From: Sphaerochaeta pleomorpha str. Grapes
Lineage (GTDB): Bacteria > Spirochaetota > Spirochaetia > Sphaerochaetales > Sphaerochaetaceae
Direction of reading: 5' to 3'
NCBI RefSeq assembly: GCF_000236685.1
Contig: NC_016633.1
Location: forward strand, 744,001 to 808,000
DNA length: 64,000 nucleotides
How positions within the stretch are numbered: position 1 is the stretch's first letter; each line of letters starts with the position of its first letter. The notes beneath the pieces were generated by a model. It saw only the letters and a program-made list of their open reading frames with translations. It searched no databases and was not told where the DNA came from. Below are positions 1 to 64,000 of the stretch, in pieces. The position numbers were made by a program, and so were the translations under genes.

Positions 1-308
1 GCAACGGCAAGGTTGGTAGCTGAGACGAAAACCGCTACCGAGACAGCCATCCCGGCAAGGGATATTTCAACGAGGTTCCTTGGCCGGAAATTGGTACAGT
101 AAGAGGCCCCTGCGATACAGAATACCAGATAGGTAGCTGTACTGATCGACGTGGCAATACCGATTTTATCGGCGGTCAAACCGAAAAAAGCCTTCAGATG
201 GTATACCATAGCCAAATTGACCATCGCAATGGTCAACTGGGCGATAAAGGATGAAATATTCAATACCCAAAACTGTATGGATGCAGTCTTTTCTTTTGTG
301 AATTCCAT
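1..308 (-). CDS. MFS transporter, N-terminal part (runs off left edge)
   Basis: The first 102 codons of a leftward gene are present; the rest lies outside the window. The start is the ATG at 308-306, preceded by GGGAG six bases upstream. The protein begins MEFTKEKTASIQFWVLNI and then shows three hydrophobic segments separated by short polar turns (around residues 12-35, 48-68 and 80-102), with the motif FFGLTADKIG between the first two. This is the usual first-helices pattern of a major facilitator transporter, with the A-like loop reduced. Substrate cannot be inferred from this fragment. It is divergent from the DUF212 gene to its right. The call rests on topology and sequence flavour only. 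Confidence 0.6.
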   Translation of the reverse strand, partial: MEFTKEKTASIQFWVLNISSFIAQLTIAMVNLAMVYHLKAFFGLTADKIGIATSISTATYLVFCIAGASYCTNFRPRNLVEISLAGMAVSVAVFVSATNLAV

Positions 309-402
309 GAAACTCTCCCGGTAGCAAAGGTATAGCAACTTTATACCCACTTGAGCAAGAAGTATCCTTGCGCAAGGGAAAAAAAGTAGGTAGTGTAAGA
401 TC

Positions 403-867
403 ATGAACAACGATATCCTGCATAACATACCTTTTATTGCGGCTGCCTTGGCCGTTATTATCGCACAGGCTTCGAAACCCTTCATAAACGCAATCGTTGA
501 CCACCGATTTGACTGGTCACTGCTCCATAGTACCGGCAGCATGCCTTCAAGCCATACAGCGGGAGTCATTGCCCTTTTGACCGGTATAGGAATGACCGAA
601 GGGATCGGGACTGTAGATTTTGCCATTTCCATGACCTTTGCCGCGATTGTCATCCACGATGCCATGGGAGTGCGTAGGGAAGCTGGAAAACAGGCAGAGG
701 TCATCAATGAATGGAGCCGCATCCTCAGTGATCTCCACAGGGAAGGCCAATTCACCCCGGAAAACCTCAAGACTATGCTGGGTCACTCATTCAGCCAGGT
801 TGTCGGGGGGATTGTCGTAGGCCTTGTCGTAGGGTTCTCGATAACAGGATACATTCTCGCCCACTAA
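403..867 (+). CDS. DUF212 / divergent PAP2 family membrane protein (YuiD-like)
   Basis: A 154-residue integral membrane protein of the DUF212 family, related to Bacillus YuiD and distantly to PAP2 phosphatases. Recognisable family features are the MPSSHTAG motif (about residues 47-54), corresponding to the PSGH motif of PAP2 enzymes, and the block HDAMGVRREAGKQ (about 85-97). Hydrophobic segments lie at roughly 8-25, 52-65, 72-88 and 131-152. The family's reaction is not established; phosphatase activity on lipid phosphates is only suggested by the motif. It stands alone between a divergent MFS gene and the amino-acid binding proteins. The ribosome binding site before ATG 403 is weak. Confidence 0.85.
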   Translation: MNNDILHNIPFIAAALAVIIAQASKPFINAIVDHRFDWSLLHSTGSMPSSHTAGVIALLTGIGMTEGIGTVDFAISMTFAAIVIHDAMGVRREAGKQAEVINEWSRILSDLHREGQFTPENLKTMLGHSFSQVVGGIVVGLVVGFSITGYILAH

Positions 868-875
868 AGGTTTTC

Positions 876-904
876 TTGACTTTTTGGCTAGGGAAAGGCA
901 TTAT
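876..904 (+). promoter_or_regulatory. sigma70-type promoter for the first binding-protein gene
   Basis: TTGACT at 876-881 and CATTAT at 899-904 are separated by exactly 17 bases, about 48 bases before the ATG of the binding-protein gene at 952. No ARG-box-like sequence overlaps it, unlike the promoter of the second binding-protein gene. Confidence 0.6.
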
Positions 905-951
905 CCAGAAGGTTGCAGGAATTTACATAATTTCAGGAAGGAAGAAATAGC

Positions 952-1701
952 ATGAAAAAAGCAGGTATGTTTTTGGCCATTGCATTGGTCAGTATTGGAT
1001 GTTTGTTCGCAGGCGGGACAAAAGAAGCAAAGAATGGGTATGTTTTCGCCGCCGATGCCACCTGGCCTCCCCTCGAATTCGTCGACAATGGCACTCTGAC
1101 CGGTTTTGAAGTTGAATTGATGCCTCTCATCGGCGAGAAAGTCGGTGTTCCCATGACCGTGAAAAACATCCCCTGGGATACTATTTTCGCAGGTCTTGCC
1201 AATGGGGCCTATGACGGAGTCTCTTCAGGCGTAACGGTTACCGAGGAACGCAAGAATTCCATGGACTTCTCTACCCCAATCCTCCAGGCAGGTCAGGTGG
1301 TAATCATCCGCACAACTGACAAATCGACAGTCAAGGGCATTGAAAACCTTACCGGGAAAAAGATCGGTGTCCAGATCGGAACTACCGGTGATTTTGCTTT
1401 GGAAAACTACCAGGTCACCAAGAAAGTCTATGATGACATCGGACTGGCCATCGAAGACCTGTTGAACGGCAATCTCGATGCTGCTGTATGTGATTCCCTC
1501 ATTGCCAGTGATTTCGTGCTTGCCAATGCCAACTATAGCAGCAAACTGACGGTAGCCGGCGAACCCTTCACCCAGGAAGATATCGCCATTGCAGTGAAGA
1601 AAGGAAATACAGAATTGCTCAATCTGGTCAACAAAGGCCTGCAGATGATGAAAGACGATGGGTCTTTCGATGCCTTGAAGCAGAAATGGAATCTTCTGTA
1701 A
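952..1701 (+). CDS. amino-acid ABC transporter substrate-binding protein (SBP family 3), copy 1
   Basis: A 249-residue periplasmic binding protein of the SBP_bac_3 family that should capture a polar or basic amino acid and present it to an ABC permease. An N-terminal signal peptide (residues 1-21) ends in GCLFAGGTKEA; a cysteine lies in it, so lipidation is possible but the lipobox is poor. Family signatures are WPPLEFVDNG, DTIFAGLANGAYD, VTVTEERK, MDFSTPIL and IGVQIGTTGD. It is closely related along its whole length to the next gene, suggesting a tandem duplication. GGAAGGAAG precedes the start, and a strong terminator follows. The permease and ATPase that probably serve it are at 6186-7779. 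Confidence 0.9.
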   Translation: MKKAGMFLAIALVSIGCLFAGGTKEAKNGYVFAADATWPPLEFVDNGTLTGFEVELMPLIGEKVGVPMTVKNIPWDTIFAGLANGAYDGVSSGVTVTEERKNSMDFSTPILQAGQVVIIRTTDKSTVKGIENLTGKKIGVQIGTTGDFALENYQVTKKVYDDIGLAIEDLLNGNLDAAVCDSLIASDFVLANANYSSKLTVAGEPFTQEDIAIAVKKGNTELLNLVNKGLQMMKDDGSFDALKQKWNLL

Positions 1702-1724
1702 GCCTTTCGCTACATCTTTTCCAG

Positions 1725-1745
1725 GGGGACTTCGGTCCCCTTTTT
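1725..1745 (+). terminator. intrinsic terminator after binding protein 1
   Basis: The perfect stem GGGGAC / GTCCCC closes on a stable TTCG tetraloop and is followed directly by five T residues (1741-1745). Confidence 0.9.
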
Positions 1746-1767
1746 CTTTGCTGCAGGGCAGAAACAA

Positions 1768-1785
1768 TATGAATTTTTATGCATA
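1768..1785 (+). promoter_or_regulatory. ARG-box-like operator, upstream half
   Basis: TATGAATTTTTATGCATA matches all 18 positions of the ArgR/AhrC box pattern TNTGNATWWWWATNCANW as I remember it. It sits 42 bases (four helical turns) before a second, weaker box at 1810-1827. Binding by an ArgR-type repressor is inferred; no such regulator gene lies in the window. Confidence 0.55.
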
Positions 1786-1800
1786 TTTATTCCTATATAC

Positions 1801-1830
1801 TTGACATATAATGTATGATTATGCAATATT
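1801..1830 (+). promoter_or_regulatory. promoter with overlapping second ARG-box-like site
   Basis: TTGACA at 1801-1806 is a perfect -35. A weak -10 (CAATAT, 1825-1830) follows at 18 bases. The box core TGTATGATTATGCA (1812-1825), one mismatch from the ARG-box core, lies between and over these elements, so a bound repressor would occlude the promoter. Confidence 0.5.
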
Positions 1831-1856
1831 TCGTATATCTCAAGGAGAAAACCAAT

Positions 1857-2639
1857 ATGAAAAAAATTGCAATTGTATTACTTGCTTTGTTGCTTTGCTG
1901 TACCTCAGTCGTATTTGCCCAAGGCCAGAAAGAGACCGGCGAGCAGAATTCCTATGTATTTGCTGCCAACTGTGCTTGGCCTCCCCTTGAATTCGTTGAC
2001 GAGAACGGGGATGTCGTAGGATTTGAAATCGACCTGGTCAACGAAATTGCCAAGCTTACCGGCAAAACCATCACGATCAGAAACGTTGCCTGGGACGGCA
2101 TATTTGCCGGGCTGGCCAACGGTGCCTATAATGCAGTTGCCTCAGGGGTATCCGTCACTGAGGAAAGAAAGCCTTCCATGGACTTCTCCACCCCGATCAT
2201 GACCATCACCCAGGCTATCATTGCACCAAAGTCGGTTAATGACCTCATCGATGTCACCTCTTTGCATGGCAAAACCGTCGGCGTACAGCTTGGAACCACC
2301 GGCCATATCTACTTCGAGGATTACCTTAAGGCAAACCCGAAGGCAAATATCAACGTAATGGCCTATGATGAAATCGGATTCGGCGTAGAAGATCTTCTCA
2401 ATGGCAATCTCGACTGTGTAGTTACGGACTCTGTCATCGCAAGTGACTATGTCCTTGCCAATGCAAACTATTCAGGCAAACTCCATGTCACGGGAACTGC
2501 CAGCAACGTTGGCGAACCGATTGCGATTGCAATCAAGAAAGGTGATGCAGCCCTCTTGAAACTGGTAAATGACAGTCTCGTAACCTTGGAAAAGAACGGG
2601 ACCATGCAGAGTTTGAGAACCAAGTGGAATATTCTCTAG
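1857..2639 (+). CDS. amino-acid ABC transporter substrate-binding protein (SBP family 3), copy 2
   Basis: A 260-residue periplasmic solute-binding protein, paralogous to the gene at 952. I start it at ATG 1857 because AAGGAG lies nine bases upstream and the signal peptide MKKIAIVLLALLLCCTSVVFA follows; in-frame ATGs at 1815 and 1821 would add a non-signal-like stretch. Family blocks are WPPLEFVDENG, DGIFAGLANGAYN, VSVTEERK, MDFSTPIM and VGVQLGTTGH. The ligand-pocket region differs modestly from copy 1, so the two may serve different amino acids through the same transporter. An ARG-box-like promoter precedes it, which hints at arginine-responsive control. A terminator follows. Confidence 0.9.
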   Translation: MKKIAIVLLALLLCCTSVVFAQGQKETGEQNSYVFAANCAWPPLEFVDENGDVVGFEIDLVNEIAKLTGKTITIRNVAWDGIFAGLANGAYNAVASGVSVTEERKPSMDFSTPIMTITQAIIAPKSVNDLIDVTSLHGKTVGVQLGTTGHIYFEDYLKANPKANINVMAYDEIGFGVEDLLNGNLDCVVTDSVIASDYVLANANYSGKLHVTGTASNVGEPIAIAIKKGDAALLKLVNDSLVTLEKNGTMQSLRTKWNIL

Positions 2640-2663
2640 GCCAAACCCTGTTATTACACCACA

Positions 2664-2688
2664 GAAAGCCGCCTTCGGGCGGTTTTTA
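2664..2688 (+). terminator. intrinsic terminator after binding protein 2
   Basis: CCGCC TTCG GGCGG (2669-2682), extended by A-T pairs on the outside, is followed by TTTTT. Confidence 0.9.
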
Positions 2689-2763
2689 TTTGTTACGAGT
2701 CAAATAATACAAAAAAGATTCTCTATCTGGAATCATCATATCCAATCATATATACTCTCACCC

Positions 2764-5355
2764 ATGGAAACGAACACCCTCTGGCTTACCGATACAGGCT
2801 TTCAGGCACAAGGCACCGATACCTGGGAAACACAATTTTTGGACAATCCCATGGAAACACTGTTTTCCTACTGTGCAAAGGAAACTCCGGATATTCCCAG
2901 TCTCCGCTATCTTATCCAGATTGCAAACATCTTTTTGGAAACAGCCTCCAGCCAGAGCGACATTGAACTTACCAGGGCAAAGAAGGCAATCCCCCTGGAC
3001 AATGCCGCACAGGAATCCCTGCTAGCTTCAGTTCCCTTGTGCGAAGGAACCGAACAGGTTACACCACAATGGCTTTCTTTGATGTGGGATGCCTGCAATG
3101 GGTATCTACGCAGCAAGCTGGAGAAGGAAGACTGTAGCGTTGAGGCTTGCATTGCACGATACCGTCCCGATCTCCATATTGCGGGAAGATTGTATTTTCA
3201 CTTGGTTGAAAATCCCGAAACACCCTACCCTTTCGCATTTCTCTGTACCTACGCAACCAAGCTTGGCACCGAGATCCGCCACATGCCCCTCAAATATGCA
3301 CTTGAGGAGTTCAAGGGAGACAATGAACGACTGCTCCACCTGATGGGATCACTATTCAAGGCATCCGGAGAAAGCAGTTTCATCTCTTCCCTCATGGAAA
3401 GCGGGGAACTCTTCAGCCCAATCAAGCTAACCAATGGAGAAGCCTATACCTTTCTCAAGGAAACCCCTATGTACCGGGAATGCGGCATAGGGTGCAGGAT
3501 TCCCCAATGGTGGAAAAACAGGCATTTCACCAGCAAGACAAACCTCACCATAGGGACGAAGGCAAAATCCCTTCTCGGGCTCGACAGCCTCCTATCGTAT
3601 GAGGTATCCCTACAACTCAATGGACAGGATATTTCGATAGAGGAATTGCAGCAATTGCTTTTAGAGCAGGATGGACTGCGTCTTTTCAAAGGGAAGTGGG
3701 TGGAAGTCGACCATGGGCAACTTGAGAAAACCCTCTTTCAGTATCTTGAATTGCAGTCGCGCCTCGGCGAAGGAATTACGCTCCGCCAATGGATGCAAAT
3801 GCAACAAGGCAATGCAGAGGATGCCTTTCTCAAAAAAGTATTGGCCGAGGAATCGCTCGGGATCGAGATGGGCACCTGGCTGGATCAATTCGCCTCCCAT
3901 TCCCTTGTCAATGCAGGCTCCATAGCCGTTGGCGAAGATTTCAAGGCAACCTTGCGCCCCTACCAGGGACAAGGACTAAGCTGGATACATTCCATGCTTT
4001 CCATGGGTTTCGGGGCTTGTCTGGCTGATGATATGGGACTGGGTAAGACAATCCAGGTGCTTGCGCTTCTCCAGCACGCCCTGAAACAGGGAACTTTAAA
4101 AAATGTTTTGCTGGTTGTACCTGCTTCACTAGTCGGCAACTGGCAGAAAGAAGCGGCCAAGTTTGCCCCTGAACTCAAGGTGATTACCCTGCATGCCTGT
4201 GAGGAAAAACTGGCAAGCACCGATTGCACGAAAGAAGCCCTGTATATCACCACCTACGCAATGGTTTCCAGTCGCAAAGCGATCAGTGACACATTCTGGG
4301 ACATTCTGATACTCGACGAAGCCCAGGCAATCAAGAACCCCGGCACAAAACAGACAAAGGCCATCAAGGCCCTACCGTGCAGGAACCGCATTGCATTGAC
4401 AGGCACCCCTGTTGAAAACAGCCTCTCAGACCTTTGGTCGCTGTTCGACTTCCTCAATCCGGGACTGCTTGGCACCAAAAAGCAATTTTCCATGATCAGC
4501 GACCGTTTGAAGGACCATCCACAACGGTATGCTTTGCTTCGATCAGCCATTGCCCCTTTCATTCTCCGCCGATGCAAGACTGACAGGAAAATCATAGCAG
4601 ACCTTCCGCAAAAGATTGAGAGCGAAGTTTCAGTCCACCTTGCAGCCAGACAGATAGTCCTCTACAAGGATGTCATTGCAAATCTGGAAAAAGCCATTGC
4701 CGAGGTTGAGGGGATCAAGAAAAAAGGGTTGGTATTATCTACGATCCTCAAATGCAAACAGATTTGCAACCACCCCTCGCAATTTCTCGGGATTCCCGAT
4801 TTCAAGGAGAATGCCAGCGGGAAATTCAATGTACTGAGACAGATTTCAGAGACTGTGGCCTCTCGACATGAAAAAATGCTGGTATTTACCCAGTTCCAGG
4901 AAATGACAGCCCCCCTGGCCGCATTTCTCGAAACGATCTTCAAAGTCCCCGGTGGAATAATCGACGGGAAGGTAGACCCAAAGAAACGGGGTGACCTGGT
5001 AGAGCAATTCAACAGTGAGCGTTACATCCCCTTCATGGTACTCTCCATCAAAGCGGGGGGAACCGGATTGAACCTGACAGGGGCAAACCATGTCATACAT
5101 TTCGACCGCTGGTGGAACCCCGCGGTAGAGAACCAAGCGACAGACAGGGCTTTCAGGATCGGACAAAGAAAAAACGTCAATGTCTATAAATTTACCAGCC
5201 AGGGTACCGTCGAGGAAAAAATCTCAGCCTTGATCGAGAGCAAGAAGGCTCTTCAGGAAGAGGTGATCGGTTCCTCGGACGGAGAGAGCTGGATGGCCAA
5301 GCTGGATGACAGGGCAATCCTGGATTTATTCCGTCTAGAAAAGGAGCAGTACTGA
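2764..5355 (+). CDS. SNF2-family helicase/ATPase
   Basis: An 863-residue SWI2/SNF2 DNA translocase. The first ~390 residues match nothing I recognise; such N-terminal regions are usual in bacterial SNF2 proteins of the YwqA type. The ATPase core shows motif I DDMGLGKTIQ (about 422-431), motif Ia VVPASLVGNW, motif II DEAQ (518-521), motif III ALTGTPVEN, and in the second RecA lobe the block SIKAGGTGLNLTGA with WWNPAVENQATDRAFRIGQ. It likely moves along duplex DNA and remodels protein-DNA complexes; a helicase activity in the strict sense is not expected. Its stop overlaps by one base the start of the SWIM-domain gene, a pairing also seen in Bacillus (ywqA-ywqB), so the two products probably act together. 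Confidence 0.93.
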   Translation: METNTLWLTDTGFQAQGTDTWETQFLDNPMETLFSYCAKETPDIPSLRYLIQIANIFLETASSQSDIELTRAKKAIPLDNAAQESLLASVPLCEGTEQVTPQWLSLMWDACNGYLRSKLEKEDCSVEACIARYRPDLHIAGRLYFHLVENPETPYPFAFLCTYATKLGTEIRHMPLKYALEEFKGDNERLLHLMGSLFKASGESSFISSLMESGELFSPIKLTNGEAYTFLKETPMYRECGIGCRIPQWWKNRHFTSKTNLTIGTKAKSLLGLDSLLSYEVSLQLNGQDISIEELQQLLLEQDGLRLFKGKWVEVDHGQLEKTLFQYLELQSRLGEGITLRQWMQMQQGNAEDAFLKKVLAEESLGIEMGTWLDQFASHSLVNAGSIAVGEDFKATLRPYQGQGLSWIHSMLSMGFGACLADDMGLGKTIQVLALLQHALKQGTLKNVLLVVPASLVGNWQKEAAKFAPELKVITLHACEEKLASTDCTKEALYITTYAMVSSRKAISDTFWDILILDEAQAIKNPGTKQTKAIKALPCRNRIALTGTPVENSLSDLWSLFDFLNPGLLGTKKQFSMISDRLKDHPQRYALLRSAIAPFILRRCKTDRKIIADLPQKIESEVSVHLAARQIVLYKDVIANLEKAIAEVEGIKKKGLVLSTILKCKQICNHPSQFLGIPDFKENASGKFNVLRQISETVASRHEKMLVFTQFQEMTAPLAAFLETIFKVPGGIIDGKVDPKKRGDLVEQFNSERYIPFMVLSIKAGGTGLNLTGANHVIHFDRWWNPAVENQATDRAFRIGQRKNVNVYKFTSQGTVEEKISALIESKKALQEEVIGSSDGESWMAKLDDRAILDLFRLEKEQY

Positions 5356-6080
5356 TGGGCAACTACCCCTATGACAATTCTTTTCCTTCCTACCACAGCA
5401 CCTCAGCTGCCGAGGTCAAGGCAAATGCGAGAAAAACCCTTGCCAAGAGCAAGAAAACCCTTCATCCGGTAATCTTGGAAGGCCGCACAATAGCAAAGAC
5501 CTGGTGGGGGAAAGCCTGGTGTAACAACCTTGAGCGATACAGCGATTATGCAAACCGCATAGGAAGGGGCCGGTCGTATGTCCGTAGCGGGGCTGTCTTG
5601 GATTTGCAGATGGAAAAAGGACTGATAAAGGCATTGGTGCAAGGTTCGCGTTCAAAACCCTACTCGGTAACGATAGGCATCGACGCGCTTTCCCCCATAC
5701 GTTGGGACGCTATTACAAAAGCTTGCTCCCATCGCATTGCATCCATGGATGCCTTGCTGGAGGGGCAATTTCCCCATGAACTGGAAATGCTATTTACCGA
5801 CCTATCCTATGGCCTTTTCCCGGCCCCCAAGGAAATCCATATCGACTGCAACTGCCCAGACTGGGCAATTCTCTGCAAGCATGCCGCAGCGGTGCTCTAT
5901 GCGGTAGGAAGCCGTCTTGACGAGGATCCCTTACATTTTTTCACGCTCCGTTCCATGGATTTCTCTGTTTTGCTACAAAGGACCGTTGAAGAAAAAAGTT
6001 CTCTCATGTTGCAGAATGCAGGTAAACCAAGCGCTCGAACGCTTCCTGAGGAGGTTGCAAGGAACCTGTTTGGCATGTAA
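5355..6080 (+). CDS. SWIM zinc-finger protein, partner of the SNF2 ATPase
   Basis: A 241-residue cytoplasmic protein with a SWIM zinc-binding motif, C165-x-C167-x6-C174-x-H176 (reading CNCPDWAILCKH). SWIM fingers bind DNA or protein partners. The N-terminal part contains the family block AKTWWGKAWCNNLERYSDYANR, here at about residues 47-68, typical of the YwqB-like proteins. The ATG shares its A with the TGA stop of the SNF2 gene and AAGGAG precedes it, so translation is coupled. Function is unknown beyond the association; DNA repair or chromatin remodelling is a guess from the partner. Confidence 0.88.
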   Translation: MGNYPYDNSFPSYHSTSAAEVKANARKTLAKSKKTLHPVILEGRTIAKTWWGKAWCNNLERYSDYANRIGRGRSYVRSGAVLDLQMEKGLIKALVQGSRSKPYSVTIGIDALSPIRWDAITKACSHRIASMDALLEGQFPHELEMLFTDLSYGLFPAPKEIHIDCNCPDWAILCKHAAAVLYAVGSRLDEDPLHFFTLRSMDFSVLLQRTVEEKSSLMLQNAGKPSARTLPEEVARNLFGM

Positions 6081-6097
6081 GGATACACTCGTTCCAT

Positions 6098-6115
6098 CAT
6101 GAATAAATATACATC
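6098..6115 (+). promoter_or_regulatory. ARG-box-like operator upstream of the permease
   Basis: CATGAATAAATATACATC has the complete 14-base core TGNATWWWWATNCA and closely resembles the Bacillus AhrC box. It starts 18 bases after the stop of the SWIM gene and 32 bases (three helical turns) before a second box. Confidence 0.55.
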
Positions 6116-6120
6116 CAACC

Positions 6121-6150
6121 TTGACAAAACATGTATAATTATGTAGTAAT
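6121..6150 (+). promoter_or_regulatory. promoter with second ARG-box-like site
   Basis: TTGACA at 6121-6126 is followed by the box core TGTATAATTATGTA (6132-6145; one mismatch). A -10 is less clear: AGTAAT at 6145-6150 is 18 bases from the -35. The layout of -35, box and -10 is nearly the same as at 1801-1830, with the shared string ATGTATNATTATG. Confidence 0.5.
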
Positions 6151-6185
6151 TGAAGTTGAATTTATTATTTTTACAGTGGGTTATA

Positions 6186-7046
6186 ATGGACAGACAAACA
6201 GACGATTTAGCCGATGCAAAACGAGAAGTTGCCAAAAAACGGGTGGTCTCGATAGACCCTACGGCAGTTAAGAAAAAAAACTTTACCATCCAGATGACCG
6301 ATGGTGTGCTTATACCACGCAAAGATGACGGCCATGTGCTCAATTCCTGGAGAATTACATTCTTCAGTGCTTTATTATTGCTTGCAGGCTTGGTTATTTT
6401 CAAACCAGATCCCTACCGTGATATTTTCATGGTCACTATCAAGGGGGCTCCGGTTACCTTTGAAGCTACGATCTTTGCAATATTAGGGGCAATTGTCATT
6501 GGAACCCTTACTGGGTTGGGCTCGGTCAGCAAACACCGTTGGGTCAATATGGTCAGCGGAGTGTACGTTGAACTTATCAGGGGAATCCCGCTACTGGTCC
6601 AATTGATATTCATCTACTATGCGATGGGAAGATTCTTCCACGTTGAAGGCATGGTTGCGGCAGTCATTGCCCTTTCGATTTGTTTCGGGGCCTATATGGG
6701 CGAAATTATCAGAGCCGGTATCCAGGCAATCCCAAAAGGACAGATGGAAGCGGCCATTGCCCTGGGCCTTACCCGAGGCCAGGCATTCCGGTATGTCATT
6801 CTTCCCCAGACGGTTAAAGTCGTCCTGCCTGCAATCGGAAACGAATTCATCTCCATGTTGAAAGACTCTTCGCTGGTATCGACGATTGCACTGAGTGATA
6901 TTCTCCGCAAAGGCCGGGAATATATTTCCCGGACCTTCCTATCATTGGAGACCATGTTGATCGTTGCCTTGATCTATCTGGTAATTACCCTCTTACTTTC
7001 CCGCCTCGTAGGTCTGCTCGAGGAAAGGTTGCACAAGAATGGCTAG
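6186..7046 (+). CDS. amino-acid ABC transporter permease (HisM/GlnP type)
   Basis: A 286-residue inner-membrane permease of a polar amino-acid uptake system. I choose ATG 6186 because the promoter lies at 6121-6150 and translation from the TTG at 6150 would start inside it. A cytoplasmic N-terminal tail of about 55 residues, longer than usual, precedes five or six membrane segments. The EAA loop that contacts the ATPase reads [21 protein letters not shown], starting near residue 187; [11 protein letters not shown] is also typical of the family. The ATPase gene overlaps its end by eight bases. No binding-protein gene lies in this operon, so the two at 952 and 1857 are the probable partners. 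Confidence 0.9.
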
Positions 7047-7779
7047 AATACGAATAGAAAACCTTACAAAAGACTATATGACAGAAAATGAGCCGGTACG
7101 GGCTGTAAAGGATGCTAACCTGCTGGTAGAAAACGGCGAGGTCGTCGTTATTATCGGACCTTCGGGAAGCGGGAAAAGCACGCTCCTCAGGACGGTGAAC
7201 AAACTGGAAATCCCTACAAGCGGACATATTTTTATCGATGATGACGATGTCACAGACCCTGCGGTCGATTTAAGAAAGATCAGGGAAGAAGTCGGAATGG
7301 TATTCCAATCCTTCAATCTTTTTCCTCATCTCACTGCCTTGGAAAACATCACCCTTGCTCCGATCAAAGTCAAGAAAATCGGTAAAGCAGAGGCTGAGAA
7401 ACAAGGAAGGGAATTACTCAAACTGGTTGGATTGGAAGAAAAGGCCGATGTATATCCAAACCAGCTGTCAGGAGGACAGCAACAGAGAGTTGCCATAGCC
7501 CGTTCCCTTGCCATGAAACCCAAGGTAATGCTTTTTGACGAACCCACCAGTGCCTTGGACCCTGAAATGATTAAGGAAGTCTTGGATGTCATGCTCAAAC
7601 TGGCAAAGACCGGGATGACCATGCTTCTGGTCACCCATGAGATGGGGTTTGCAAGAGCTGCCGCGGACAAGGTGATTTTCATGGACGAAGGGGAAATCAT
7701 TGAGTCAGGGACACCTGAGCAGATGTTCTCCAATCCAAAAAGCGAACGTACAAAACTCTTTCTCGATCATATTCTCTAG
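7039..7779 (+). CDS. amino-acid ABC transporter ATP-binding protein (GlnQ/HisP type)
   Basis: A 246-residue ATPase that powers the permease encoded just upstream. It has Walker [10 protein letters not shown] (about 41-49), Q-loop [10 protein letters not shown], signature [12 protein letters not shown], Walker [15 protein letters not shown] and switch histidine in VTHEMGF, and ends without a regulatory domain, as usual for amino-acid importers. Its start lies inside the last codons of the permease gene, so the two are translationally coupled. A strong terminator follows, closing the operon. Confidence 0.95.
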
Positions 7780-7787
7780 AAAACAAA

Positions 7788-7812
7788 CCACAGGGCTTCG
7801 GCCCTGTTTTTT
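7788..7812 (+). terminator. intrinsic terminator after the amino-acid ABC operon
   Basis: CAGGGC TTCG GCCCTG (7791-7806) is followed by a T6 run at 7807-7812. Confidence 0.92.
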
Positions 7813-7934
7813 ATTATTCCTTGCAACCAAAATCCTTATTTCCTTGGTAAAAACCTACTAGTTGAAATTATTTGCAAATACCTGTTGTCTTTAATCCCCA
7901 AGGGACTGTAAGGTTTTCCCTAAGGAGCACCCTA

Positions 7935-8606
7935 ATGAAAACTGAAGAAAAATCATGGCTTGAACGCCATATTACCTTACATTCCTATGATGATGCGAAA
8001 GCTGAAAGAGCAAATGCAATGACTCACTTCGTTGGCACCCTTCTGGCGCTTGCCGCTTTGGTCATCATTTTTATAAGGTCTTCCCAGTTGCCAACGACTG
8101 CACTGAAAGCTGGCATGGTCATCTGGGGCCTCACCATGTTGTTGCTCTATAGTGCTTCAGCACTGTACCATTATCTTCCCCATGGGGATGCGAAACGCTT
8201 CTGCCGCATTCTCGACCACAGCAACATATATTTTCTGATAGCGGGTACCTACACCCCTATGATGATGTATATCGGTAGCCCAACTGCCTATAGGCTTCTT
8301 GCCTTGGTCTGGGGTATAGCTGTTTTGGGCATCATCTTCACCTTGGTTTTCTGGGGAAGACTCAGCGCCCTGCATGTAATGCTCTACCTGGCAATGGGCT
8401 GGCTTATCGTATTCTTCTGGAAAGATATCGCCCCTTTCATCCCTGAAGGTTTGATAACCTGGATTTTTGCCGCTGGTATCACCTACTCATTGGGGGTAAT
8501 TTTCTACGCAAACAAGAAAATCCCCCATTACCATGCAATATGGCATCTTTTCTGCATCGGGGGCAGTGCCATTTTCTTCATTGGATATATGCTTCTACTC
8601 TATTAG
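7935..8606 (+). CDS. hemolysin III / PAQR family membrane protein
   Basis: A 223-residue protein with seven predicted membrane segments, of the HlyIII/YqfA branch of the progestin-adipoQ receptor superfamily. The PAQR zinc-site motifs are visible: SALYHYLPH in the second segment, LDHSNIYFLIAGTYTP after it, and HAIWHLF near the C terminus. The true start is ATG 7935, eight bases after TAAGGAG; an upstream in-frame codon at 7872 has no such site. In spite of the family name, lysis is doubtful; membrane lipid homeostasis or ceramidase-like hydrolysis is discussed for relatives. The stop overlaps the stop of the convergent TlpA gene by three bases. Confidence 0.9.
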   Translation: MKTEEKSWLERHITLHSYDDAKAERANAMTHFVGTLLALAALVIIFIRSSQLPTTALKAGMVIWGLTMLLLYSASALYHYLPHGDAKRFCRILDHSNIYFLIAGTYTPMMMYIGSPTAYRLLALVWGIAVLGIIFTLVFWGRLSALHVMLYLAMGWLIVFFWKDIAPFIPEGLITWIFAAGITYSLGVIFYANKKIPHYHAIWHLFCIGGSAIFFIGYMLLLY

Positions 8607-9292
8607 GGAAGGATAGCCTCGATACTTTTGATCAAGACCTCTTCGCTCACCAACCCCAGATGACCGCTTACCACTGTCCCATCACTGGCAAAAAACACAG
8701 TGGTGGGAAGAGAGGTTGTCTGGAACATGTAGGCAAATATGCCGTCATCAAAATATACAGGGCCAGTGAAGGGGAAATCTTTGACAAAAGCTTTGATTGT
8801 GGCTTCTGTTTCCCTGCTTCCATCGAGGCTGTCAATAAAAATGAATGCAACCTGGTCCTTATATTTTTCATAGGCTTTCAAGAAATACGGCAACTCCTGC
8901 TTACAGGGTGGACACCAGGATGCAAAATAGTTGATAACTACAGGCTTTCCCTGGCGAACCGCGTCAAAAGAGGTTTTCGTCCCATCAAGACGAGTCAAAG
9001 GGATATCGGGCATCTTTGGCTCGGGGGCCGGCTCCGCCTGAGGTTCTGCTATATCCTGATCTGGGGCAGGCGCTGCAGCTGATACAGTCACCGCCTGAGG
9101 TTCAGGCGCAGGCACTGCTGGCAACTCGGGGACAGTTTCTGTCGTTTCGATTGTTACAGGAACTTTGAGCTCCGGTTTGTAGGCCACTTCTGCATTTCTA
9201 TCCTTCAAACTATTGTAGGCAAGGGAAGCTGCAAGGATAAGGATGATAAATGCCAAAACGGAAATTATCAGATTGCGGATATTTTTTTTCAT
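8603..9292 (-). CDS. membrane-anchored TlpA-like thiol-disulfide oxidoreductase
   Basis: A 229-residue periplasmic thioredoxin-fold protein. An N-terminal signal anchor (residues 7-27) is followed by a Pro/Ala/Glu-rich linker (about 45-92) and a TlpA/ResA domain with active site W126-C127-PP-C130 in ASWCPPCKQE and the cis-proline loop TTSLPTTVFF. It should reduce or shuffle disulfides on exported proteins. The CcdA-like gene lies 12 bases upstream on the same strand and would supply electrons from the cytoplasm, so the two form one pathway. The acidic proline-rich linker is longer than in typical TlpA proteins and may span the periplasm. Confidence 0.9.
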   Translation of the reverse strand: MKKNIRNLIISVLAFIILILAASLAYNSLKDRNAEVAYKPELKVPVTIETTETVPELPAVPAPEPQAVTVSAAAPAPDQDIAEPQAEPAPEPKMPDIPLTRLDGTKTSFDAVRQGKPVVINYFASWCPPCKQELPYFLKAYEKYKDQVAFIFIDSLDGSRETEATIKAFVKDFPFTGPVYFDDGIFAYMFQTTSLPTTVFFASDGTVVSGHLGLVSEEVLIKSIEAILP

Positions 9293-9304
9293 ATTCTATT
9301 ACTC

Positions 9305-9973
9305 CTATAAAAAAAGGGCGGCAGGGTTGAAACCCAAGACGAGTACTATTCCAAAAGCTAGTAAAAGCAGGCCGCTTACCAGGGAAATCACTTTCGAATG
9401 CTTCTTAATTGCCTGGAATACACCTTCAAGCTGCTCAAGAAGCAATGCTGCAAACAAAAACGGAACCCCAAGGCCAAGAGCATAGCAAAGCAGGGTTGCC
9501 ATTCCTTTCCACAGAAGCGATGCATTGGCAGCCATCATCAAGGCAGAGCCAAGAAGCGGGCCTACACAGGGAGTCCAACCTACCGCAAAGACTATCCCAA
9601 AGAGAATCGACTTGCCCACCGTCATGTTTTTCATGCTCTTGAGCTGGAATTTATGGGTATCGTTGAAAGCAGGAATAAAAAACACCCCGAGGTTATTCAA
9701 GGCAAAGAGTATTACCAGAACCCCTCCGATTCTATTCAAGAGGGAGAGATGTTCGCTTAAAAATTGCCCGACAGCTGTGGAAGCCGCCCCGAGGGCTACG
9801 AACAACAGGGTAAAACCGGCCACAAAGGCCAGACTATTGCGAATCAAGACCCCCTTATGCTCTCCATCGGATACACCTCCTGCCAGATAGGAGAAATACA
9901 GGGGGAGAATTGGGAGAATGCAAGGGCTGATAAAACTGATGATTCCTTCCAAAAATGCTGTTAGGTATGCCAT
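9305..9973 (-). CDS. ccdA: CcdA-type thiol-disulfide interchange membrane protein
   Basis: A 222-residue polytopic protein of the DsbD/CcdA family with six predicted membrane segments. The two redox cysteines sit in the expected places: SPCILPILPLYFSY in the first segment and GWTPCVGPLLG in the fourth. It passes electrons from cytoplasmic thioredoxin to a periplasmic thioredoxin-fold partner, here surely the TlpA-like protein encoded next. I start it at ATG 9973 (MAYLTAFLEG); the reading frame is open upstream to 10096, but that extension is not membrane-like and would overlap the divergent methyltransferase gene. The ribosome site is weak. Confidence 0.88.
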   Translation of the reverse strand: MAYLTAFLEGIISFISPCILPILPLYFSYLAGGVSDGEHKGVLIRNSLAFVAGFTLLFVALGAASTAVGQFLSEHLSLLNRIGGVLVILFALNNLGVFFIPAFNDTHKFQLKSMKNMTVGKSILFGIVFAVGWTPCVGPLLGSALMMAANASLLWKGMATLLCYALGLGVPFLFAALLLEQLEGVFQAIKKHSKVISLVSGLLLLAFGIVLVLGFNPAALFL

Positions 9974-10036
9974 TGCTGAAGCATAGCATTTCAGTAAGTA
10001 GTTCACAAGGGCAATGAAATCAAGTACAGTGTTCCC

Positions 10037-10825
10037 ATGGGAAAAAAACAAAAGGATAAGGGGGGTGATATCCTCTTTGAGTCCTATTACCGGCAAATAT
10101 TTGAAGATCGTTGGCCTGCTTTGAAAGAAGCCCTCTTGGTTGACAGAAAACCGATAGCATACAAGGATGGCCTGGAAGCGGAATACTATCTTGATGAGGC
10201 CTCGGTAATTGCGGCTAAACTCCTTGATGTCCAGAGCAAGGATTCAGTGTTGGATATGTGTGCGGCTCCCGGGGGAAAGACCCTTGTCCTGGCATCCCTG
10301 CTCAAGGGCACAGGGTCCCTTACGGCAAACGACCGTTCCTCAGCCAGACGCTCGAGGCTTCGCAATGTTATCGATTCCCATGTCCCAGAGGTTTGGAAAG
10401 CTTCTATTTCCGTTACCGGCCACGATGCGTCCAAATGGGGTCTCTACGAGCAGGAAATGTATGACAGAATCCTCCTTGACGCTCCCTGCTCGAGTGAAAG
10501 GCATGTGCTTTGCGACCCTGCTGCGTTGAAGCAGTGGACCCCTTCCAGGCCGAAGCACCTAGCCATCCAGCAGTTTGCCATGCTGGCCGCTGCCCTTGAG
10601 GCGGTTAAAATCGGGGGATACATCCTCTACAGTACCTGTGCCCTCATCCCTTTGGAAGACGAACTGGTCATCGAAAAGCTCTTTTCAAAACGGGAAGGCC
10701 GGTTCGAGCTGGTTCCCATCGAAGCACCGTTCAGTGAAAAACGGACCTACGGGTCCATTATCCTTCCCGATACCTCCGGGGGCAAAGGGCCCCTCTATTT
10801 TTGTCTGATAAGGAGAATTGCATGA
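10037..10825 (+). CDS. RsmB/NOP2-family RNA cytosine-C5 methyltransferase
   Basis: A 262-residue S-adenosylmethionine-dependent RNA m5C methyltransferase. The SAM site is DMCAAPGGKT (73-82). Both family cysteines are present: C151 in the motif DAPCSSERH (release) and C201 in STCAL (nucleophile). It is short: neither the NusB-like N-terminal domain of RsmB nor a PUA domain is present, which resembles the NSUN4-like or minimal NOP2/Sun proteins. A 16S or 23S rRNA target is likely but which position cannot be told. It begins a rightward gene row, and its stop overlaps the start of the DUF362 gene in an ATGA. Confidence 0.88.
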   Translation: MGKKQKDKGGDILFESYYRQIFEDRWPALKEALLVDRKPIAYKDGLEAEYYLDEASVIAAKLLDVQSKDSVLDMCAAPGGKTLVLASLLKGTGSLTANDRSSARRSRLRNVIDSHVPEVWKASISVTGHDASKWGLYEQEMYDRILLDAPCSSERHVLCDPAALKQWTPSRPKHLAIQQFAMLAAALEAVKIGGYILYSTCALIPLEDELVIEKLFSKREGRFELVPIEAPFSEKRTYGSIILPDTSGGKGPLYFCLIRRIA

Positions 10826-11934
10826 GTACTGTTTCCATTGTCAAATGTGATAGCTATGACCAGGATATTCTTGATGAGAAGGTAAAGGAAGCCTGTATTT
10901 CTGCATCCATGCCTAACGCATCAGGAAAAACGGTTCTCCTTAAACCCAATATTCTCTCCGATGCCAAGCAAGACAAATGCATCACCACGAACCCTGCAGT
11001 TGTAAGGGCAATGATCCATCTTCTCAAAGAACAAGGGGCAAAGGAAATCCTCGTTGGCGATTCCCCGGGTTTGCAGGGTCCTTCATTTTCTGCTAAAAAC
11101 TGCGGGATAGCACAGCTTTGCAAAGACGAGCAGGTCAGATGGGTGGACTTCACCAAAAACCCCCAGACTCATATCATTCCCTTTACCCACGGAAGAAAGC
11201 TGCAACTGGCCTCAGTGCTGGAAACTGTCGATCTGGTTATCAGCCTTCCGAAATTCAAGACGCACCAGCTTATGTATACCACCGGGGCCACCAAGAACCT
11301 GTTCGGTCTGGTACCAGGCCTTTATAAAAGTCCCTGCCATGTACTCTACCCCACCCGGGAATCGTTTGCCTCGCTTATCGTGGGGATTCTCGCCACAGTC
11401 AAACCGGCATTTGCCCTCATGGATGGGATAATGGGAATGGAGGGGGCCGGGCCTGCCAACGGTATTCAGCGAAAGGTAGGGTATCTGTTGGCTTCAAAAG
11501 ACCTCATCGCACTCGACTACAGCCAGGCCCAGATTATGGGCTATGACCCCATGACCATTCCCATCGTAAAGGAAGGGATAAAACGGGACTTGGGGAATTG
11601 CCCCCCTACCTATCCGCTTCTAGATGCCTCTGATCTGGTAATCAAGGATTTTTTAAGACTGGAACAACAAGAGAAGACCAAGTTCTTCGGTTCTTTGGTA
11701 GCCCCTTTCCTTCCGCGGAAATTCAAGAAGCAACAGGCTGTGCGGGACCGTCAGGCCCCTACGTTCCTACCCGATCCTTGTATTCAGTGCAAACGATGTG
11801 TAGAGATCTGCCCGGTAGAGGCTCTTTCGCTTGTTGATAAGCATATTGAGATAGACACTTCTTTGTGTGTACGTTGCTATTGCTGCCATGAAATCTGCCC
11901 TGCCAATGCAATTTCCATCGAACATGCCAAATAA
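10822..11934 (+). CDS. DUF362 protein with two 4Fe-4S ferredoxin motifs
   Basis: A 370-residue cytoplasmic iron-sulfur protein. Residues 1-290 form the DUF362 domain (NILSDAKQDKCITTNPAVV, VGDSPG, LPKFKTHQ are recognisable). The C-terminal part carries two CxxCxxCxxxCP clusters, CIQCKRCVEICP and CVRCYCCHEICP, that should bind two [4Fe-4S] centres. An electron-transfer role is likely; the substrate is unknown. The ATG at 10822 lies in the stop of the preceding methyltransferase gene and is preceded by AAGGAG; an in-frame start at 10801 is less convincing. Confidence 0.9.
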   Translation: MSTVSIVKCDSYDQDILDEKVKEACISASMPNASGKTVLLKPNILSDAKQDKCITTNPAVVRAMIHLLKEQGAKEILVGDSPGLQGPSFSAKNCGIAQLCKDEQVRWVDFTKNPQTHIIPFTHGRKLQLASVLETVDLVISLPKFKTHQLMYTTGATKNLFGLVPGLYKSPCHVLYPTRESFASLIVGILATVKPAFALMDGIMGMEGAGPANGIQRKVGYLLASKDLIALDYSQAQIMGYDPMTIPIVKEGIKRDLGNCPPTYPLLDASDLVIKDFLRLEQQEKTKFFGSLVAPFLPRKFKKQQAVRDRQAPTFLPDPCIQCKRCVEICPVEALSLVDKHIEIDTSLCVRCYCCHEICPANAISIEHAK

Positions 11935-11967
11935 ACCGGAACCACAAAGGGATAAGGGAAAAATATA

Positions 11968-12450
11968 ATGGATGCAAAGCACCTGCTCATCAGTATCTTG
12001 CTCTCGATTCTGCCTATCAGCGAATTGAGGGGAGGTATACCCTATGCCTTTTTCAATGGATTCAATCTGGCATATCTCGCTCCCCTGTGCATTTTTTTCA
12101 ATGCGCTTGTTGCACCGATCTGCTATACCTTCCTTGCAACGTTCCATAAGATTTTCTATGCCCATTGGCCATGGTATATATCTTTCTTCGACCATTTCAT
12201 TGCCAAGGCCCAGCACAAGATAGCCCCCAAGGTGGAGAAATACGGCTATTGGGGAATTATGCTGTTCGTTGCCATTCCCCTCCCGGTTACGGGGGCTTGG
12301 ACAGGGACCCTCGGATCATGGATTCTAGGACTTGACAAGCGAAAGACCATGATGGCAGTATTCGGCGGTGTCATCGTGTCGGGTCTTATCGTAACTTCAC
12401 TGGTTGCCCTGGGAGTTGGGCTGGACTCGGTTTTTATAAAGAAAATCTGA
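11968..12450 (+). CDS. small multidrug export protein family (COG2426) membrane protein
   Basis: A 160-residue membrane protein with about four hydrophobic segments. The motif LPISELRGGIPYAFFNG near the N terminus (about 15-31) and GYWGIMLFVAIPLPVTGAWTG (starting about 93) are characteristic of the Sm_multidrug_ex family, a distant relative of DedA/SNARE-associated proteins. Despite the family name, a drug export function is not firmly established. It lies between the DUF362 gene and the helicase gene, six bases before the latter, and is probably co-transcribed. Confidence 0.85.
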   Translation: MDAKHLLISILLSILPISELRGGIPYAFFNGFNLAYLAPLCIFFNALVAPICYTFLATFHKIFYAHWPWYISFFDHFIAKAQHKIAPKVEKYGYWGIMLFVAIPLPVTGAWTGTLGSWILGLDKRKTMMAVFGGVIVSGLIVTSLVALGVGLDSVFIKKI

Positions 12451-12456
12451 GGTAAT

Positions 12457-14472
12457 ATGCATTTCAATCTAGAAAAGGAACTCAATAAAGAGCAGTGCAA
12501 AGCTGCTTCGACCCTCTCTGGGCCGCTTTTAGTCATCGCGGGGGCAGGCAGTGGAAAAACACGCATGCTCACGTTTCGTATTGCCCATATGCTGGAAAGC
12601 GGAATAGACGAAAGCAATATCCTTGCCTTGACCTTTACAAACAAGGCTGCCAAGGAAATGGGGGAAAGAATCAAATCCTTGACTGGCCTTCCCCTTAAAA
12701 AAATGACTACCACTACGTTCCATTCCTTTGGCATGGGCATTCTCAAACAATATATTCAACACCTTGGGTTCAAGAACAATTTTACCGTCTATGATAGCAA
12801 CGACCGGATGGCTTTGCTCAAGGAAGTCATTATCAACCTGGATTATGTCCCCGATACCTTCGATCTCTATGAGCTTTCCAACCTATTTTCCGATTTGAAG
12901 ACAAAACGATCTGTTTTTGCTGCCGGGGCCTCTGATAAGATCAGGAACCTCTACAGCGAGTATGAGAAACACCTGAAAGCCTACAATGCCGTTGACTTCG
13001 ACGACCTGATCATGAAGCCTTTGGATCTTTTCGAAAAAAAGCCTGAGGTCCTTGCGGCCCTGAGAAACAGGTATACCCATATCCTGGTGGATGAATTTCA
13101 GGATACTTCCCTTTCCCAATACCGTATTGTAGAGCTTTTAGCCCAGGAAAGCCGAAATCTCTGTGTGGTCGGCGACGATGACCAGAGCATCTATAGCTGG
13201 AGAGGGGCAAACTACGAGAACCTTGTGATGTTCGAGCGTGACTTCCCCGAAAGGCTGGAAATCAAACTGGAGCGGAACTACCGCTCCACCGGGACTATCC
13301 TTGAGGCTGCCAACAAGCTCATCGTACACAATCAACAACGAAAAGAGAAGAAACTCTGGACTGACAGCGGTAAGGGAAGTTCCATCAGTCTCATCCACCC
13401 CGCAAACGAGGACGATGAGTCCGCGGTCATTGCCGAACAGATTCTGATGGCCCATCGTAAGGAGAACCGCCCGTTCTCTGATTTCGGGGTACTTGTCCGT
13501 ACCAATTCCCTTGTCCCTACGCTTGAGACACGTTTTATGGAAAAGGAAATCCCCACCCAGGTATCGGGTGGACAAAGTTTTTTCGACCGAAAGGAAATCC
13601 GTGATATTGTCAGCTATCTTAAAGTCCTGGCAAACCAAGATGATGACATCAATCTACTCAGGGTCATCAACACCCCAAGAAGAGGCATAGGCCGGGTAAC
13701 GCTCGAAAAGATGCGCAAGGTAGCCGACGACCACAAGTGTTCGCTTTACTCTGCCCTCTCTTTGATGGCAATAGCTACAGATGGCCAGATCAAGGAAGGG
13801 ATGCAGAAGACAATTAAGCGGTTTGTCACCATGATCGATGATTACCAGCAGCAGCTTTTTGAGGCGAAATCAAATAAGAATATGATTCTCAGAAGTCTGA
13901 TCCACGAAATCGGTTACAAGGATTTCCTCGCTGAGGAACACCCGGACAATGAGAATATCGTCAATTTCAAAATGAAGGGAATCGGAATCCTCTGTGATAT
14001 GTTTGCACGGTGGGAACGCAATCCTGACAACTATAATTCTTCAATATTCGATTACATAAACAGGATAAGCATCGCAGGTAAGGAAGACAGCGAAGGTGAC
14101 AGGAAGGGAAAGGTTGCCCTGATGACTATGCATGCTTCCAAGGGGTTGGAATTCGATACGGTATTCCTTGCCGGTATCGAAGACCAATATGTTCCCCATG
14201 CCAGGGCGATTGAAGACAATCCGGCAAACATCGATGAGGAGCGAAGACTCTTCTATGTGGCCATCACCCGCGCCAGGAGGGTGCTGGTAATATCATCGTG
14301 TGAACGCAGGAAGCGTGGCCATGATGAGATTTTGAGTGTCCCCTCGCGCTTCCTTGAGGAAATACCGAAGGAACTTTTCGATGAGGAAGATCCAAGCAGG
14401 GAGCTCTCTGCAAATGAGGTAACGGACAAACTCCGGTTGTTCAGGGAGAAACTGGAGGCAAGGAAAAAATGA
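12457..14472 (+). CDS. UvrD/PcrA-type superfamily 1 DNA helicase
   Basis: A 671-residue 3'-5' DNA helicase. Motif I is AGAGSGKTRM (about 28-37), motif Ia ALTFTNKAAKEM, motif II VDEFQDTS, motif III GDDDQSIYSWRGA, motif IV LERNYRS, motif V TMHASKGLEFD and motif VI VAITRARR. It is a little shorter than UvrD or PcrA and has no PcrA-type C-terminal extension. It likely works in nucleotide-excision or mismatch repair and in clearing replication blocks. It is the last gene of the rightward row beginning at 10037. Confidence 0.95.
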   Translation: MHFNLEKELNKEQCKAASTLSGPLLVIAGAGSGKTRMLTFRIAHMLESGIDESNILALTFTNKAAKEMGERIKSLTGLPLKKMTTTTFHSFGMGILKQYIQHLGFKNNFTVYDSNDRMALLKEVIINLDYVPDTFDLYELSNLFSDLKTKRSVFAAGASDKIRNLYSEYEKHLKAYNAVDFDDLIMKPLDLFEKKPEVLAALRNRYTHILVDEFQDTSLSQYRIVELLAQESRNLCVVGDDDQSIYSWRGANYENLVMFERDFPERLEIKLERNYRSTGTILEAANKLIVHNQQRKEKKLWTDSGKGSSISLIHPANEDDESAVIAEQILMAHRKENRPFSDFGVLVRTNSLVPTLETRFMEKEIPTQVSGGQSFFDRKEIRDIVSYLKVLANQDDDINLLRVINTPRRGIGRVTLEKMRKVADDHKCSLYSALSLMAIATDGQIKEGMQKTIKRFVTMIDDYQQQLFEAKSNKNMILRSLIHEIGYKDFLAEEHPDNENIVNFKMKGIGILCDMFARWERNPDNYNSSIFDYINRISIAGKEDSEGDRKGKVALMTMHASKGLEFDTVFLAGIEDQYVPHARAIEDNPANIDEERRLFYVAITRARRVLVISSCERRKRGHDEILSVPSRFLEEIPKELFDEEDPSRELSANEVTDKLRLFREKLEARKK

Positions 14473-14624
14473 TGTTGTCATCCAGGCATACTCAGTAGTG
14501 CCCTATACAGATTGACTTGCATGTTTAGGTTTTCACCAAAGAAACTATAATCTTGCCTAAAGTACATTTTTTTCTTTTACTTGTTTTCTAAGAATGGTAT
14601 AAAAAAGGACAAGAGAGGGACAAC

Positions 14625-15689
14625 ATGCAAAAAAACCATACATCTAATTATTTTTCCAAGAGATTTATTGTTATATGTATGGTATCTCTTGTCACTATCC
14701 CTGTGTTTGCCCAGTTGGTCTATTCGACGGAATCTTCGATTGACATTAGCTATGGTTATGGTTATTACAGCTATTATAGTGGTTATGGCTCTCTCGGTTC
14801 ATTGGTGGGGACTCTTAGCTACGATGGTAATGGCACAGAACCCAGTTCCCTCAATTTTTCAGGCTCTGCTCTAAACAACAACGGGGTAACATTTACCTTT
14901 CTCAAGAACGATGGTACTACCTACACACGTACGATCGATGCAGTATGCTATGTTACCTATACCAGAGACTTTGGGTCGCAACAAATTATTATGGCTTCCA
15001 GTTCGAGAACCTACAACTTGACAAGAATTAACTGGAATTACCCGGTAAAATTCTATCTTTTTTTCAACAATTCGGATTTAGAGAGAATATTCTACAATGC
15101 TCCTGGTAAGCTAGTATATGTTTCGACAAACACCTTTTTCAATCCACAGGAATACTATTCTCCTATTGAGACTATATCGAACCTTGGAACCACGACGCAA
15201 CCGATTCCCTTGCTTGGAGGCGGTCTGCTGGGAGCAGGAGGCATAAATTCTCTACCAGCGACAGATCTTTACTACGATTTCTCAAGCACTGCTATTCCCG
15301 AATATTCCATCAGTTTCACCGCCAATGATGTTTCGATCAATGATCTTACCGATGCAATCGACAATCCGATCCATATTACGGACTTGAAACTGGAAATCCT
15401 CAATTATGATGACGTATATATGGGACAAACGAATATCCAGGTCAAGTTCTTCCAGAGTGGGCATGCATCTTTTGAGTTTATCAACAATGCAGGGAAGACC
15501 ATACCGTTTACGTTATTGGCAAACGGAATCACCATTATTCCTAATATAAAATTCTTTCCCTGGGTAAAGCCCCTTATCGAGAATAACCTTGCAGCGATAG
15601 GTTTCTCTGTCACTCAAGCAGACTATGACCAGGCGGAAATGGGAGACTACAACGCTACCATTACCGTCGAACTGATTACCGGCGTATAA
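14625..15689 (+). CDS. secreted protein of unknown function with Gly/Tyr-rich segment
   Basis: A 354-residue exported protein I do not recognise. A signal peptide (residues 13-30, ending PVFA-Q) follows a basic N terminus. Mature residues 37-58 are rich in Gly, Tyr and Ser. The rest looks beta-rich, with many Thr/Asn/Ser and few charged residues and almost no cysteine, as in surface or fibre proteins. The last residues, GDYNATITVELITG, resemble the C termini of the two following genes (GDYSDTI.V..TP), suggesting a shared strand-type domain. AGAGGGAC lies upstream of the start and a TATAAT hexamer at 14546-14551. It is on the same strand as its two neighbours. Confidence 0.7.
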   Translation: MQKNHTSNYFSKRFIVICMVSLVTIPVFAQLVYSTESSIDISYGYGYYSYYSGYGSLGSLVGTLSYDGNGTEPSSLNFSGSALNNNGVTFTFLKNDGTTYTRTIDAVCYVTYTRDFGSQQIIMASSSRTYNLTRINWNYPVKFYLFFNNSDLERIFYNAPGKLVYVSTNTFFNPQEYYSPIETISNLGTTTQPIPLLGGGLLGAGGINSLPATDLYYDFSSTAIPEYSISFTANDVSINDLTDAIDNPIHITDLKLEILNYDDVYMGQTNIQVKFFQSGHASFEFINNAGKTIPFTLLANGITIIPNIKFFPWVKPLIENNLAAIGFSVTQADYDQAEMGDYNATITVELITGV

Positions 15690-15775
15690 TCCAGTACCTT
15701 TAAAATACATATTTTCTTTACTTATAACTATATAAAAACCTTGCACTCTCAGCTATTTATATCTATTCTAAGAAT

Positions 15776-16849
15776 ATGAAGAGACTTCCTGTTTTTTTCT
15801 TTATTCTTCTCATTATCTCATTTTCTTCTGCTTTCCTGGGGGCAGATATTACTGCGACCTATGAACCCGATCCTCATTTGGTTTTCACGACGGGAAACAG
15901 TCCATTCGATTCCTCTGATTTCATTGCACATCTGGGAACTTTAACGTTTCAATCGTCTGAGAATACATTTTTCTCCCCTTATCTGATTGACTTGAATATG
16001 AATAACCATTTTACAGTTATCGGCCCTACAACTTGGAATCCAGATAAGGAAGACCAGGATACCAGTGGGTGTATTGTTGCAGTCATTCAATATAACGGGA
16101 TAAAGCAAATCACAAACATCTGGGGAAACGGCGGAAGGGATTACCAACCTTTACTGGAAACCAATGGAAACCTAAAGACGTCGAGGATTGTTTCAGATTT
16201 CTATTTGCTCAGTGATCAGCCTGCTTCAGTTTTCATACAAGGATCAAGCTACAGGCTCATTTCAGGCTCCTTGGGAACCTTTAATGCAGGAGCTACTACG
16301 AATAATGGCCAAAATATTACGAAATCCCTGTTTTACATCAAAATCAACTCACAGACGCTCCCCTCAAACGGAAGCGCACCCTATCCTGCCATACCGATAA
16401 ATACCAACATCGCTGCACCCATTCCCTATCCGGGCAAGCCCGATCCAGTGGGCTACTTGTTTAGCATCATCAGCGAAGAATATTTCGACGTGGAAAATGC
16501 AATCGGTTTAAATCCCACCAAAGTCGGCACTGCTCGGTTGGTACTTTGCAATCCCTGCGCGAGTACCTCCTATGGGGTGGATGTCAAATTCACAGACAGT
16601 AACAACGGCACAGACTTCAGCCTTGGCCTGGATGGCAGTAAATCTGTCTATACCATTGGATATTCACTCAGATTCCAATCATCCGATGTTAAAGTAACAA
16701 ACCCCATACCCTGGGATAATCTTCATGAAGGTATCAATGACCAGAATATCTATGTTACGGGAATCGATGCAACTAAGGCAGAACTGGCCCCTTCAGGAGA
16801 CTATTCTGATACCATTACCGTTACGATAACCCCTAAGGATACGCATTGA
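15776..16849 (+). CDS. secreted protein of unknown function, paralogue A
   Basis: A 357-residue exported protein with signal peptide MKRLPVFFFILLIISFSSAF. It is clearly homologous to the next gene along its full length: shared blocks are ADITATYEPD, SDFIAHLGTLTF, YLFSIISEEYFDVENAIG, YGVDVKF, FSLGLDGSKSVYTIGYSLRF, and the ending LAPSGDYSDTITVTITP. The C-terminal pattern of alternating hydrophobic residues recalls spore-coat-U or pilin-like beta-sandwich domains, whose last strand also reads like YSDTVTVT; this is a loose resemblance only. No chaperone or usher gene is nearby. There is no clear Shine-Dalgarno sequence before the ATG, which follows an AT-rich gap. Confidence 0.75.
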   Translation: MKRLPVFFFILLIISFSSAFLGADITATYEPDPHLVFTTGNSPFDSSDFIAHLGTLTFQSSENTFFSPYLIDLNMNNHFTVIGPTTWNPDKEDQDTSGCIVAVIQYNGIKQITNIWGNGGRDYQPLLETNGNLKTSRIVSDFYLLSDQPASVFIQGSSYRLISGSLGTFNAGATTNNGQNITKSLFYIKINSQTLPSNGSAPYPAIPINTNIAAPIPYPGKPDPVGYLFSIISEEYFDVENAIGLNPTKVGTARLVLCNPCASTSYGVDVKFTDSNNGTDFSLGLDGSKSVYTIGYSLRFQSSDVKVTNPIPWDNLHEGINDQNIYVTGIDATKAELAPSGDYSDTITVTITPKDTH

Positions 16850-17017
16850 ATCCAATGCCTGGCATATACACTTCTTCTGGACAATAAATCGACTGACTGT
16901 ACAAAAATAAGAGTATCGTTAATCCGGTTGCAGGTACGTATGCTGCCCTATCCATTCTTTCAAATCCTCCCTCCCCTCAATCTTGCGCTTTGCACAGAAT
17001 ATACTTATTATTGGTCT

Positions 17018-18109
17018 ATGAGAAAAAAAAATCCTTTTTCCTTCATACTTTTACTCCTGTCAGTAACAATAGTTCCCCTAGGGGCAAGCATAACCGCGAC
17101 CTATATACCTGATACCAATCTCTATTTCACCATCGGATCGTCCCCTTTCGCCCCCTCCGATTTTATTGCACACCTGGGAACACTGACATTTTACATTCCC
17201 GACAACCAGTTGTTCGCACCTTCACTTGTCGATATGACAGCTACGAATAATTTCAGTTTTACCGGTCCGGTGACTGAGTACAACGACTGGCAGACAGGAC
17301 TTCCTGTCTACACAACCCAGACAAAGACAGGTAGAATCTGTGCGGTAACCACAGTCAAAGGGAAGACCACGTACAAGGAAATCTGGGGACAAGCGGGAAC
17401 CCAACCGCTCACCGATACGAGTGGCAATATAAACACCTCAGTCTTCGTTGCAGAAATTTATCTGGTCGGTTATCAGACGGCAAGCCATTTCAAGCCAGGA
17501 GCCATATACTCCATTACGGGAGGAACCTTTGGGTCTTTCAATGTGGCAGTGGCGCAAAACAGCAATGGTATCTATAATAGCAAGGAATACATCTCAGTAA
17601 ACGGGCAGGCAATCCCCTCAAACGGATCGCAACCGGCACCTCTGCAGCTAATCTCCAATGATGCGGTCCCCTTGCCCTACGTCGATCCAGACCATCCCTA
17701 TTCCACAGTGGATTACTTATTCGGTATCATTGAGGAAGCAACATTCAACGTTGACAATGCAATCGGGACAAAGGCCACACTGGCAGCCAAAGCCCAGCTA
17801 ACGCTTTCCAATTCTGATCCGGAAAAATCCTATGGGGTTGCTATCAAATTCGAAGACGGAAACCATGACGAAACATTCAGCCTTGGCCTCGATGGAAGCA
17901 AATCCATCTATACTATTGGGTATACACTCAGATTCCTTTCACAGAATGTCCTGGGAGGAGTTCCCATATCTTGGAATGGACTGAAGGAAGGAATAAACGA
18001 GCAAAATATCCTGATTACCGGCATCAATGCCACCGAGGCAGCACTGGCACCTTCAGGCGATTATTCCGATACCATTATCGTTTCGGTAACCCCCAAGGAC
18101 ACCTTGTAA
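17018..18109 (+). CDS. secreted protein of unknown function, paralogue B
   Basis: A 363-residue exported protein, paralogue of the gene at 15776. I start it at ATG 17018, where a signal peptide MRKKNPFSFILLLLSVTIV begins and aligns with that of paralogue A; the longer frame from 16928 adds 30 residues with no counterpart. Shared features are ASITATYIPD, SDFIAHLGTLTF, a NAIGT block, YGVAIKFEDG, FSLGLDGSKSIYTIGYTLRF and LAPSGDYSDTIIVSVTP. It lacks cysteines and looks beta-rich. The middle third differs most from paralogue A, so that part may face a variable partner. It has no clear ribosome site. It ends 28 bases from the convergent EIIC gene. Confidence 0.75.
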   Translation: MRKKNPFSFILLLLSVTIVPLGASITATYIPDTNLYFTIGSSPFAPSDFIAHLGTLTFYIPDNQLFAPSLVDMTATNNFSFTGPVTEYNDWQTGLPVYTTQTKTGRICAVTTVKGKTTYKEIWGQAGTQPLTDTSGNINTSVFVAEIYLVGYQTASHFKPGAIYSITGGTFGSFNVAVAQNSNGIYNSKEYISVNGQAIPSNGSQPAPLQLISNDAVPLPYVDPDHPYSTVDYLFGIIEEATFNVDNAIGTKATLAAKAQLTLSNSDPEKSYGVAIKFEDGNHDETFSLGLDGSKSIYTIGYTLRFLSQNVLGGVPISWNGLKEGINEQNILITGINATEAALAPSGDYSDTIIVSVTPKDTL

Positions 18110-18137
18110 GGTATCCGTTCCCCAGCTCACAGGCATA

Positions 18138-19178
18138 CTAATTTACCAGTAATAAATCGTTTTGGCCTATCCAACCTTTTTTGCGCATGACATACCCAAA
18201 GGCAATGGTAAGGAGAGAGGGAAGGGTAAAATGCATGAGGGCTATCAAAGGCAGAGAGGAAGGCCCCATGACAGCGAGCGTATTCAACTGCCCGACCAAC
18301 CCACTTGTACCCATACCTGCGCCTGCACTATTGTTCTGCATTTTAAAAACAAGGGTACTTACCGGCCCCAAAATTGCTGAGGAAAGGATCGGTGGAATCC
18401 AGATTTTCCAGTTCCTGCAGATATTGGGTATCTGCAGCATGCTTGTTCCCAAGCCCTGACTCATAAGCCCCCCTACCCTGTTCTCAGGAAAAGACATAAC
18501 GGCAAAGCCCACCATCTGGCAACAGCAACCTACCGTTGCGGCACCTGCTGCCAAACCATTAATCCCGAGGCTTATGCAAATTGCCGCGCTGCTGATCGGA
18601 AGCGTCAAAACCATTCCCATTACCGTAGATACAAGGATGCCCATGGGCAAAGGATAGAGTTCTGTAAGGCTATTGATAAATGCACCGAGTGCAGTCATAA
18701 AAGCACTCATCGCAGGTGCGACAAAATGTCCGGCAAGGCCCCCTGCGATTATGGTAGAGATTGGGATCAAAAGAATGTCAATCTTGGTTTTTCCTGCAAT
18801 TTTCTTTGCAATCTCTGCCCCGGCCAAAGAAGCAAGCATGGCTCCAACCGGTTCGCCAAACGCGAGTCTGACAATACCAAGGTTATCAGAAAGCACAAAA
18901 GTCCCTGCACCGATAGCTCCGGTTACTGCACTGCAGAGGATTCCCAGCGGGGGGGCCCCAACAGAGACAGCAACCCCTACCCCGATGGCAGGACCTGTCA
19001 GATACTGGGCAATCTGTCCAAATTGCTCGAGAAGTACCAGATGTGAATAATGTCCGATCTGTTTGATAATGAGACCAACGATCAAGGAAGCAAACAAGCC
19101 TTGGGCCATGCCATTGAGTACACGGATACTGTATGCACCCACCTGTTTGCCACGTGTTGAAGGAATAACTTCAGCCAT
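18138..19178 (-). CDS. orphan PTS EIIC-like membrane protein (EIIC_2 family)
   Basis: A 346-residue polytopic membrane protein that I assign to the EIIC_2 group of phosphotransferase-system permease domains, on its Gly/Ala-rich segments (GPAIGVGVAVSVGAPPLGIL, LTLPISSAAICISLG, GPSSLPLIALMHF). Roughly nine or ten membrane segments are expected. AGGAG lies six bases before ATG 19178; the frame is open upstream but without signal-like or membrane sequence. No EIIA or EIIB partner is adjacent, and members of this family are often encoded alone, so a PTS role is uncertain. It lies downstream of the GH13 gene on the same strand (117-base gap), so it may move the glucoside products or substrates. Confidence 0.7.
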   Translation of the reverse strand: MAEVIPSTRGKQVGAYSIRVLNGMAQGLFASLIVGLIIKQIGHYSHLVLLEQFGQIAQYLTGPAIGVGVAVSVGAPPLGILCSAVTGAIGAGTFVLSDNLGIVRLAFGEPVGAMLASLAGAEIAKKIAGKTKIDILLIPISTIIAGGLAGHFVAPAMSAFMTALGAFINSLTELYPLPMGILVSTVMGMVLTLPISSAAICISLGINGLAAGAATVGCCCQMVGFAVMSFPENRVGGLMSQGLGTSMLQIPNICRNWKIWIPPILSSAILGPVSTLVFKMQNNSAGAGMGTSGLVGQLNTLAVMGPSSLPLIALMHFTLPSLLTIAFGYVMRKKGWIGQNDLLLVN

Positions 19179-19295
19179 AGTAGCTCCTGAGAAATGATTT
19201 GGGTGGATGACATGGCAGGTGCAGGGTCCATCGCCCGGCACAAGGCCTCCGTTAGCAGTCAATATACCAAGCCGAAAAAAGTATGTACAGCCCTT

Positions 19296-20915
19296 TTATG
19301 CTTGCACGGGAATTTTTCCTTCACAGAGAAACAGGGTTCCCTGGTAGGGTTTGAGAGAAAATTTTCCATCCCCTGAAGACAGAGAAGAGGTTGCAATTTG
19401 CGTTGAAAAGAGACTGGAATATTGGATAGTAGCATCCGGTTCTTCGAGCAATGTGACAGATTGGTTTTTCGAGGAAAAATTCAAAAGCACCAAGCGTTTT
19501 TCTTTTCCAAGCGTTCTCGTATAGGCAAGGATCTTTTGGTTGTCAGTCTTGCAAAACGTACAGAGCCCCTCTTGCAGAACATTATCTTGGGCGCGCAATC
19601 TGATCAGGTCTTTGTAAAACGCAAGCATGGAAAAGGGTTCGTTTTTCTGTTCCTCCACAGATAGCCCTTCACACTGACGGGCAAATGGCATCCAAGGCTT
19701 TCCGGTGGTAAACCCATGCTTCTCGCTCGCATCCCAGAGCATAGGGCCTCTCTCGCCATCACGGCCGACTTTGACCGGCCAGTACCTGAGCCCTACGGGA
19801 TCATTCATTTCCTTGTGGCTTACTACAGAATTTAAAAGCCCTAATTCTTCGCCATAATAAAGAAAAACAGTCCCTCTCTGGGTAAGAAGAAAAAAGGTTG
19901 CAAGCTTTGCCTTCGCCGTATTGTTCCCATAGCGGGTGATCGACCGTTTGACATCATGGTTATTCAGAACCCAGGTAGGCCATCTTTGACGGCCGACTGC
20001 TTCATACCACCGCTGCGCAGCAGTCTGCCATTTCCTGGCATCAAAAGGAAGCTCGATGAGAGAAAAGTCGAAGGTAAGATTCAGCTCGTCTTTATTTTTC
20101 CCGAGATAGCTTGCTGCCATCTCTGGTTCGCCTGGCCGCTCAACCATGATTTCCCCGACAAGCATACGTTCGTCGTACGTATCGATACATTTTCTGAATT
20201 TGCGGAGTTTTTGATGACTTTCTGGCCTATTTCTGTCGAATATATGCCGTTGCATGTCATAGGGACGTAACCGAGACCCGACCATTGGCGGATTACTGCG
20301 GAAAGAATCATCTTTTATGATGCAATTGATAACATCGAGGCGGAATCCATCGACCCCTTCTTCCAACCAGAACCCTACCTCATCGAAGATTGCGAGCACT
20401 GTTTCCTCATTTCTCCAATTCAAATCAGGCTGTTCACGCAAAAAAGAATGAAAATAATACTGCCCTCGCACCGAATCGAAGGACCACCCTTTCCCTCCAA
20501 AGGCAGAATACCAATTGTTGGGGATGGTATCACTCCAGATATAGTAATCTTTCTTTTTGGAATCCTTGGAAGCCCTGCTTTCCTGAAACCAGGCATGCTG
20601 GTCAGAAGTGTGGTTCAATACCATATCGAAAAGCACTTTCAATCCCATTCTATGAGCTGTGGCAATTAATTCGCGAACATCTGCCAGTGTGCCGAAAATG
20701 GGGTCTATGCCCCGGTAATCAGAAATATCGTAGCCGAAATCTGCCATGGGAGAAGTAAAAATTGGGCTCAGCCATATTGCACCGACGCCCAGGTCCTGTA
20801 TGTATTGAAGCCGGTTGATAATCCCACGGATGTCCCCAATACCATCGCCATTGCTATCTTGGAAGCTTCTCGGATAAATCTGATAAATGACAGTCTCTTC
20901 CCACCATGGATTCAT
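19296..20915 (-). CDS. GH13 alpha-glucosidase / oligo-1,6-glucosidase
   Basis: A 539-residue cytoplasmic glycosidase of family GH13. Conserved regions are YQIYPRSFQDSNGDGIGD (starting about residue 11), region I DMVLNHTS, region II DGFRLDVIN with the nucleophile aspartate, region III GEIM with the acid/base glutamate, and region IV NNHDVKR with the transition-state aspartate. The layout matches oligo-1,6-glucosidases and alpha-1,4-glucosidases that trim short maltooligosaccharides or isomaltose; the exact bond cannot be told. No signal peptide is present, so its substrate must be imported. ATG 20915 has GGAGG eight bases upstream; the alternative TTG start five codons earlier falls in that site. 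Confidence 0.9.
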   Translation of the reverse strand: MNPWWEETVIYQIYPRSFQDSNGDGIGDIRGIINRLQYIQDLGVGAIWLSPIFTSPMADFGYDISDYRGIDPIFGTLADVRELIATAHRMGLKVLFDMVLNHTSDQHAWFQESRASKDSKKKDYYIWSDTIPNNWYSAFGGKGWSFDSVRGQYYFHSFLREQPDLNWRNEETVLAIFDEVGFWLEEGVDGFRLDVINCIIKDDSFRSNPPMVGSRLRPYDMQRHIFDRNRPESHQKLRKFRKCIDTYDERMLVGEIMVERPGEPEMAASYLGKNKDELNLTFDFSLIELPFDARKWQTAAQRWYEAVGRQRWPTWVLNNHDVKRSITRYGNNTAKAKLATFFLLTQRGTVFLYYGEELGLLNSVVSHKEMNDPVGLRYWPVKVGRDGERGPMLWDASEKHGFTTGKPWMPFARQCEGLSVEEQKNEPFSMLAFYKDLIRLRAQDNVLQEGLCTFCKTDNQKILAYTRTLGKEKRLVLLNFSSKNQSVTLLEEPDATIQYSSLFSTQIATSSLSSGDGKFSLKPYQGTLFLCEGKIPVQA

Positions 20916-21270
20916 CCGCTCACCCTCCAAAGCAAAGCATTTTACAAAACAACAGGACTATCAATAGCCAGGGGGTCTCTGATTTTTTCTTGAAATAGAA
21001 AGCATTCCCCTGGTACAACGCCAATGCATTATAGTTTTTACTATATGTTTTTAAAATCGTTTCTATTTGTTCTTATATACATTTAATATTTTTTTTATAT
21101 CGTTCCCATTTTCTTCAATATGTTTCTTGATCTTTATTCCTCTCTGTTTTTATTAGTTTCTCATCATTTTTCATTGGATTATAGGTAGAAATAGTATAGC
21201 TAGGGTTAATCATCCAGAAAAGTATCGATAAAACATTCGAATAGAAATGACACGAAGAAATAGCGGAAAC
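20916..21270. other. AT-rich intergenic region
   Basis: About 355 bases with no convincing gene, dominated by A and T. It holds a hairpin-forming inverted repeat, TATAGT TTTT ACTATA at 21030-21045, and a wider pair CCAGGGG / CCCCTGG at 20969-21013. The GH13 promoter must lie in its left part but no clean -35/-10 pair could be named. Confidence 0.5.
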
Positions 21271-21525
21271 TTAATCCTCTGTATGTTTTTTAGAAAATTC
21301 CTTGAGCGAAAACCTGATTCCGGCGGCCCATCCCAACCCCATACTAGAAAAGAGTTCTTCAAGTTCACGCTTAAATGAGGGTTCGATTGAAAAGGTTGTA
21401 AGAATTTTCTTTTCCTTTTTCGGGGCAGAGGAAATTTCCTTTGAAAACAATTGCTTTGCTTTTTGCCCACTGAGGCTTTCATTCAATACTTCTGTCTCTG
21501 ATTCCGAATTTCTCTTTAATGCCAT
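21271..21525 (-). CDS. small ribbon-helix-helix protein, ParB/ParG-like partner of ParA
   Basis: An 84-residue basic/acidic protein encoded directly after parA. The C-terminal half, ILTTFSIEPSFKRELEELF followed by SSMGLGWAAGIRFSLKEF, has the beta-helix-helix pattern of ribbon-helix-helix DNA-binding proteins; the N-terminal 38 residues look disordered and charged. In type Ib plasmid partition loci a small RHH protein binds the centromere, stimulates the ParA ATPase through such a flexible tail, and represses the operon. GGAG lies within the last codons of parA, so the two are coupled. Assignment as centromere-binding protein is inferred from fold pattern and position. Confidence 0.7.
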   Translation of the reverse strand: MALKRNSESETEVLNESLSGQKAKQLFSKEISSAPKKEKKILTTFSIEPSFKRELEELFSSMGLGWAAGIRFSLKEFSKKHTED

Positions 21526-21528
21526 ACT

Positions 21529-22290
21529 TTATCTCCAAATTGCTAAATCCAATGCGGTAAATGATTCAATGGTGCTTGCTTTCAAACCTTTTCCATATTT
21601 TTTAAAAACCTGAGGGGCCATACCAGCTTCTTGGGCTTTGCGAAACAATGGGTCCACAGGAATCTTGAAAACTGAGAAAACTCCGGTACAGGCGGCAGAA
21701 TATATATCTCGGTGTTGCTTTATCCTATTGTCAAAGGAATTAATAACAATCTTAGTATGTTTCACGTTGGAACGCAAATTCTTTTTTATCTTATCGAGTT
21801 CATCTATGAATATTTCCAACCCGTCCAAACTAAATACTTCCGGTGTCATCGGTGTTATTACTTCATCGCTGGCAATAAGCGCAGCGCGTTCAAGACGTCC
21901 CAACCCAGGTGACATATCCAAAATGATCCTATCATAGGCTCCGGACAATTCCGCGATTAAATCCTGAATGACAAAAGGTTCTTCTGCAAGCTTTGTCTCA
22001 GAGTAGTTTTTCAAATTACCGCCAATACCAAAGGTCGGCAATAAAAAAAGGTTTGGAATCTGCGGTATCTCTACAACAGCATCATTCCAAAAACATTTAC
22101 CTTGTATTACATCAACGAGTTCGTATTTTGTAGCATTTTTCAGAAACCAGGAAGAAGCATTTCCCTGTGGATCGACATCTACTAACAATGTCTTAAAACC
22201 AGCCAAAGCTGATTGGCATGCAAGAGTTCCAGAGATAGTAGTCTTACCAACACCTCCTTTCTGAAGGTGAAATGCAACAGTTTTTATCAT
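21529..22290 (-). CDS. parA: ParA-family partition ATPase
   Basis: A 253-residue deviant Walker ATPase. Motifs are KGGVGKTTISG (about residues 11-21), the DVDPQGNASSW block with Walker A' aspartate, and DMSPGLGRLERAAL. It has no N-terminal helix-turn-helix, which is the pattern of the short type Ib ParA proteins, and the small RHH gene behind it agrees. These systems normally partition low-copy plasmids; chromosomal copies may mark an integrated element or move another cargo. Codon use is more AT-rich than in the housekeeping genes around. Transcription probably starts at the promoter 22311-22339, which bears two CATAGTA repeats. Confidence 0.9.
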   Translation of the reverse strand: MIKTVAFHLQKGGVGKTTISGTLACQSALAGFKTLLVDVDPQGNASSWFLKNATKYELVDVIQGKCFWNDAVVEIPQIPNLFLLPTFGIGGNLKNYSETKLAEEPFVIQDLIAELSGAYDRIILDMSPGLGRLERAALIASDEVITPMTPEVFSLDGLEIFIDELDKIKKNLRSNVKHTKIVINSFDNRIKQHRDIYSAACTGVFSVFKIPVDPLFRKAQEAGMAPQVFKKYGKGLKASTIESFTALDLAIWR

Positions 22291-22307
22291 CCCTTATAAC
22301 CTTAATG

Positions 22308-22339
22308 CATAGTATATACCCTGTCATTCCATAGTACAA
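22308..22339 (-). promoter_or_regulatory. parA promoter with paired CATAGTA repeats
   Basis: On the minus strand TTGTAC (22339-22334) and TATACT (22316-22311) are 17 bases apart. The heptamer CATAGTA (plus strand) occurs at 22308-22314 over the -10 and at 22330-22336 over the -35, exactly 22 bases or two helical turns apart. The small RHH protein is the obvious candidate to bind it. Confidence 0.6.
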
Positions 22340-23102
22340 GTATTATTGTGAAGTTTATCTAAACCACATTATTTACATATTATTTTTATATTGTTTCTAT
22401 ATTTATATTACTTAATATTTCGTTTTTTATATGTTTTCTTACATTTCCTATAGCGTTATAACATTATTATAATCTATTACTATATCTTTTCCATTTTTTT
22501 TCGATATAACTTTTTATTCATAAACTAGGACAAATTTTTTATAATCCTATCATCATTAAAAAATTTTTATCTACCTTAAAACGTCCTTTGAACTAACTTG
22601 ATTCTCTTTAGCACGTATTTTATTTCTTTGCTGCTACTACGTATTGAATCGTTTTTAATGACTTACTTGGAAATATTTTGAGGAAAAACGATTGTTACGG
22701 CTGAACCTGCTTTTCCCTGTTTGGCTACCCCCACCCCAACAGTCTGGAGAACCTGGCAGTAAAGTAATAAATAGTATATTTTTATATATTTTACCTATCA
22801 GTATGATATTTTATCAATTTATTTTAATATTATTTTTTATTTATTTTATATTTTATCTTATGTTTACTATATAATTTTTATGTTTTTTTTATATTGTTAT
22901 TATTGTTTTTTATAGCTTTGTTATAGGCTTTCAAATACTTTTGATAGCGTATCTTTTTATTTCTTACGCTTTACATATAACTTTACTAATTTTTTATATA
23001 TAAGAGATTTTTTTCTTGTTTATTTTAATATAACTTTAATATCTGTGTCATACTTTTTCTTATATCTTTCAAAGCAATAGGTTATAGGAAATAGAAATAG
23101 AC
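22340..23102. other. long AT-rich non-coding stretch, possible centromere or degraded DNA
   Basis: About 760 bases without a credible gene, made largely of T-rich runs and TATA words (TATAACTTT three times, TATATCTTT twice). A short patch of higher GC at about 22693-22757, including CCCCCACCCC, interrupts it. No clean iteron array, tRNA or integrase remnant was found by eye. Its position just upstream of parA is where a type Ib centromere would be expected. Confidence 0.4.
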
Positions 23103-23136
23103 AAGGCTATTCGGCAATGAAAATGGGAATAGCCTT
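23103..23136 (-). terminator. hairpin after the GH1 gene
   Basis: AAGGCTATTC and GAATAGCCTT form a perfect 10-base stem around a 14-base loop just past the GH1 stop. The T-run on the minus strand is interrupted (GTCTATTTCTATTT), so termination efficiency is uncertain. Confidence 0.6.
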
Positions 23137-23150
23137 ATTTGACATACACG

Positions 23151-24479
23151 TTAGAATTCGCAATATCCTGCGATAACATCCCTCATCAAGTAGGCGCTAT
23201 CCTTGGGAATTCGTTGTTGGCTCGCATAATCGTCATAGACAATACCGAATCTTTTCGAATAGCCCCAGGCCCATTCGAAATTATCTATAAAAGACCATAC
23301 AAAATAACCCTTGAGATTCACGCTTTCATCGATTGCCTGTTTGCATATCGCCAAATGTTTGTTGAGATATTGGCACCTGAACAGATCATGGACTCTTCCA
23401 TTTTCAACCACATCATCCGAGGCACAGCCATTTTCAGTAATATACAACGCCATTCCGTTTGACACAGTATCGAAATAATGCAGGATCCTAAGCAACCCAT
23501 AGGGGGTAACCGGCCATTCCATGTTCGTCACAGGCTGCCAAACCGGCTCGTTTTTATACTTCCTATCTGCAGTGTCATCATAGGACACCGCGCTTTCCTG
23601 GTAATAGTTTATCCCAAAAAAATCAATTTCTTGAGCGATGCAATCCATATCACCGTCAACAACAGGATAGGAAATACCCAGGTCTTTTGTTACCAGAGAC
23701 GGGTATCCCTTGCCCAGTAAGGGTAGAAGAAACACATCAGTCTCAAAAGCCCTTGCATATTCACTTGCTTTTCGATCTTCGTCCCGTCTTGTAGCGGGTC
23801 TGGGAAGAATGGGATTCAAAGTGATACCGATTGGTTGCGACAGTCCTATTTTACGATATTCCGCAACAGCCAACCCATGGGCAAGATTCAGATGGTGAAC
23901 TGCCTTGTTTGCCTGACCCAGGTCCTTGATGCCAGGCGCGTGAATTCCCTGCAGGTACCCAAGATAGGCGCTGCAATACGGTTCATTGAGCGTTATCCAT
24001 TGGTCGACATATTCTCCGAGATAGGTGAAACAAGTCTTGGCATAGGCAGCAAACGCATAGGAGGTATCCCTATTTGCCCAACCGCCCTTGTCTTGCAGGC
24101 TCTGGGGCAAATCCCAGTGATAAAGGGTCGCCACGACCTTGATATTATTTAGTTTGAGTTCCTTACTAAGTTCGATATAGTACTGCAGGCCTGGAATATT
24201 GACTTCGCCTACTCCATCGGGGATAACCCGCGGCCAGGATATCGAAAACCTGTAGGCCTGAAATCCCAGTTTGGACATAAGTTTGACATCTTGTTTATAC
24301 AGATGGTATTGGTCAGCTGCTACAGCCCCATCATCCCCGTTCAGTACGGCGCCCTCCTGTTTGGAGAAGGTATCCCAGATACTGGGCTTCCGGCCGTCCT
24401 CTTTGATTGCCCCTTCCACCTGATAACTTGCAGTAGCGCAACCCCAGAGAAAATCATCACAAAACGCAACCTGTTGCAT
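23151..24479 (-). CDS. GH1 beta-glucosidase / 6-phospho-beta-glucosidase family enzyme
   Basis: A 442-residue cytoplasmic family GH1 glycosidase. The acid/base glutamate is E166 in WITLNEPYCS and the nucleophile E349 in ALYITENGC; the N-terminal FLWGCATASYQVEG and GFQAYRFSISWPRV blocks are also family marks. Length is normal. It hydrolyses beta-linked disaccharides or aryl glucosides; the general look (unmodified sugar rather than 6-phosphate) favours a BglA-type beta-glucosidase, but the aglycone side was not analysed. AGGA lies about nine bases before the ATG. It sits between two AT-rich spacers and may be an isolated transcription unit. Confidence 0.92.
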   Translation of the reverse strand: MQQVAFCDDFLWGCATASYQVEGAIKEDGRKPSIWDTFSKQEGAVLNGDDGAVAADQYHLYKQDVKLMSKLGFQAYRFSISWPRVIPDGVGEVNIPGLQYYIELSKELKLNNIKVVATLYHWDLPQSLQDKGGWANRDTSYAFAAYAKTCFTYLGEYVDQWITLNEPYCSAYLGYLQGIHAPGIKDLGQANKAVHHLNLAHGLAVAEYRKIGLSQPIGITLNPILPRPATRRDEDRKASEYARAFETDVFLLPLLGKGYPSLVTKDLGISYPVVDGDMDCIAQEIDFFGINYYQESAVSYDDTADRKYKNEPVWQPVTNMEWPVTPYGLLRILHYFDTVSNGMALYITENGCASDDVVENGRVHDLFRCQYLNKHLAICKQAIDESVNLKGYFVWSFIDNFEWAWGYSKRFGIVYDDYASQQRIPKDSAYLMRDVIAGYCEF

Positions 24480-24784
24480 AGTACTATCCTATTTATTTTA
24501 TTTATCTACCGGGCAAGAAGAAAATCCAGTTCAGAAGGACCGCTTACAAACATTTTCAACCAAGAAGACGAGGCCTGGCTTGTATTCAATACCCTCCCGC
24601 CCCATGCAAGTTGACCATGTTTGCCAAGGAATCTCAAAATACCTGGTAAGATAGCAAATAGTAACACACTCCATTCCAGGCAAACAAGGTTATGATTTTT
24701 TTTTAACAAAGATAGCAAATCCTACCCCTGCTATAGTATTTTTTAATTTATCCAATACTTTTTCTTACGATTTCAACATTCTTT
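24480..24784. other. AT-rich intergenic region with a direct repeat
   Basis: About 305 bases upstream of the GH1 gene without a credible ORF. AAGATAGCAAAT occurs twice, at 24648-24659 and 24709-24720 (61-base spacing), which might be binding sites for a regulator of the GH1 gene. Confidence 0.4.
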
Positions 24785-25402
24785 TTATAGTATTCCTATA
24801 TCGTTTAAATGCTGTCGCAAGGCCACACTACCTGTAAAGACAAACGTCTCAACACCAAGGGCCTTTGCACTCGCGCAATTAAGAGGGCAGTCATCGGTAA
24901 AAAAAGCTTCTGAAGCAGGAACCTGTTCGGAAGAAAGTATTTTTTCAAAGAACTCTTTGTCAGGTTTTGCCTCATGGAGATCAACTGAGGAATAGACCTT
25001 ATTAAAAACAGAATAGTCACCCCGGTTCTTATGAAACGCATAGTGCGCTGGTTCTGTATTGGTCGCACACACTACCCGTAATCCTTTCTCTTTCAATTCA
25101 CGTATCAGCAAAAGCATTGCTGTATCCAGCTGGGGATGAAAAAACTTGCCCCATAGGCTTTCCTGGTAAAAAGGTACCTCTATCTTGGTAATATCGGTAA
25201 ATTCCTTCCATAGCTCCTGTTCGGTACTATTCCCCTTACTGTGCTTCAGCATGACTGCCTCAAGTCTGGCGTCAATATCGAACAGGCGGTCATATCCTGT
25301 AATGCCCAGCTCTGAAAGTATTTCTTTTTCGATCAAGGAATCGGAATGCCTTGCAACGACTCCACCCATATCAAATAAACATATAGATATTTTTGTTTTC
25401 AT
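24785..25402 (-). CDS. HAD-superfamily hydrolase
   Basis: A 205-residue phosphatase-like protein of the haloacid dehalogenase superfamily, YihX-like group. Motif I is FDMGGVV with the nucleophile aspartate near residue 10; the general acid position two residues on is Gly instead of Asp, as in several YihX relatives. Motif II is in VVCATNTEP, motif III around AKPDKEF, and motif IV is TDDCPLNCASAKALG. Sugar-phosphate or nucleotide dephosphorylation is likely but no substrate can be named. Start ATG 25402 is chosen because the HAD fold begins there; the frame is open 40 codons further. It is divergent from asnA. Confidence 0.85.
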   Translation of the reverse strand: MKTKISICLFDMGGVVARHSDSLIEKEILSELGITGYDRLFDIDARLEAVMLKHSKGNSTEQELWKEFTDITKIEVPFYQESLWGKFFHPQLDTAMLLLIRELKEKGLRVVCATNTEPAHYAFHKNRGDYSVFNKVYSSVDLHEAKPDKEFFEKILSSEQVPASEAFFTDDCPLNCASAKALGVETFVFTGSVALRQHLNDIGIL

Positions 25403-25502
25403 AGAAATTGAGCATATCATAGGTATCTGATTGAAAACTAGTACTTTTATTAGTCGAAAAAATACGGTATCCTTAAAAAAACCCAAGGAGAAGATACACA
25501 AT

Positions 25503-26537
25503 ATGCCTTCATTCTTTCCCAAAGATTACCATCCTGCGATGGACAAGAAACAAACAGAAAAAGCAATCAAGTATGTCAAAGATACCTTTGAACGAGAACT
25601 GTCCGGGGAGTTGAAACTCAGCAGAGTCACTAGCCCACTCTTTGTGCCCAAAGGGTCAGGAATCAATGATGACCTGAACGGTATCGAACGGCCAGTCCGT
25701 TTCGAAATCGGGAACCTGGGAAACAAGGAAATGGAGATTGTCCAGTCGCTAGCCAAATGGAAACGTATGGCGCTTGCAGACCTCGACTTCCAAGCCGGTA
25801 CTGGACTCTATACCGACATGAATGCTATCAGGCCTGATGATGATATCGATGCAATCCACTCGCTGTATGTAGACCAGTGGGACTGGGAACTGGTTATGGG
25901 TGAAAACTGCAGAAACCTTGATTTCCTCAAACAGACCGTAATGAAAATCTATTCGGCCATACGAAGAAGCGAATTTTTGGTCGGTGAAATGTTTGCGTCC
26001 TGTACACCGACACTTCCTGAGAACATCACGTTCATCCATGCAGAAGATGCCCAGAAAAGATATCCTGACCTTACACCACCCCAAAGGGAAAAGGTCCTAG
26101 CCAAGGAATATGGCGCAATTTTCCTTATCGGGATCGGTAGTCCGTTGGCAGATGGAGTCAGCCAAGGCGGACGCGCACCTGACTATGATGACTGGTCCAC
26201 TGCAACAGATAAAGGACATGTAGGGCTGAACGGCGATATAATCGTATGGGATACTGTCAGGGAAGATTCCCTTGAACTTTCTTCCATGGGCATCCGCGTA
26301 GACAGGGAAACACTCCTTAGGCAGCTTGATATCAGATCCTGTCCTGAGCGCGCCGACCTGTACTGGCACAAAAGGCTTCTCAACGGGGAACTGCCCCAGA
26401 CCATTGGTGGTGGTATCGGACAGAGTCGTCTCTGCATGTTCCTCCTCCACAAAGCACATATCGGGGAAGTACAGGCTTCAGTATGGCCCGAGGAAGTACT
26501 TTTGGAAGCAAAGAAAGAATCGATCTACCTAATGTAG
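25503..26537 (+). CDS. asnA: aspartate-ammonia ligase
   Basis: A 344-residue ammonia-dependent asparagine synthetase that makes asparagine from aspartate, ammonia and ATP, with a class II aminoacyl-tRNA-synthetase-like fold. Recognisable segments are SRVTSPLFVPKGSGINDDL, ERPVRFEI, the GLYTDMNAIRPDD block, DQWDWE and the C-terminal GGGIGQSRLCMFLL. The length matches the enzyme family. I choose ATG 25503 because AAGGAG lies about nine bases before it. It is followed after 11 bases by the exonuclease gene. Confidence 0.95.
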   Translation: MPSFFPKDYHPAMDKKQTEKAIKYVKDTFERELSGELKLSRVTSPLFVPKGSGINDDLNGIERPVRFEIGNLGNKEMEIVQSLAKWKRMALADLDFQAGTGLYTDMNAIRPDDDIDAIHSLYVDQWDWELVMGENCRNLDFLKQTVMKIYSAIRRSEFLVGEMFASCTPTLPENITFIHAEDAQKRYPDLTPPQREKVLAKEYGAIFLIGIGSPLADGVSQGGRAPDYDDWSTATDKGHVGLNGDIIVWDTVREDSLELSSMGIRVDRETLLRQLDIRSCPERADLYWHKRLLNGELPQTIGGGIGQSRLCMFLLHKAHIGEVQASVWPEEVLLEAKKESIYLM

Positions 26538-26548
26538 GGGAACTGCCT

Positions 26549-27298
26549 GTGAAACTGATTAGCTGGAATGTGAATGGACTGAGGGCATGCCAGAAAAAAG
26601 GCTTTGAAGAATACCTTTCCCGTGCAGATGCCGATATTTTCTGCCTGCAGGAGACAAAACTTCAGGAAGACCAGATAGCTCTGGACAAACTTTCGTACCA
26701 TACCTTTTGGAGCTTCGCGGAGAAAAAGGGTTACTCTGGTACTGCCTTGTTTTCAAAAATCCAACCCATTTCGGTTTCTCGGGAAATCGGGCACCCGCTT
26801 GACTCGGAAGGGCGTACGGTCACAGCAGAATTCGAAGATTATTTTGTTATCTGCTGCTATACGCCCAACAGTCAGGAAAAACTTGCACGCATTGAGCTTC
26901 GAATGGACTGGGACGCGGCATTCAGGAAGTATGTCTCTGATCTGGACAAAAAAAAGCCTGTGCTTATCTGTGGGGACCTTAACGTGGCCCATAATCCCAT
27001 CGATTTGAAAAACCCAAAGCAAAACGAACAGAACGCAGGGTATTCAATCCAGGAAAGGCAGGGTTTCTCGACCCTGCTTGCATCTGGCTTTACCGACTCC
27101 TTCCGCTATCTATACCCGGATAAAACCGATGCCTATTCGTGGTGGTCCTATCGGTTCCATGCCCGGGAAAAAAATATCGGGTGGCGTATCGATTACTGGC
27201 TGGCAAGCAAACGATTCGAACAACACATCAAAGACAGCATCATAGAAGACCAAGTGCTTGGCAGCGACCATGCCCCGGTGGTTCTCGTACTGGAATAA
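26549..27298 (+). CDS. xth: exodeoxyribonuclease III family AP endonuclease
   Basis: A 249-residue DNA-repair nuclease. Motifs are SWNVNGLRACQKKG, LQETKLQ with a metal-binding glutamate, YTPNS, CGDLNVAHNPIDLKNPK, and LGSDHAPV with the catalytic Asp-His pair. It cuts at abasic sites and removes 3'-blocking groups. The start is probably GTG 26549 with AGGGG eight bases before; the frame continues upstream into asnA with no homology. It is likely co-transcribed with asnA, and a strong terminator follows. Confidence 0.93.
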   Translation: MKLISWNVNGLRACQKKGFEEYLSRADADIFCLQETKLQEDQIALDKLSYHTFWSFAEKKGYSGTALFSKIQPISVSREIGHPLDSEGRTVTAEFEDYFVICCYTPNSQEKLARIELRMDWDAAFRKYVSDLDKKKPVLICGDLNVAHNPIDLKNPKQNEQNAGYSIQERQGFSTLLASGFTDSFRYLYPDKTDAYSWWSYRFHAREKNIGWRIDYWLASKRFEQHIKDSIIEDQVLGSDHAPVVLVLE

Positions 27299-27321
27299 CT
27301 ATTCCTTATCAACAGACTGAC

Positions 27322-27351
27322 AACAAAAGCAACCCTAGGGTTGCTTTTGTT
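27322..27351. terminator. bidirectional terminator between xth and typA
   Basis: A perfect 15+15 palindrome, AACAAAAGCAACCCT and its complement, lies between the convergent genes; A-rich on one side and T-rich on the other, it can end transcription from both strands. Confidence 0.88.
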
Positions 27352-27397
27352 ATCGGGAACTTCTCCTTACCAAGTCAGTAAAGGATTGTCTTGTTTT

Positions 27398-29236
27398 CTA
27401 TTTGAGCAGGTAGGTAGGAATCTCCCCTCTGCTTTCAAAAATCTTCCTTTGCTGTCCATCAAGAATTTTCTTACACATTCTCACAGACTTAGGTGTTACC
27501 TCTACCAATTCATCATCCTTGATAAACTGGATAGCCTGTTCAAGCGAAAGCTTGGAAATAGGAGTGAGGGTAACTGCCTCGTCATGTCCTGACGAACGGA
27601 GGTTTGTCAGCTTCTTGGTCCTTGTAGGGTTCAAACAAAGATCTATCTCCCTGTTACGTTCGCCCACAATCTGACCTTCATAGACAGGATCGCCAGGAAC
27701 CAAAAACAATTTACCTCGGTCCTCAAGCTGCCAAAGCGCAAATGCGACAGCCTCACCTGCACGGTCACAGATCAAGGAGCCACTGAAACGATCAGGGAAA
27801 TCACCTTTATACGGTTCATAGCCTTTCAGGTAGCTGTTCATGATACCCAGACCCCTGGTGTCCGTAAGGAACTCATCATGGTAACCGATCAGACCGCGGG
27901 CAGGGATCTCGAACTTCATCTTGACCCTTCCGGTTCCTGTATAGGTTATATCACTCATCATTGCCTTACGCTTGGCAAGTTTGTCCATAACCGATCCACT
28001 CGATTCCTCTGGGCAGTCTACCATGAGATATTCTACGGGTTCAGTTTTTCTGCCCTGTTCGTCGGTATGATAAATCGTCCGGGGACGCCCGACACACAGC
28101 TCAAAACCTTCACGACGCATCTGTTCAACGATAATGGCCATCTGGAATTCACCACGACCTTTTACAGTAAACGTATCATCGGAGTTTTTCTCTACCCTGA
28201 TGGAAACATTGCGAAGCGTTTCTTTCTGCAGTCTCTCCCAGATTTTAGCAGCAGCAACGATTTTACCTTCTTTTCCGGAAAGTGGGCTGATATTCTTGCT
28301 GAACAACATGGCTACCGTTGGTTCGTCTACGAAAATACGGGGAAGTGCCTTCGGATTGGCAGAAGTACAGATGGTGTCACCGATGGATACATTGTCAACA
28401 CCGGCGAGAACGATGATATCACCGCTTTCTACGTCGACTGCATCATGGAAAGTCGGGCCATCGTACGATTGGAGTTTGGTTACCCTGAGCGGACGGCGGA
28501 CATCGCCATCCTCGACACAGACCAACGAGTCATACATATTCGCCCTACCATTGATAATTCTCCCGATTGCCAGACGACCGAGGAAGTCGCTGTAGGACAG
28601 GTCGCTTACCAACATCTGGAAAGGTTCTGCATCGTCGAACTGGGGAGCAGGGATGAAATCCAGGATACAATCCATCAATTCATGGAGATTGTCATCCAGT
28701 TTATCAGGCCTTTTACCACACATGCCAGTCTTCCCTATTGCATAGAATACAGGGACTTCAAGCATCGTTTCATCATTGCTCAGTTCAAGCAACAGGTCAT
28801 ACACTTCATCCAGGACTTCCTCACTGCGGGCATCCTGACGGTCGACTTTATTAATTACGATAATCGGTGCCAGATGGAGTTTCAACGCTTTTTCCAAAAC
28901 AAACCGTGTCTGGGGAAGCGGTCCTTCTGCGGCATCGACAAGTAAGACGACACCATCGACCATGGACAGGCCACGTTCAACCTCTCCACCGAAATCGGCA
29001 TGTCCCGGGGTATCTATGATATTTATCTTTACACCATGCCATGTAATCGCACAGTTCTTTGCACTGATCGTGATTCCCCGTTCTCGTTCAAGGGCTCCGC
29101 TATCCATTATGCGGTCCTGTGTATCACGGGAGACAAGTCCACTCTGCTTGAACAAGGCATCTACGAGAGTAGTCTTACCATGGTCAACGTGTGCAATGAT
29201 TGCGATGTTCCTAATATGTTCGTTCTTTTTTATCAT
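27398..29236 (-). CDS. typA: translational GTPase TypA/BipA
   Basis: A 612-residue ribosome-associated GTPase related to EF-G and LepA. The G domain shows IAHVDHGKTTL (G1), ITISAKN (G2 region), DTPGHADF (G3) and NKVDRQDA (G4). The C-terminal ribosome-binding regions follow, with VDCPEESSGSVMDKLAKR as a typical block. It aids 50S assembly and growth under stress or cold. Two adjacent ATGs (29239 and 29236) are possible; the second has the better spacing from AAGGA. Confidence 0.96.
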   Translation of the reverse strand: MIKKNEHIRNIAIIAHVDHGKTTLVDALFKQSGLVSRDTQDRIMDSGALERERGITISAKNCAITWHGVKINIIDTPGHADFGGEVERGLSMVDGVVLLVDAAEGPLPQTRFVLEKALKLHLAPIIVINKVDRQDARSEEVLDEVYDLLLELSNDETMLEVPVFYAIGKTGMCGKRPDKLDDNLHELMDCILDFIPAPQFDDAEPFQMLVSDLSYSDFLGRLAIGRIINGRANMYDSLVCVEDGDVRRPLRVTKLQSYDGPTFHDAVDVESGDIIVLAGVDNVSIGDTICTSANPKALPRIFVDEPTVAMLFSKNISPLSGKEGKIVAAAKIWERLQKETLRNVSIRVEKNSDDTFTVKGRGEFQMAIIVEQMRREGFELCVGRPRTIYHTDEQGRKTEPVEYLMVDCPEESSGSVMDKLAKRKAMMSDITYTGTGRVKMKFEIPARGLIGYHDEFLTDTRGLGIMNSYLKGYEPYKGDFPDRFSGSLICDRAGEAVAFALWQLEDRGKLFLVPGDPVYEGQIVGERNREIDLCLNPTRTKKLTNLRSSGHDEAVTLTPISKLSLEQAIQFIKDDELVEVTPKSVRMCKKILDGQQRKIFESRGEIPTYLLK

Positions 29237-29279
29237 CATCTTTCCTTATGGGTTACTGTATCATATATGGGAAAAGTAC

Positions 29280-30476
29280 TTAAGCCGCCTGTACTACCTT
29301 GTCAGCCCTTCTTGATTGTACAAATTTCAATACAATCAGGGTCAACATGCAGCACAGTGAAATACTTATGGTGGCCAAGCCACCTGCAATGCCAGATCTA
29401 TGGGCAACAAGGCCTACGATGATCGGCATTGCTATGGCCCCGAGCGTTGCAACTGCAATGCAAGTACCCGTAGCCAAGGTAGAACTATTGAATCTCCTGT
29501 CCATGGTAGACAACGTAGTGGGATACGTTCCACTCATTGCCAGACCAAAACCGAAGATACACAGATAGATCAGTACAACCGAATGAACACTGATCATCAA
29601 AATAAAGAAAATCACCTGGAAGGTTCCAAGGATTACCAATAGCAAATTCCTATCAACTCTCGTTGCAAGAGAAGCACAGAGCAGACGACCTGCAAGGATG
29701 CATAGCCAGAGAGCAGAGGAAGTCATCTGGGCCATGGCTGTATTCAATATTCCCGTATCGTTGAAATAGGTAACCAGCCAACCGATCACCGAGGCTTCTG
29801 AGCAAAGGTAAAAGAACAGGATGAAGGTATTCAACCAGTAGGAACCGCTTTTTGCAAAGCCAGCACCACAGTCGTTCTTCTTCTCCACTGGCTTCCCCGA
29901 CAATGAGGAAAAACCTATTGCAAACAGGGCAACAATCTCAAAAGCAACCAGTATCCAGGCACTTAAGCGCCAGTGAACCCCGAACACAGTTGTACTCAGG
30001 ATTGCCAGAAATGGGGCAACAAAGGCCCCCACGGCAAAAAAGGCATGTAGCAGATTCAAGGCAGAAGTCTTGTTTTCCGAAACCTCGCTAATCACCACAT
30101 TGGTAATGTTGCTCAGCGAACCACGGCCAATTCCCGTAAAGGCAAAGGCTAGGAGCAACAGAACAGGGTTTGCTGTCAGGGTTGCCAGCATAAAACCGAT
30201 CGCAATACCCATCGAGAGGACGAGTGTGCTTTTCTTTCGGCCTATCAGGGAGGGAAGAAACCCAGCAATCAGCAATGCACAGAAATTCCCAACCTGGTGT
30301 GCGGAGATGACAGCTCCGCTCAGTACATACCCCATTGCGTATTCGGTTTTCATAAATGGAAGCAATGCCCCGATAAGGGTACTCATCATCCCACTGGTAA
30401 AAAAGGCAAAATACATGGTATTCATCAGCGGGACATTTTCTTCTTTGACCCGTACTATGTTCGCTATCGATGGCAT
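29280..30476 (-). CDS. MFS transporter
   Basis: A 398-residue major facilitator protein with about twelve hydrophobic segments. The loop between segments two and three reads LPSLIGRKKSTL, the usual basic A-motif position, and GIGRGSLSNI and SLATRVDRNLL lie at other standard places. It resembles sugar-type MFS members of the FucP/YfcJ kind, but the substrate is unknown. GGGGAG lies seven bases before ATG 30476; the frame extends upstream to 30590 without membrane-like sequence. It is downstream of the ars-type operon but separated by a terminator. Confidence 0.85.
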   Translation of the reverse strand: MPSIANIVRVKEENVPLMNTMYFAFFTSGMMSTLIGALLPFMKTEYAMGYVLSGAVISAHQVGNFCALLIAGFLPSLIGRKKSTLVLSMGIAIGFMLATLTANPVLLLLAFAFTGIGRGSLSNITNVVISEVSENKTSALNLLHAFFAVGAFVAPFLAILSTTVFGVHWRLSAWILVAFEIVALFAIGFSSLSGKPVEKKNDCGAGFAKSGSYWLNTFILFFYLCSEASVIGWLVTYFNDTGILNTAMAQMTSSALWLCILAGRLLCASLATRVDRNLLLVILGTFQVIFFILMISVHSVVLIYLCIFGFGLAMSGTYPTTLSTMDRRFNSSTLATGTCIAVATLGAIAMPIIVGLVAHRSGIAGGLATISISLCCMLTLIVLKFVQSRRADKVVQAA

Positions 30477-30499
30477 GGAAAAACTCCCCGATGGTATAA

Positions 30500-30533
30500 C
30501 CAAAGAAAGACCGACCTGATATACCAGGCCGGT
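30500..30533 (-). terminator. terminator of the ars-type operon
   Basis: On the minus strand ACCGGCCTG and CAGGTCGGT form a nine-base stem (one G-U pair) with a six-base loop, followed by CTTTCTTT. It separates the GNAT gene from the MFS gene. Confidence 0.7.
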
Positions 30534-30629
30534 ACTCCTATGTAATACCGTTATTTGCCAAGAATGTCCACTAGCTAGAGGCAAGTGCAAGAATTACCGT
30601 ATCACAGCACCTGTATTTTGTCCTGAAAC

Positions 30630-31139
30630 CTATACAGTAGCATCTGTTTCGTTTCTTCTCTTTTCCATCAGGAAGGTATCTTTCCAATTCCCATTTCGGT
30701 CACGGGCAATTTTCTCACGGCGGCCCACAAGACGAAAACCGCAACGGTCATGCAAGGCAATACTGGCTTTGTTCTCTGAGAGGATACTGGACTGTAAAGT
30801 CCAGATACCCTGCTTTTCCGATTCCTCGACCAGCAAGTGCAAAAGGGCCTTCCCCACTCCCCTGTTTCGCTCTTTTTCATCAATATAGACACTCACCTCA
30901 GCAACACCACGATATACATATCGAGAGGATATCGGGGACAGCACAGCCCAACCCACCACCGTTTGCTTTGATTCCGCTACAAACCGGCAGAAGGGAAGAT
31001 GGGCTTTGTCAAACTCATCAAATGTCGGGCATACAGTCTGGAAGGTTGCCAGGTTGGTATCTATGCCTTGTTGGTAGATTCTTGAAACGGCAGCCCAGTC
31101 TTCTTTCACCATAGTACGATAGAGTATTTTCGATTCCAT
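30630..31139 (-). CDS. GNAT acetyltransferase, phosphinothricin-acetyltransferase-like
   Basis: A 169-residue acetyltransferase with the acetyl-CoA loop RNRGVGKALL (about residues 92-101) and strands SPISSRYVYRGVAEVSVYID typical of the PAT/YncA group. Such enzymes acetylate amino groups of small molecules; in arsenic clusters the related ArsN acetylates methylated or phosphono-arsenicals, so a role in detoxification is plausible here but not shown. It begins 10 bases after the arsC stop on the same strand. I take ATG 31139 (AGGGA seven bases upstream) over the longer frame. Confidence 0.85.
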   Translation of the reverse strand: MESKILYRTMVKEDWAAVSRIYQQGIDTNLATFQTVCPTFDEFDKAHLPFCRFVAESKQTVVGWAVLSPISSRYVYRGVAEVSVYIDEKERNRGVGKALLHLLVEESEKQGIWTLQSSILSENKASIALHDRCGFRLVGRREKIARDRNGNWKDTFLMEKRRNETDATV

Positions 31140-31149
31140 TGAAACATCC

Positions 31150-31566
31150 CTAGAGAATGATTCCGCCTTGCTCAATCCGTTGGGCAAGGGCAAGAATATT
31201 CTTTTCAATAGTAGCTATAATCTTCTGAAACTCAGCATCACTCTTACCACTGGGATCGTCTAAACCCCAGTCTTCACGGAAATGCGAGGGAAGCGTAGGA
31301 CATTGCACGTTGCAGCCCATGGTAATGACAACATCAACTGCAGGTATGTCAGAGATAAGCTTTGAATGTTGGGTCTCTTCCATATCTATACCATACAGTT
31401 CCTTTATCAACCGAACGGCATCCTTGTTTATCCGTGGCTTCGTTTCAGTCCCCGCCGAATAACTGGCAAACACATCAGAAGCAAAATGCTTTCCCAATGC
31501 CTCTGCAATTTGGCTACGGCATGAATTGTGCACGCAAATAAATGCGACTTTCGGTTTTTGGACCAT
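31150..31566 (-). CDS. arsC: arsenate reductase, low-molecular-weight phosphatase type
   Basis: A 138-residue thioredoxin-coupled arsenate reductase. The catalytic loop is C11-x5-R17 (CVHNSCR) near the N terminus, and the redox pair lies at C85 and C89 (MGCNVQCP), with the general acid in LDDPSGKS. It turns arsenate into arsenite using the C11 nucleophile and shuttles the disulfide to the second cysteines; the small thioredoxin-fold protein encoded upstream could then reduce it. Length is as usual for the family. Confidence 0.93.
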   Translation of the reverse strand: MVQKPKVAFICVHNSCRSQIAEALGKHFASDVFASYSAGTETKPRINKDAVRLIKELYGIDMEETQHSKLISDIPAVDVVITMGCNVQCPTLPSHFREDWGLDDPSGKSDAEFQKIIATIEKNILALAQRIEQGGIIL

Positions 31567-31591
31567 AGATTGCCTCCCCGTGAAATCCTTA

Positions 31592-31933
31592 TTATTGCCT
31601 AGCTTTTTTGAGAAGCTCGACTACTTCACCCTTTGTCAGGACTTTTCCCATAGAAAGAACCTTTCCATCGACTACCAAAGCAGGGGTAGTCATCACTCCG
31701 AAAGAGGCAATCTTTGTAAAGTCCGTAACATGTTCGATGGTAGTATCCATTCCAAGTTCTTGCAACCCTTCCTTCACACTCTGTTCCAAGGAATTGCACT
31801 TTGCACAGCCTGAGCCCAAAACTTTGATTGCAGATTCAACTTCAACGGTTTCGTTTTTTTTGTCACTGTTACAAGAGCCTCCACAGCTGCAGGCCTCTTC
31901 CTTTTTCTTTTTTCCAAATCCAAAAATTCCCAT
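31592..31933 (-). CDS. small thioredoxin-fold redox protein (TM0996 family) with Cys-rich head
   Basis: A 113-residue cytoplasmic protein. The C-terminal 75 residues are a glutaredoxin-like small redox domain with G-C-x-x-C (GSGCAKCNSL) and TTPALVVDGKV with the cis-proline. The N-terminal head MGIFGFGKKKKEEACSCGG carries extra cysteines that may bind a metal or arsenite. GGAGG lies eight bases before ATG 31933. It stands between the permease and arsC genes, so it may reduce the arsenate reductase or deliver metalloid to the permease. Confidence 0.85.
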   Translation of the reverse strand: MGIFGFGKKKKEEACSCGGSCNSDKKNETVEVESAIKVLGSGCAKCNSLEQSVKEGLQELGMDTTIEHVTDFTKIASFGVMTTPALVVDGKVLSMGKVLTKGEVVELLKKARQ

Positions 31934-31983
31934 AACATTTTCCTCCAAAAAACCAATAGAATTAATTTGGCACTAGGCCAAAA

Positions 31984-32991
31984 TCAAACAAACAGATACC
32001 CGAAGGCATTGAAAGCATACCCGATAATAATAATTCCGACCGTAACAATACTTGCAAAGACAACCAGCAACCTAGGTTTCACCGCTTTTCGCAACATAAC
32101 CATAGAAGGCAGGGACAAGGCAGTCACCCCCATCATAAAGGAGAGTATAGTCCCTACACCTACCCCCTTGGCAAACAAAGCCTCTGCTATGGGAATGGTT
32201 CCGAAGATATCCGCATACATTGGCACACCGACGAAGGTGGCGATCAACACCGAGAACGGGTTGTTCTCCCCGAGTACAGTGAGAATGACATTCGTCGGGA
32301 TCCAGTTGTGGATTAATGCCCCGATACCTACCCCTACTATCACATACCAGAAAACTTTACTGACTGTAGATTTTACTTGGGTCTGCGCATAAGATACCCG
32401 TTCTCCTCTGGTCATTTTCACTTCTTCCTGCATTTCCACAGGCTTTATGTTTTTCACAAAGTCCTCTACATAACGCTCCATTCCAAGTTTTTCAATCAGG
32501 GTACCACCGATTACGGCCAGAACCAGACCGACTACTACATAGACAAGGGCAATCTTGACCCCGAAAATACTGGTCAATAATACCAAAGACCCCAAGTCTA
32601 CCAGCGGAGAGGAAATCAAGAACGAGAAAGTCACGCCAACTGGCAGCCCAGCGCTGGAAAAACCGATAAACAGAGGAATCGAGGAACAGGAACAAAATGG
32701 TGTAATGGTACCTAGCAATGCAGCAAGGCTATTGGCTCCCAAGCCATGGAACCTTCCGAGAATTCTCTTTGTCCTTTCAGGAGGGAAATAACTCTGGATA
32801 TAGGATATGATGAAGATCAAAACTGACAGAAGGATAAAAATCTTGATTACGTCATAGAAGAAAAACTGCAGGCTTCCCCCGAGTCTTTTGGAAAGATCCA
32901 TACCGATCGCTTGCAACAAATTCCCAATCAATACATTGAGCCATTTCATGGACAGAATCTGGTTCTGTATGAACGACGTGATTACAGACAT
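31984..32991 (-). CDS. ArsP-like permease (DUF318 / PF03773)
   Basis: A 335-residue membrane protein with about eight segments. The family hallmark TPFCSCSSIPLFIGF lies near residue 97 onward. Characterised relatives (ArsP) export trivalent organoarsenicals, while others are of unknown substrate. No ArsB or Acr3 is in the operon, so this would be the only exporter here. It overlaps the arsR gene by 10 bases, and the redox-protein gene follows. Start at ATG 32991; a second methionine 14 residues in is possible. Confidence 0.85.
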   Translation of the reverse strand: MSVITSFIQNQILSMKWLNVLIGNLLQAIGMDLSKRLGGSLQFFFYDVIKIFILLSVLIFIISYIQSYFPPERTKRILGRFHGLGANSLAALLGTITPFCSCSSIPLFIGFSSAGLPVGVTFSFLISSPLVDLGSLVLLTSIFGVKIALVYVVVGLVLAVIGGTLIEKLGMERYVEDFVKNIKPVEMQEEVKMTRGERVSYAQTQVKSTVSKVFWYVIVGVGIGALIHNWIPTNVILTVLGENNPFSVLIATFVGVPMYADIFGTIPIAEALFAKGVGVGTILSFMMGVTALSLPSMVMLRKAVKPRLLVVFASIVTVGIIIIGYAFNAFGYLFV

Positions 32992-33281
32992 ATGCCTTCT
33001 CCCTTATCTTCTACGTTGGCAATACTTCCAACAAATTGAACAAATGTATGAAACATTTCATGGTCAAGTGAATAATGTGACCACTTACCCGCTTTCCGCA
33101 CGGAAACCAAACCACATGCAGTAAGGATCCTCATATGGTGGGATAACGTTGGTTGAGTGATCGAAAACTGCTCCAAAAGATTACAGGCGCACTCCTCGCC
33201 GGCAGAGAGCAATTTGACTATTGCCACCCGGTGAGGATCACCCAAGGCTTTGCAGATCGAGACAAAAGAATCGGTATTCAT
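32982..33281 (-). CDS. arsR: ArsR-family metalloregulatory repressor
   Basis: A 99-residue winged-helix repressor. ALGDPHRVAIVKLL is the typical first helix, EECACNLLEQF carries the C-x-C metalloid-binding pair of the ArsR alpha-3 site, and SQPTLSHHMRIL (here ITQPTLSHHMRIL) is the recognition helix. It should release DNA on binding arsenite, antimonite or a soft metal. It is the first gene of the operon, with a palindromic site over its -10. Confidence 0.93.
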   Translation of the reverse strand: MNTDSFVSICKALGDPHRVAIVKLLSAGEECACNLLEQFSITQPTLSHHMRILTACGLVSVRKAGKWSHYSLDHEMFHTFVQFVGSIANVEDKGEGICL

Positions 33282-33309
33282 AAGAACAACCTCATATAGA
33301 GAGATGTCG

Positions 33310-33341
33310 ATATAATGCCATTATATATAGATAAACGTCAA
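33310..33341 (-). promoter_or_regulatory. ars-type promoter with palindromic operator
   Basis: TTGACG (33341-33336) and CATTAT (33317-33312) are 18 bases apart on the minus strand. A perfect inverted repeat ATATAATG C CATTATAT (33310-33326) covers the -10 and is the natural ArsR operator. Confidence 0.7.
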
Positions 33342-33474
33342 TATGTTTTGGTAAAAAATTCCATTTTCCACCGATTTCTTTAAAAAAGAAGCATTCCCGG
33401 CCATTTCACAATCAAGACATGATGAAGAATAAATGCACTTTTTATTTTTTTTATCTCTCTTTATTTCATTTCTT

Positions 33475-35037
33475 TCATTCAATTCTATCCTGGCAAAACA
33501 GGGGATTATCAAGAATTTTCAAGACTGACTGGACTTGATCCACTTTTTCAAGATTCCATTCCGTACTGCAACTCTGATGCAAGAAGGCAACATCATGACT
33601 GACGCATATATAGGCTCCCTGATATCCTTTCAAGGCTTGTTCCAGGGCAAGTCTTGAAGGTAAATCAAGATGATTGGTCGGTTCATCCATTACCAGGAGG
33701 TTTGTCTCACTTTCCATAGCCAGTGCAAGCATGAGTTTTTTCATTTCCCCTGGACTGGAAATCCCTGAAGAAAGAAAGAGCCTGGAATCGCTGCCCAACT
33801 GAACTATTCGAGAAATCACCCTTCCCTTGGCAGTCTCATCCAGTTGAAGCATCCTTTCCATTGTTGCCTTGGATTCTTCCATCGAAATCTCTTGAGGAAG
33901 ATAGGCAACCTGGACAGGAGTTTCCCCAAGAAGATTGATCATGTATTTCAGCAAAGTTGTCTTGCCTAATCCATTGTCCCCTGTAATACCTATGTGATCA
34001 CTCGATTGTATTTCCAAGGGAGGAAAGCTCAAATACCGCAGAGGACCAAGAGAAAGGAAAGAGGCGGCACAACGGAACACCGTTACAGAATGATAACACG
34101 AACCTGATAGAGTAATTCCGGCTACCGGAGAATTCAAATCCAGAAGCCGTGCTTGATGCAACGCATCATATTGCTTGACATCACGCGATTGTGAACGCTC
34201 ATATCGTTTTTCGAGTTGTTTCTTGAGTCTGCCAGCTTTTCCATCTGATCCTGAAATTCGAACTCCATCAATCTTGGCCTTTCTATCATGATCTTTAGGA
34301 TCCAAGTTCCTTTTGGAACATAGCGAATCCTGTCGAGAAGCTTTTCTGCTTCGTTGTATGAGTTCACTTCTGAGCTTTCTAAGTTTGTCAGAACTGTCTT
34401 GGTAATTCTTGCTTGCTGCAGAATATTGCATATTCGACTGCTTGATAGCCTCTTCATAAGAACAATCGAAGGATTGTATATAAGGCGCATGCACTAAAAC
34501 GGTTCGTCTTGCGAGCGCTTGCAAAAACGATCTGTCATGGCTGACCAATATCCCAATACCCTTATATTCCGATAAAGAATGAAGAATAAATGTCATGGCC
34601 TGTCTATCTAGATGGTTTGTCGGTTCATCGATGGCAAGCATTTCGCTTTCCTGCCATAGCGAATACGCAATCTGGGCGCGTTTCCGCTCGCCCTGGCTCA
34701 AAGCTTCCCAACGATACAACCAATCCCTTTCCAAAGCCAGTTTTCCAATAAGTCGACAGGCTGTACGGTCATATGAGGCAATGAATTCCTCGAATCCTGC
34801 AGGAATGACTTCTGTCTGTTGGGGAACATACAGGCAACGCCCTGAATGGAGTATGGTTCCTGAATCGGGGATCAGTACCCCTGAGGCAAGTTTCAACAAG
34901 GTAGTCTTGCCTCCTCCATTCGGACCGACACAAGCAGTCCAGCCAGGACCAAAGGTAAGATTTACTCCTTCAAACAAGGAAATTGACTGTTCTGGATATT
35001 GAAAAGAGACTGAATCGAATTCCATTGATTGCACCAT
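33475..35037 (-). CDS. ABC-F family ATP-binding protein
   Basis: A 520-residue cytoplasmic protein with two ABC domains and no membrane segment. Walker A sites are GPNGGGKTTLLK (about 42-53) and GDNGLGKTTLLK in the second half; signatures are LSQGERKRAQIA and SSPGEMKKLMLA; both domains end with MDEPTNHLDL-type Walker B. The linker between domains is rich in Lys, Arg and Ser. ABC-F proteins bind the ribosomal E site and rescue stalled or antibiotic-bound ribosomes; whether this one gives resistance cannot be told. Start ATG 35037 has GGAGG six bases upstream. A leader of about 200 bases with nested ORFs precedes it. Confidence 0.88.
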   Translation of the reverse strand: MVQSMEFDSVSFQYPEQSISLFEGVNLTFGPGWTACVGPNGGGKTTLLKLASGVLIPDSGTILHSGRCLYVPQQTEVIPAGFEEFIASYDRTACRLIGKLALERDWLYRWEALSQGERKRAQIAYSLWQESEMLAIDEPTNHLDRQAMTFILHSLSEYKGIGILVSHDRSFLQALARRTVLVHAPYIQSFDCSYEEAIKQSNMQYSAASKNYQDSSDKLRKLRSELIQRSRKASRQDSLCSKRNLDPKDHDRKAKIDGVRISGSDGKAGRLKKQLEKRYERSQSRDVKQYDALHQARLLDLNSPVAGITLSGSCYHSVTVFRCAASFLSLGPLRYLSFPPLEIQSSDHIGITGDNGLGKTTLLKYMINLLGETPVQVAYLPQEISMEESKATMERMLQLDETAKGRVISRIVQLGSDSRLFLSSGISSPGEMKKLMLALAMESETNLLVMDEPTNHLDLPSRLALEQALKGYQGAYICVSHDVAFLHQSCSTEWNLEKVDQVQSVLKILDNPLFCQDRIE

Positions 35038-35212
35038 ATGGCACCTCCCTGCAGGGATAGCATCAAATCTGGGCAACCATAAGGATAGGAACATATAAAG
35101 CTATGATAATATTGGAGCCTAATTCCCGATAACCTGAAGACCTGATGACATATCCGGTATGATACTAGTATTCCGAATAAATTCTCTTGGGTTCTGGTCA
35201 TCAATTCTTCAT
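34962..35212 (-). promoter_or_regulatory. ABC-F leader with nested upstream ORFs
   Basis: TAAGGAG (35230-35224) is followed by the tiny ORF MKN-stop (35212-35201). Its TGA overlaps an ATG (35201) that opens a 79-codon frame ending at 34962, out of frame over the ABC-F start. Leader ORFs control several ABC-F resistance genes through ribosome stalling; that this is one is inference. Confidence 0.4.
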
Positions 35213-35230
35213 CGGCTGGAGGACTCCTTA

Positions 35231-35271
35231 TAGATACCTAGTATCTACCATACAGGGACAAGGTTAGTCAA
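35231..35271 (-). promoter_or_regulatory. ABC-F promoter with palindrome over the -10
   Basis: TTGACT (35271-35266), just beyond the stop of the permease gene, and TAGATA (35247-35242) are 18 bases apart on the minus strand. TAGATAC CTA GTATCTA (35231-35247) is a perfect 7-3-7 inverted repeat from the -10 to the start point. Confidence 0.5.
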
Positions 35272-35273
35272 TA

Positions 35274-35939
35274 TCAGAACTTGATTCTTCGCGATACAGC
35301 AAGTACCGAGACATTCACGCAGTAATATAGCAAAGCTACAATTAGATAAAGGACTATTACCTGACTCGAATATTTGAATTTCCCCATTATAATTGTTGCA
35401 TTCATCATAAGTTCGGAAATGCCAACCACTTGGCAAAACGACGTGTCCTTGAGACAGGTGACAAATTGGCCCATCATTGGAACAAGGATTTTTTTAATCG
35501 CCTGAGGAAGAATTATATGAACCATCGTCTGTGTGAAACCAAACCCTTGGCTTGCAGCGGCCTCCCACTGGCCCTTTGGAATGCTATTGAGTCCTCCTCT
35601 GAGAATTTCCGCTACCATGGCACTGGTGAAGACTGTCATTGCAAGGATTGCAGAAACCACAGGCTTGAAAGCAATTTTCATTCCGAACACATACGAGGGC
35701 AAAATCAAGCGAAAGCTAAGGATGAAGAGCAATAACGGAATGTTCCTCACTGAATCAATATAGATTGCAGCCAGTTTTCCGATGAGTTTTTTACTGGAAA
35801 ATCTGGCAATTCCAAGCAAAGATCCGAAGAAGAAGCTCAAAATAATAGAAACCAAAGCGATCAGAAGGGTCATACCAAGACCCTTGGCAAGGAAAAGCAA
35901 CACTTCCCCAGTTGAAAATGGAGTAAAAAAATCTATCAT
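35274..35939 (-). CDS. amino-acid ABC transporter permease, second subunit
   Basis: A 221-residue permease of the HisM/GlnP type with five predicted membrane segments. The EAA loop is EAAASQGFGFTQTMVHIILPQ near residue 140 on. SVRNIPLLLFILSF is another family mark. GAGG lies five bases before ATG 35939, and the first permease gene ends two bases upstream, so they are translationally linked. The two permeases should form a heterodimer with the binding protein and ATPase of the same operon. Confidence 0.93.
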   Translation of the reverse strand: MIDFFTPFSTGEVLLFLAKGLGMTLLIALVSIILSFFFGSLLGIARFSSKKLIGKLAAIYIDSVRNIPLLLFILSFRLILPSYVFGMKIAFKPVVSAILAMTVFTSAMVAEILRGGLNSIPKGQWEAAASQGFGFTQTMVHIILPQAIKKILVPMMGQFVTCLKDTSFCQVVGISELMMNATIIMGKFKYSSQVIVLYLIVALLYYCVNVSVLAVSRRIKF

Positions 35940-35941
35940 GG

Positions 35942-36595
35942 TTACCTCGCTTTCCTTTCCATTTTCTGGACAGTCTTGCTCAACGGAAGACAGATTGAAA
36001 GATAAAGCAGCCCGGTGACAATGAAGGTTGGACCATAGACTGACGTATCGCTTGACCAAGAGTCCGCCCGGTACATTAATTCACCTCCAGCGATCAAAGC
36101 CATTACAGAGGAGTTCTTGATCAAGTTGACTGCTTGGTTGGCCATAGGTGGCAACGCTATTTTCATGGCCTGCGGCAAAACGACAAGGACCATTGTCTGC
36201 AGATATCCGAATCCTTGGCTCAAGGAAGCTTCGGTCTGTTCATGGGGCACTGCCTTGATGGCTGCCTCGATGATAGCTGCCCCGAAGGCCCCGGTATAGA
36301 GTGACAAACCGATACATCCGACTTCAAAGGGATTGAGTACAAGATTGAAACGGGGAAGCACGTTGTACAGGAAAAAAATCTGGACGACCAAGGGGGTATT
36401 TTGGAAACCACTCATATAGCCTTTCGCAACTTTGCGTAAAGCTTTGTTATGGAAGCAGCGAACAAGCCCAACGGCAAAACTGATTACCAAGGTCAAAGCG
36501 AGGGCAATTAAGGAAACTCCTAATGTTATCCCAAAACCTTGTAGAAAAACAGGAAAATCAGCAAACAACTGTTTCCACATCCATACTTTGAACAT
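35942..36595 (-). CDS. amino-acid ABC transporter permease, first subunit
   Basis: A 217-residue permease, homologous to the one downstream. It has QNTPLVVQIFFLYNVLP (family motif before segment three) and the EAA loop beginning TEASLSQGFGYLQTMVLVVLPQ. It lies between the binding-protein and second-permease genes in an operon ordered ATPase, binding protein, permease, permease. That order and the two-permease make-up match GltIJKL/PEB1-type glutamate-aspartate-glutamine systems. Confidence 0.93.
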   Translation of the reverse strand: MFKVWMWKQLFADFPVFLQGFGITLGVSLIALALTLVISFAVGLVRCFHNKALRKVAKGYMSGFQNTPLVVQIFFLYNVLPRFNLVLNPFEVGCIGLSLYTGAFGAAIIEAAIKAVPHEQTEASLSQGFGYLQTMVLVVLPQAMKIALPPMANQAVNLIKNSSVMALIAGGELMYRADSWSSDTSVYGPTFIVTGLLYLSICLPLSKTVQKMERKAR

Positions 36596-36663
36596 CTACG
36601 CCCCTTTTACCAGACAGATAGCCCCTCCCCGGAATACCGGGGAAGAGCGCAAATCATCGTTTC

Positions 36664-37467
36664 TTATTTCAAGCCCCACTTCACGAGGAGGGAATCCAAT
36701 TCACCACTTTTCGACAGTTCGTCAATCGTTCCGTTTACGGCATCAAGCAATGCAGTATTACCCTTCTTCACGGCCATACCATAATCTTGTTTCGCAAAAC
36801 GCTCGTCCAAAAGCTTACATGAATCCTCGAGATATCCATTGAGGATTGCGAAATCAACACTAAAGGCGTCTACACGTCCACTATCGAGGGCAACCTTGAT
36901 TTCAGGATACGTGGCATATTCACTATACTTGAGTGAAATTCCCGCTTCCTTTGCACCTGCATCCAAACTTTTCTTTGTTGTTGCACTCTGTGCTACCCCG
37001 ATTGTTTTCCCATCAAGGGCTTTGAAAAGTGTAAAAGGGGAATCTTTCTTTACCATAATTGCAACAGCATCCACATAATAAATGGTCGAAAAATCCCAAC
37101 TGTTCTTTCGCTCCTCGGTAACGGTAAACGTTGCAGCTACAAGGTCAAGCTCACCCGTATCGAGCAAGGGACCACGGGTCTTTGCAGTAACAGCAGTGAA
37201 TTCAATAGCATTCTCATCGCCAAATATATGCTTTGCGACAGCCTTTGCAAGGTCGATTTCAAATCCTTCGATTTCCCCTGTGTTGATATTTTTATATCCG
37301 AAAGAAGGGACATCGACCTTACACCCTACACTAAGCTTTCCCTTGGCTTTCAATTTCGCCAATGGGTCATCCGAGTTTTCCTTTGAGCCATTTGCAAACA
37401 GAACAGCAACAGAACAGGCCAAAATCAAAGCCAAACCGGTAATTCTTTTCATTGAGCACTTCTTCAT
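36664..37467 (-). CDS. amino-acid ABC transporter substrate-binding protein (SBP family 3)
   Basis: A 267-residue exported binding protein. The signal peptide ends in VAVLFANGSKE, the same FA-x-G-x-KE pattern as other binding proteins here. Mature motifs are VDVPSFGYKNINTGEIEGF and EIDLAKAVAKHIFGDE, VTEERKNSWDFSTIYY, and the Arg/Asp ligand site in this area; the sequence resembles glutamate/aspartate/glutamine binders (PEB1/GlnH type). ATG 37467 has AGGGGAG eight bases before it; the frame extends eight codons upstream. Confidence 0.92.
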   Translation of the reverse strand: MKKCSMKRITGLALILACSVAVLFANGSKENSDDPLAKLKAKGKLSVGCKVDVPSFGYKNINTGEIEGFEIDLAKAVAKHIFGDENAIEFTAVTAKTRGPLLDTGELDLVAATFTVTEERKNSWDFSTIYYVDAVAIMVKKDSPFTLFKALDGKTIGVAQSATTKKSLDAGAKEAGISLKYSEYATYPEIKVALDSGRVDAFSVDFAILNGYLEDSCKLLDERFAKQDYGMAVKKGNTALLDAVNGTIDELSKSGELDSLLVKWGLK

Positions 37468-37544
37468 ACGTATATCTCCCCTATTTCCCATCTCTGGGCA
37501 GTCTACAAGTCAACCTACATTGACTTAGAAATGCAATTCCATTT

Positions 37545-38294
37545 TCAAGCGCTCTTGAGAATCTTCGACAAGAACTGGCGGGTACGCTCATTCTTTGGAG
37601 AATTGAATACTTGCTGGGGTGTACCATCCTCGGTGATGTGGCCTGCATCGAGGAAAAGTACCCTGTCCGCAATGCTACTTGCAAATCCCATTTCATGGGT
37701 CACAACTACCATAGTTATACCTTCCTGATGAGCCACTTTCTGCATAATATCCAACACCTCGCTAATCATCTCAGGATCGAGGGCACTCGTTGGTTCATCA
37801 AATAGCAACACTTTCGGATTCATACAGAGCGCCCTGGCAATAGCCACCCTCTGCTGTTGCCCACCTGATAACTGTGAGGGATAACTGGTTGCTTTCTCAC
37901 TCAACCCAACCTGGGACAGGTGCATCATTGCTAGTTTTTCTACATCTTTTCGCTTCTCTTTTTTTAAGTTAACCGGGGCAAGACAAAGATTATCCAAGAC
38001 TGTCATATGTGGATAGAGATTAAATTGTTGGAATACCATTCCAATACCTTGGCGAATTTTACAAAGTTCCCTACGACTTTTCCCGGTCAGTTGCTGACCA
38101 TCCACAAAGACAGTACCTTTCTGTGGCGTTTCGAATAAATTAATACATCTCAACAAAGTGCTTTTACCGCCCCCTGAAGGTCCGATGATGACAGTCTTTG
38201 AGCCTTCCGCCAGCGATAGATCGATGTGTTCGAGCACTTGTAAATCCCCAAAGCTCATGCATACATCCGTAAGTCTGATAATTGGCTCTGCCAT
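37545..38294 (-). CDS. amino-acid ABC transporter ATP-binding protein
   Basis: A 249-residue ATPase (GlnQ type), first gene of the leftward operon. Walker [26 protein letters not shown]-loop, signature [12 protein letters not shown], Walker [16 protein letters not shown] and VVTHEMGFA are all intact. GGAGGGAATAGAAT precedes the ATG. Transcription starts upstream of an intrinsic terminator in the leader, so expression probably depends on read-through. Confidence 0.95.
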
Positions 38295-38308
38295 ATTCTA
38301 TTCCCTCC

Positions 38309-38358
38309 AAAAATAAAAAACGGAGTCGAAGCAACGCATTTTGCGCTACTGACTCCGT
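38309..38358 (-). terminator. intrinsic terminator in the leader of the ATPase gene (attenuator)
   Basis: On the minus strand ACGGAGTC pairs with GACTCCGT, an inner stem AGTAGCGCA / TGCGTTGCT (two G-U pairs) closes a three-base loop, and TTTTTTATTTTT follows, ending next to the ribosome site of the ATPase gene. It starts only about nine bases after the expected transcript start. No gene lies upstream that it could terminate. Confidence 0.8.
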
Positions 38359-38367
38359 TGTCATTAT

Positions 38368-38414
38368 TTGATTCTTATACATAATATTGCAATTTTATGC
38401 AATAGGATTGCATA
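38368..38414 (-). promoter_or_regulatory. promoter of the amino-acid ABC operon with palindromic, ARG-box-like sites
   Basis: TTGCAT (38402-38397) and TATAAG (38379-38374) are 17 bases apart on the minus strand. A perfect inverted repeat TATGCAAT AGG ATTGCATA spans 38396-38414, interleaved with TATTGCA ATTTTA TGCAATA (38385-38404). TGCATAAAATTGCA is one base off the ARG-box core. Confidence 0.6.
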
Positions 38415-38923
38415 ATCCCTAGATTATATTCCCAGTAGAATGTAGTAAAAGAGAATAAATCTCTGTCATATCGGCTCATCTGGTCATCAGGCTGTTACCT
38501 TTTCACACTATCTTTGAAAAATGTAACGATGCTTGGAAACCGAGATGAATACTTACACGTTAACCTGGGATCTGGTGTTACACGCTTGCGAGTAAACCTC
38601 CTACCATCATGTACATCCAATACAGCAGAGAGACAGAAAACAAGAAAATGAGGCATCGCATACCCAGATACCATGACAAGGAAAAAGTGACTGCCTTTTA
38701 ACTTCGGTACGAATATTCATGCAAAGCAATATTTTCTGTATCGCTTTGCTGTCATACAAGAACCAGATGAAAGGGAAACTTAACAGAAACAGCCCTTTAC
38801 AACAGGGGCCAACATTACTGTTATTGTGCATACCATTCATACTTTTTCAGGTTTTTCCTGGAATACGTGCTTTATCTGCCGGGAACCAATTATTTCTTTT
38901 TGAGTTCCTACTCAAAAAATATG
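38415..38923. other. intergenic region without recognised features
   Basis: About 510 bases between the start region of one leftward operon and the end of another. Two short opposing ORFs (38607-38840 and 38719-38934) have no ribosome site and no recognisable sequence, so I treat them as chance. Composition is ordinary. Confidence 0.5.
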
Positions 38924-38952
38924 CTCTCATCTAGAAAACCACCAGATGAGAG
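38924..38952 (-). terminator. terminator of the nucleoside ABC operon
   Basis: CTCTCATCT and AGATGAGAG form a perfect nine-base stem seven bases past the stop at 38959, followed on the minus strand by CATATTTTTTG. Confidence 0.8.
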
Positions 38953-38958
38953 ATAAAA

Positions 38959-39870
38959 TTAGTTTTCCTTGTTATATGGGGTGCCGAGTTTTGCGGGTAC
39001 ATTGAACGATTTTCTACTTACTGTAAGGAATATTGTCAAAATATACGGAAGGGCAATAAACAACTCATTGGGCAAAAAGGTTCCACTGCTCGACTGCATA
39101 TATATTGCCACAGCCTCAGCAAGACCAAATACCAAGGTTCCGACAAATGCTCCGATCGGGTTCCAGTTCCCCAAGAAACAGATTGCAAAGGCAATCCAAC
39201 CACGTCCTCCAATAATGGAAGTAGTAAACATCCCAAGGTACCCTATCGAATAGAATGAGCCTGCAATGCCTCCCATGGCCCCAGAAAACAATACTGCCAA
39301 AAAACGAACCCTATTCACGTTTATACCAGCAACATCAACAGCCTCAGGATTCTCTCCGGCTGACCGTAACGTCAACCCCAAAGAAGTCCTATATAGCACA
39401 AAGAAAGAAAAAGGTACTATCAGGTACATCAGATATGTCAGAATATTCTGGGAGAAAAAGACAGGCCCAAGCACTGGAATCTTCGAGAGTAAGGGGAGTT
39501 TGATAATCTGGAGAGGCTGAACTGTAAGGGGAGTCAGCGGAACACCAAAGATAACCCTCTGCAGGAAAGAACACAGTCCAAGCACAAGAATATTGATAGC
39601 CGTACCGGTTACTATCTGGTGTTGTTTCAGTGTAACGGTAATCCAGCCGTATACGGCCGAGACCAATATCCCAGCTGCCATGGCCGCCAATAGTCCGAGA
39701 AAAAGACTCTTTGTAAGGAAGGCACAGACAAAACCTGCCCAAGCACCCATGAGAAAGATTCCTTCAATTGCCGTCACCATCATGCCTGTTCGTTCCGCGA
39801 ACACCTCAGAGAGGGAACCATACAAAAGAGGTGTACTCATCATCAAAGCTCTGGCTAAAAGATTTATCAT
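38959..39870 (-). CDS. nucleoside ABC transporter permease 2 (NupQ/PnrE-type)
   Basis: A 303-residue membrane protein of the branched-chain-permease superfamily (BPD_transp_2), the type used by BMP-dependent nucleoside importers. About eight hydrophobic segments are present; SGEVFAERTGMMVTAIEGIFLMG-like sequence at the N terminus (NLALEG region in relatives) and RSAGENPEAVDVAGINVNR are typical family blocks. It overlaps the first permease gene by four bases and ends the operon. Confidence 0.9.
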   Translation of the reverse strand: MINLLARALMMSTPLLYGSLSEVFAERTGMMVTAIEGIFLMGAWAGFVCAFLTKSLFLGLLAAMAAGILVSAVYGWITVTLKQHQIVTGTAINILVLGLCSFLQRVIFGVPLTPLTVQPLQIIKLPLLSKIPVLGPVFFSQNILTYLMYLIVPFSFFVLYRTSLGLTLRSAGENPEAVDVAGINVNRVRFLAVLFSGAMGGIAGSFYSIGYLGMFTTSIIGGRGWIAFAICFLGNWNPIGAFVGTLVFGLAEAVAIYMQSSSGTFLPNELFIALPYILTIFLTVSRKSFNVPAKLGTPYNKEN

Positions 39871-40919
39871 TGCTCACCCCCTTTCTGTAGCAAGCGTTTC
39901 TCACGCCGGATCTCCATCTCATTGCGCACAAAGAATGCAATGATTACAAAAACCATCACAAATCCCTGCATCAAGTTAATGATGCTCGAGGGAATGCCGG
40001 ATCTCTGGCCCATTATGGTGCCGCCAACTTCAAGTGCGCCGAAAAGCACAGAGGCAAAAATAATACCTATCGGATTTGCATTTGCCAGGATAGCAATACC
40101 TATACCTACCGAGCCTATATCAGGATTGAACCCCTGCAAGAGCATATGTTGAACCCCGTTCACTTCAGTAAACCCAGCCAGAGCAGCCAAGGCTCCACTG
40201 ATAAAGAAAGCAACAACATACAGCCTGTCGGGCTTTATACCGCTCATTCTGGCAGCTTCCGAATTGAACCCTACTACCCTGATCCTATAACCGAGTTCGG
40301 TTTTGTATAATAAAACCCAAATAGCAATGGCGACCAAAACAGCGAAAACAAAACCTGCATGAAGCCGGGTACCCTTCACAAGGACGGGAAGCCAAACAGC
40401 CTTTGCCAAAGAGTCAGTCTGAGGATATTCACCTTTGGCTTCTTTTAAAACAGTACGGAGCAAATAATTCATAATAGCAAGAGCTACATACGTAGACATC
40501 ATACTTACCAAGAACTCATTTGCTTTTCTTTTGGCTTTTACCAGACCGATCAAGGAACCCCAAAGACCTCCTGCCAAAAATACGGCAAGGGCAACAACGG
40601 GAAGAGCCATTTTGGAAGGAAGGGCCAGAGATAACGCAACTGACACAATTGCACCGATATAGAATTGGCCCTGTGCCCCGATATTGAAAAGGTTCGCTTT
40701 ATAGGTAAACGCGAAGGCAAGTGCCGTGAAAATAAGCGGGGTAGCCTTTACAAAAATGTCCCCGATCGTATAACGGTCCCGAAACATCGAGGTAAATAAA
40801 ACCTGAAAGGCCGAAATAGGATTCTTTCCCAGCAGGAGTATCATAAAGGCGCTTGCTATGAGGCCGAATACAATTGCAAGCAAATTGGTAACGAGCAAAT
40901 CTCGCAGTTTTGCATTCAT
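39867..40919 (-). CDS. nucleoside ABC transporter permease 1 (NupP/PnrD-type)
   Basis: A 350-residue membrane protein, homologous in type to the next permease. KANLFNIGAQGQFYIGAI (the IGAEGQ-type motif) and RVVGFNSEAARMSGI, corresponding to RAxGxNxxAA in relatives, identify it. Eight to ten membrane segments are expected. Start and stop overlap its neighbours by four bases each, so the operon is tightly coupled. Confidence 0.92.
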   Translation of the reverse strand: MNAKLRDLLVTNLLAIVFGLIASAFMILLLGKNPISAFQVLFTSMFRDRYTIGDIFVKATPLIFTALAFAFTYKANLFNIGAQGQFYIGAIVSVALSLALPSKMALPVVALAVFLAGGLWGSLIGLVKAKRKANEFLVSMMSTYVALAIMNYLLRTVLKEAKGEYPQTDSLAKAVWLPVLVKGTRLHAGFVFAVLVAIAIWVLLYKTELGYRIRVVGFNSEAARMSGIKPDRLYVVAFFISGALAALAGFTEVNGVQHMLLQGFNPDIGSVGIGIAILANANPIGIIFASVLFGALEVGGTIMGQRSGIPSSIINLMQGFVMVFVIIAFFVRNEMEIRREKRLLQKGGEQ

Positions 40920-42439
40920 TTTGTACCCTCCCCTATCGAATATCCTGCCATAAGGAATCCAATATCATGCGTCGTCAATTCGTTCCGCTTGTAAATTCCT
41001 TGGATTTTTCCTTTATATAAGACAGCTATCCTATCGGAAAGGGCAAAAATCTCAGATAATTCGGTAGAAATAAGCAAAATACCTTTCCCCTTTGCACGTT
41101 CTTTCATAATTGTCCTATGGACATGATTTATTGCGCCTAGGTCAAGTCCCCTGGTCGGTTGATCATAGATTACAAGTCTGCTCCCATTGTAAACCTCCCT
41201 TGCCACAATAACTTTCTGCTGGTTCCCGCCTGAAAGACTCTTGGCAAGGGCTTCTGGACCTGGAGCTTTTACAGCATACTCCTCTATCATTGCAGCGGTA
41301 TATTGCTGCAATTTCTTTGAATCCAGGAACCCGTGGCGGCGCCATTTTTTATCATAGCTATCTTTGAGCATCATGTTTTCGGCTAAGGTCATATCCATGA
41401 CCATACCGAATCTCTGGCGGTCGGAGGGTACATAGCCAATGCCCAGGTTGATCCTAGAACGGATATCCAAGTGCGTAATTTCCTCATCTCCCAGAAAAAC
41501 GGCACCCGAATTCGGTATCTGGGTACCACATATCGATTCACAGAGCTCTTGCTGTCCATTACCGCTAACGCCGGCAATTCCGAGCACTTCCCCCTCACTC
41601 AACGTGAAGGAAATATCTTGAAGGCTCGCTACCTCGCCTTTTTTCTGCAATGTCAGGTGATCTATTCGAAGGCATACCTTGGAAGTCTCTGTTGGTGCAT
41701 CCAAGGGAACTTCAGGTGCCACAATTTCCTTATCCATCATCAGATAGGACAGTTCCCGCTCATTAGTATCTGATTTTTTCAAATCACCTAACACTTTCCC
41801 TTCCCGCATGACAATGATACGGTCGGCAACCTCCATCACTTCTTTCAATTTATGGGTGATAAAGATGACTGAATTCCCTGCTTTGATGAAAGTCCTGACA
41901 AAAACCATCAGATTTTCTACTTCCTGGGGGGTAAGTACTGCAGTGGGCTCATCCATGATAAGAAGATTGGCCTGTAGGTACAACGCTTTGATTATCTCAA
42001 CTTTTTGTTGTTCGCCTACTGAAATGTCCCTGATAAGAGCTTTTGGATTGATGGCAAACCCGTATTTGGCTGCCAAATCAGCGACCATCTCTTCTTGTTC
42101 TTTCCAGCGTATCTTTCCATGGATACTACCAAGGATGATATTCTCGGTAACTGTATGGGCGGGGACCAAGGAAAAGTGTTGCTGGATCATCGATATGTTC
42201 AGAGCCATGGCATCCTTGGGAGATGCTATATGCTGTTCGATACCCTCTTTCAGGATTTGTCCCTCATCGGCCTTGTAGAGTCCATAGAGGATTTTCATAC
42301 AAGTACTTTTTCCTGCGCCATTCTCTCCCAGCAACGCAAGGACTTCCCCTTTGTTGATAGTGAAGGAAACCTCTTTGTTTGCAATGACCTTGGAGAAATA
42401 CTTGGTTATATCACGTAATTCGAAGAAGGGTGTTTCCAT
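40916..42439 (-). CDS. nucleoside ABC transporter ATP-binding protein with two ABC domains (NupO/PnrC-type)
   Basis: A 507-residue double ATPase. The first domain has Walker A GENGAGKSTCMK and signature ISVGEQQKVEI; the second has the degenerate Walker A GVSGNGQQEL and signature SLSGGNQQKVIVARE, with the Walker B block IYDQPTRGLDLGA, as is normal in this RbsA/MglA-like class. ATG 42439 follows AAGGTAAGG; the TTG eight codons upstream is less likely. It energises the two permeases encoded next. Confidence 0.93.
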   Translation of the reverse strand: METPFFELRDITKYFSKVIANKEVSFTINKGEVLALLGENGAGKSTCMKILYGLYKADEGQILKEGIEQHIASPKDAMALNISMIQQHFSLVPAHTVTENIILGSIHGKIRWKEQEEMVADLAAKYGFAINPKALIRDISVGEQQKVEIIKALYLQANLLIMDEPTAVLTPQEVENLMVFVRTFIKAGNSVIFITHKLKEVMEVADRIIVMREGKVLGDLKKSDTNERELSYLMMDKEIVAPEVPLDAPTETSKVCLRIDHLTLQKKGEVASLQDISFTLSEGEVLGIAGVSGNGQQELCESICGTQIPNSGAVFLGDEEITHLDIRSRINLGIGYVPSDRQRFGMVMDMTLAENMMLKDSYDKKWRRHGFLDSKKLQQYTAAMIEEYAVKAPGPEALAKSLSGGNQQKVIVAREVYNGSRLVIYDQPTRGLDLGAINHVHRTIMKERAKGKGILLISTELSEIFALSDRIAVLYKGKIQGIYKRNELTTHDIGFLMAGYSIGEGTK

Positions 42440-42551
42440 TGCCTTACCTTTTTTCGTTCTCAAAAGAACTTGATCAATACACGATGGATAGAAAGAAGAC
42501 CAAAATCAGGCAGGGGTTTTACGCCCTGCCTGGATTGGTTTTTCTCCGACA

Positions 42552-43577
42552 TTATTTGGATGCAAACATGGAAGCGAAATCGACTTCACCGTTTTTAGCT
42601 TTCTCAATACCGGCAGCGACACGTTTCTGGATATCGGCACTTACATTTTTAGTGTATACAGGGTAGAAGATTCCTTCTGCAATACCTGCCATATGTACTT
42701 TATTACCTTCAAGGGTTCCAGCCATATACTGCTTGATAGCCCATGAATAGAAGGTCTCGAAATCAAATACAATCGAGGCTACTACCGTATCAGGGGCAAT
42801 GGTGGTCTGGTCGCCTGAGAAACCGATGTAGGTAATTCCTTTTTCACGGGAAGCCTGGATTGATCCAAGGCCTACTTGGTTGGCATAAACAAACATGACA
42901 TCAGCGCCATTATCAATCATTGTTTCAGCCATCTGCTTGCCCAAAGCGACATCATCCCAGGAATTGGCATAGGCACGGGTTGCCTTGGCACCTGTGATTC
43001 CGCGGTCCTTTGCAAGCTGTACAGCTACTTTTTCATAGACATCGAGAAGCTTTTCCATTGCATCATTTGGAAAACCTCCAATCGTGGCAAACTGGCCTTT
43101 CTTGGTCACTTCACCTGCAATGAGGGAGGCTATATAACTTGCTTCATATTCTTTTGGAAAAATCGGAGCTACATTTGCTCCCTTTGCCATCATTCCGTTT
43201 ACAACACAGAAAGTTGTATTGGGATAACTTGCAGCTACTTTGTTCGCGGCATCATCGAACTGGGTTCCAGCAGCCATGATCAAGTCATAACCACGTTCGG
43301 CATAGTTACGGAAGGTAGACTCATAATCAGGAGCCTGTACATTCTCGACATATTCCATATTAGTCCCCAAAGTCGTATTACTCTTGACCAGGCCTGCATA
43401 GTTGGTTGCATTCCAACTTTGGTCATTGATAGGTCCAGGAAGAACAAGAACCATCTTGTAATCTGCAGGGCCTTTCACTTTATTGCCCGCACTTGCCTCT
43501 GTCTCTTTCGCTCCACCTGCGAATACACTTGTTGCAACCAATACAGAAATCAGCAGAACACTCAGTACTTTCTTCAT
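42552..43577 (-). CDS. BMP-family nucleoside-binding protein (PnrA-like)
   Basis: A 341-residue exported binding protein of the basic membrane protein (BMP/Med) family. In Treponema the homologue PnrA binds purine nucleosides. Family marks are LVLPGPINDQSWN near residue 40, GYDLIMAAGTQFDDAA and YVYANQVGLGSIQASRE-like sequence. The signal peptide ends VFAGGAKETEA and has no lipobox cysteine, unlike the lipoprotein forms of Borrelia and Treponema. GGAGAAATTC precedes ATG 43577; the frame runs 46 codons further but without sense. It is the first gene of the operon. Confidence 0.92.
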   Translation of the reverse strand: MKKVLSVLLISVLVATSVFAGGAKETEASAGNKVKGPADYKMVLVLPGPINDQSWNATNYAGLVKSNTTLGTNMEYVENVQAPDYESTFRNYAERGYDLIMAAGTQFDDAANKVAASYPNTTFCVVNGMMAKGANVAPIFPKEYEASYIASLIAGEVTKKGQFATIGGFPNDAMEKLLDVYEKVAVQLAKDRGITGAKATRAYANSWDDVALGKQMAETMIDNGADVMFVYANQVGLGSIQASREKGITYIGFSGDQTTIAPDTVVASIVFDFETFYSWAIKQYMAGTLEGNKVHMAGIAEGIFYPVYTKNVSADIQKRVAAGIEKAKNGEVDFASMFASK

Positions 43578-43631
43578 GAATTTCTCCTTATGACCAAGGT
43601 TTATACAAACCACGGTTTTTTGTATGAATAA

Positions 43632-43660
43632 ACAGTACCTTACATGAGTTGACAGGTCAA
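43632..43660 (-). promoter_or_regulatory. promoter of the nucleoside ABC operon
   Basis: TTGACC (43660-43655) and TACTGT (43637-43632) are 17 bases apart on the minus strand. The -35 is part of an inverted repeat TTGAC CT GTCAA (43649-43660). Further upstream TGCGT GTAT ACGCA (43717-43730) is another palindrome that might be an operator. Confidence 0.5.
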
Positions 43661-43999
43661 GAATATACATTATCATGCAAAATTTTAGTGCTTTCTGCAT
43701 TTTTTTTGACATCATTTGCGTGTATACGCATTACAATAATTGTCAATTAAAATTCTCACCAACCAGTATATTTCCTAATTCCTTTTAATTTATATCTTTA
43801 TTTTTTTTCTTAATATTTTTATGATTCATAGTCATCCAAAAAACAAAAACTGTGTTTGTATCTAGTATTTATTTTTTAAAAGTTTTTTTTAAAACATCAC
43901 CTTGGGTACAGTAATACATGTAACGATATGCGATTTGCAATTTTTCCTTGTAAACATTTTTTAACTATGCAAAAACAATGCCTTTTTTTTACCGGAAAG
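43661..43999. other. AT-rich intergenic region
   Basis: About 340 bases between the BMP promoter and the stop of the leftward TauE/SafE gene. It contains T-rich and A-rich runs and the TGCGTGTATACGCA palindrome at 43717-43730, but no gene or RNA I can recognise. Confidence 0.5.
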
Positions 44000-44728
44000 C
44001 TAAACCATCTCCCCTATCACAATCCAGAGACCTGACGCTCCGACAAAAAGGTATACGATTTTCTTGAGCATGGCTTCCGGTATTTTGTTGAATGACTTCA
44101 ACCCCAGTACTGTACCAACGAGAATGGCCATCCATCCAAGGAATATGAGAGGAACATCAGTAAGGACCAAAGCCCCGTTGAGTACCCTTATTATGATACT
44201 TTCCAGATTGCAAAAGAAAAAATATGCCTGGATGGTGGCAAGATACTGCGTCTTATCCTGTACGGATGGCAACAGATAGAGCGCAACGGGTGGCCCCCCA
44301 ATGCCAAACAAGCCATTTCCAAAACCGGCAAGGGTACCCATGAGCAATCCGTTGCGAACCCTGCTCTCGATTACTATCTTTTTCGAGAATACTGCGAAGA
44401 ACAGGGAGATTGCAACTAACGTCAACCCAAGGATTATTTTCAGGTTGCCTGGTTCTACCTGAAGGCTGAATACCGTAACAAAGCCTGCTATCAAAATAGA
44501 GGGTATCAAGAGGGGAAATAACGTCTTCCATTGGATTTGCTTCCAATAGAGTACTGTCAGGTACCCAGTACTGGCCATTGCAATGATCTGGCAAAGGGTA
44601 ACCGCAGTTGAGAAAGGAAAAAAAGAAGGAAGGAAAACCATGACGATAATAGGAAATCCAAATCCAATATTTGCTTGTAAAAAAGCACCGGCAAAAATTA
44701 TGAGAAATAAATAAATGGCAATATTCAT
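44000..44728 (-). CDS. TauE/SafE-family membrane protein (sulfite/organic anion exporter type)
   Basis: A 242-residue membrane protein with about eight hydrophobic segments and the twofold repeat of the TauE/SafE family; GFGFPIIVMVFLP in the first repeat and GFGNGLFGIGGPPVALYLL in the second are its typical glycine motifs. Family members export sulfite, sulfoacetate or related anions; the substrate here is unknown. GAGG lies five bases before the ATG. It is downstream of the rRNA operon on the same strand, past a terminator. Confidence 0.88.
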   Translation of the reverse strand: MNIAIYLFLIIFAGAFLQANIGFGFPIIVMVFLPSFFPFSTAVTLCQIIAMASTGYLTVLYWKQIQWKTLFPLLIPSILIAGFVTVFSLQVEPGNLKIILGLTLVAISLFFAVFSKKIVIESRVRNGLLMGTLAGFGNGLFGIGGPPVALYLLPSVQDKTQYLATIQAYFFFCNLESIIIRVLNGALVLTDVPLIFLGWMAILVGTVLGLKSFNKIPEAMLKKIVYLFVGASGLWIVIGEMV

Positions 44729-44796
44729 ACAACCTCGATTTTGGACATTGTATCATGGTTTGCCTTTGTACAAGGAATCAAAACTGCCCAGAAACG

Positions 44797-44819
44797 ACAA
44801 AAGCGCACCGAAGTGCGCT
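44797..44819 (-). terminator. terminator of the rRNA operon
   Basis: On the minus strand AGCGCAC TTCG GTGCGCT is followed by TTTTG. It lies 50 bases after the last 5S gene. Confidence 0.8.
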
Positions 44820-44868
44820 CCTGCAATATATGGACCTCACCCCACAGGGGGGAAAAGGGCAAAAAAAA

Positions 44869-44985
44869 GGCCCGGCGGCTACCTACTCTCCCACGGGCGA
44901 ACCGCAGTACCATCGGCGTGAGAGCGCTTGACTTCCGTGTTCGGGATGGGAACGGGTATAACCACTCTGCTATGGCCACCGGGCC
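44869..44985 (-). rRNA. rrf: 5S ribosomal RNA, distal copy
   Basis: A 117-base 5S gene; the terminal helix pairs GGCCCGGTGG with CCGCCGGGCC. Internal marks are CCCGAACACGGAAGT and GGGAGAGTAGGT near the 3' end. It differs from the upstream copy at four bases, two of which change together within one helix. A T-run follows directly. Confidence 0.95.
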
Positions 44986-45099
44986 GGCCAACGCCTGGTA
45001 GCCTGAGCGGGGGGCTCGGGCGACCGGCCTTGGCGGTCCGAAAGGGACAAGGGACATATGCCGGGGGCGCAAACGCGCCCGGCAAAAGGGCAAAGAAAA

Positions 45100-45216
45100 G
45101 GCCCGGCGGCTACCTACTCTCCCACGGACGAACCGTAGTACCATCGGCGTGAGAGTGCTTGACTTCCGTGTTCGGGATGGGAACGGGTATATCCACTCTG
45201 CTATGGCCACCGGGCC
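45100..45216 (-). rRNA. rrf: 5S ribosomal RNA, proximal copy
   Basis: A 117-base 5S gene, next to the 23S 3' end. It is nearly the same as the distal copy; the helix substitution TACGGTTCGT instead of TGCGGTTCGC keeps the pair (A-U for G-C), so both copies appear functional. Confidence 0.95.
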
Positions 45217-45287
45217 GGCCAACGCCTGGTAGCCTGAGCATGGAGCTCGGGCGACCGGCCTTGGCGGTCCCGCGGGGGACTGGAACG

Positions 45288-48241
<2,954 letters not shown>

Positions 48242-48289
48242 TCTTCCAATCCCTACGCTCAAACTGTCAATAATCGCTGTAAAACTCTC

Positions 48290-48363
48290 TGGAGGCAAGG
48301 GGATTCGAACCCCTGACCCTCGGCTTGCAAAGCCGATGCTCTAGCCAGCTGAGCTATGCCCCC
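48290..48363 (-). tRNA. tRNA-Ala (anticodon TGC)
   Basis: A 74-base cloverleaf in the 16S-23S spacer. The acceptor stem is GGGGGCA / TGCCTCC (one G-U pair), the anticodon loop is CTTTGCAAG with TGC, and the T loop GGTTCGAATCC is standard. The CCA end is not encoded. Confidence 0.95.
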
Positions 48364-48513
48364 GACGCACTTGGACAAAAGAGGGAGGGAAGGATTCGAA
48401 GATTTCGGCATGCGCACCCAAATGGGCGTCTTGTTCGCAGGATTTTCGCCTGCTGGCCAACGGCCTTGGATTGCGGTCCGCGGCTGTGAGGGCCTCGGAC
48501 CTGCCTTTCTTTG

Positions 48514-50057
<1,544 letters not shown>

Positions 50058-50295
50058 AGGAATACGGGGCCGAAGCCCCGCAGCTATTACTTCGATAGTC
50101 TGCCCTGTCTTTTCTCGCAAACGAACGTAGCTTCTTTCATCTACTGTTCATCATTTCGAATTGACTGGGAAGCCCACTTGTGGTGCTTCCGCTTCTATCT
50201 TCGTTTCCTTCCCTTCGCTCGTTGTTTCATAAATCGTTAGCATGCCCGGCTTTACCGGTGCCTCTTGCTGTGCCTCATCCCTGAGGCGCTCGACC

Positions 50296-50325
50296 ATCTT
50301 ACGCGATTCCAGCCATTTTAGTCAA
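50296..50325 (-). promoter_or_regulatory. rRNA operon promoter, proximal
   Basis: TTGACT (50325-50320) and TAAGAT (50301-50296) are 18 bases apart; transcription would start about 230 bases before 16S. Confidence 0.6.
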
Positions 50326-50385
50326 GTCCCTTTTGGAACTTTCCATATTTAGTCGGTTTCTAGTAGTGTTGGCCAACGAGAAGGA

Positions 50386-50414
50386 AGTCTACACCCAAAG
50401 TTAAATTCTGTCCA
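50386..50414 (-). promoter_or_regulatory. rRNA operon promoter, distal
   Basis: TGGACA (50414-50409) and TAGACT (50391-50386) are 17 bases apart on the minus strand. Directly upstream lies the AT-rich palindrome 50415-50435, at an UP-element position. Confidence 0.5.
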
Positions 50415-50435
50415 GCACTTTTTATAAAAAAGTGC
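50415..50435. repeat. 9-3-9 inverted repeat upstream of the rRNA promoter
   Basis: GCACTTTTT ATA AAAAAGTGC is a perfect inverted repeat adjoining the distal rRNA -35 and about 140 bases before the divergent GNAT gene. It may be an operator or UP-like element. Confidence 0.6.
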
Positions 50436-50573
50436 AAATCAGAAGCCCAGAACGCATTTTAAAAAATCTTTCTCTATATATGAGAAAAAGATAAAAAATA
50501 ATTTTTCTATAACTTCTCGTTGTGAAACCATTCCTTCAGCGTTATTCTTAAAGCACACGCAGGAGCCCAAACA

Positions 50574-51176
50574 ATGGAACATATACGAAAGGCAAACAAT
50601 CAAGATTTACCCTATCTGTATGAGATAAGTCTTAAAACAGCCTTATCAGGTCTCGATGGCACAGATTTCTTTTTTGATCCATTTTGCGTTGGGCATTATT
50701 ATGCTGCTCCCTATCTCTTCTTTGAGCCTGATTTATGCTTTGTCGCTTTGAATCAAATTGAACAACCCTGTGGTTATATTGTAGGGACAAGCAACACCGA
50801 AGCCTTTAACAAATGGATGCAGGAAACCTGGCTGCCCCCATTGAGGGCCCAATATAAAAACAGGACTCAGTTCAAATGCAAATCAGAGGAACAGATAATA
50901 AGCTTGATCTGCAAGGGTCCCGGGGAAGGAATCTGGGAACATGTCGGATACCCTGCCCACATGCATATCAACCTATTGCCAGACCTGCAGGGAAAGGGAC
51001 TTGGAAAAGGCCTGATGCTTACCTTCTTTGATGTATTGAAAGAAAAGGGTGTCAGCGGGGTCCACCTGGGAGTGGACGGCCGCAACACCCATGCTATCGG
51101 ATTCTATGAAAAAATGGGGATGACTATATTGAAAAACCTACAATGGGGAACCATTTTTGGCAAGCATCTCGACTAG
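50574..51176 (+). CDS. GNAT-family N-acetyltransferase
   Basis: A 200-residue acetyltransferase. The acetyl-CoA loop is in LQGKGLGKGLMLTFFD (about residues 138-153), and LGVDGRNTHAIGFYEKMGM is the typical C-terminal strand-helix. The N terminus MEHIRKANNQDLPYLYEI is a standard GNAT start. The insert around residues 30-110 with many aromatic residues resembles O-GlcNAcase-linked or peptide-acetylating GNATs, but the substrate is not known. AGGAG precedes the ATG. Its stop overlaps by four bases the stop of the convergent hydrolase gene. Confidence 0.88.
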   Translation: MEHIRKANNQDLPYLYEISLKTALSGLDGTDFFFDPFCVGHYYAAPYLFFEPDLCFVALNQIEQPCGYIVGTSNTEAFNKWMQETWLPPLRAQYKNRTQFKCKSEEQIISLICKGPGEGIWEHVGYPAHMHINLLPDLQGKGLGKGLMLTFFDVLKEKGVSGVHLGVDGRNTHAIGFYEKMGMTILKNLQWGTIFGKHLD

Positions 51177-52852
51177 TCTGCATCCGGCCCCCATTTGCTT
51201 CCCAGAAATTCCAAATCACTTGCAAGCCGCACAATGGCATTAGTCAACCGCAGAGCCTGTTTCTGTGTAATATCTTTCTTTGCACCTTCTTTCTTAAGCC
51301 GTTCGATAACACTCTGCAGCAGTTCCTCATTATGTTTGAGCAAAGCAACAGCTTCGCTAAGTTCACGCATACAAGGAAGAACAGAATCATCAACTGCAAC
51401 GCAGGAAGGAAAAGTCTGCTCTGCAAGCAAATCAAAACGCTCCATAGGTTCAGGTGCATATGCTTTCAGCCCGAGCGTCCTTGTAATGAACTGCGCAAAC
51501 CAGGGAGCAACCGCTTTGTCCCCATGATTGATAAAGGACATACGGGGCTCTTTCTTGAATGCGGTCAGCCATTTCACCAACCCTTCCTGGTCCGCATGGC
51601 CACTGATACCCTGCAACTCACAAATTTCGCATCTCACATCAATCTGCTCACCAAAAATGGTGACATGCCTCGCCCCATCCAGGATGTTCCTTCCCAATGT
51701 CCCCCCTGCCTGGTACCCACTGAAGAGAACAGTGCATTCAGACCTCCACAGATTATGCTTGAGATGGTGCTTGATACGGCCTGCTTCACACATTCCACTG
51801 GAACTGATGATTACGCAGCTTTCCTTTCTAAAGTTCAATGCTTTGGAATCTTCTGCATCGGTAATGGTTACGAGGGAGGGGAACACAATCGGGTTGACTC
51901 CCTTGTGCACCAATTCCATGGCTTCAGAATCCATATATCCGAAAATATTTCCTGAAAAAACATTGGTCGCCTTCACAGAAAGGGGACTATCGACAAAAAC
52001 AGGGATTTTTTTACAAGATGGGCAGAGATTCTTCTCAATGACAACACGAAGCAAATAGAGTATTTCCTGTGTTCGGCCCACAGCAAAGGAAGGTATTATT
52101 ACATTTCCCCCACGGTTGAATGTCCGTTCGATAATATCGGCAAGTTCCTGTGCACGAACGCTGGTAGGAACTGAATTCCCCATCGCATTCAACGGTTTTT
52201 TATGCATGCGATTACCGTAGGTAGATTCCATCACTACAAAGTCAGCACTGTCGATATATACAGGATCCTTTATCAAAGGCTGGTCGAAATTTCCGATATC
52301 CCCTGAAAATACAATTTTTCGTAGCTCTTTTCCTTCTGAAAGCCATACCTCGAGGGAAGAAGATCCCAGCAGATGTCCGGCATCGATGAATCGAACCTTA
52401 CAGCCGCGCCCAAGGTCGATAATCTTTTCGTAATCGCACCCCTGGAACAGCATCATGGCTTTCTGTGCATCTTTGACCGTATAGAGCGGTTCTACCCCGG
52501 CTTGTCCTGCGCGTCTTTGCTTTCGGCTCTTCCACTCAGCCTCCATTTCCTGGATATGTCCGCTATCAGCAAGCATAATCTCACAGAGGTCAATCGTAGC
52601 AGGGGTCGTAAAAATCTTCCCCCTGAAACCATTCTTCACAAGCAACGGTATCCTTCCGCTATGATCTATATGCGCATGGGTAAGAAGCACGTAGTCAATC
52701 GATTCAGGGTTAAAAGGCAAATCCATTCCAGATTCCCTTTCGTCATTGCCTTGTGGAAGACCACAGTCAACGAGTATTTTCAAGCCGGCACTTTCGAGTA
52801 GCGTACAGCTTCCGGTAACCTGTTGTGCAGCACCAAGGAATGTAATATCCAT
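51173..52852 (-). CDS. MBL-fold beta-CASP metallo-hydrolase (putative RNA-processing exonuclease)
   Basis: A 559-residue metallo-beta-lactamase-fold nuclease of the Ysh1/CPSF73-like group. Motif 2 is THAHIDHSG (about residues 57-65), and the beta-CASP part shows SSSGMCEAGRIKHHL, FSGYQAGGTLGR and GISGHADQEGLVKW. It is longer than the usual 450-470 residues: the C-terminal 90 residues contain a helical, charged tail (ELSEAVALLKHNEELLQSV). Endo- or exonucleolytic RNA processing is the likely role. Confidence 0.9.
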   Translation of the reverse strand: MDITFLGAAQQVTGSCTLLESAGLKILVDCGLPQGNDERESGMDLPFNPESIDYVLLTHAHIDHSGRIPLLVKNGFRGKIFTTPATIDLCEIMLADSGHIQEMEAEWKSRKQRRAGQAGVEPLYTVKDAQKAMMLFQGCDYEKIIDLGRGCKVRFIDAGHLLGSSSLEVWLSEGKELRKIVFSGDIGNFDQPLIKDPVYIDSADFVVMESTYGNRMHKKPLNAMGNSVPTSVRAQELADIIERTFNRGGNVIIPSFAVGRTQEILYLLRVVIEKNLCPSCKKIPVFVDSPLSVKATNVFSGNIFGYMDSEAMELVHKGVNPIVFPSLVTITDAEDSKALNFRKESCVIISSSGMCEAGRIKHHLKHNLWRSECTVLFSGYQAGGTLGRNILDGARHVTIFGEQIDVRCEICELQGISGHADQEGLVKWLTAFKKEPRMSFINHGDKAVAPWFAQFITRTLGLKAYAPEPMERFDLLAEQTFPSCVAVDDSVLPCMRELSEAVALLKHNEELLQSVIERLKKEGAKKDITQKQALRLTNAIVRLASDLEFLGSKWGPDAD

Positions 52853-52970
52853 AGTATCTCCTCTCTTCTAAAAATACATTCAAAACACGGCCCTTGCAAC
52901 TTATATTAGAAATCCAATATTGCAGAGGTATTATCTGATAGGGTATCCTTATGGCAATGGAGAAAAATCA

Positions 52971-53651
52971 ATGGACGCAAACAAACGCAAAAACAGGGAA
53001 CAGCAGGTAGGCCGGACGCTCAAAGCGCTTGCATTGAACAATATCAAGGCAGCCTTTCTGCCTTCAATCAATGAAGTCATACCGATGGTTACTTCACTGA
53101 TAGAAAAAGGTGAATCTGTTGCAGTCGGCGGATCGGTGACATTACAGGAAACGGGTATCCTTGAACTACTGAGAAACGGTGACTACATTTTTCATGACCG
53201 GTATAAAAAAGGGCTTACCCCCGAGCAAATACGGCAGGTTTTCCTTGAAAGCTTCAGTGTCGACACCTATCTTGCAAGTGCGAATGCAATTACCGAGCAT
53301 GGTGAAATCTATTGTGTAGACGGAACGTCAAACCGGATTGCAGCGATGCTCTACGGGCCAAAACAAGTGGTGCTCATCGTGTCCTGGGATAAGATTGTCC
53401 CGGACCTTGCAAGCGCGATTGTGCGGGTTAAGGAAACTGCAGCCCCTGCAAATGCAGTGCGGCTCGACATCGACACCTATTGCAACAAGAAGGGAAAGTG
53501 TATCAATCCTACCTGCAATACCAACAATTTGATGGCACTCACAGCAGGTGCTTGTGAAAACACCATATGTTCCAATTACGCTGTCTTCTCACGCCAGCAT
53601 TTCCCCGATAGAATCAAGGTTTTAATCGTAGGCGAGAGTCTGGGCTATTAG
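52971..53651 (+). CDS. LUD-domain (DUF162/LutC-like) protein
   Basis: A 226-residue cytoplasmic protein of the lactate-utilisation (LUD) superfamily. SVAVGGSVTLQETGI, FLESFSVDTYLASANAITEHGE, and GPKQVVLIVSWDKIVPD are family blocks. The C terminus carries cysteines (CNKKGKCINPTCNTNN) in a possible metal or Fe-S site. LutC itself takes part in lactate oxidation but many solo LUD proteins lack a known role. ATG 52971 has GGAG eight bases upstream. It precedes the alcohol dehydrogenase gene by 63 bases. Confidence 0.88.
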   Translation: MDANKRKNREQQVGRTLKALALNNIKAAFLPSINEVIPMVTSLIEKGESVAVGGSVTLQETGILELLRNGDYIFHDRYKKGLTPEQIRQVFLESFSVDTYLASANAITEHGEIYCVDGTSNRIAAMLYGPKQVVLIVSWDKIVPDLASAIVRVKETAAPANAVRLDIDTYCNKKGKCINPTCNTNNLMALTAGACENTICSNYAVFSRQHFPDRIKVLIVGESLGY

Positions 53652-53714
53652 CAACAAACATGCAATACTGGCAAAATTAACATTGACCGTGTAAATATTT
53701 TATAGGAGTATCCG

Positions 53715-54902
53715 ATGACAACAGATTTTACGTATTACACACCTACAAAGGTAATTTTCGGTAAAGGTGCAGAGCGACAAGTGGGTTCCCTCATCAAAGA
53801 GTTACATTGCAAAAAAGTGCTTGTGCATTACGGGTCTTCAAGTGCAAAGAAATCAGGGCTCCTCGACCGAATAACAGAATCACTTGCTGAAGCTGGGCTG
53901 GAATACGTAACCCTCGGGGGGGTAGTTCCAAATCCACGGCTCTCACTCGTTCATGAAGGCATCAGCCTTTGCAAGCGAGAAGGTGTAGATTTTCTGCTCG
54001 CCGTTGGCGGTGGTTCGGTTATCGATTCCTGCAAGGCAATCGGGTTCGGACTTTACCATGAAGGTGAAGTATGGGACTTTTATGACGAAAAACGAAAGAT
54101 CAAGGGCTGTTACCCTATCGGTTCAGTATTGACTTTGGCAGCTGCCGGCAGTGAAATGAGCAGTTCCTCGGTTATAACCAATGAAGATGGCAATTTGAAA
54201 CGTGGCATCAATTCTGATTCCAGCCGCTGTCGTTTTTCGATCATGAATCCAGAGCTTACCTACACGCTTCCCAGCTACCAGACCATGTGTGGGGCCGTAG
54301 ACATCATGATGCACACCATGGAACGATACTTCCTCAAAGGCAACACCATGGACTTGACCGATGAACTTGCAGAAGCCCTATTGGTTACCGTGAAGAACAA
54401 TGCATATGTCTTGAAGGACAACCCCCATGATTATGACGGGAGAGCAAACATGATGTGGGCCAGTAGCCTTTCGCACAATGGCCTTACCGGGGCCGGAAAC
54501 AGTTCCCCTGGCGATTGGGCTCCCCATCAGCTGGAACACGAAATGGGAGGCATGTTCGATGTTGCCCATGGGGCAGGACTTGCCGCCATTTGGACTAGCT
54601 GGGCTCTGTATGTCTATAAGGAAAATCCCTCAAGATTCGCACGGTTTGGTAAAAACGTCTTCTCTCTGGAGCAGTCAGGAGATAGCGAAAAAGATGCCCT
54701 TGCCGCCATCAAGGCAACAACTGATTTCTTTTCAAGCATAGAGATGCCCACCAATTTCAAGGAACTGGGAATCGACCCAAGTCCGGCGCAAATCGAGGAG
54801 ATGGCAGAAAAATGTACATTCTTCGGGAAACGCACGCTTGGGAATTTCATGAACCTTGAAAAAGAAGACCTCATTGCAATCTATAAGATGGCAGCAAAAT
54901 AA
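53715..54902 (+). CDS. iron-containing alcohol dehydrogenase (BdhA/YugJ type)
   Basis: A 395-residue group III alcohol dehydrogenase. The NAD(P)-binding region has GGGSVIDSCKAIG, and the metal-binding residues are in VDIMMHTMERYF (Asp, His) and HQLEHEMGGMFDVAHGAGLA (two His). It resembles NADH- or NADPH-dependent butanol dehydrogenases, reducing aldehydes in fermentation. TAGGAG precedes the ATG and a strong terminator follows. Confidence 0.94.
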   Translation: MTTDFTYYTPTKVIFGKGAERQVGSLIKELHCKKVLVHYGSSSAKKSGLLDRITESLAEAGLEYVTLGGVVPNPRLSLVHEGISLCKREGVDFLLAVGGGSVIDSCKAIGFGLYHEGEVWDFYDEKRKIKGCYPIGSVLTLAAAGSEMSSSSVITNEDGNLKRGINSDSSRCRFSIMNPELTYTLPSYQTMCGAVDIMMHTMERYFLKGNTMDLTDELAEALLVTVKNNAYVLKDNPHDYDGRANMMWASSLSHNGLTGAGNSSPGDWAPHQLEHEMGGMFDVAHGAGLAAIWTSWALYVYKENPSRFARFGKNVFSLEQSGDSEKDALAAIKATTDFFSSIEMPTNFKELGIDPSPAQIEEMAEKCTFFGKRTLGNFMNLEKEDLIAIYKMAAK

Positions 54903-54920
54903 ACAAATCGCTTTAATCCA

Positions 54921-54960
54921 GGGAAGGGCCGCAGCCACTGTGTTGCGGCCCTTCCCTTTC
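54921..54960 (+). terminator. intrinsic terminator after the alcohol dehydrogenase
   Basis: GGGAAGGGCCGCA and TGCGGCCCTTCCC form a perfect 13-base stem with a 10-base loop, followed by TTTC. Confidence 0.85.
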
Positions 54961-55185
54961 AATAGCAGCAGTTCTTCACTATATGCTTTTACGCTTAGCC
55001 CCCTTTTTAACGATTACCTGCCCTATTACCTTTCTCAACCATATAACCGGTACTCTGGCCATAGCGACAAAGAGGTGTATCATTAACATGCAGGGAAATG
55101 GAAAATCCTCCAACCCATCGCATGGATTCATTTTCGGCCATTTCTTTGCAGATACTGCTTATAAAGCAATAAGGAGAGGAAGCAT

Positions 55186-55830
55186 ATGAAAAAAACAGTG
55201 GCATTTTTGGCTTGCATCCTGCTTCTCTGCATAGTACCGCTCGGTGCCGAAGTAATCGACTACACGCAGTCAACCCAATTGATTGTCCAGAAAATAATGG
55301 ACAACCAAGGGGTAAGCACAATCAAGCAGATCGACCCCGACAAGGTTTCCGACGCACAGCTCGAACGTCTCGGAGATGCTGTTATGGGAATCCTTATCCC
55401 GGATGAACAGCAACATGCCTGGATGGACCAGATGATGGGAGGGGAAGGATCATTGCAATTGGCAGCCAAGCATAAATGGATTGCCTACTCCTATCTAAAA
55501 AATGACGGGAATTTGACTTCAGCCGGCTGGGGATCAGAAATGCTGGGGAGCGGTATGATGATGAGTGGATGGAACAACGCTTGGTATGGTATCAATGGGA
55601 TGAGAGGATGGCCGCTTTGGAGCGGAATTCTTGTTTTTCTGCTTGTTGCAGGGATAATTTTTTTGGCAATAGTATTGTCGATCAGGTTTTTTACCCCTGG
55701 GGGATTTAGCAAAAGGGGGAAAAAAGCTTCAGAGACAGAAACACCGCTTTCCATACTAAAACAACGGTATGCAAAGGGTGAAATAACCAAAGAAGAATTT
55801 TTGGAGATGAAAGAGACCCTACTCAAATAA
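55186..55830 (+). CDS. exported/membrane protein with C-terminal SHOCT domain
   Basis: A 214-residue protein with a signal peptide (1-20, MKKTVAFLACILLLCIVPLG). A predicted extracytoplasmic part follows with Met/Gly/Trp-rich stretch GSGMMMSGWNNAWYG (about 123-137), then a transmembrane helix (about 145-168) and a cytoplasmic tail ending in SHOCT, PLSILKQRYAKGEITKEEF. SHOCT motifs are oligomerisation tails of unknown precise role. AAGGAGAGG precedes the ATG. Confidence 0.8.
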   Translation: MKKTVAFLACILLLCIVPLGAEVIDYTQSTQLIVQKIMDNQGVSTIKQIDPDKVSDAQLERLGDAVMGILIPDEQQHAWMDQMMGGEGSLQLAAKHKWIAYSYLKNDGNLTSAGWGSEMLGSGMMMSGWNNAWYGINGMRGWPLWSGILVFLLVAGIIFLAIVLSIRFFTPGGFSKRGKKASETETPLSILKQRYAKGEITKEEFLEMKETLLK

Positions 55831-55962
55831 TAGACGGGACAAAAACACATATTGTCCAACTCGAAAGAATTAATCCCAATAGGTTTTAACGTACCTTAAC
55901 GGCACCAGACGCAACTTTGGGGGCATCGCTTCCGATCCCCCAGTACTGGCAATAAGTTTTTT

Positions 55963-56415
55963 CTATTCCATGAAAAGACGAACAACTTCGTCCCTGTTCT
56001 TCGATTGTTCCAACATCCTGCGGAAAATCTGGGATGTACAGGTACGTGCAATGGAAGCCAGCAACTCAACATGGGCTGAGGCTTCTTTTGAAGGGGCAAG
56101 CACCAAAAAGAAAATCTTGCTTTTCACCTCATCAGGGGATGAGAAATCAACAGGAATCCTGCTGATCCCAACAACCATGCTGACATGATCGACTGCATCT
56201 GTCTTTGCATGGGGAATTGCAATCCCATTGCCAATCCCGGTTGATCCAAGACTTTCCCGGGAGAGGACAGCATTCAAGATATCGTCATGCTGCTGGGAAG
56301 AATATCCTTTTGCCTTGGTAACTACATCGACTAATTCGCCGATGATTCCAAGCTTATCAATTGCGTTGAGAGGAACCTTAACCAGGTCCTTATCCAAAAC
56401 ATCCAGTAAATTCAT
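55963..56415 (-). CDS. PTS EIIA domain protein, PtsN/fructose-type
   Basis: A 150-residue EIIA (PTS_EIIA_2) protein. The phosphorylatable histidine is in IAIPHAKTDAV (near residue 70). PLNAIDKLGIIGELVDVV is the family start. Such stand-alone EIIA proteins act as regulators (EIIA-Ntr) rather than sugar carriers. Start ATG 56415 follows GAGGAGC; the longer frame enters the universal stress gene. It is the last gene of the V-ATPase row, 10 bases after the stress-protein gene. Confidence 0.88.
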   Translation of the reverse strand: MNLLDVLDKDLVKVPLNAIDKLGIIGELVDVVTKAKGYSSQQHDDILNAVLSRESLGSTGIGNGIAIPHAKTDAVDHVSMVVGISRIPVDFSSPDEVKSKIFFLVLAPSKEASAHVELLASIARTCTSQIFRRMLEQSKNRDEVVRLFME

Positions 56416-56425
56416 GCAAAGCTCC

Positions 56426-56908
56426 TCACGATTCAAACTCAAACCAGATATCATCATCATCACGTACAACCAAAACAGGACAGGGGGATGTTCGCATCAA
56501 CCTATCGGTATCACTTGCAAGTTCTTCTCGCCTGGAACGAATATCGGTAATTCCCCCAAGGACCAAAAGATCTGCATTTTTTTCTTTAAGCAAAGCCCGG
56601 ACAACCACATGAACAGTCCCTTCAAGTTTGACCGTGTCTATTTCCACTTCTTTCTGTTGGGCAAGCTTCGATGCATGGCGCAGGTACCGGTCAGCATCGC
56701 TTTGCAGGTCCCTCTGATATTCATCTCGCTCAATTGCAACGAAAATACCAGCTTTGACAAGCTCTCCGAGAGCTTTCGTATTCACAACGTACACTGCGGT
56801 CAGCTTGGCATTGTTCTCCTTTGCCAATTTTATCGCATACATCGTTGCCGTCAACGAACTTTCCGAACCGTCCAGATAAACGACAATATCCTTAAACGGT
56901 ACTCCCAT
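56426..56908 (-). CDS. universal stress protein (UspA family)
   Basis: A 160-residue single-domain Usp protein. The ATP-binding loop reads LLVLGGITDIRSRREEL with GS in the place of the usual G-x-S (DTDRLMRTSPCPVLVV at the C terminus). KDIVVYLDGSESSLTATMYAI is a standard start. It overlaps the V-ATPase subunit D gene by 17 bases and is thus made with the ATPase. Confidence 0.9.
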   Translation of the reverse strand: MGVPFKDIVVYLDGSESSLTATMYAIKLAKENNAKLTAVYVVNTKALGELVKAGIFVAIERDEYQRDLQSDADRYLRHASKLAQQKEVEIDTVKLEGTVHVVVRALLKEKNADLLVLGGITDIRSRREELASDTDRLMRTSPCPVLVVRDDDDIWFEFES

Positions 56909-57602
56909 GAGAACCTCCTTTTTTCATCGTATCATCAACGACAGTCGCAGTCATCACCTTGGCAGGGGAATCTTTCAACTCTTTTGCCCGTTCCATGCGG
57001 TCTTTGACCACTTTCAGAAGTATGAAATTTTCACGCTCCTGTTCCTCGATACGACCTCGCATCCAATCAATTGTCTGTTGGTTGTTGGGGATGACAATCT
57101 TTTCCAAGGCATTAACCTTTCGGATAGTCTTCTTTACTTCCCTGGCCAGACGCATAATCGAAACTTTCAATTCAGCAAGCCTACCCATCAGTTCAAGGGT
57201 CTCCCGGTATCTGTCAATCGAAAGCTCAGCAAGGATACTTGTCCCTTCACTGCTAAAATACGGGCTATGGTTGGTGAAGGTAGTATCTACTTTTGGCAGA
57301 GCCACCCCCATTACGCGTCTGGTTCCTACTTGTACTCCATACTCAATATTTACAGCCCCGCTGAGGTTGGCTACTTTCAGTCGCCCCATATGCATTATGG
57401 AATCGCTAAGGGTGGATTCAGCCTCAATGAGAGAATGGTCTACCCTACTCTGGTAGTCAACAGCCTGGTCAACCAAAGTCAAAAGCTCAGTAACGAGAAT
57501 CGAACGTTTTTGATCGAGCAGATCATAACCCAGCTGGGAGAATTTCAAGTCATCTATCAATTTCAACAGGTTGCTCCTGGTGGGAGCTAGCGTAGTGTCC
57601 AC
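56892..57602 (-). CDS. atpD: V-type ATPase subunit D
   Basis: A 236-residue long coiled-coil stalk protein, the central rotor shaft of the V1 part. LAPTRSNLLKLIDDLKFSQLGYDLLDQKRSIL is the family start, here given as TRSNLLKLIDDL, and the C-terminal helix NALEKIVIPN pairs with it. It is 12 bases after subunit B and overlaps the stress-protein gene. Confidence 0.95.
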   Translation of the reverse strand: MDTTLAPTRSNLLKLIDDLKFSQLGYDLLDQKRSILVTELLTLVDQAVDYQSRVDHSLIEAESTLSDSIMHMGRLKVANLSGAVNIEYGVQVGTRRVMGVALPKVDTTFTNHSPYFSSEGTSILAELSIDRYRETLELMGRLAELKVSIMRLAREVKKTIRKVNALEKIVIPNNQQTIDWMRGRIEEQERENFILLKVVKDRMERAKELKDSPAKVMTATVVDDTMKKGGSHGSTV

Positions 57603-57614
57603 TGAATTCTCCTA

Positions 57615-59033
57615 CTACTTACCGTAGTGTTCGGCGATTTCCTCGTCGGTCAGTCGCTGCAATTCCTCACTCGGGAGTTTACTCAAGGCTTCCCATGCAA
57701 GATCAAGTGTCTGTTCGATACTTCGATCTTCATTATACCCTTGGTTGACAAATTTCTTCTCAAAGAAATCACCAAATTCTAGATATTGGTGGTCAAGCGG
57801 CGTCAATTCCTCTTCACCGATAACCGATGCCAAATTCTGGACGTCCTTGACATGGCTATAACAGGCGAACAACTGGTTTGAAAGATGCGGATGGTCATCC
57901 CTGGTCATCCCTTCCCCAATGCCGTCTTTCATCAGACGGGACAAGGAAGGAAGACAATTGATCGGCGGATATATGCCCCTGGCCTGCATTCCCCTGTCAA
58001 ACACAATCTGCCCTTCTGTAATGTAGCCTGTCAAATCCGGGACAGGATTGCTGATATCATCGTTCGGCATAGAGAGAATTGGCAGTTGGGTAATCGACCC
58101 CTTCCTTCCGATAATTTTTCCCGAACGTTCATAGAGTTCGGCAAGACTGGAATACATGTATCCAGGATAGCCTTTTCGGGAAGGGATTTCTCCCCGCATT
58201 GTCCCGATCTCCCGCAAGGATTCACAGTAGTTGGTCATATCGGTCATGATTACCAGAACCTGTTTGCCTTTGTCAAAGGCAAGATACTCTGCCAAGGTCA
58301 AGGCTGTCTTAGGGGTAATGGTCCGTTCGATGGAGGGGTCGTCTGCAAGGGAGAAAAACAATGCAACGTTATCCAAAACCCCCGACTGCTCAAAACTGTC
58401 AGTAAAGAATCTGGCTACGTCGTGCTTGACCCCCATGGCTGCAAACACAATACAGAAATCACTTTCGGCCCCCCGCACCTTTGCCTGACGGGCAATCTGT
58501 GCGGCAAGCTCATTATGATTCAAGCCGTTCCCGCTGAATATAGGAAGTTTCTGCCCCTGGATCAAGGTGGTCATGCCATCGATAACCGAAATACCTGTCT
58601 GGATAAAATCCCTGGGATATTCACGGGCTGTCGGGTTGATAGGAATGCCATTGACATCACGTTCAAAGGCTCCGGGAGGCAGAGGTACCCCGTCACGGCT
58701 TTTGCCCAGTCCATTCATTACCCGCCCAAGCATCTGCTCAGAAACCGGCAGCGTAAGAGGTTCTCCCATGAAACGCATACCGGTCCCGGGAAGTGTCAAT
58801 CCATCAGTACCCTCAAACACCTGTACCACAACCACTTCATCAGAAGTATCGAGAACTTGTCCTGCACGGCGTGTTCCATCGGGAACCGTAACTTCGACAA
58901 GCTCCCCATAGCCAACGGGATGGGTATTGCGCATATAAAGCAGGGGTCCGTCAATTCTGGAGGCTCCCCGGTATTCACGTCCACTAAGCAGATGGCGGTC
59001 AGTCTGCGCAAGCAATGATTCTTTAGTTTTCAT
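57615..59033 (-). CDS. atpB: V-type ATPase subunit B
   Basis: A 472-residue non-catalytic subunit of the V1 hexamer. The place of a P-loop reads [19 protein letters not shown], without the lysine, as normal for [18 protein letters not shown] is typical. It overlaps subunit A by 11 bases. Confidence 0.96.
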
Positions 59034-60801
59034 AGATTCCCCCCAGCTGGTCTATAGACCGTTCGAGGCCCAGCTGTAGCTTATCCAAGGCTTGCAGGTC
59101 CTCATTGTTAACCGAGAACCTCATCCTGGCCATATCCTGGACAGAACGTAGCCTTCTCAGTTTTACCATGGGAACTCCCTTGGCAATTGCCTCAGAACCC
59201 TTTTTGTAATATTCCAATATGATGGCAAGCATTTTCACTTGTTTCTCGATAGAGCAATACCTGTCAATCTCGTCGAAAGCATTCTGTTGCAGAAATGCGG
59301 TTTTGAACAGCGAGCATACTTCCAGAATGAAATTCTGGCTATCGGGAAGTGCATCGGGACCAACAAGTTTGACAATCTGCTGGAGCCTGATTTCCTTCTG
59401 TAGCAATTCCATGATCTGGTTGCGGTTGTCATACCAAGTGCCCTCGCTATGGTCATTCCACCACTGCCGGACGTCACCAAGATATTCACTGTACGAATCA
59501 ATCCAACTGATAGCAGGATAGTGGCGACTACTTGCAAGCGCACGGTCGAGACCCCAGAAACAACGGACAAACCGCTTGGTAGCCTGGGTTACCGGCTCGG
59601 AAAAGTCACCTCCCGGAGGACTGACAGCACCAATGATCGATACAGAGCCATCCTCATCGTTGAGTGCCCTCATATACCCTGCACGTTCATAAAACTGGGC
59701 AATACGGGTAGGGAGATAGGCAGGGAATCCTTCCTCGGCCGGCATCTCTTCCATTCGGCCGCTGAGTTCCCTCAAAGCCTCTGCCCATCGGCTGGTAGAG
59801 TCGGCCATGATTGCTACATGATATCCCTGGTCCCGATAATATTCAGCCATGGAAATGCCTGTATAGATACTTGCCTCACGGGCAGATACCGGCATATTGG
59901 AGGTGTTGGCAATCAATATCGTGCGTTCCATCAAGGATTGGCCGGTACGGGGATCAACCAACTGGGGAAACTCCCGCAGAACATCGGTCATCTCATTCCC
60001 ACGCTCACCGCATCCTATATAGACGATGATATCGGCATCACACCACTGGGCGATAGAATGCTGGGTCATTGTCTTTCCCGTACCAAATCCTCCGGGAATT
60101 GCGACAGTTCCACCCTTGGCAAGGGGGAACAGCGTGTCAATTACACGCAGACCGGTAACCAAAGGCTGCTTGAGCACCAAACGGTTCTTTACCGGTCGGG
60201 GAACCCTGATCGGCCAGTGTTGGGCCATCTGCAGTTTTTCCTGTCTGCCGCTTGCAAGGACCACCGTCACGATGTCTTGCATAACCGTATAGTCACCTTC
60301 TTTCACAACTGAAGAGACGGTAACCGTTTCATAGAGAGGGGGAACAAGGATGCGCTGGAGAATGCGTTCCGTTTCCTGGACAGTACCGATTACCATACCC
60401 TTGGAAAGAGTGTCGCCTTCTTTGACTGCCGGCACAAAATGCCATAATTTTTCATGATCGAGGGCTGGAAAGGATAAACCCCTGGAAATAAAGGTACCGG
60501 ACACCTCCATCAGTTTTTCCAGTGGACGCTGGATACCATCGTAAATGGTACCGATGAGCCCAGGGCCAAGTTCAACACTGAGGCTCATATCACTTCCGTA
60601 TACGTTTTCACCCGGGCACAAACTTGTAGCGTCCTCATATACCTGTACGGTGGCTTGTCCATTATACAGTTTAACGACCTCTCCAATGAGTTGTTGCTCG
60701 CCGATCCGGACCATTTCCATCATCTTAGCGTCGGTTACATCTTTAACCGTGATGACAGGACCGTTAACCCGTTTGATTTTTCCTACTATTCTGCCTTCCA
60801 T
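59023..60801 (-). CDS. atpA: V-type ATPase catalytic subunit A
   Basis: A 592-residue catalytic subunit. The P-loop is [12 protein letters not shown] (about 233-244); the long A-type insertion after residue 110 and [27 protein letters not shown]-like block [16 protein letters not shown] are present. It works with subunit B in proton or sodium pumping driven by ATP or the reverse. It overlaps the E gene by 16 bases. Confidence 0.97.
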
Positions 60802-61406
60802 GTATATTCCTGTACCAAAGTCCTGATTTCGCGGTCGAACCTCCGAAGACGGATATCAACCTGATTGTTGTATGATACTTTATCATCCAACGAAGAGAGC
60901 ACAACCCCAAGGGACCGGATAGGCTTGGAATCAAGGCTCAAATGAATATCAGAACCAGTTATGTTCTTAACCAGTTCCGTTGCCTGCGTAAGAGTCTCTT
61001 CTGTTACCGGGCATAAAGGATTGAAAGCTACCTTTGCCTCTTTCAAATCAAGGCCAATGGCTGCTTCTGCAATCCATTCGGCGAGAAAAGGGACGAATTC
61101 CTTGGAACGTGCAAAACTGTTCATCCTCAGGTTCACTCTGCGCATGACCTCTTGGTAACTGGCATCAATCTTTTTCAGGCTTGCTCTTCTCTTTGCGCTG
61201 CCGAGATTGGCCTGCAGCCTGAGATCAACCTGTTTCATCCTTTGTTCATGGAGGTGATTCTCCAGCTCAATTTCATGGTCCGCACGTTTCTGTGCATCAA
61301 CGAGAATCTGCTCACATTGTCTGCTTGCATCGGCTTTAATTTTTTCTGCCTGATTCTGTGCTTCGGTAATGATGCCATTGAGCAAGAGATTGTCCGACTT
61401 TTCCAT
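60786..61406 (-). CDS. atpE: V-type ATPase subunit E (peripheral stalk)
   Basis: A 206-residue coiled-coil protein. The first 110 residues are charged helix (AQNQAEKIKADASRQCEQIL), followed by a globular part. Length and place in the operon, just before subunit A, identify it as subunit E. Sequence match is moderate, as usual for this fast-changing subunit. Confidence 0.82.
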   Translation of the reverse strand: MEKSDNLLLNGIITEAQNQAEKIKADASRQCEQILVDAQKRADHEIELENHLHEQRMKQVDLRLQANLGSAKRRASLKKIDASYQEVMRRVNLRMNSFARSKEFVPFLAEWIAEAAIGLDLKEAKVAFNPLCPVTEETLTQATELVKNITGSDIHLSLDSKPIRSLGVVLSSLDDKVSYNNQVDIRLRRFDREIRTLVQEYTWKAE

Positions 61407-61417
61407 ATGAAACCTCC

Positions 61418-61720
61418 CTACAGCGAAACACCGATTGCTTGGTTTACCAGTGCCCGCAAATCCTTCTGCTTGCCATCACTATGGGCAGGCGGAATCTCAA
61501 CGACAAGGGGAAATGACTCCGAGAACAGATATCGGTCAACAACAGGCCTGATCATATCCGCCACATCCTCGGTAATGATAATGATCCCATTTTCAGGATC
61601 CTCCAACGCCTTGTCCCAAGCCCTCTGCGCCTGCTCGACATTTGTCGCCTGCATACCAAAGACACCGACAAGGGAGAACCCCAGTACGGTATCTTCGTCA
61701 CCGATGACAAAATACTGCAT
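61418..61720 (-). CDS. atpF: V-type ATPase subunit F
   Basis: A 100-residue Rossmann-like rotor subunit. MQYFVIGDEDTVLGFSLVGV, a start with the GDxDTxxGF pattern, and IIIITEDVADMIRP are the family marks. It lies between the K and E genes. Confidence 0.93.
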   Translation of the reverse strand: MQYFVIGDEDTVLGFSLVGVFGMQATNVEQAQRAWDKALEDPENGIIIITEDVADMIRPVVDRYLFSESFPLVVEIPPAHSDGKQKDLRALVNQAIGVSL

Positions 61721-61723
61721 GGT

Positions 61724-62074
61724 TTAGGCCTTCCCGAGAATCATCAAGGCAGTGATGAACCCAAAGATTACCAGACCTTCAGCCAAAGCAATGAAAATCA
61801 AAGCCTGGGAAGCAATCTCTGGACGTTCGCTGATAGCACCCATTGCCGCACTACCAATCTTTCCTATTGAAATGCCTGCAGCAAGCGCGCCCATACCAAA
61901 GGCGAGAGCAGCACTGAAACAAACCAGAGACAGATTTAAATCAAATCCGGTAGCGGCTGCAGCGGTTGTTGCGGCATAGGCGCCTGGTGCAAACACAAAG
62001 CCTGAGGCAAACAACATAAAAGCAGTTGCCAGCAGTGTTAGAGAAATTTTCTTTTTGAATGCAATACTGGTCAT
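61724..62074 (-). CDS. atpK: V-type ATPase proteolipid subunit K
   Basis: A 116-residue membrane-ring subunit. A leading hydrophobic segment (about 11-35, signal-like) precedes a two-helix hairpin: ALAFGMGALAAGISIGKIGSA and IFIALAEGLVIFGFITALM, with the ion-carrying glutamate E99. A single hairpin, as here, is the bacterial short form. AGGAGG precedes ATG 62074. Whether the ion is H+ or Na+ cannot be settled by eye. Confidence 0.92.
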   Translation of the reverse strand: MTSIAFKKKISLTLLATAFMLFASGFVFAPGAYAATTAAAATGFDLNLSLVCFSAALAFGMGALAAGISIGKIGSAAMGAISERPEIASQALIFIALAEGLVIFGFITALMILGKA

Positions 62075-62101
62075 TTTGACCCTCCTAAACAATGCACTAT
62101 T

Positions 62102-63997
62102 TTATTTGTTTACAGAAAACGGGGAACGAAGGCCCACTGGCTCATACGCGACACCTTTCCCGGTAAAATACTTGCTAAAGAACTCATAATAGTTAAGCCT
62201 CAAAGCCTGGATGCCTGAACTCAACCCTTCCAATGCGATAACGAGAAGGTTCCCGAAAATAAATATCAGGATACCCCAGAATCCACCGGCATTCCCTGCC
62301 AGTTCCTTGAATGCTGTCATGAGGCTGACATGGGCAATCCCTAATCCGGCTACCCGCATGAAAGAGAGGGTATTCGAGAGATAGCCTATGAAAATCTCAA
62401 GGACATTGATAAACCATTCCATAAAAGCATCCATGGTCACTGCAACGATCGAATGTTTTTTGCCACCCTTCTTGACCGAGATACGGTATTCGATAAAACC
62501 CGGAAACAGTAACAGTACTATCGGAATGACTATGGCAGGCGTAAGCCAGGAAGCCGAAGGGAACTGCTTGTACCCTGTCGCTACATACCCAAACCCCATG
62601 TACAGGCCAACAGCGAAAAGCCAGCCGCCGACAAGACCGTTCTTATCAAGGGTAAGTTTAAGCCAGGCCTTTTTTCTGAAAAGGTTTACCCAGTTGATTA
62701 GCAATCCAAGGTAGATGATGACAATTCCGAACTTGACGGTAATCCCAAGGATGGAATAGACATCCTTTATAACCCCACCTGTCGCCTCTCCATTGACCAC
62801 ACGGTCGAAATTGAACCAGACGGCAGGAAACAGGGAAAACCCAAAATAGGAACCGAAAAGCACGCCACCGACCATGGAGGCTGAACCTAGGTAGAGCAGA
62901 AGGTTGCAGAGATTCCTGCTGATCATACCATCTGCTTTCAAAGGATTCTTCTTATAATCAAAACGTCCGACCAAACCGATGAGAAGCAATACCAAACCTT
63001 GCCCCACATCAGCGAACATCAAGGCAAACATGACCAAATAGGCTACCATGACGAAAATAGTGGGGTTAACCGAACCGTATTCAGGTGTGTTGTAATTATC
63101 TACCATTTTCTGGAAGGGACTGAAGGCTTTCGGGGTATGTATGGAAACTGGGATTTCTTCCCTCGGCATTTCCTCGGCACCTGTCCACTCAATCACACAC
63201 TGCCCTTCGCTGGCCTGGGTTATGGCCTCAGAGACAGAATCACACTGGTCTACAGGTACCCAACCTGAAAAAAGGGTTGTATTTCTTGTATAGGAAAAAT
63301 AAGACCTGATCTGGTTGCAAAGCTCATTGAGCCGAAGGTTGCACCACATCGAATCCAACTGCATTTGCTGCTTCTTGATTATCTCGTCTACCTCAAGCTC
63401 AGTCTGTTTGAGATGGGCAGCTGCCTCTAGGTATTCTTTGTCAATCCGGGAGGAAATCTCTATAAAGGCATGTTTCTGGAGCTCAGCATTGCTGGTCTCC
63501 GTCCATTCGAATTTGTCAAGCAGGGGGGATACCTGGGCACTGTCCCTGCGCAAGGCCAGAGCTATGTAGGAATTGCCTTCCTCTGTCTTATGGAGAAGGC
63601 CTCCTAGGGAAATCAGCTTCTCACTGAGGTCCTCTGGACTGCCATGCCCGACAACACCAACCCTCAAATCAAGATATTCGAGTTTTTCATCCCCAATATA
63701 CCTTTTGAGTTCCTGCAAACCCAATAACTGTTGGTTAAAGTTCTTCTGCTTGTCCTTGAGCGTTGCCAATTGCTTTCCCAAATTGTCAAGCATGTTCCTA
63801 TAGGATTCCAGATCAGGCTTTTCCAGGTTCTTGACATCAAGCATGTCACTGGAAGGAAGAAGGCAATGCCCTTGACGCAACACAGCCTCTACCCGGTGTC
63901 GCATATCCTCGAGGGCGGCCTTGCTTATCGAGATCGGTCTCGAACTGAGCTTCTCCATTTGCCGGGGATCGATTTTCTTGATACTTACAAAATCCAT
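62102..63997 (-). CDS. atpI: V-type ATPase subunit I (a-type stator)
   Basis: A 631-residue stator subunit with a cytoplasmic N-terminal half of coiled coils and a C-terminal half of seven or eight membrane segments (VFVMVAYLVMFALMFADVGQG starts the membrane part, about residue 310, with the block FADVGQGL). The conserved arginine that interacts with the ring lies in the C-terminal helices (SFMRVAGLGIAHVSL). The ATG at 63997 is at the window edge; its ribosome site is cut off, so an upstream start is not excluded. Confidence 0.93.
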   Translation of the reverse strand: MDFVSIKKIDPRQMEKLSSRPISISKAALEDMRHRVEAVLRQGHCLLPSSDMLDVKNLEKPDLESYRNMLDNLGKQLATLKDKQKNFNQQLLGLQELKRYIGDEKLEYLDLRVGVVGHGSPEDLSEKLISLGGLLHKTEEGNSYIALALRRDSAQVSPLLDKFEWTETSNAELQKHAFIEISSRIDKEYLEAAAHLKQTELEVDEIIKKQQMQLDSMWCNLRLNELCNQIRSYFSYTRNTTLFSGWVPVDQCDSVSEAITQASEGQCVIEWTGAEEMPREEIPVSIHTPKAFSPFQKMVDNYNTPEYGSVNPTIFVMVAYLVMFALMFADVGQGLVLLLIGLVGRFDYKKNPLKADGMISRNLCNLLLYLGSASMVGGVLFGSYFGFSLFPAVWFNFDRVVNGEATGGVIKDVYSILGITVKFGIVIIYLGLLINWVNLFRKKAWLKLTLDKNGLVGGWLFAVGLYMGFGYVATGYKQFPSASWLTPAIVIPIVLLLFPGFIEYRISVKKGGKKHSIVAVTMDAFMEWFINVLEIFIGYLSNTLSFMRVAGLGIAHVSLMTAFKELAGNAGGFWGILIFIFGNLLVIALEGLSSGIQALRLNYYEFFSKYFTGKGVAYEPVGLRSPFSVNK

Positions 63998-64000
63998 CAC

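Follow-up and report, generated by a model that had tools for sequence, protein, structure and literature searches.

In Sphaerochaeta pleomorpha, a spirochaete of round and not spiral shape, three consecutive chromosomal genes, here called P0001, P0002 and P0003, probably specify parts of a chaperone-usher (CU) pilus of divergent type that is encoded at scattered places in the genome, and their products most likely serve as alternative tip adhesins. The three genes form a family, the family has a two-domain fold whose C-terminal domain is homologous to pilins, and a chaperone, an usher and single-domain pilins are encoded in the same genome; use of the host usher, a position at the pilus tip, donor-strand exchange and the binding of a receptor or ligand would follow by analogy with characterized CU systems. 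The genes occupy C1:758625-762109 of a genome consisting of one contig of 3.59 Mb, within a stretch of 64,000 nucleotides, the window (Table 1). Elsewhere in the window, positions ~44700-50000 carry Arg/Pro/Ser-rich spurious ORFs only, without a long credible coding frame, and are possibly an rRNA region.

Table 1. Features of the P0001-P0003 cluster, its neighbours and the chaperone-usher pair (window positions unless a contig or locus is given)
Feature	Position	Strand	Description	Basis
P0001	14625..15689	+	354 aa, predicted secreted two-domain subunit	ORF, family profile score
P0002	15776..16849	+	357 aa, predicted secreted two-domain adhesin-like subunit	ORF, identity to P0003, family distribution
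P0003	17018..18109	+	363 aa, predicted secreted two-domain adhesin-like subunit	ORF, AlphaFold2 model, Foldseek
Probable P0003 signal peptide	17018..17086	+	~23 aa, probable cleavage after LGA	Inspection, model helix 6-17
P0003 N-terminal beta domain and linker	17087..17695	+	Putative receptor-binding domain	Model, column identity
P0003 C-terminal pilin (SCPU-like) domain	17696..18106	+	Last strand GDYSDTIIVSVTP	PF05229 in relatives, CsuE, hhalign
PapD-type chaperone	G000:C1:812968-813735			PF00345, 32.1 bits (cut-off 23)
Usher	G000:C1:809628-812945 (L128:9629-12946)	-	1,098 residues	Model matches FimD/PapC
PcrA/UvrD helicase	12457..14472	+	Conserved left neighbour; synteny marker, outside the system	Same order in other genus genomes
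Alpha-glucosidase	19296..20930	-	Conserved right neighbour; synteny marker	Same order in other genus genomes

A family of predicted secreted proteins in a stable chromosomal position

A first-pass annotation of the window described three consecutive rightward genes for nearly cysteine-free proteins, two of them full-length paralogues with conserved ends, a divergent middle and no clear Shine-Dalgarno site, and in all these respects it holds. The three genes are confirmed as ORFs, the mature proteins contain 1, 3 and 1 Cys respectively, and P0002 and P0003 are 49% identical over their full length, with 56% identity in residues 24-85, 42% in residues 86-227 and 59% in residues 228-363. By inspection, all three N-termini, like those of most relatives, are basic and then run into a hydrophobic, signal-like stretch. 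A GAGAGG-like Shine-Dalgarno site lies upstream of P0001 and none is obvious before P0002 or P0003; promoter and terminator scans scored the real sequence no better than shuffles. P0003 carries a run of nine A residues at codons 2-5 (window 17022-17030), and its relatives likewise carry A or T runs of 7-8 bases near the start; judged by its sequence, the nine-A run makes slipped-strand phase variation of P0003 possible.

The same annotation described only two of the three genes as paralogues, and here it has to be amended. Pairwise comparison of P0001 with its paralogues revealed no clear similarity; against the family profile P0001 scored 32.4 bits, as compared to 9.8 for the best of 1000 shuffles, and its C-terminal domain scored 95 bits against a C-domain profile that counts P0001 itself among its members. 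This domain aligns with the conserved W and the GxYxxTI strand of the family. Because P0001 stands well above shuffled sequence on the family profile and also matches in its C-domain, the three proteins are all paralogues, and on sequence comparison they make up one family of which P0001 is a distant member, the most divergent of the three and with only two relatives found (in genomes G099 and G100). The three proteins escape general models: Pfam and NCBIfam searches with P0001-P0003 gave no model match, and no Pfam family even at E<=1, and a phmmer search of P0002 against the PDB returned only noise-level immunoglobulin light chains.

A search of spirochaete genomes for similar clusters, which the first-pass annotation had suggested, located the family in 24 of 26 genus genomes, at 1-7 copies each, and in 28 of the 139 genomes of the order. 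Five non-Sphaerochaeta genomes carry it, it is almost absent elsewhere among 393 spirochaete genomes, and tblastn of the family against plasmids found none. Related loci were not returned by a single-protein query, and a query with a conserved sub-alignment returned Sphaerochaeta records. In the genus the cluster usually occupies the same slot, in the order pcrA/uvrD - cluster - alpha-glucosidase - parA; where enough flanking sequence was read, the alpha-glucosidase/ParA side often also includes glutamine synthetase, and 1-6 family ORFs, fragments among them, lie between the conserved flanks. The cluster is a stable chromosomal locus and not a mobile island. Several family members in other genomes (L039:7036-8267, L041:6866-7920, L011 and L088) are interrupted, either by a frameshift or by a stop codon in frame, and would be pseudogenes, phase-off states or assembly errors.

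The conserved synteny, together with the absence of phage genes around the cluster, also bears on a possible viral origin. Proteins that are beta-rich, variable and encoded in tandem might be phage-derived tail fibres or other viral beta-sandwich proteins, and for one relative a phage adaptor model did give a match (E 0.05), but the best viral structure match reached only E 4e-4 with a TM-score of at most 0.16, as compared to 8e-7 for CU adhesins, and a phage origin is scarcely credible.

A two-domain fold with a C-terminal pilin domain

Structure prediction, which had likewise been proposed at the outset, points to the CU tip adhesins. An AlphaFold2 model of P0003, built on a 42-sequence alignment (pLDDT 90.1, pTM 0.61), was compared with the PDB by Foldseek, and ranks 1-12 were all occupied by two-domain CU tip adhesins, namely CfaE, the best match, FimH, CupB6 and CsuE, at E 8e-7 to 1.5e-4 and probabilities of 0.99-1.0. 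PapG follows at rank 17. TM-scores of the full-length model to the tip adhesins are low, at 0.22-0.29 with an rmsd of ~15 A, which a differently set hinge between the two domains of the model would explain, though not prove.

Sequence comparisons lead to the same class of proteins. When the family profile was searched against PDB sequences, CsuE was the sole credible match (E 0.0065), with one other at E 1.7. In two relatives the C-domain scores above the cut-off of the SCPU model PF05229, and in several others it narrowly misses that score; P0001-P0003 themselves fall short of the gathering threshold. A profile of the C-domain matches Sphaerochaeta pilins in hhalign at 93.4% (E 2.6e-7), with reversed-profile controls below 1%. 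On these comparisons the C-terminal domain of the family is a pilin domain of SCPU-like type, and the loose likeness to spore-coat-U or pilin domains that had been noted from the sequence, as well as the fibre or adhesin system suggested with it, proved well founded; the surface layer offered as a further option is supported by nothing that was found. A weak SCPU match elsewhere in the host genome was rejected as a chance match to an RND transporter.

The N-terminal domain is the more variable part, with a column identity of 0.27 (residues 24-215) against 0.34 in the C-domain. Its profile is similar to none of the C-domain, the pilins or the chaperone, and no adhesin matches it in sequence.

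The model also helps to distinguish a tip subunit from other subunits of a CU-assembled fibre. Several tandem paralogues per genome, served by one usher and with a pilin array located elsewhere, are what might be expected of two-domain shaft, anchor or capsule-like coat subunits, of which several kinds would occur in each fibre. Foldseek, however, prefers tip adhesins over pilins, with PapA only at rank 49, and a shaft subunit needs a free donor strand, whereas the mature N-terminus of P0003 enters folded strand E26-31 directly in the model, with no evident free donor extension, and in this it resembles known tips. A non-tip role for P0001-P0003 is thus unlikely.

Chaperone, usher and pilins encoded at separate loci

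No chaperone, usher or secretion gene had been noticed near the cluster, which is correct inside the window and fails just past its end, where a PapD-type chaperone gene and an usher gene lie 1.6-5.7 kb beyond the window and 47-51 kb from P0001-P0003. Scans of the 26 genus genomes with the Pfam usher (PF00577) and PapD_N (PF00345) models gave nothing over cut-off, and to read this as true absence was rejected, because the neighbours of a sub-threshold usher match (L044) showed the scans to be false negatives. The sub-threshold usher matches, of which one comes from within the genus and three from sister genera, are ORFs of 1,100-1,300 residues, each immediately preceded by a PapD-like chaperone gene, and in the sister genera the usher-like ORF is followed by arrays of ~200-residue pilin-like genes. 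In other lineages of Spirochaetota, PapD-like chaperones lie beside usher-like genes of normal length (840-905 aa; L105, L106 and L107), and two genomes of the phylum pass the PF00577 cut-off.

A chaperone profile detects one copy in 23 of the 26 genus genomes, including all 13 of the good ones and the host genome, and is matched in 105 of the 139 genomes of the order. PF00345 is matched at E<=0.001 by 23 of 28 relatives, and the sole PDB match of the chaperone family is EcpB. The chaperone is adjoined by a TetR-type regulator and the usher by the V-type ATPase operon of the window end, and the order TetR - chaperone - usher - V-type ATPase recurs across the family. At E<=0.01 Pfam has no family for the host usher; in Foldseek its model finds FimD/PapC at ranks 1-19 (E 1.7e-32, TM to target 0.61-0.66), followed by generic barrels at 1e-6. 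Because FimD/PapC stand so far above generic barrels, the predicted structure makes the identity of the 1,098-residue protein as an usher secure at the fold level. Its N-terminus forms a hydrophobic helix with a conserved Cys at the end (LFLSxFxxTCF), separated from the usher domains by a disordered Pro-rich linker of ~150 residues; this usher may be a lipoprotein or may be anchored in the inner membrane.

The third component is found further along the chromosome. The C-domain profile gives weak matches on ORFs of ~180 aa in many genus genomes, and these loci consist of tandem single-domain pilin-like genes. At least six pilin genes are present in the host at C1:1478697-1490178, ~720 kb beyond the cluster; the search for them covered the 400 kb of the genome to which related genomes had pointed, and other loci may exist. 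The best PDB match of the Sphaerochaeta pilin profile is the CS17 fimbrial major subunit (E 0.0011), and in hhalign these pilins match those located within the CU operons of sister genera at 97.7% (E 1e-12; reversed controls below 1%). The C-domains of the window family thus resemble pilins of the genus, which in turn resemble pilins adjoining a chaperone and usher, and the chain of homology is closed. In other Sphaerochaeta genomes (L163:6718-8774 and L169:1200-3205) a further, distinct tandem set of three pilin-like genes adjoins htpG, and its relationship to the pilins at C1:1484971-1490178 is distant.

The chaperone and usher would be the cognate partners of P0001-P0003. Every complete genome with the family has the chaperone, as do all five non-Sphaerochaeta genomes that carry it, and the usher adjoins wherever the flank was read. 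Across the order, the co-occurrence of family and chaperone (26/2/79/32, Fisher p 0.015, phylogeny ignored) is weak evidence because both are near-universal in the genus. The alternative is that P0001-P0003 are stand-alone, pilin-descended beta proteins, secreted or on the outer surface, that have left the CU route as self-complete folds, periplasmic or released. Their genes are unlinked to CU genes, usher use is a matter of analogy, and some relatives appear degraded or frameshifted, as might be expected of such proteins; against this, besides the constant presence of the chaperone, the C-domain retains the C-terminal strand of a pilin, with the last strand of P0003 at residues 353-359 of the model, four residues from the C-terminus, and apparently no G strand after F. 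We regard a stand-alone role as quite improbable.

A probable divergent pilus with candidate interchangeable tips

In established CU biology the chaperone donates a strand to each subunit, the adhesin is secreted first, and pilins are added by donor-strand exchange (PMC4654587). On this model, P0001-P0003 would each be exported by Sec, after which the PapD-type chaperone would complete the presumably unfinished C-terminal pilin domain and pass the subunit to the one usher of the genome. The usher would open and secrete the adhesin first, placing it at the pilus tip, and donor-strand exchange would add single-domain pilins, encoded elsewhere, behind it. The variable N-terminal domain would bind a ligand, probably a surface or a glycan. 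One usher together with 1-7 adhesin genes per genome suggests that the paralogues may be interchangeable tips. Counting against a tip-adhesin function, the candidate adhesins, the chaperone and usher, and the pilins are encoded at separate loci with no shared operon, and pili have not been observed.

With the tip adhesins CfaE, FimH, PapG, CupB6 and CsuE the window family shares a two-domain, all-beta architecture, predicted to be secreted, with a C-terminal pilin-type domain and a genome that encodes chaperone and usher, but identity to them is only 8-14%, the archaic disulphide pattern is absent, and the genes lie apart from those for chaperone and usher, with up to seven paralogues for one usher. 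From the SCPU, or archaic (sigma), pilins, with which it shares a GxYxDTxTVT terminal strand, the family differs in its extra N-terminal domain and in that no Cys is conserved in its alignment, whereas archaic pilins have conserved disulphide cysteines (PMC4654587). Resemblances to alternative (alpha) CU systems, namely the CFA/I-CS17 class 5 fimbriae and ECP, come from the pilin, from the CfaE-like fold and from the chaperone, yet these systems are single operons in Proteobacteria whereas the Sphaerochaeta genes are dispersed, and the Sphaerochaeta usher differs in its hydrophobic N-terminal anchor and Pro-rich linker. We would tentatively suggest that in these non-spiral spirochaetes one divergent usher, unlike FimD/PapC in its N-terminal anchor and linker, might serve 1-7 interchangeable tips and several dispersed pilin arrays, giving a switchable adhesin repertoire.

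CU tip adhesins as such are a known kind of protein. The archaic CU class has been placed in Proteobacteria, Cyanobacteria and Deinococcus-Thermus (PMC4654587), and ushers in spirochaetes are no new statement because a 2016 table already credits Spirochaetae with the fimbrial usher family (PMC4827864); a literature search of incomplete coverage retrieved no paper naming Sphaerochaeta together with chaperone-usher. What is new is the family itself, the dispersed arrangement of the genes, the divergent chaperone-usher pair of Sphaerochaetales, and an usher with a Cys-ended helix and a Pro-rich linker. A genus-wide family of predicted secreted proteins thereby gains a testable function, and Sphaerochaetales are seen to have a CU pathway that Pfam models nearly miss. 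If the tips are truly interchangeable, how one usher chooses among several of them would be a mechanistic question that can be answered in a free-living organism.
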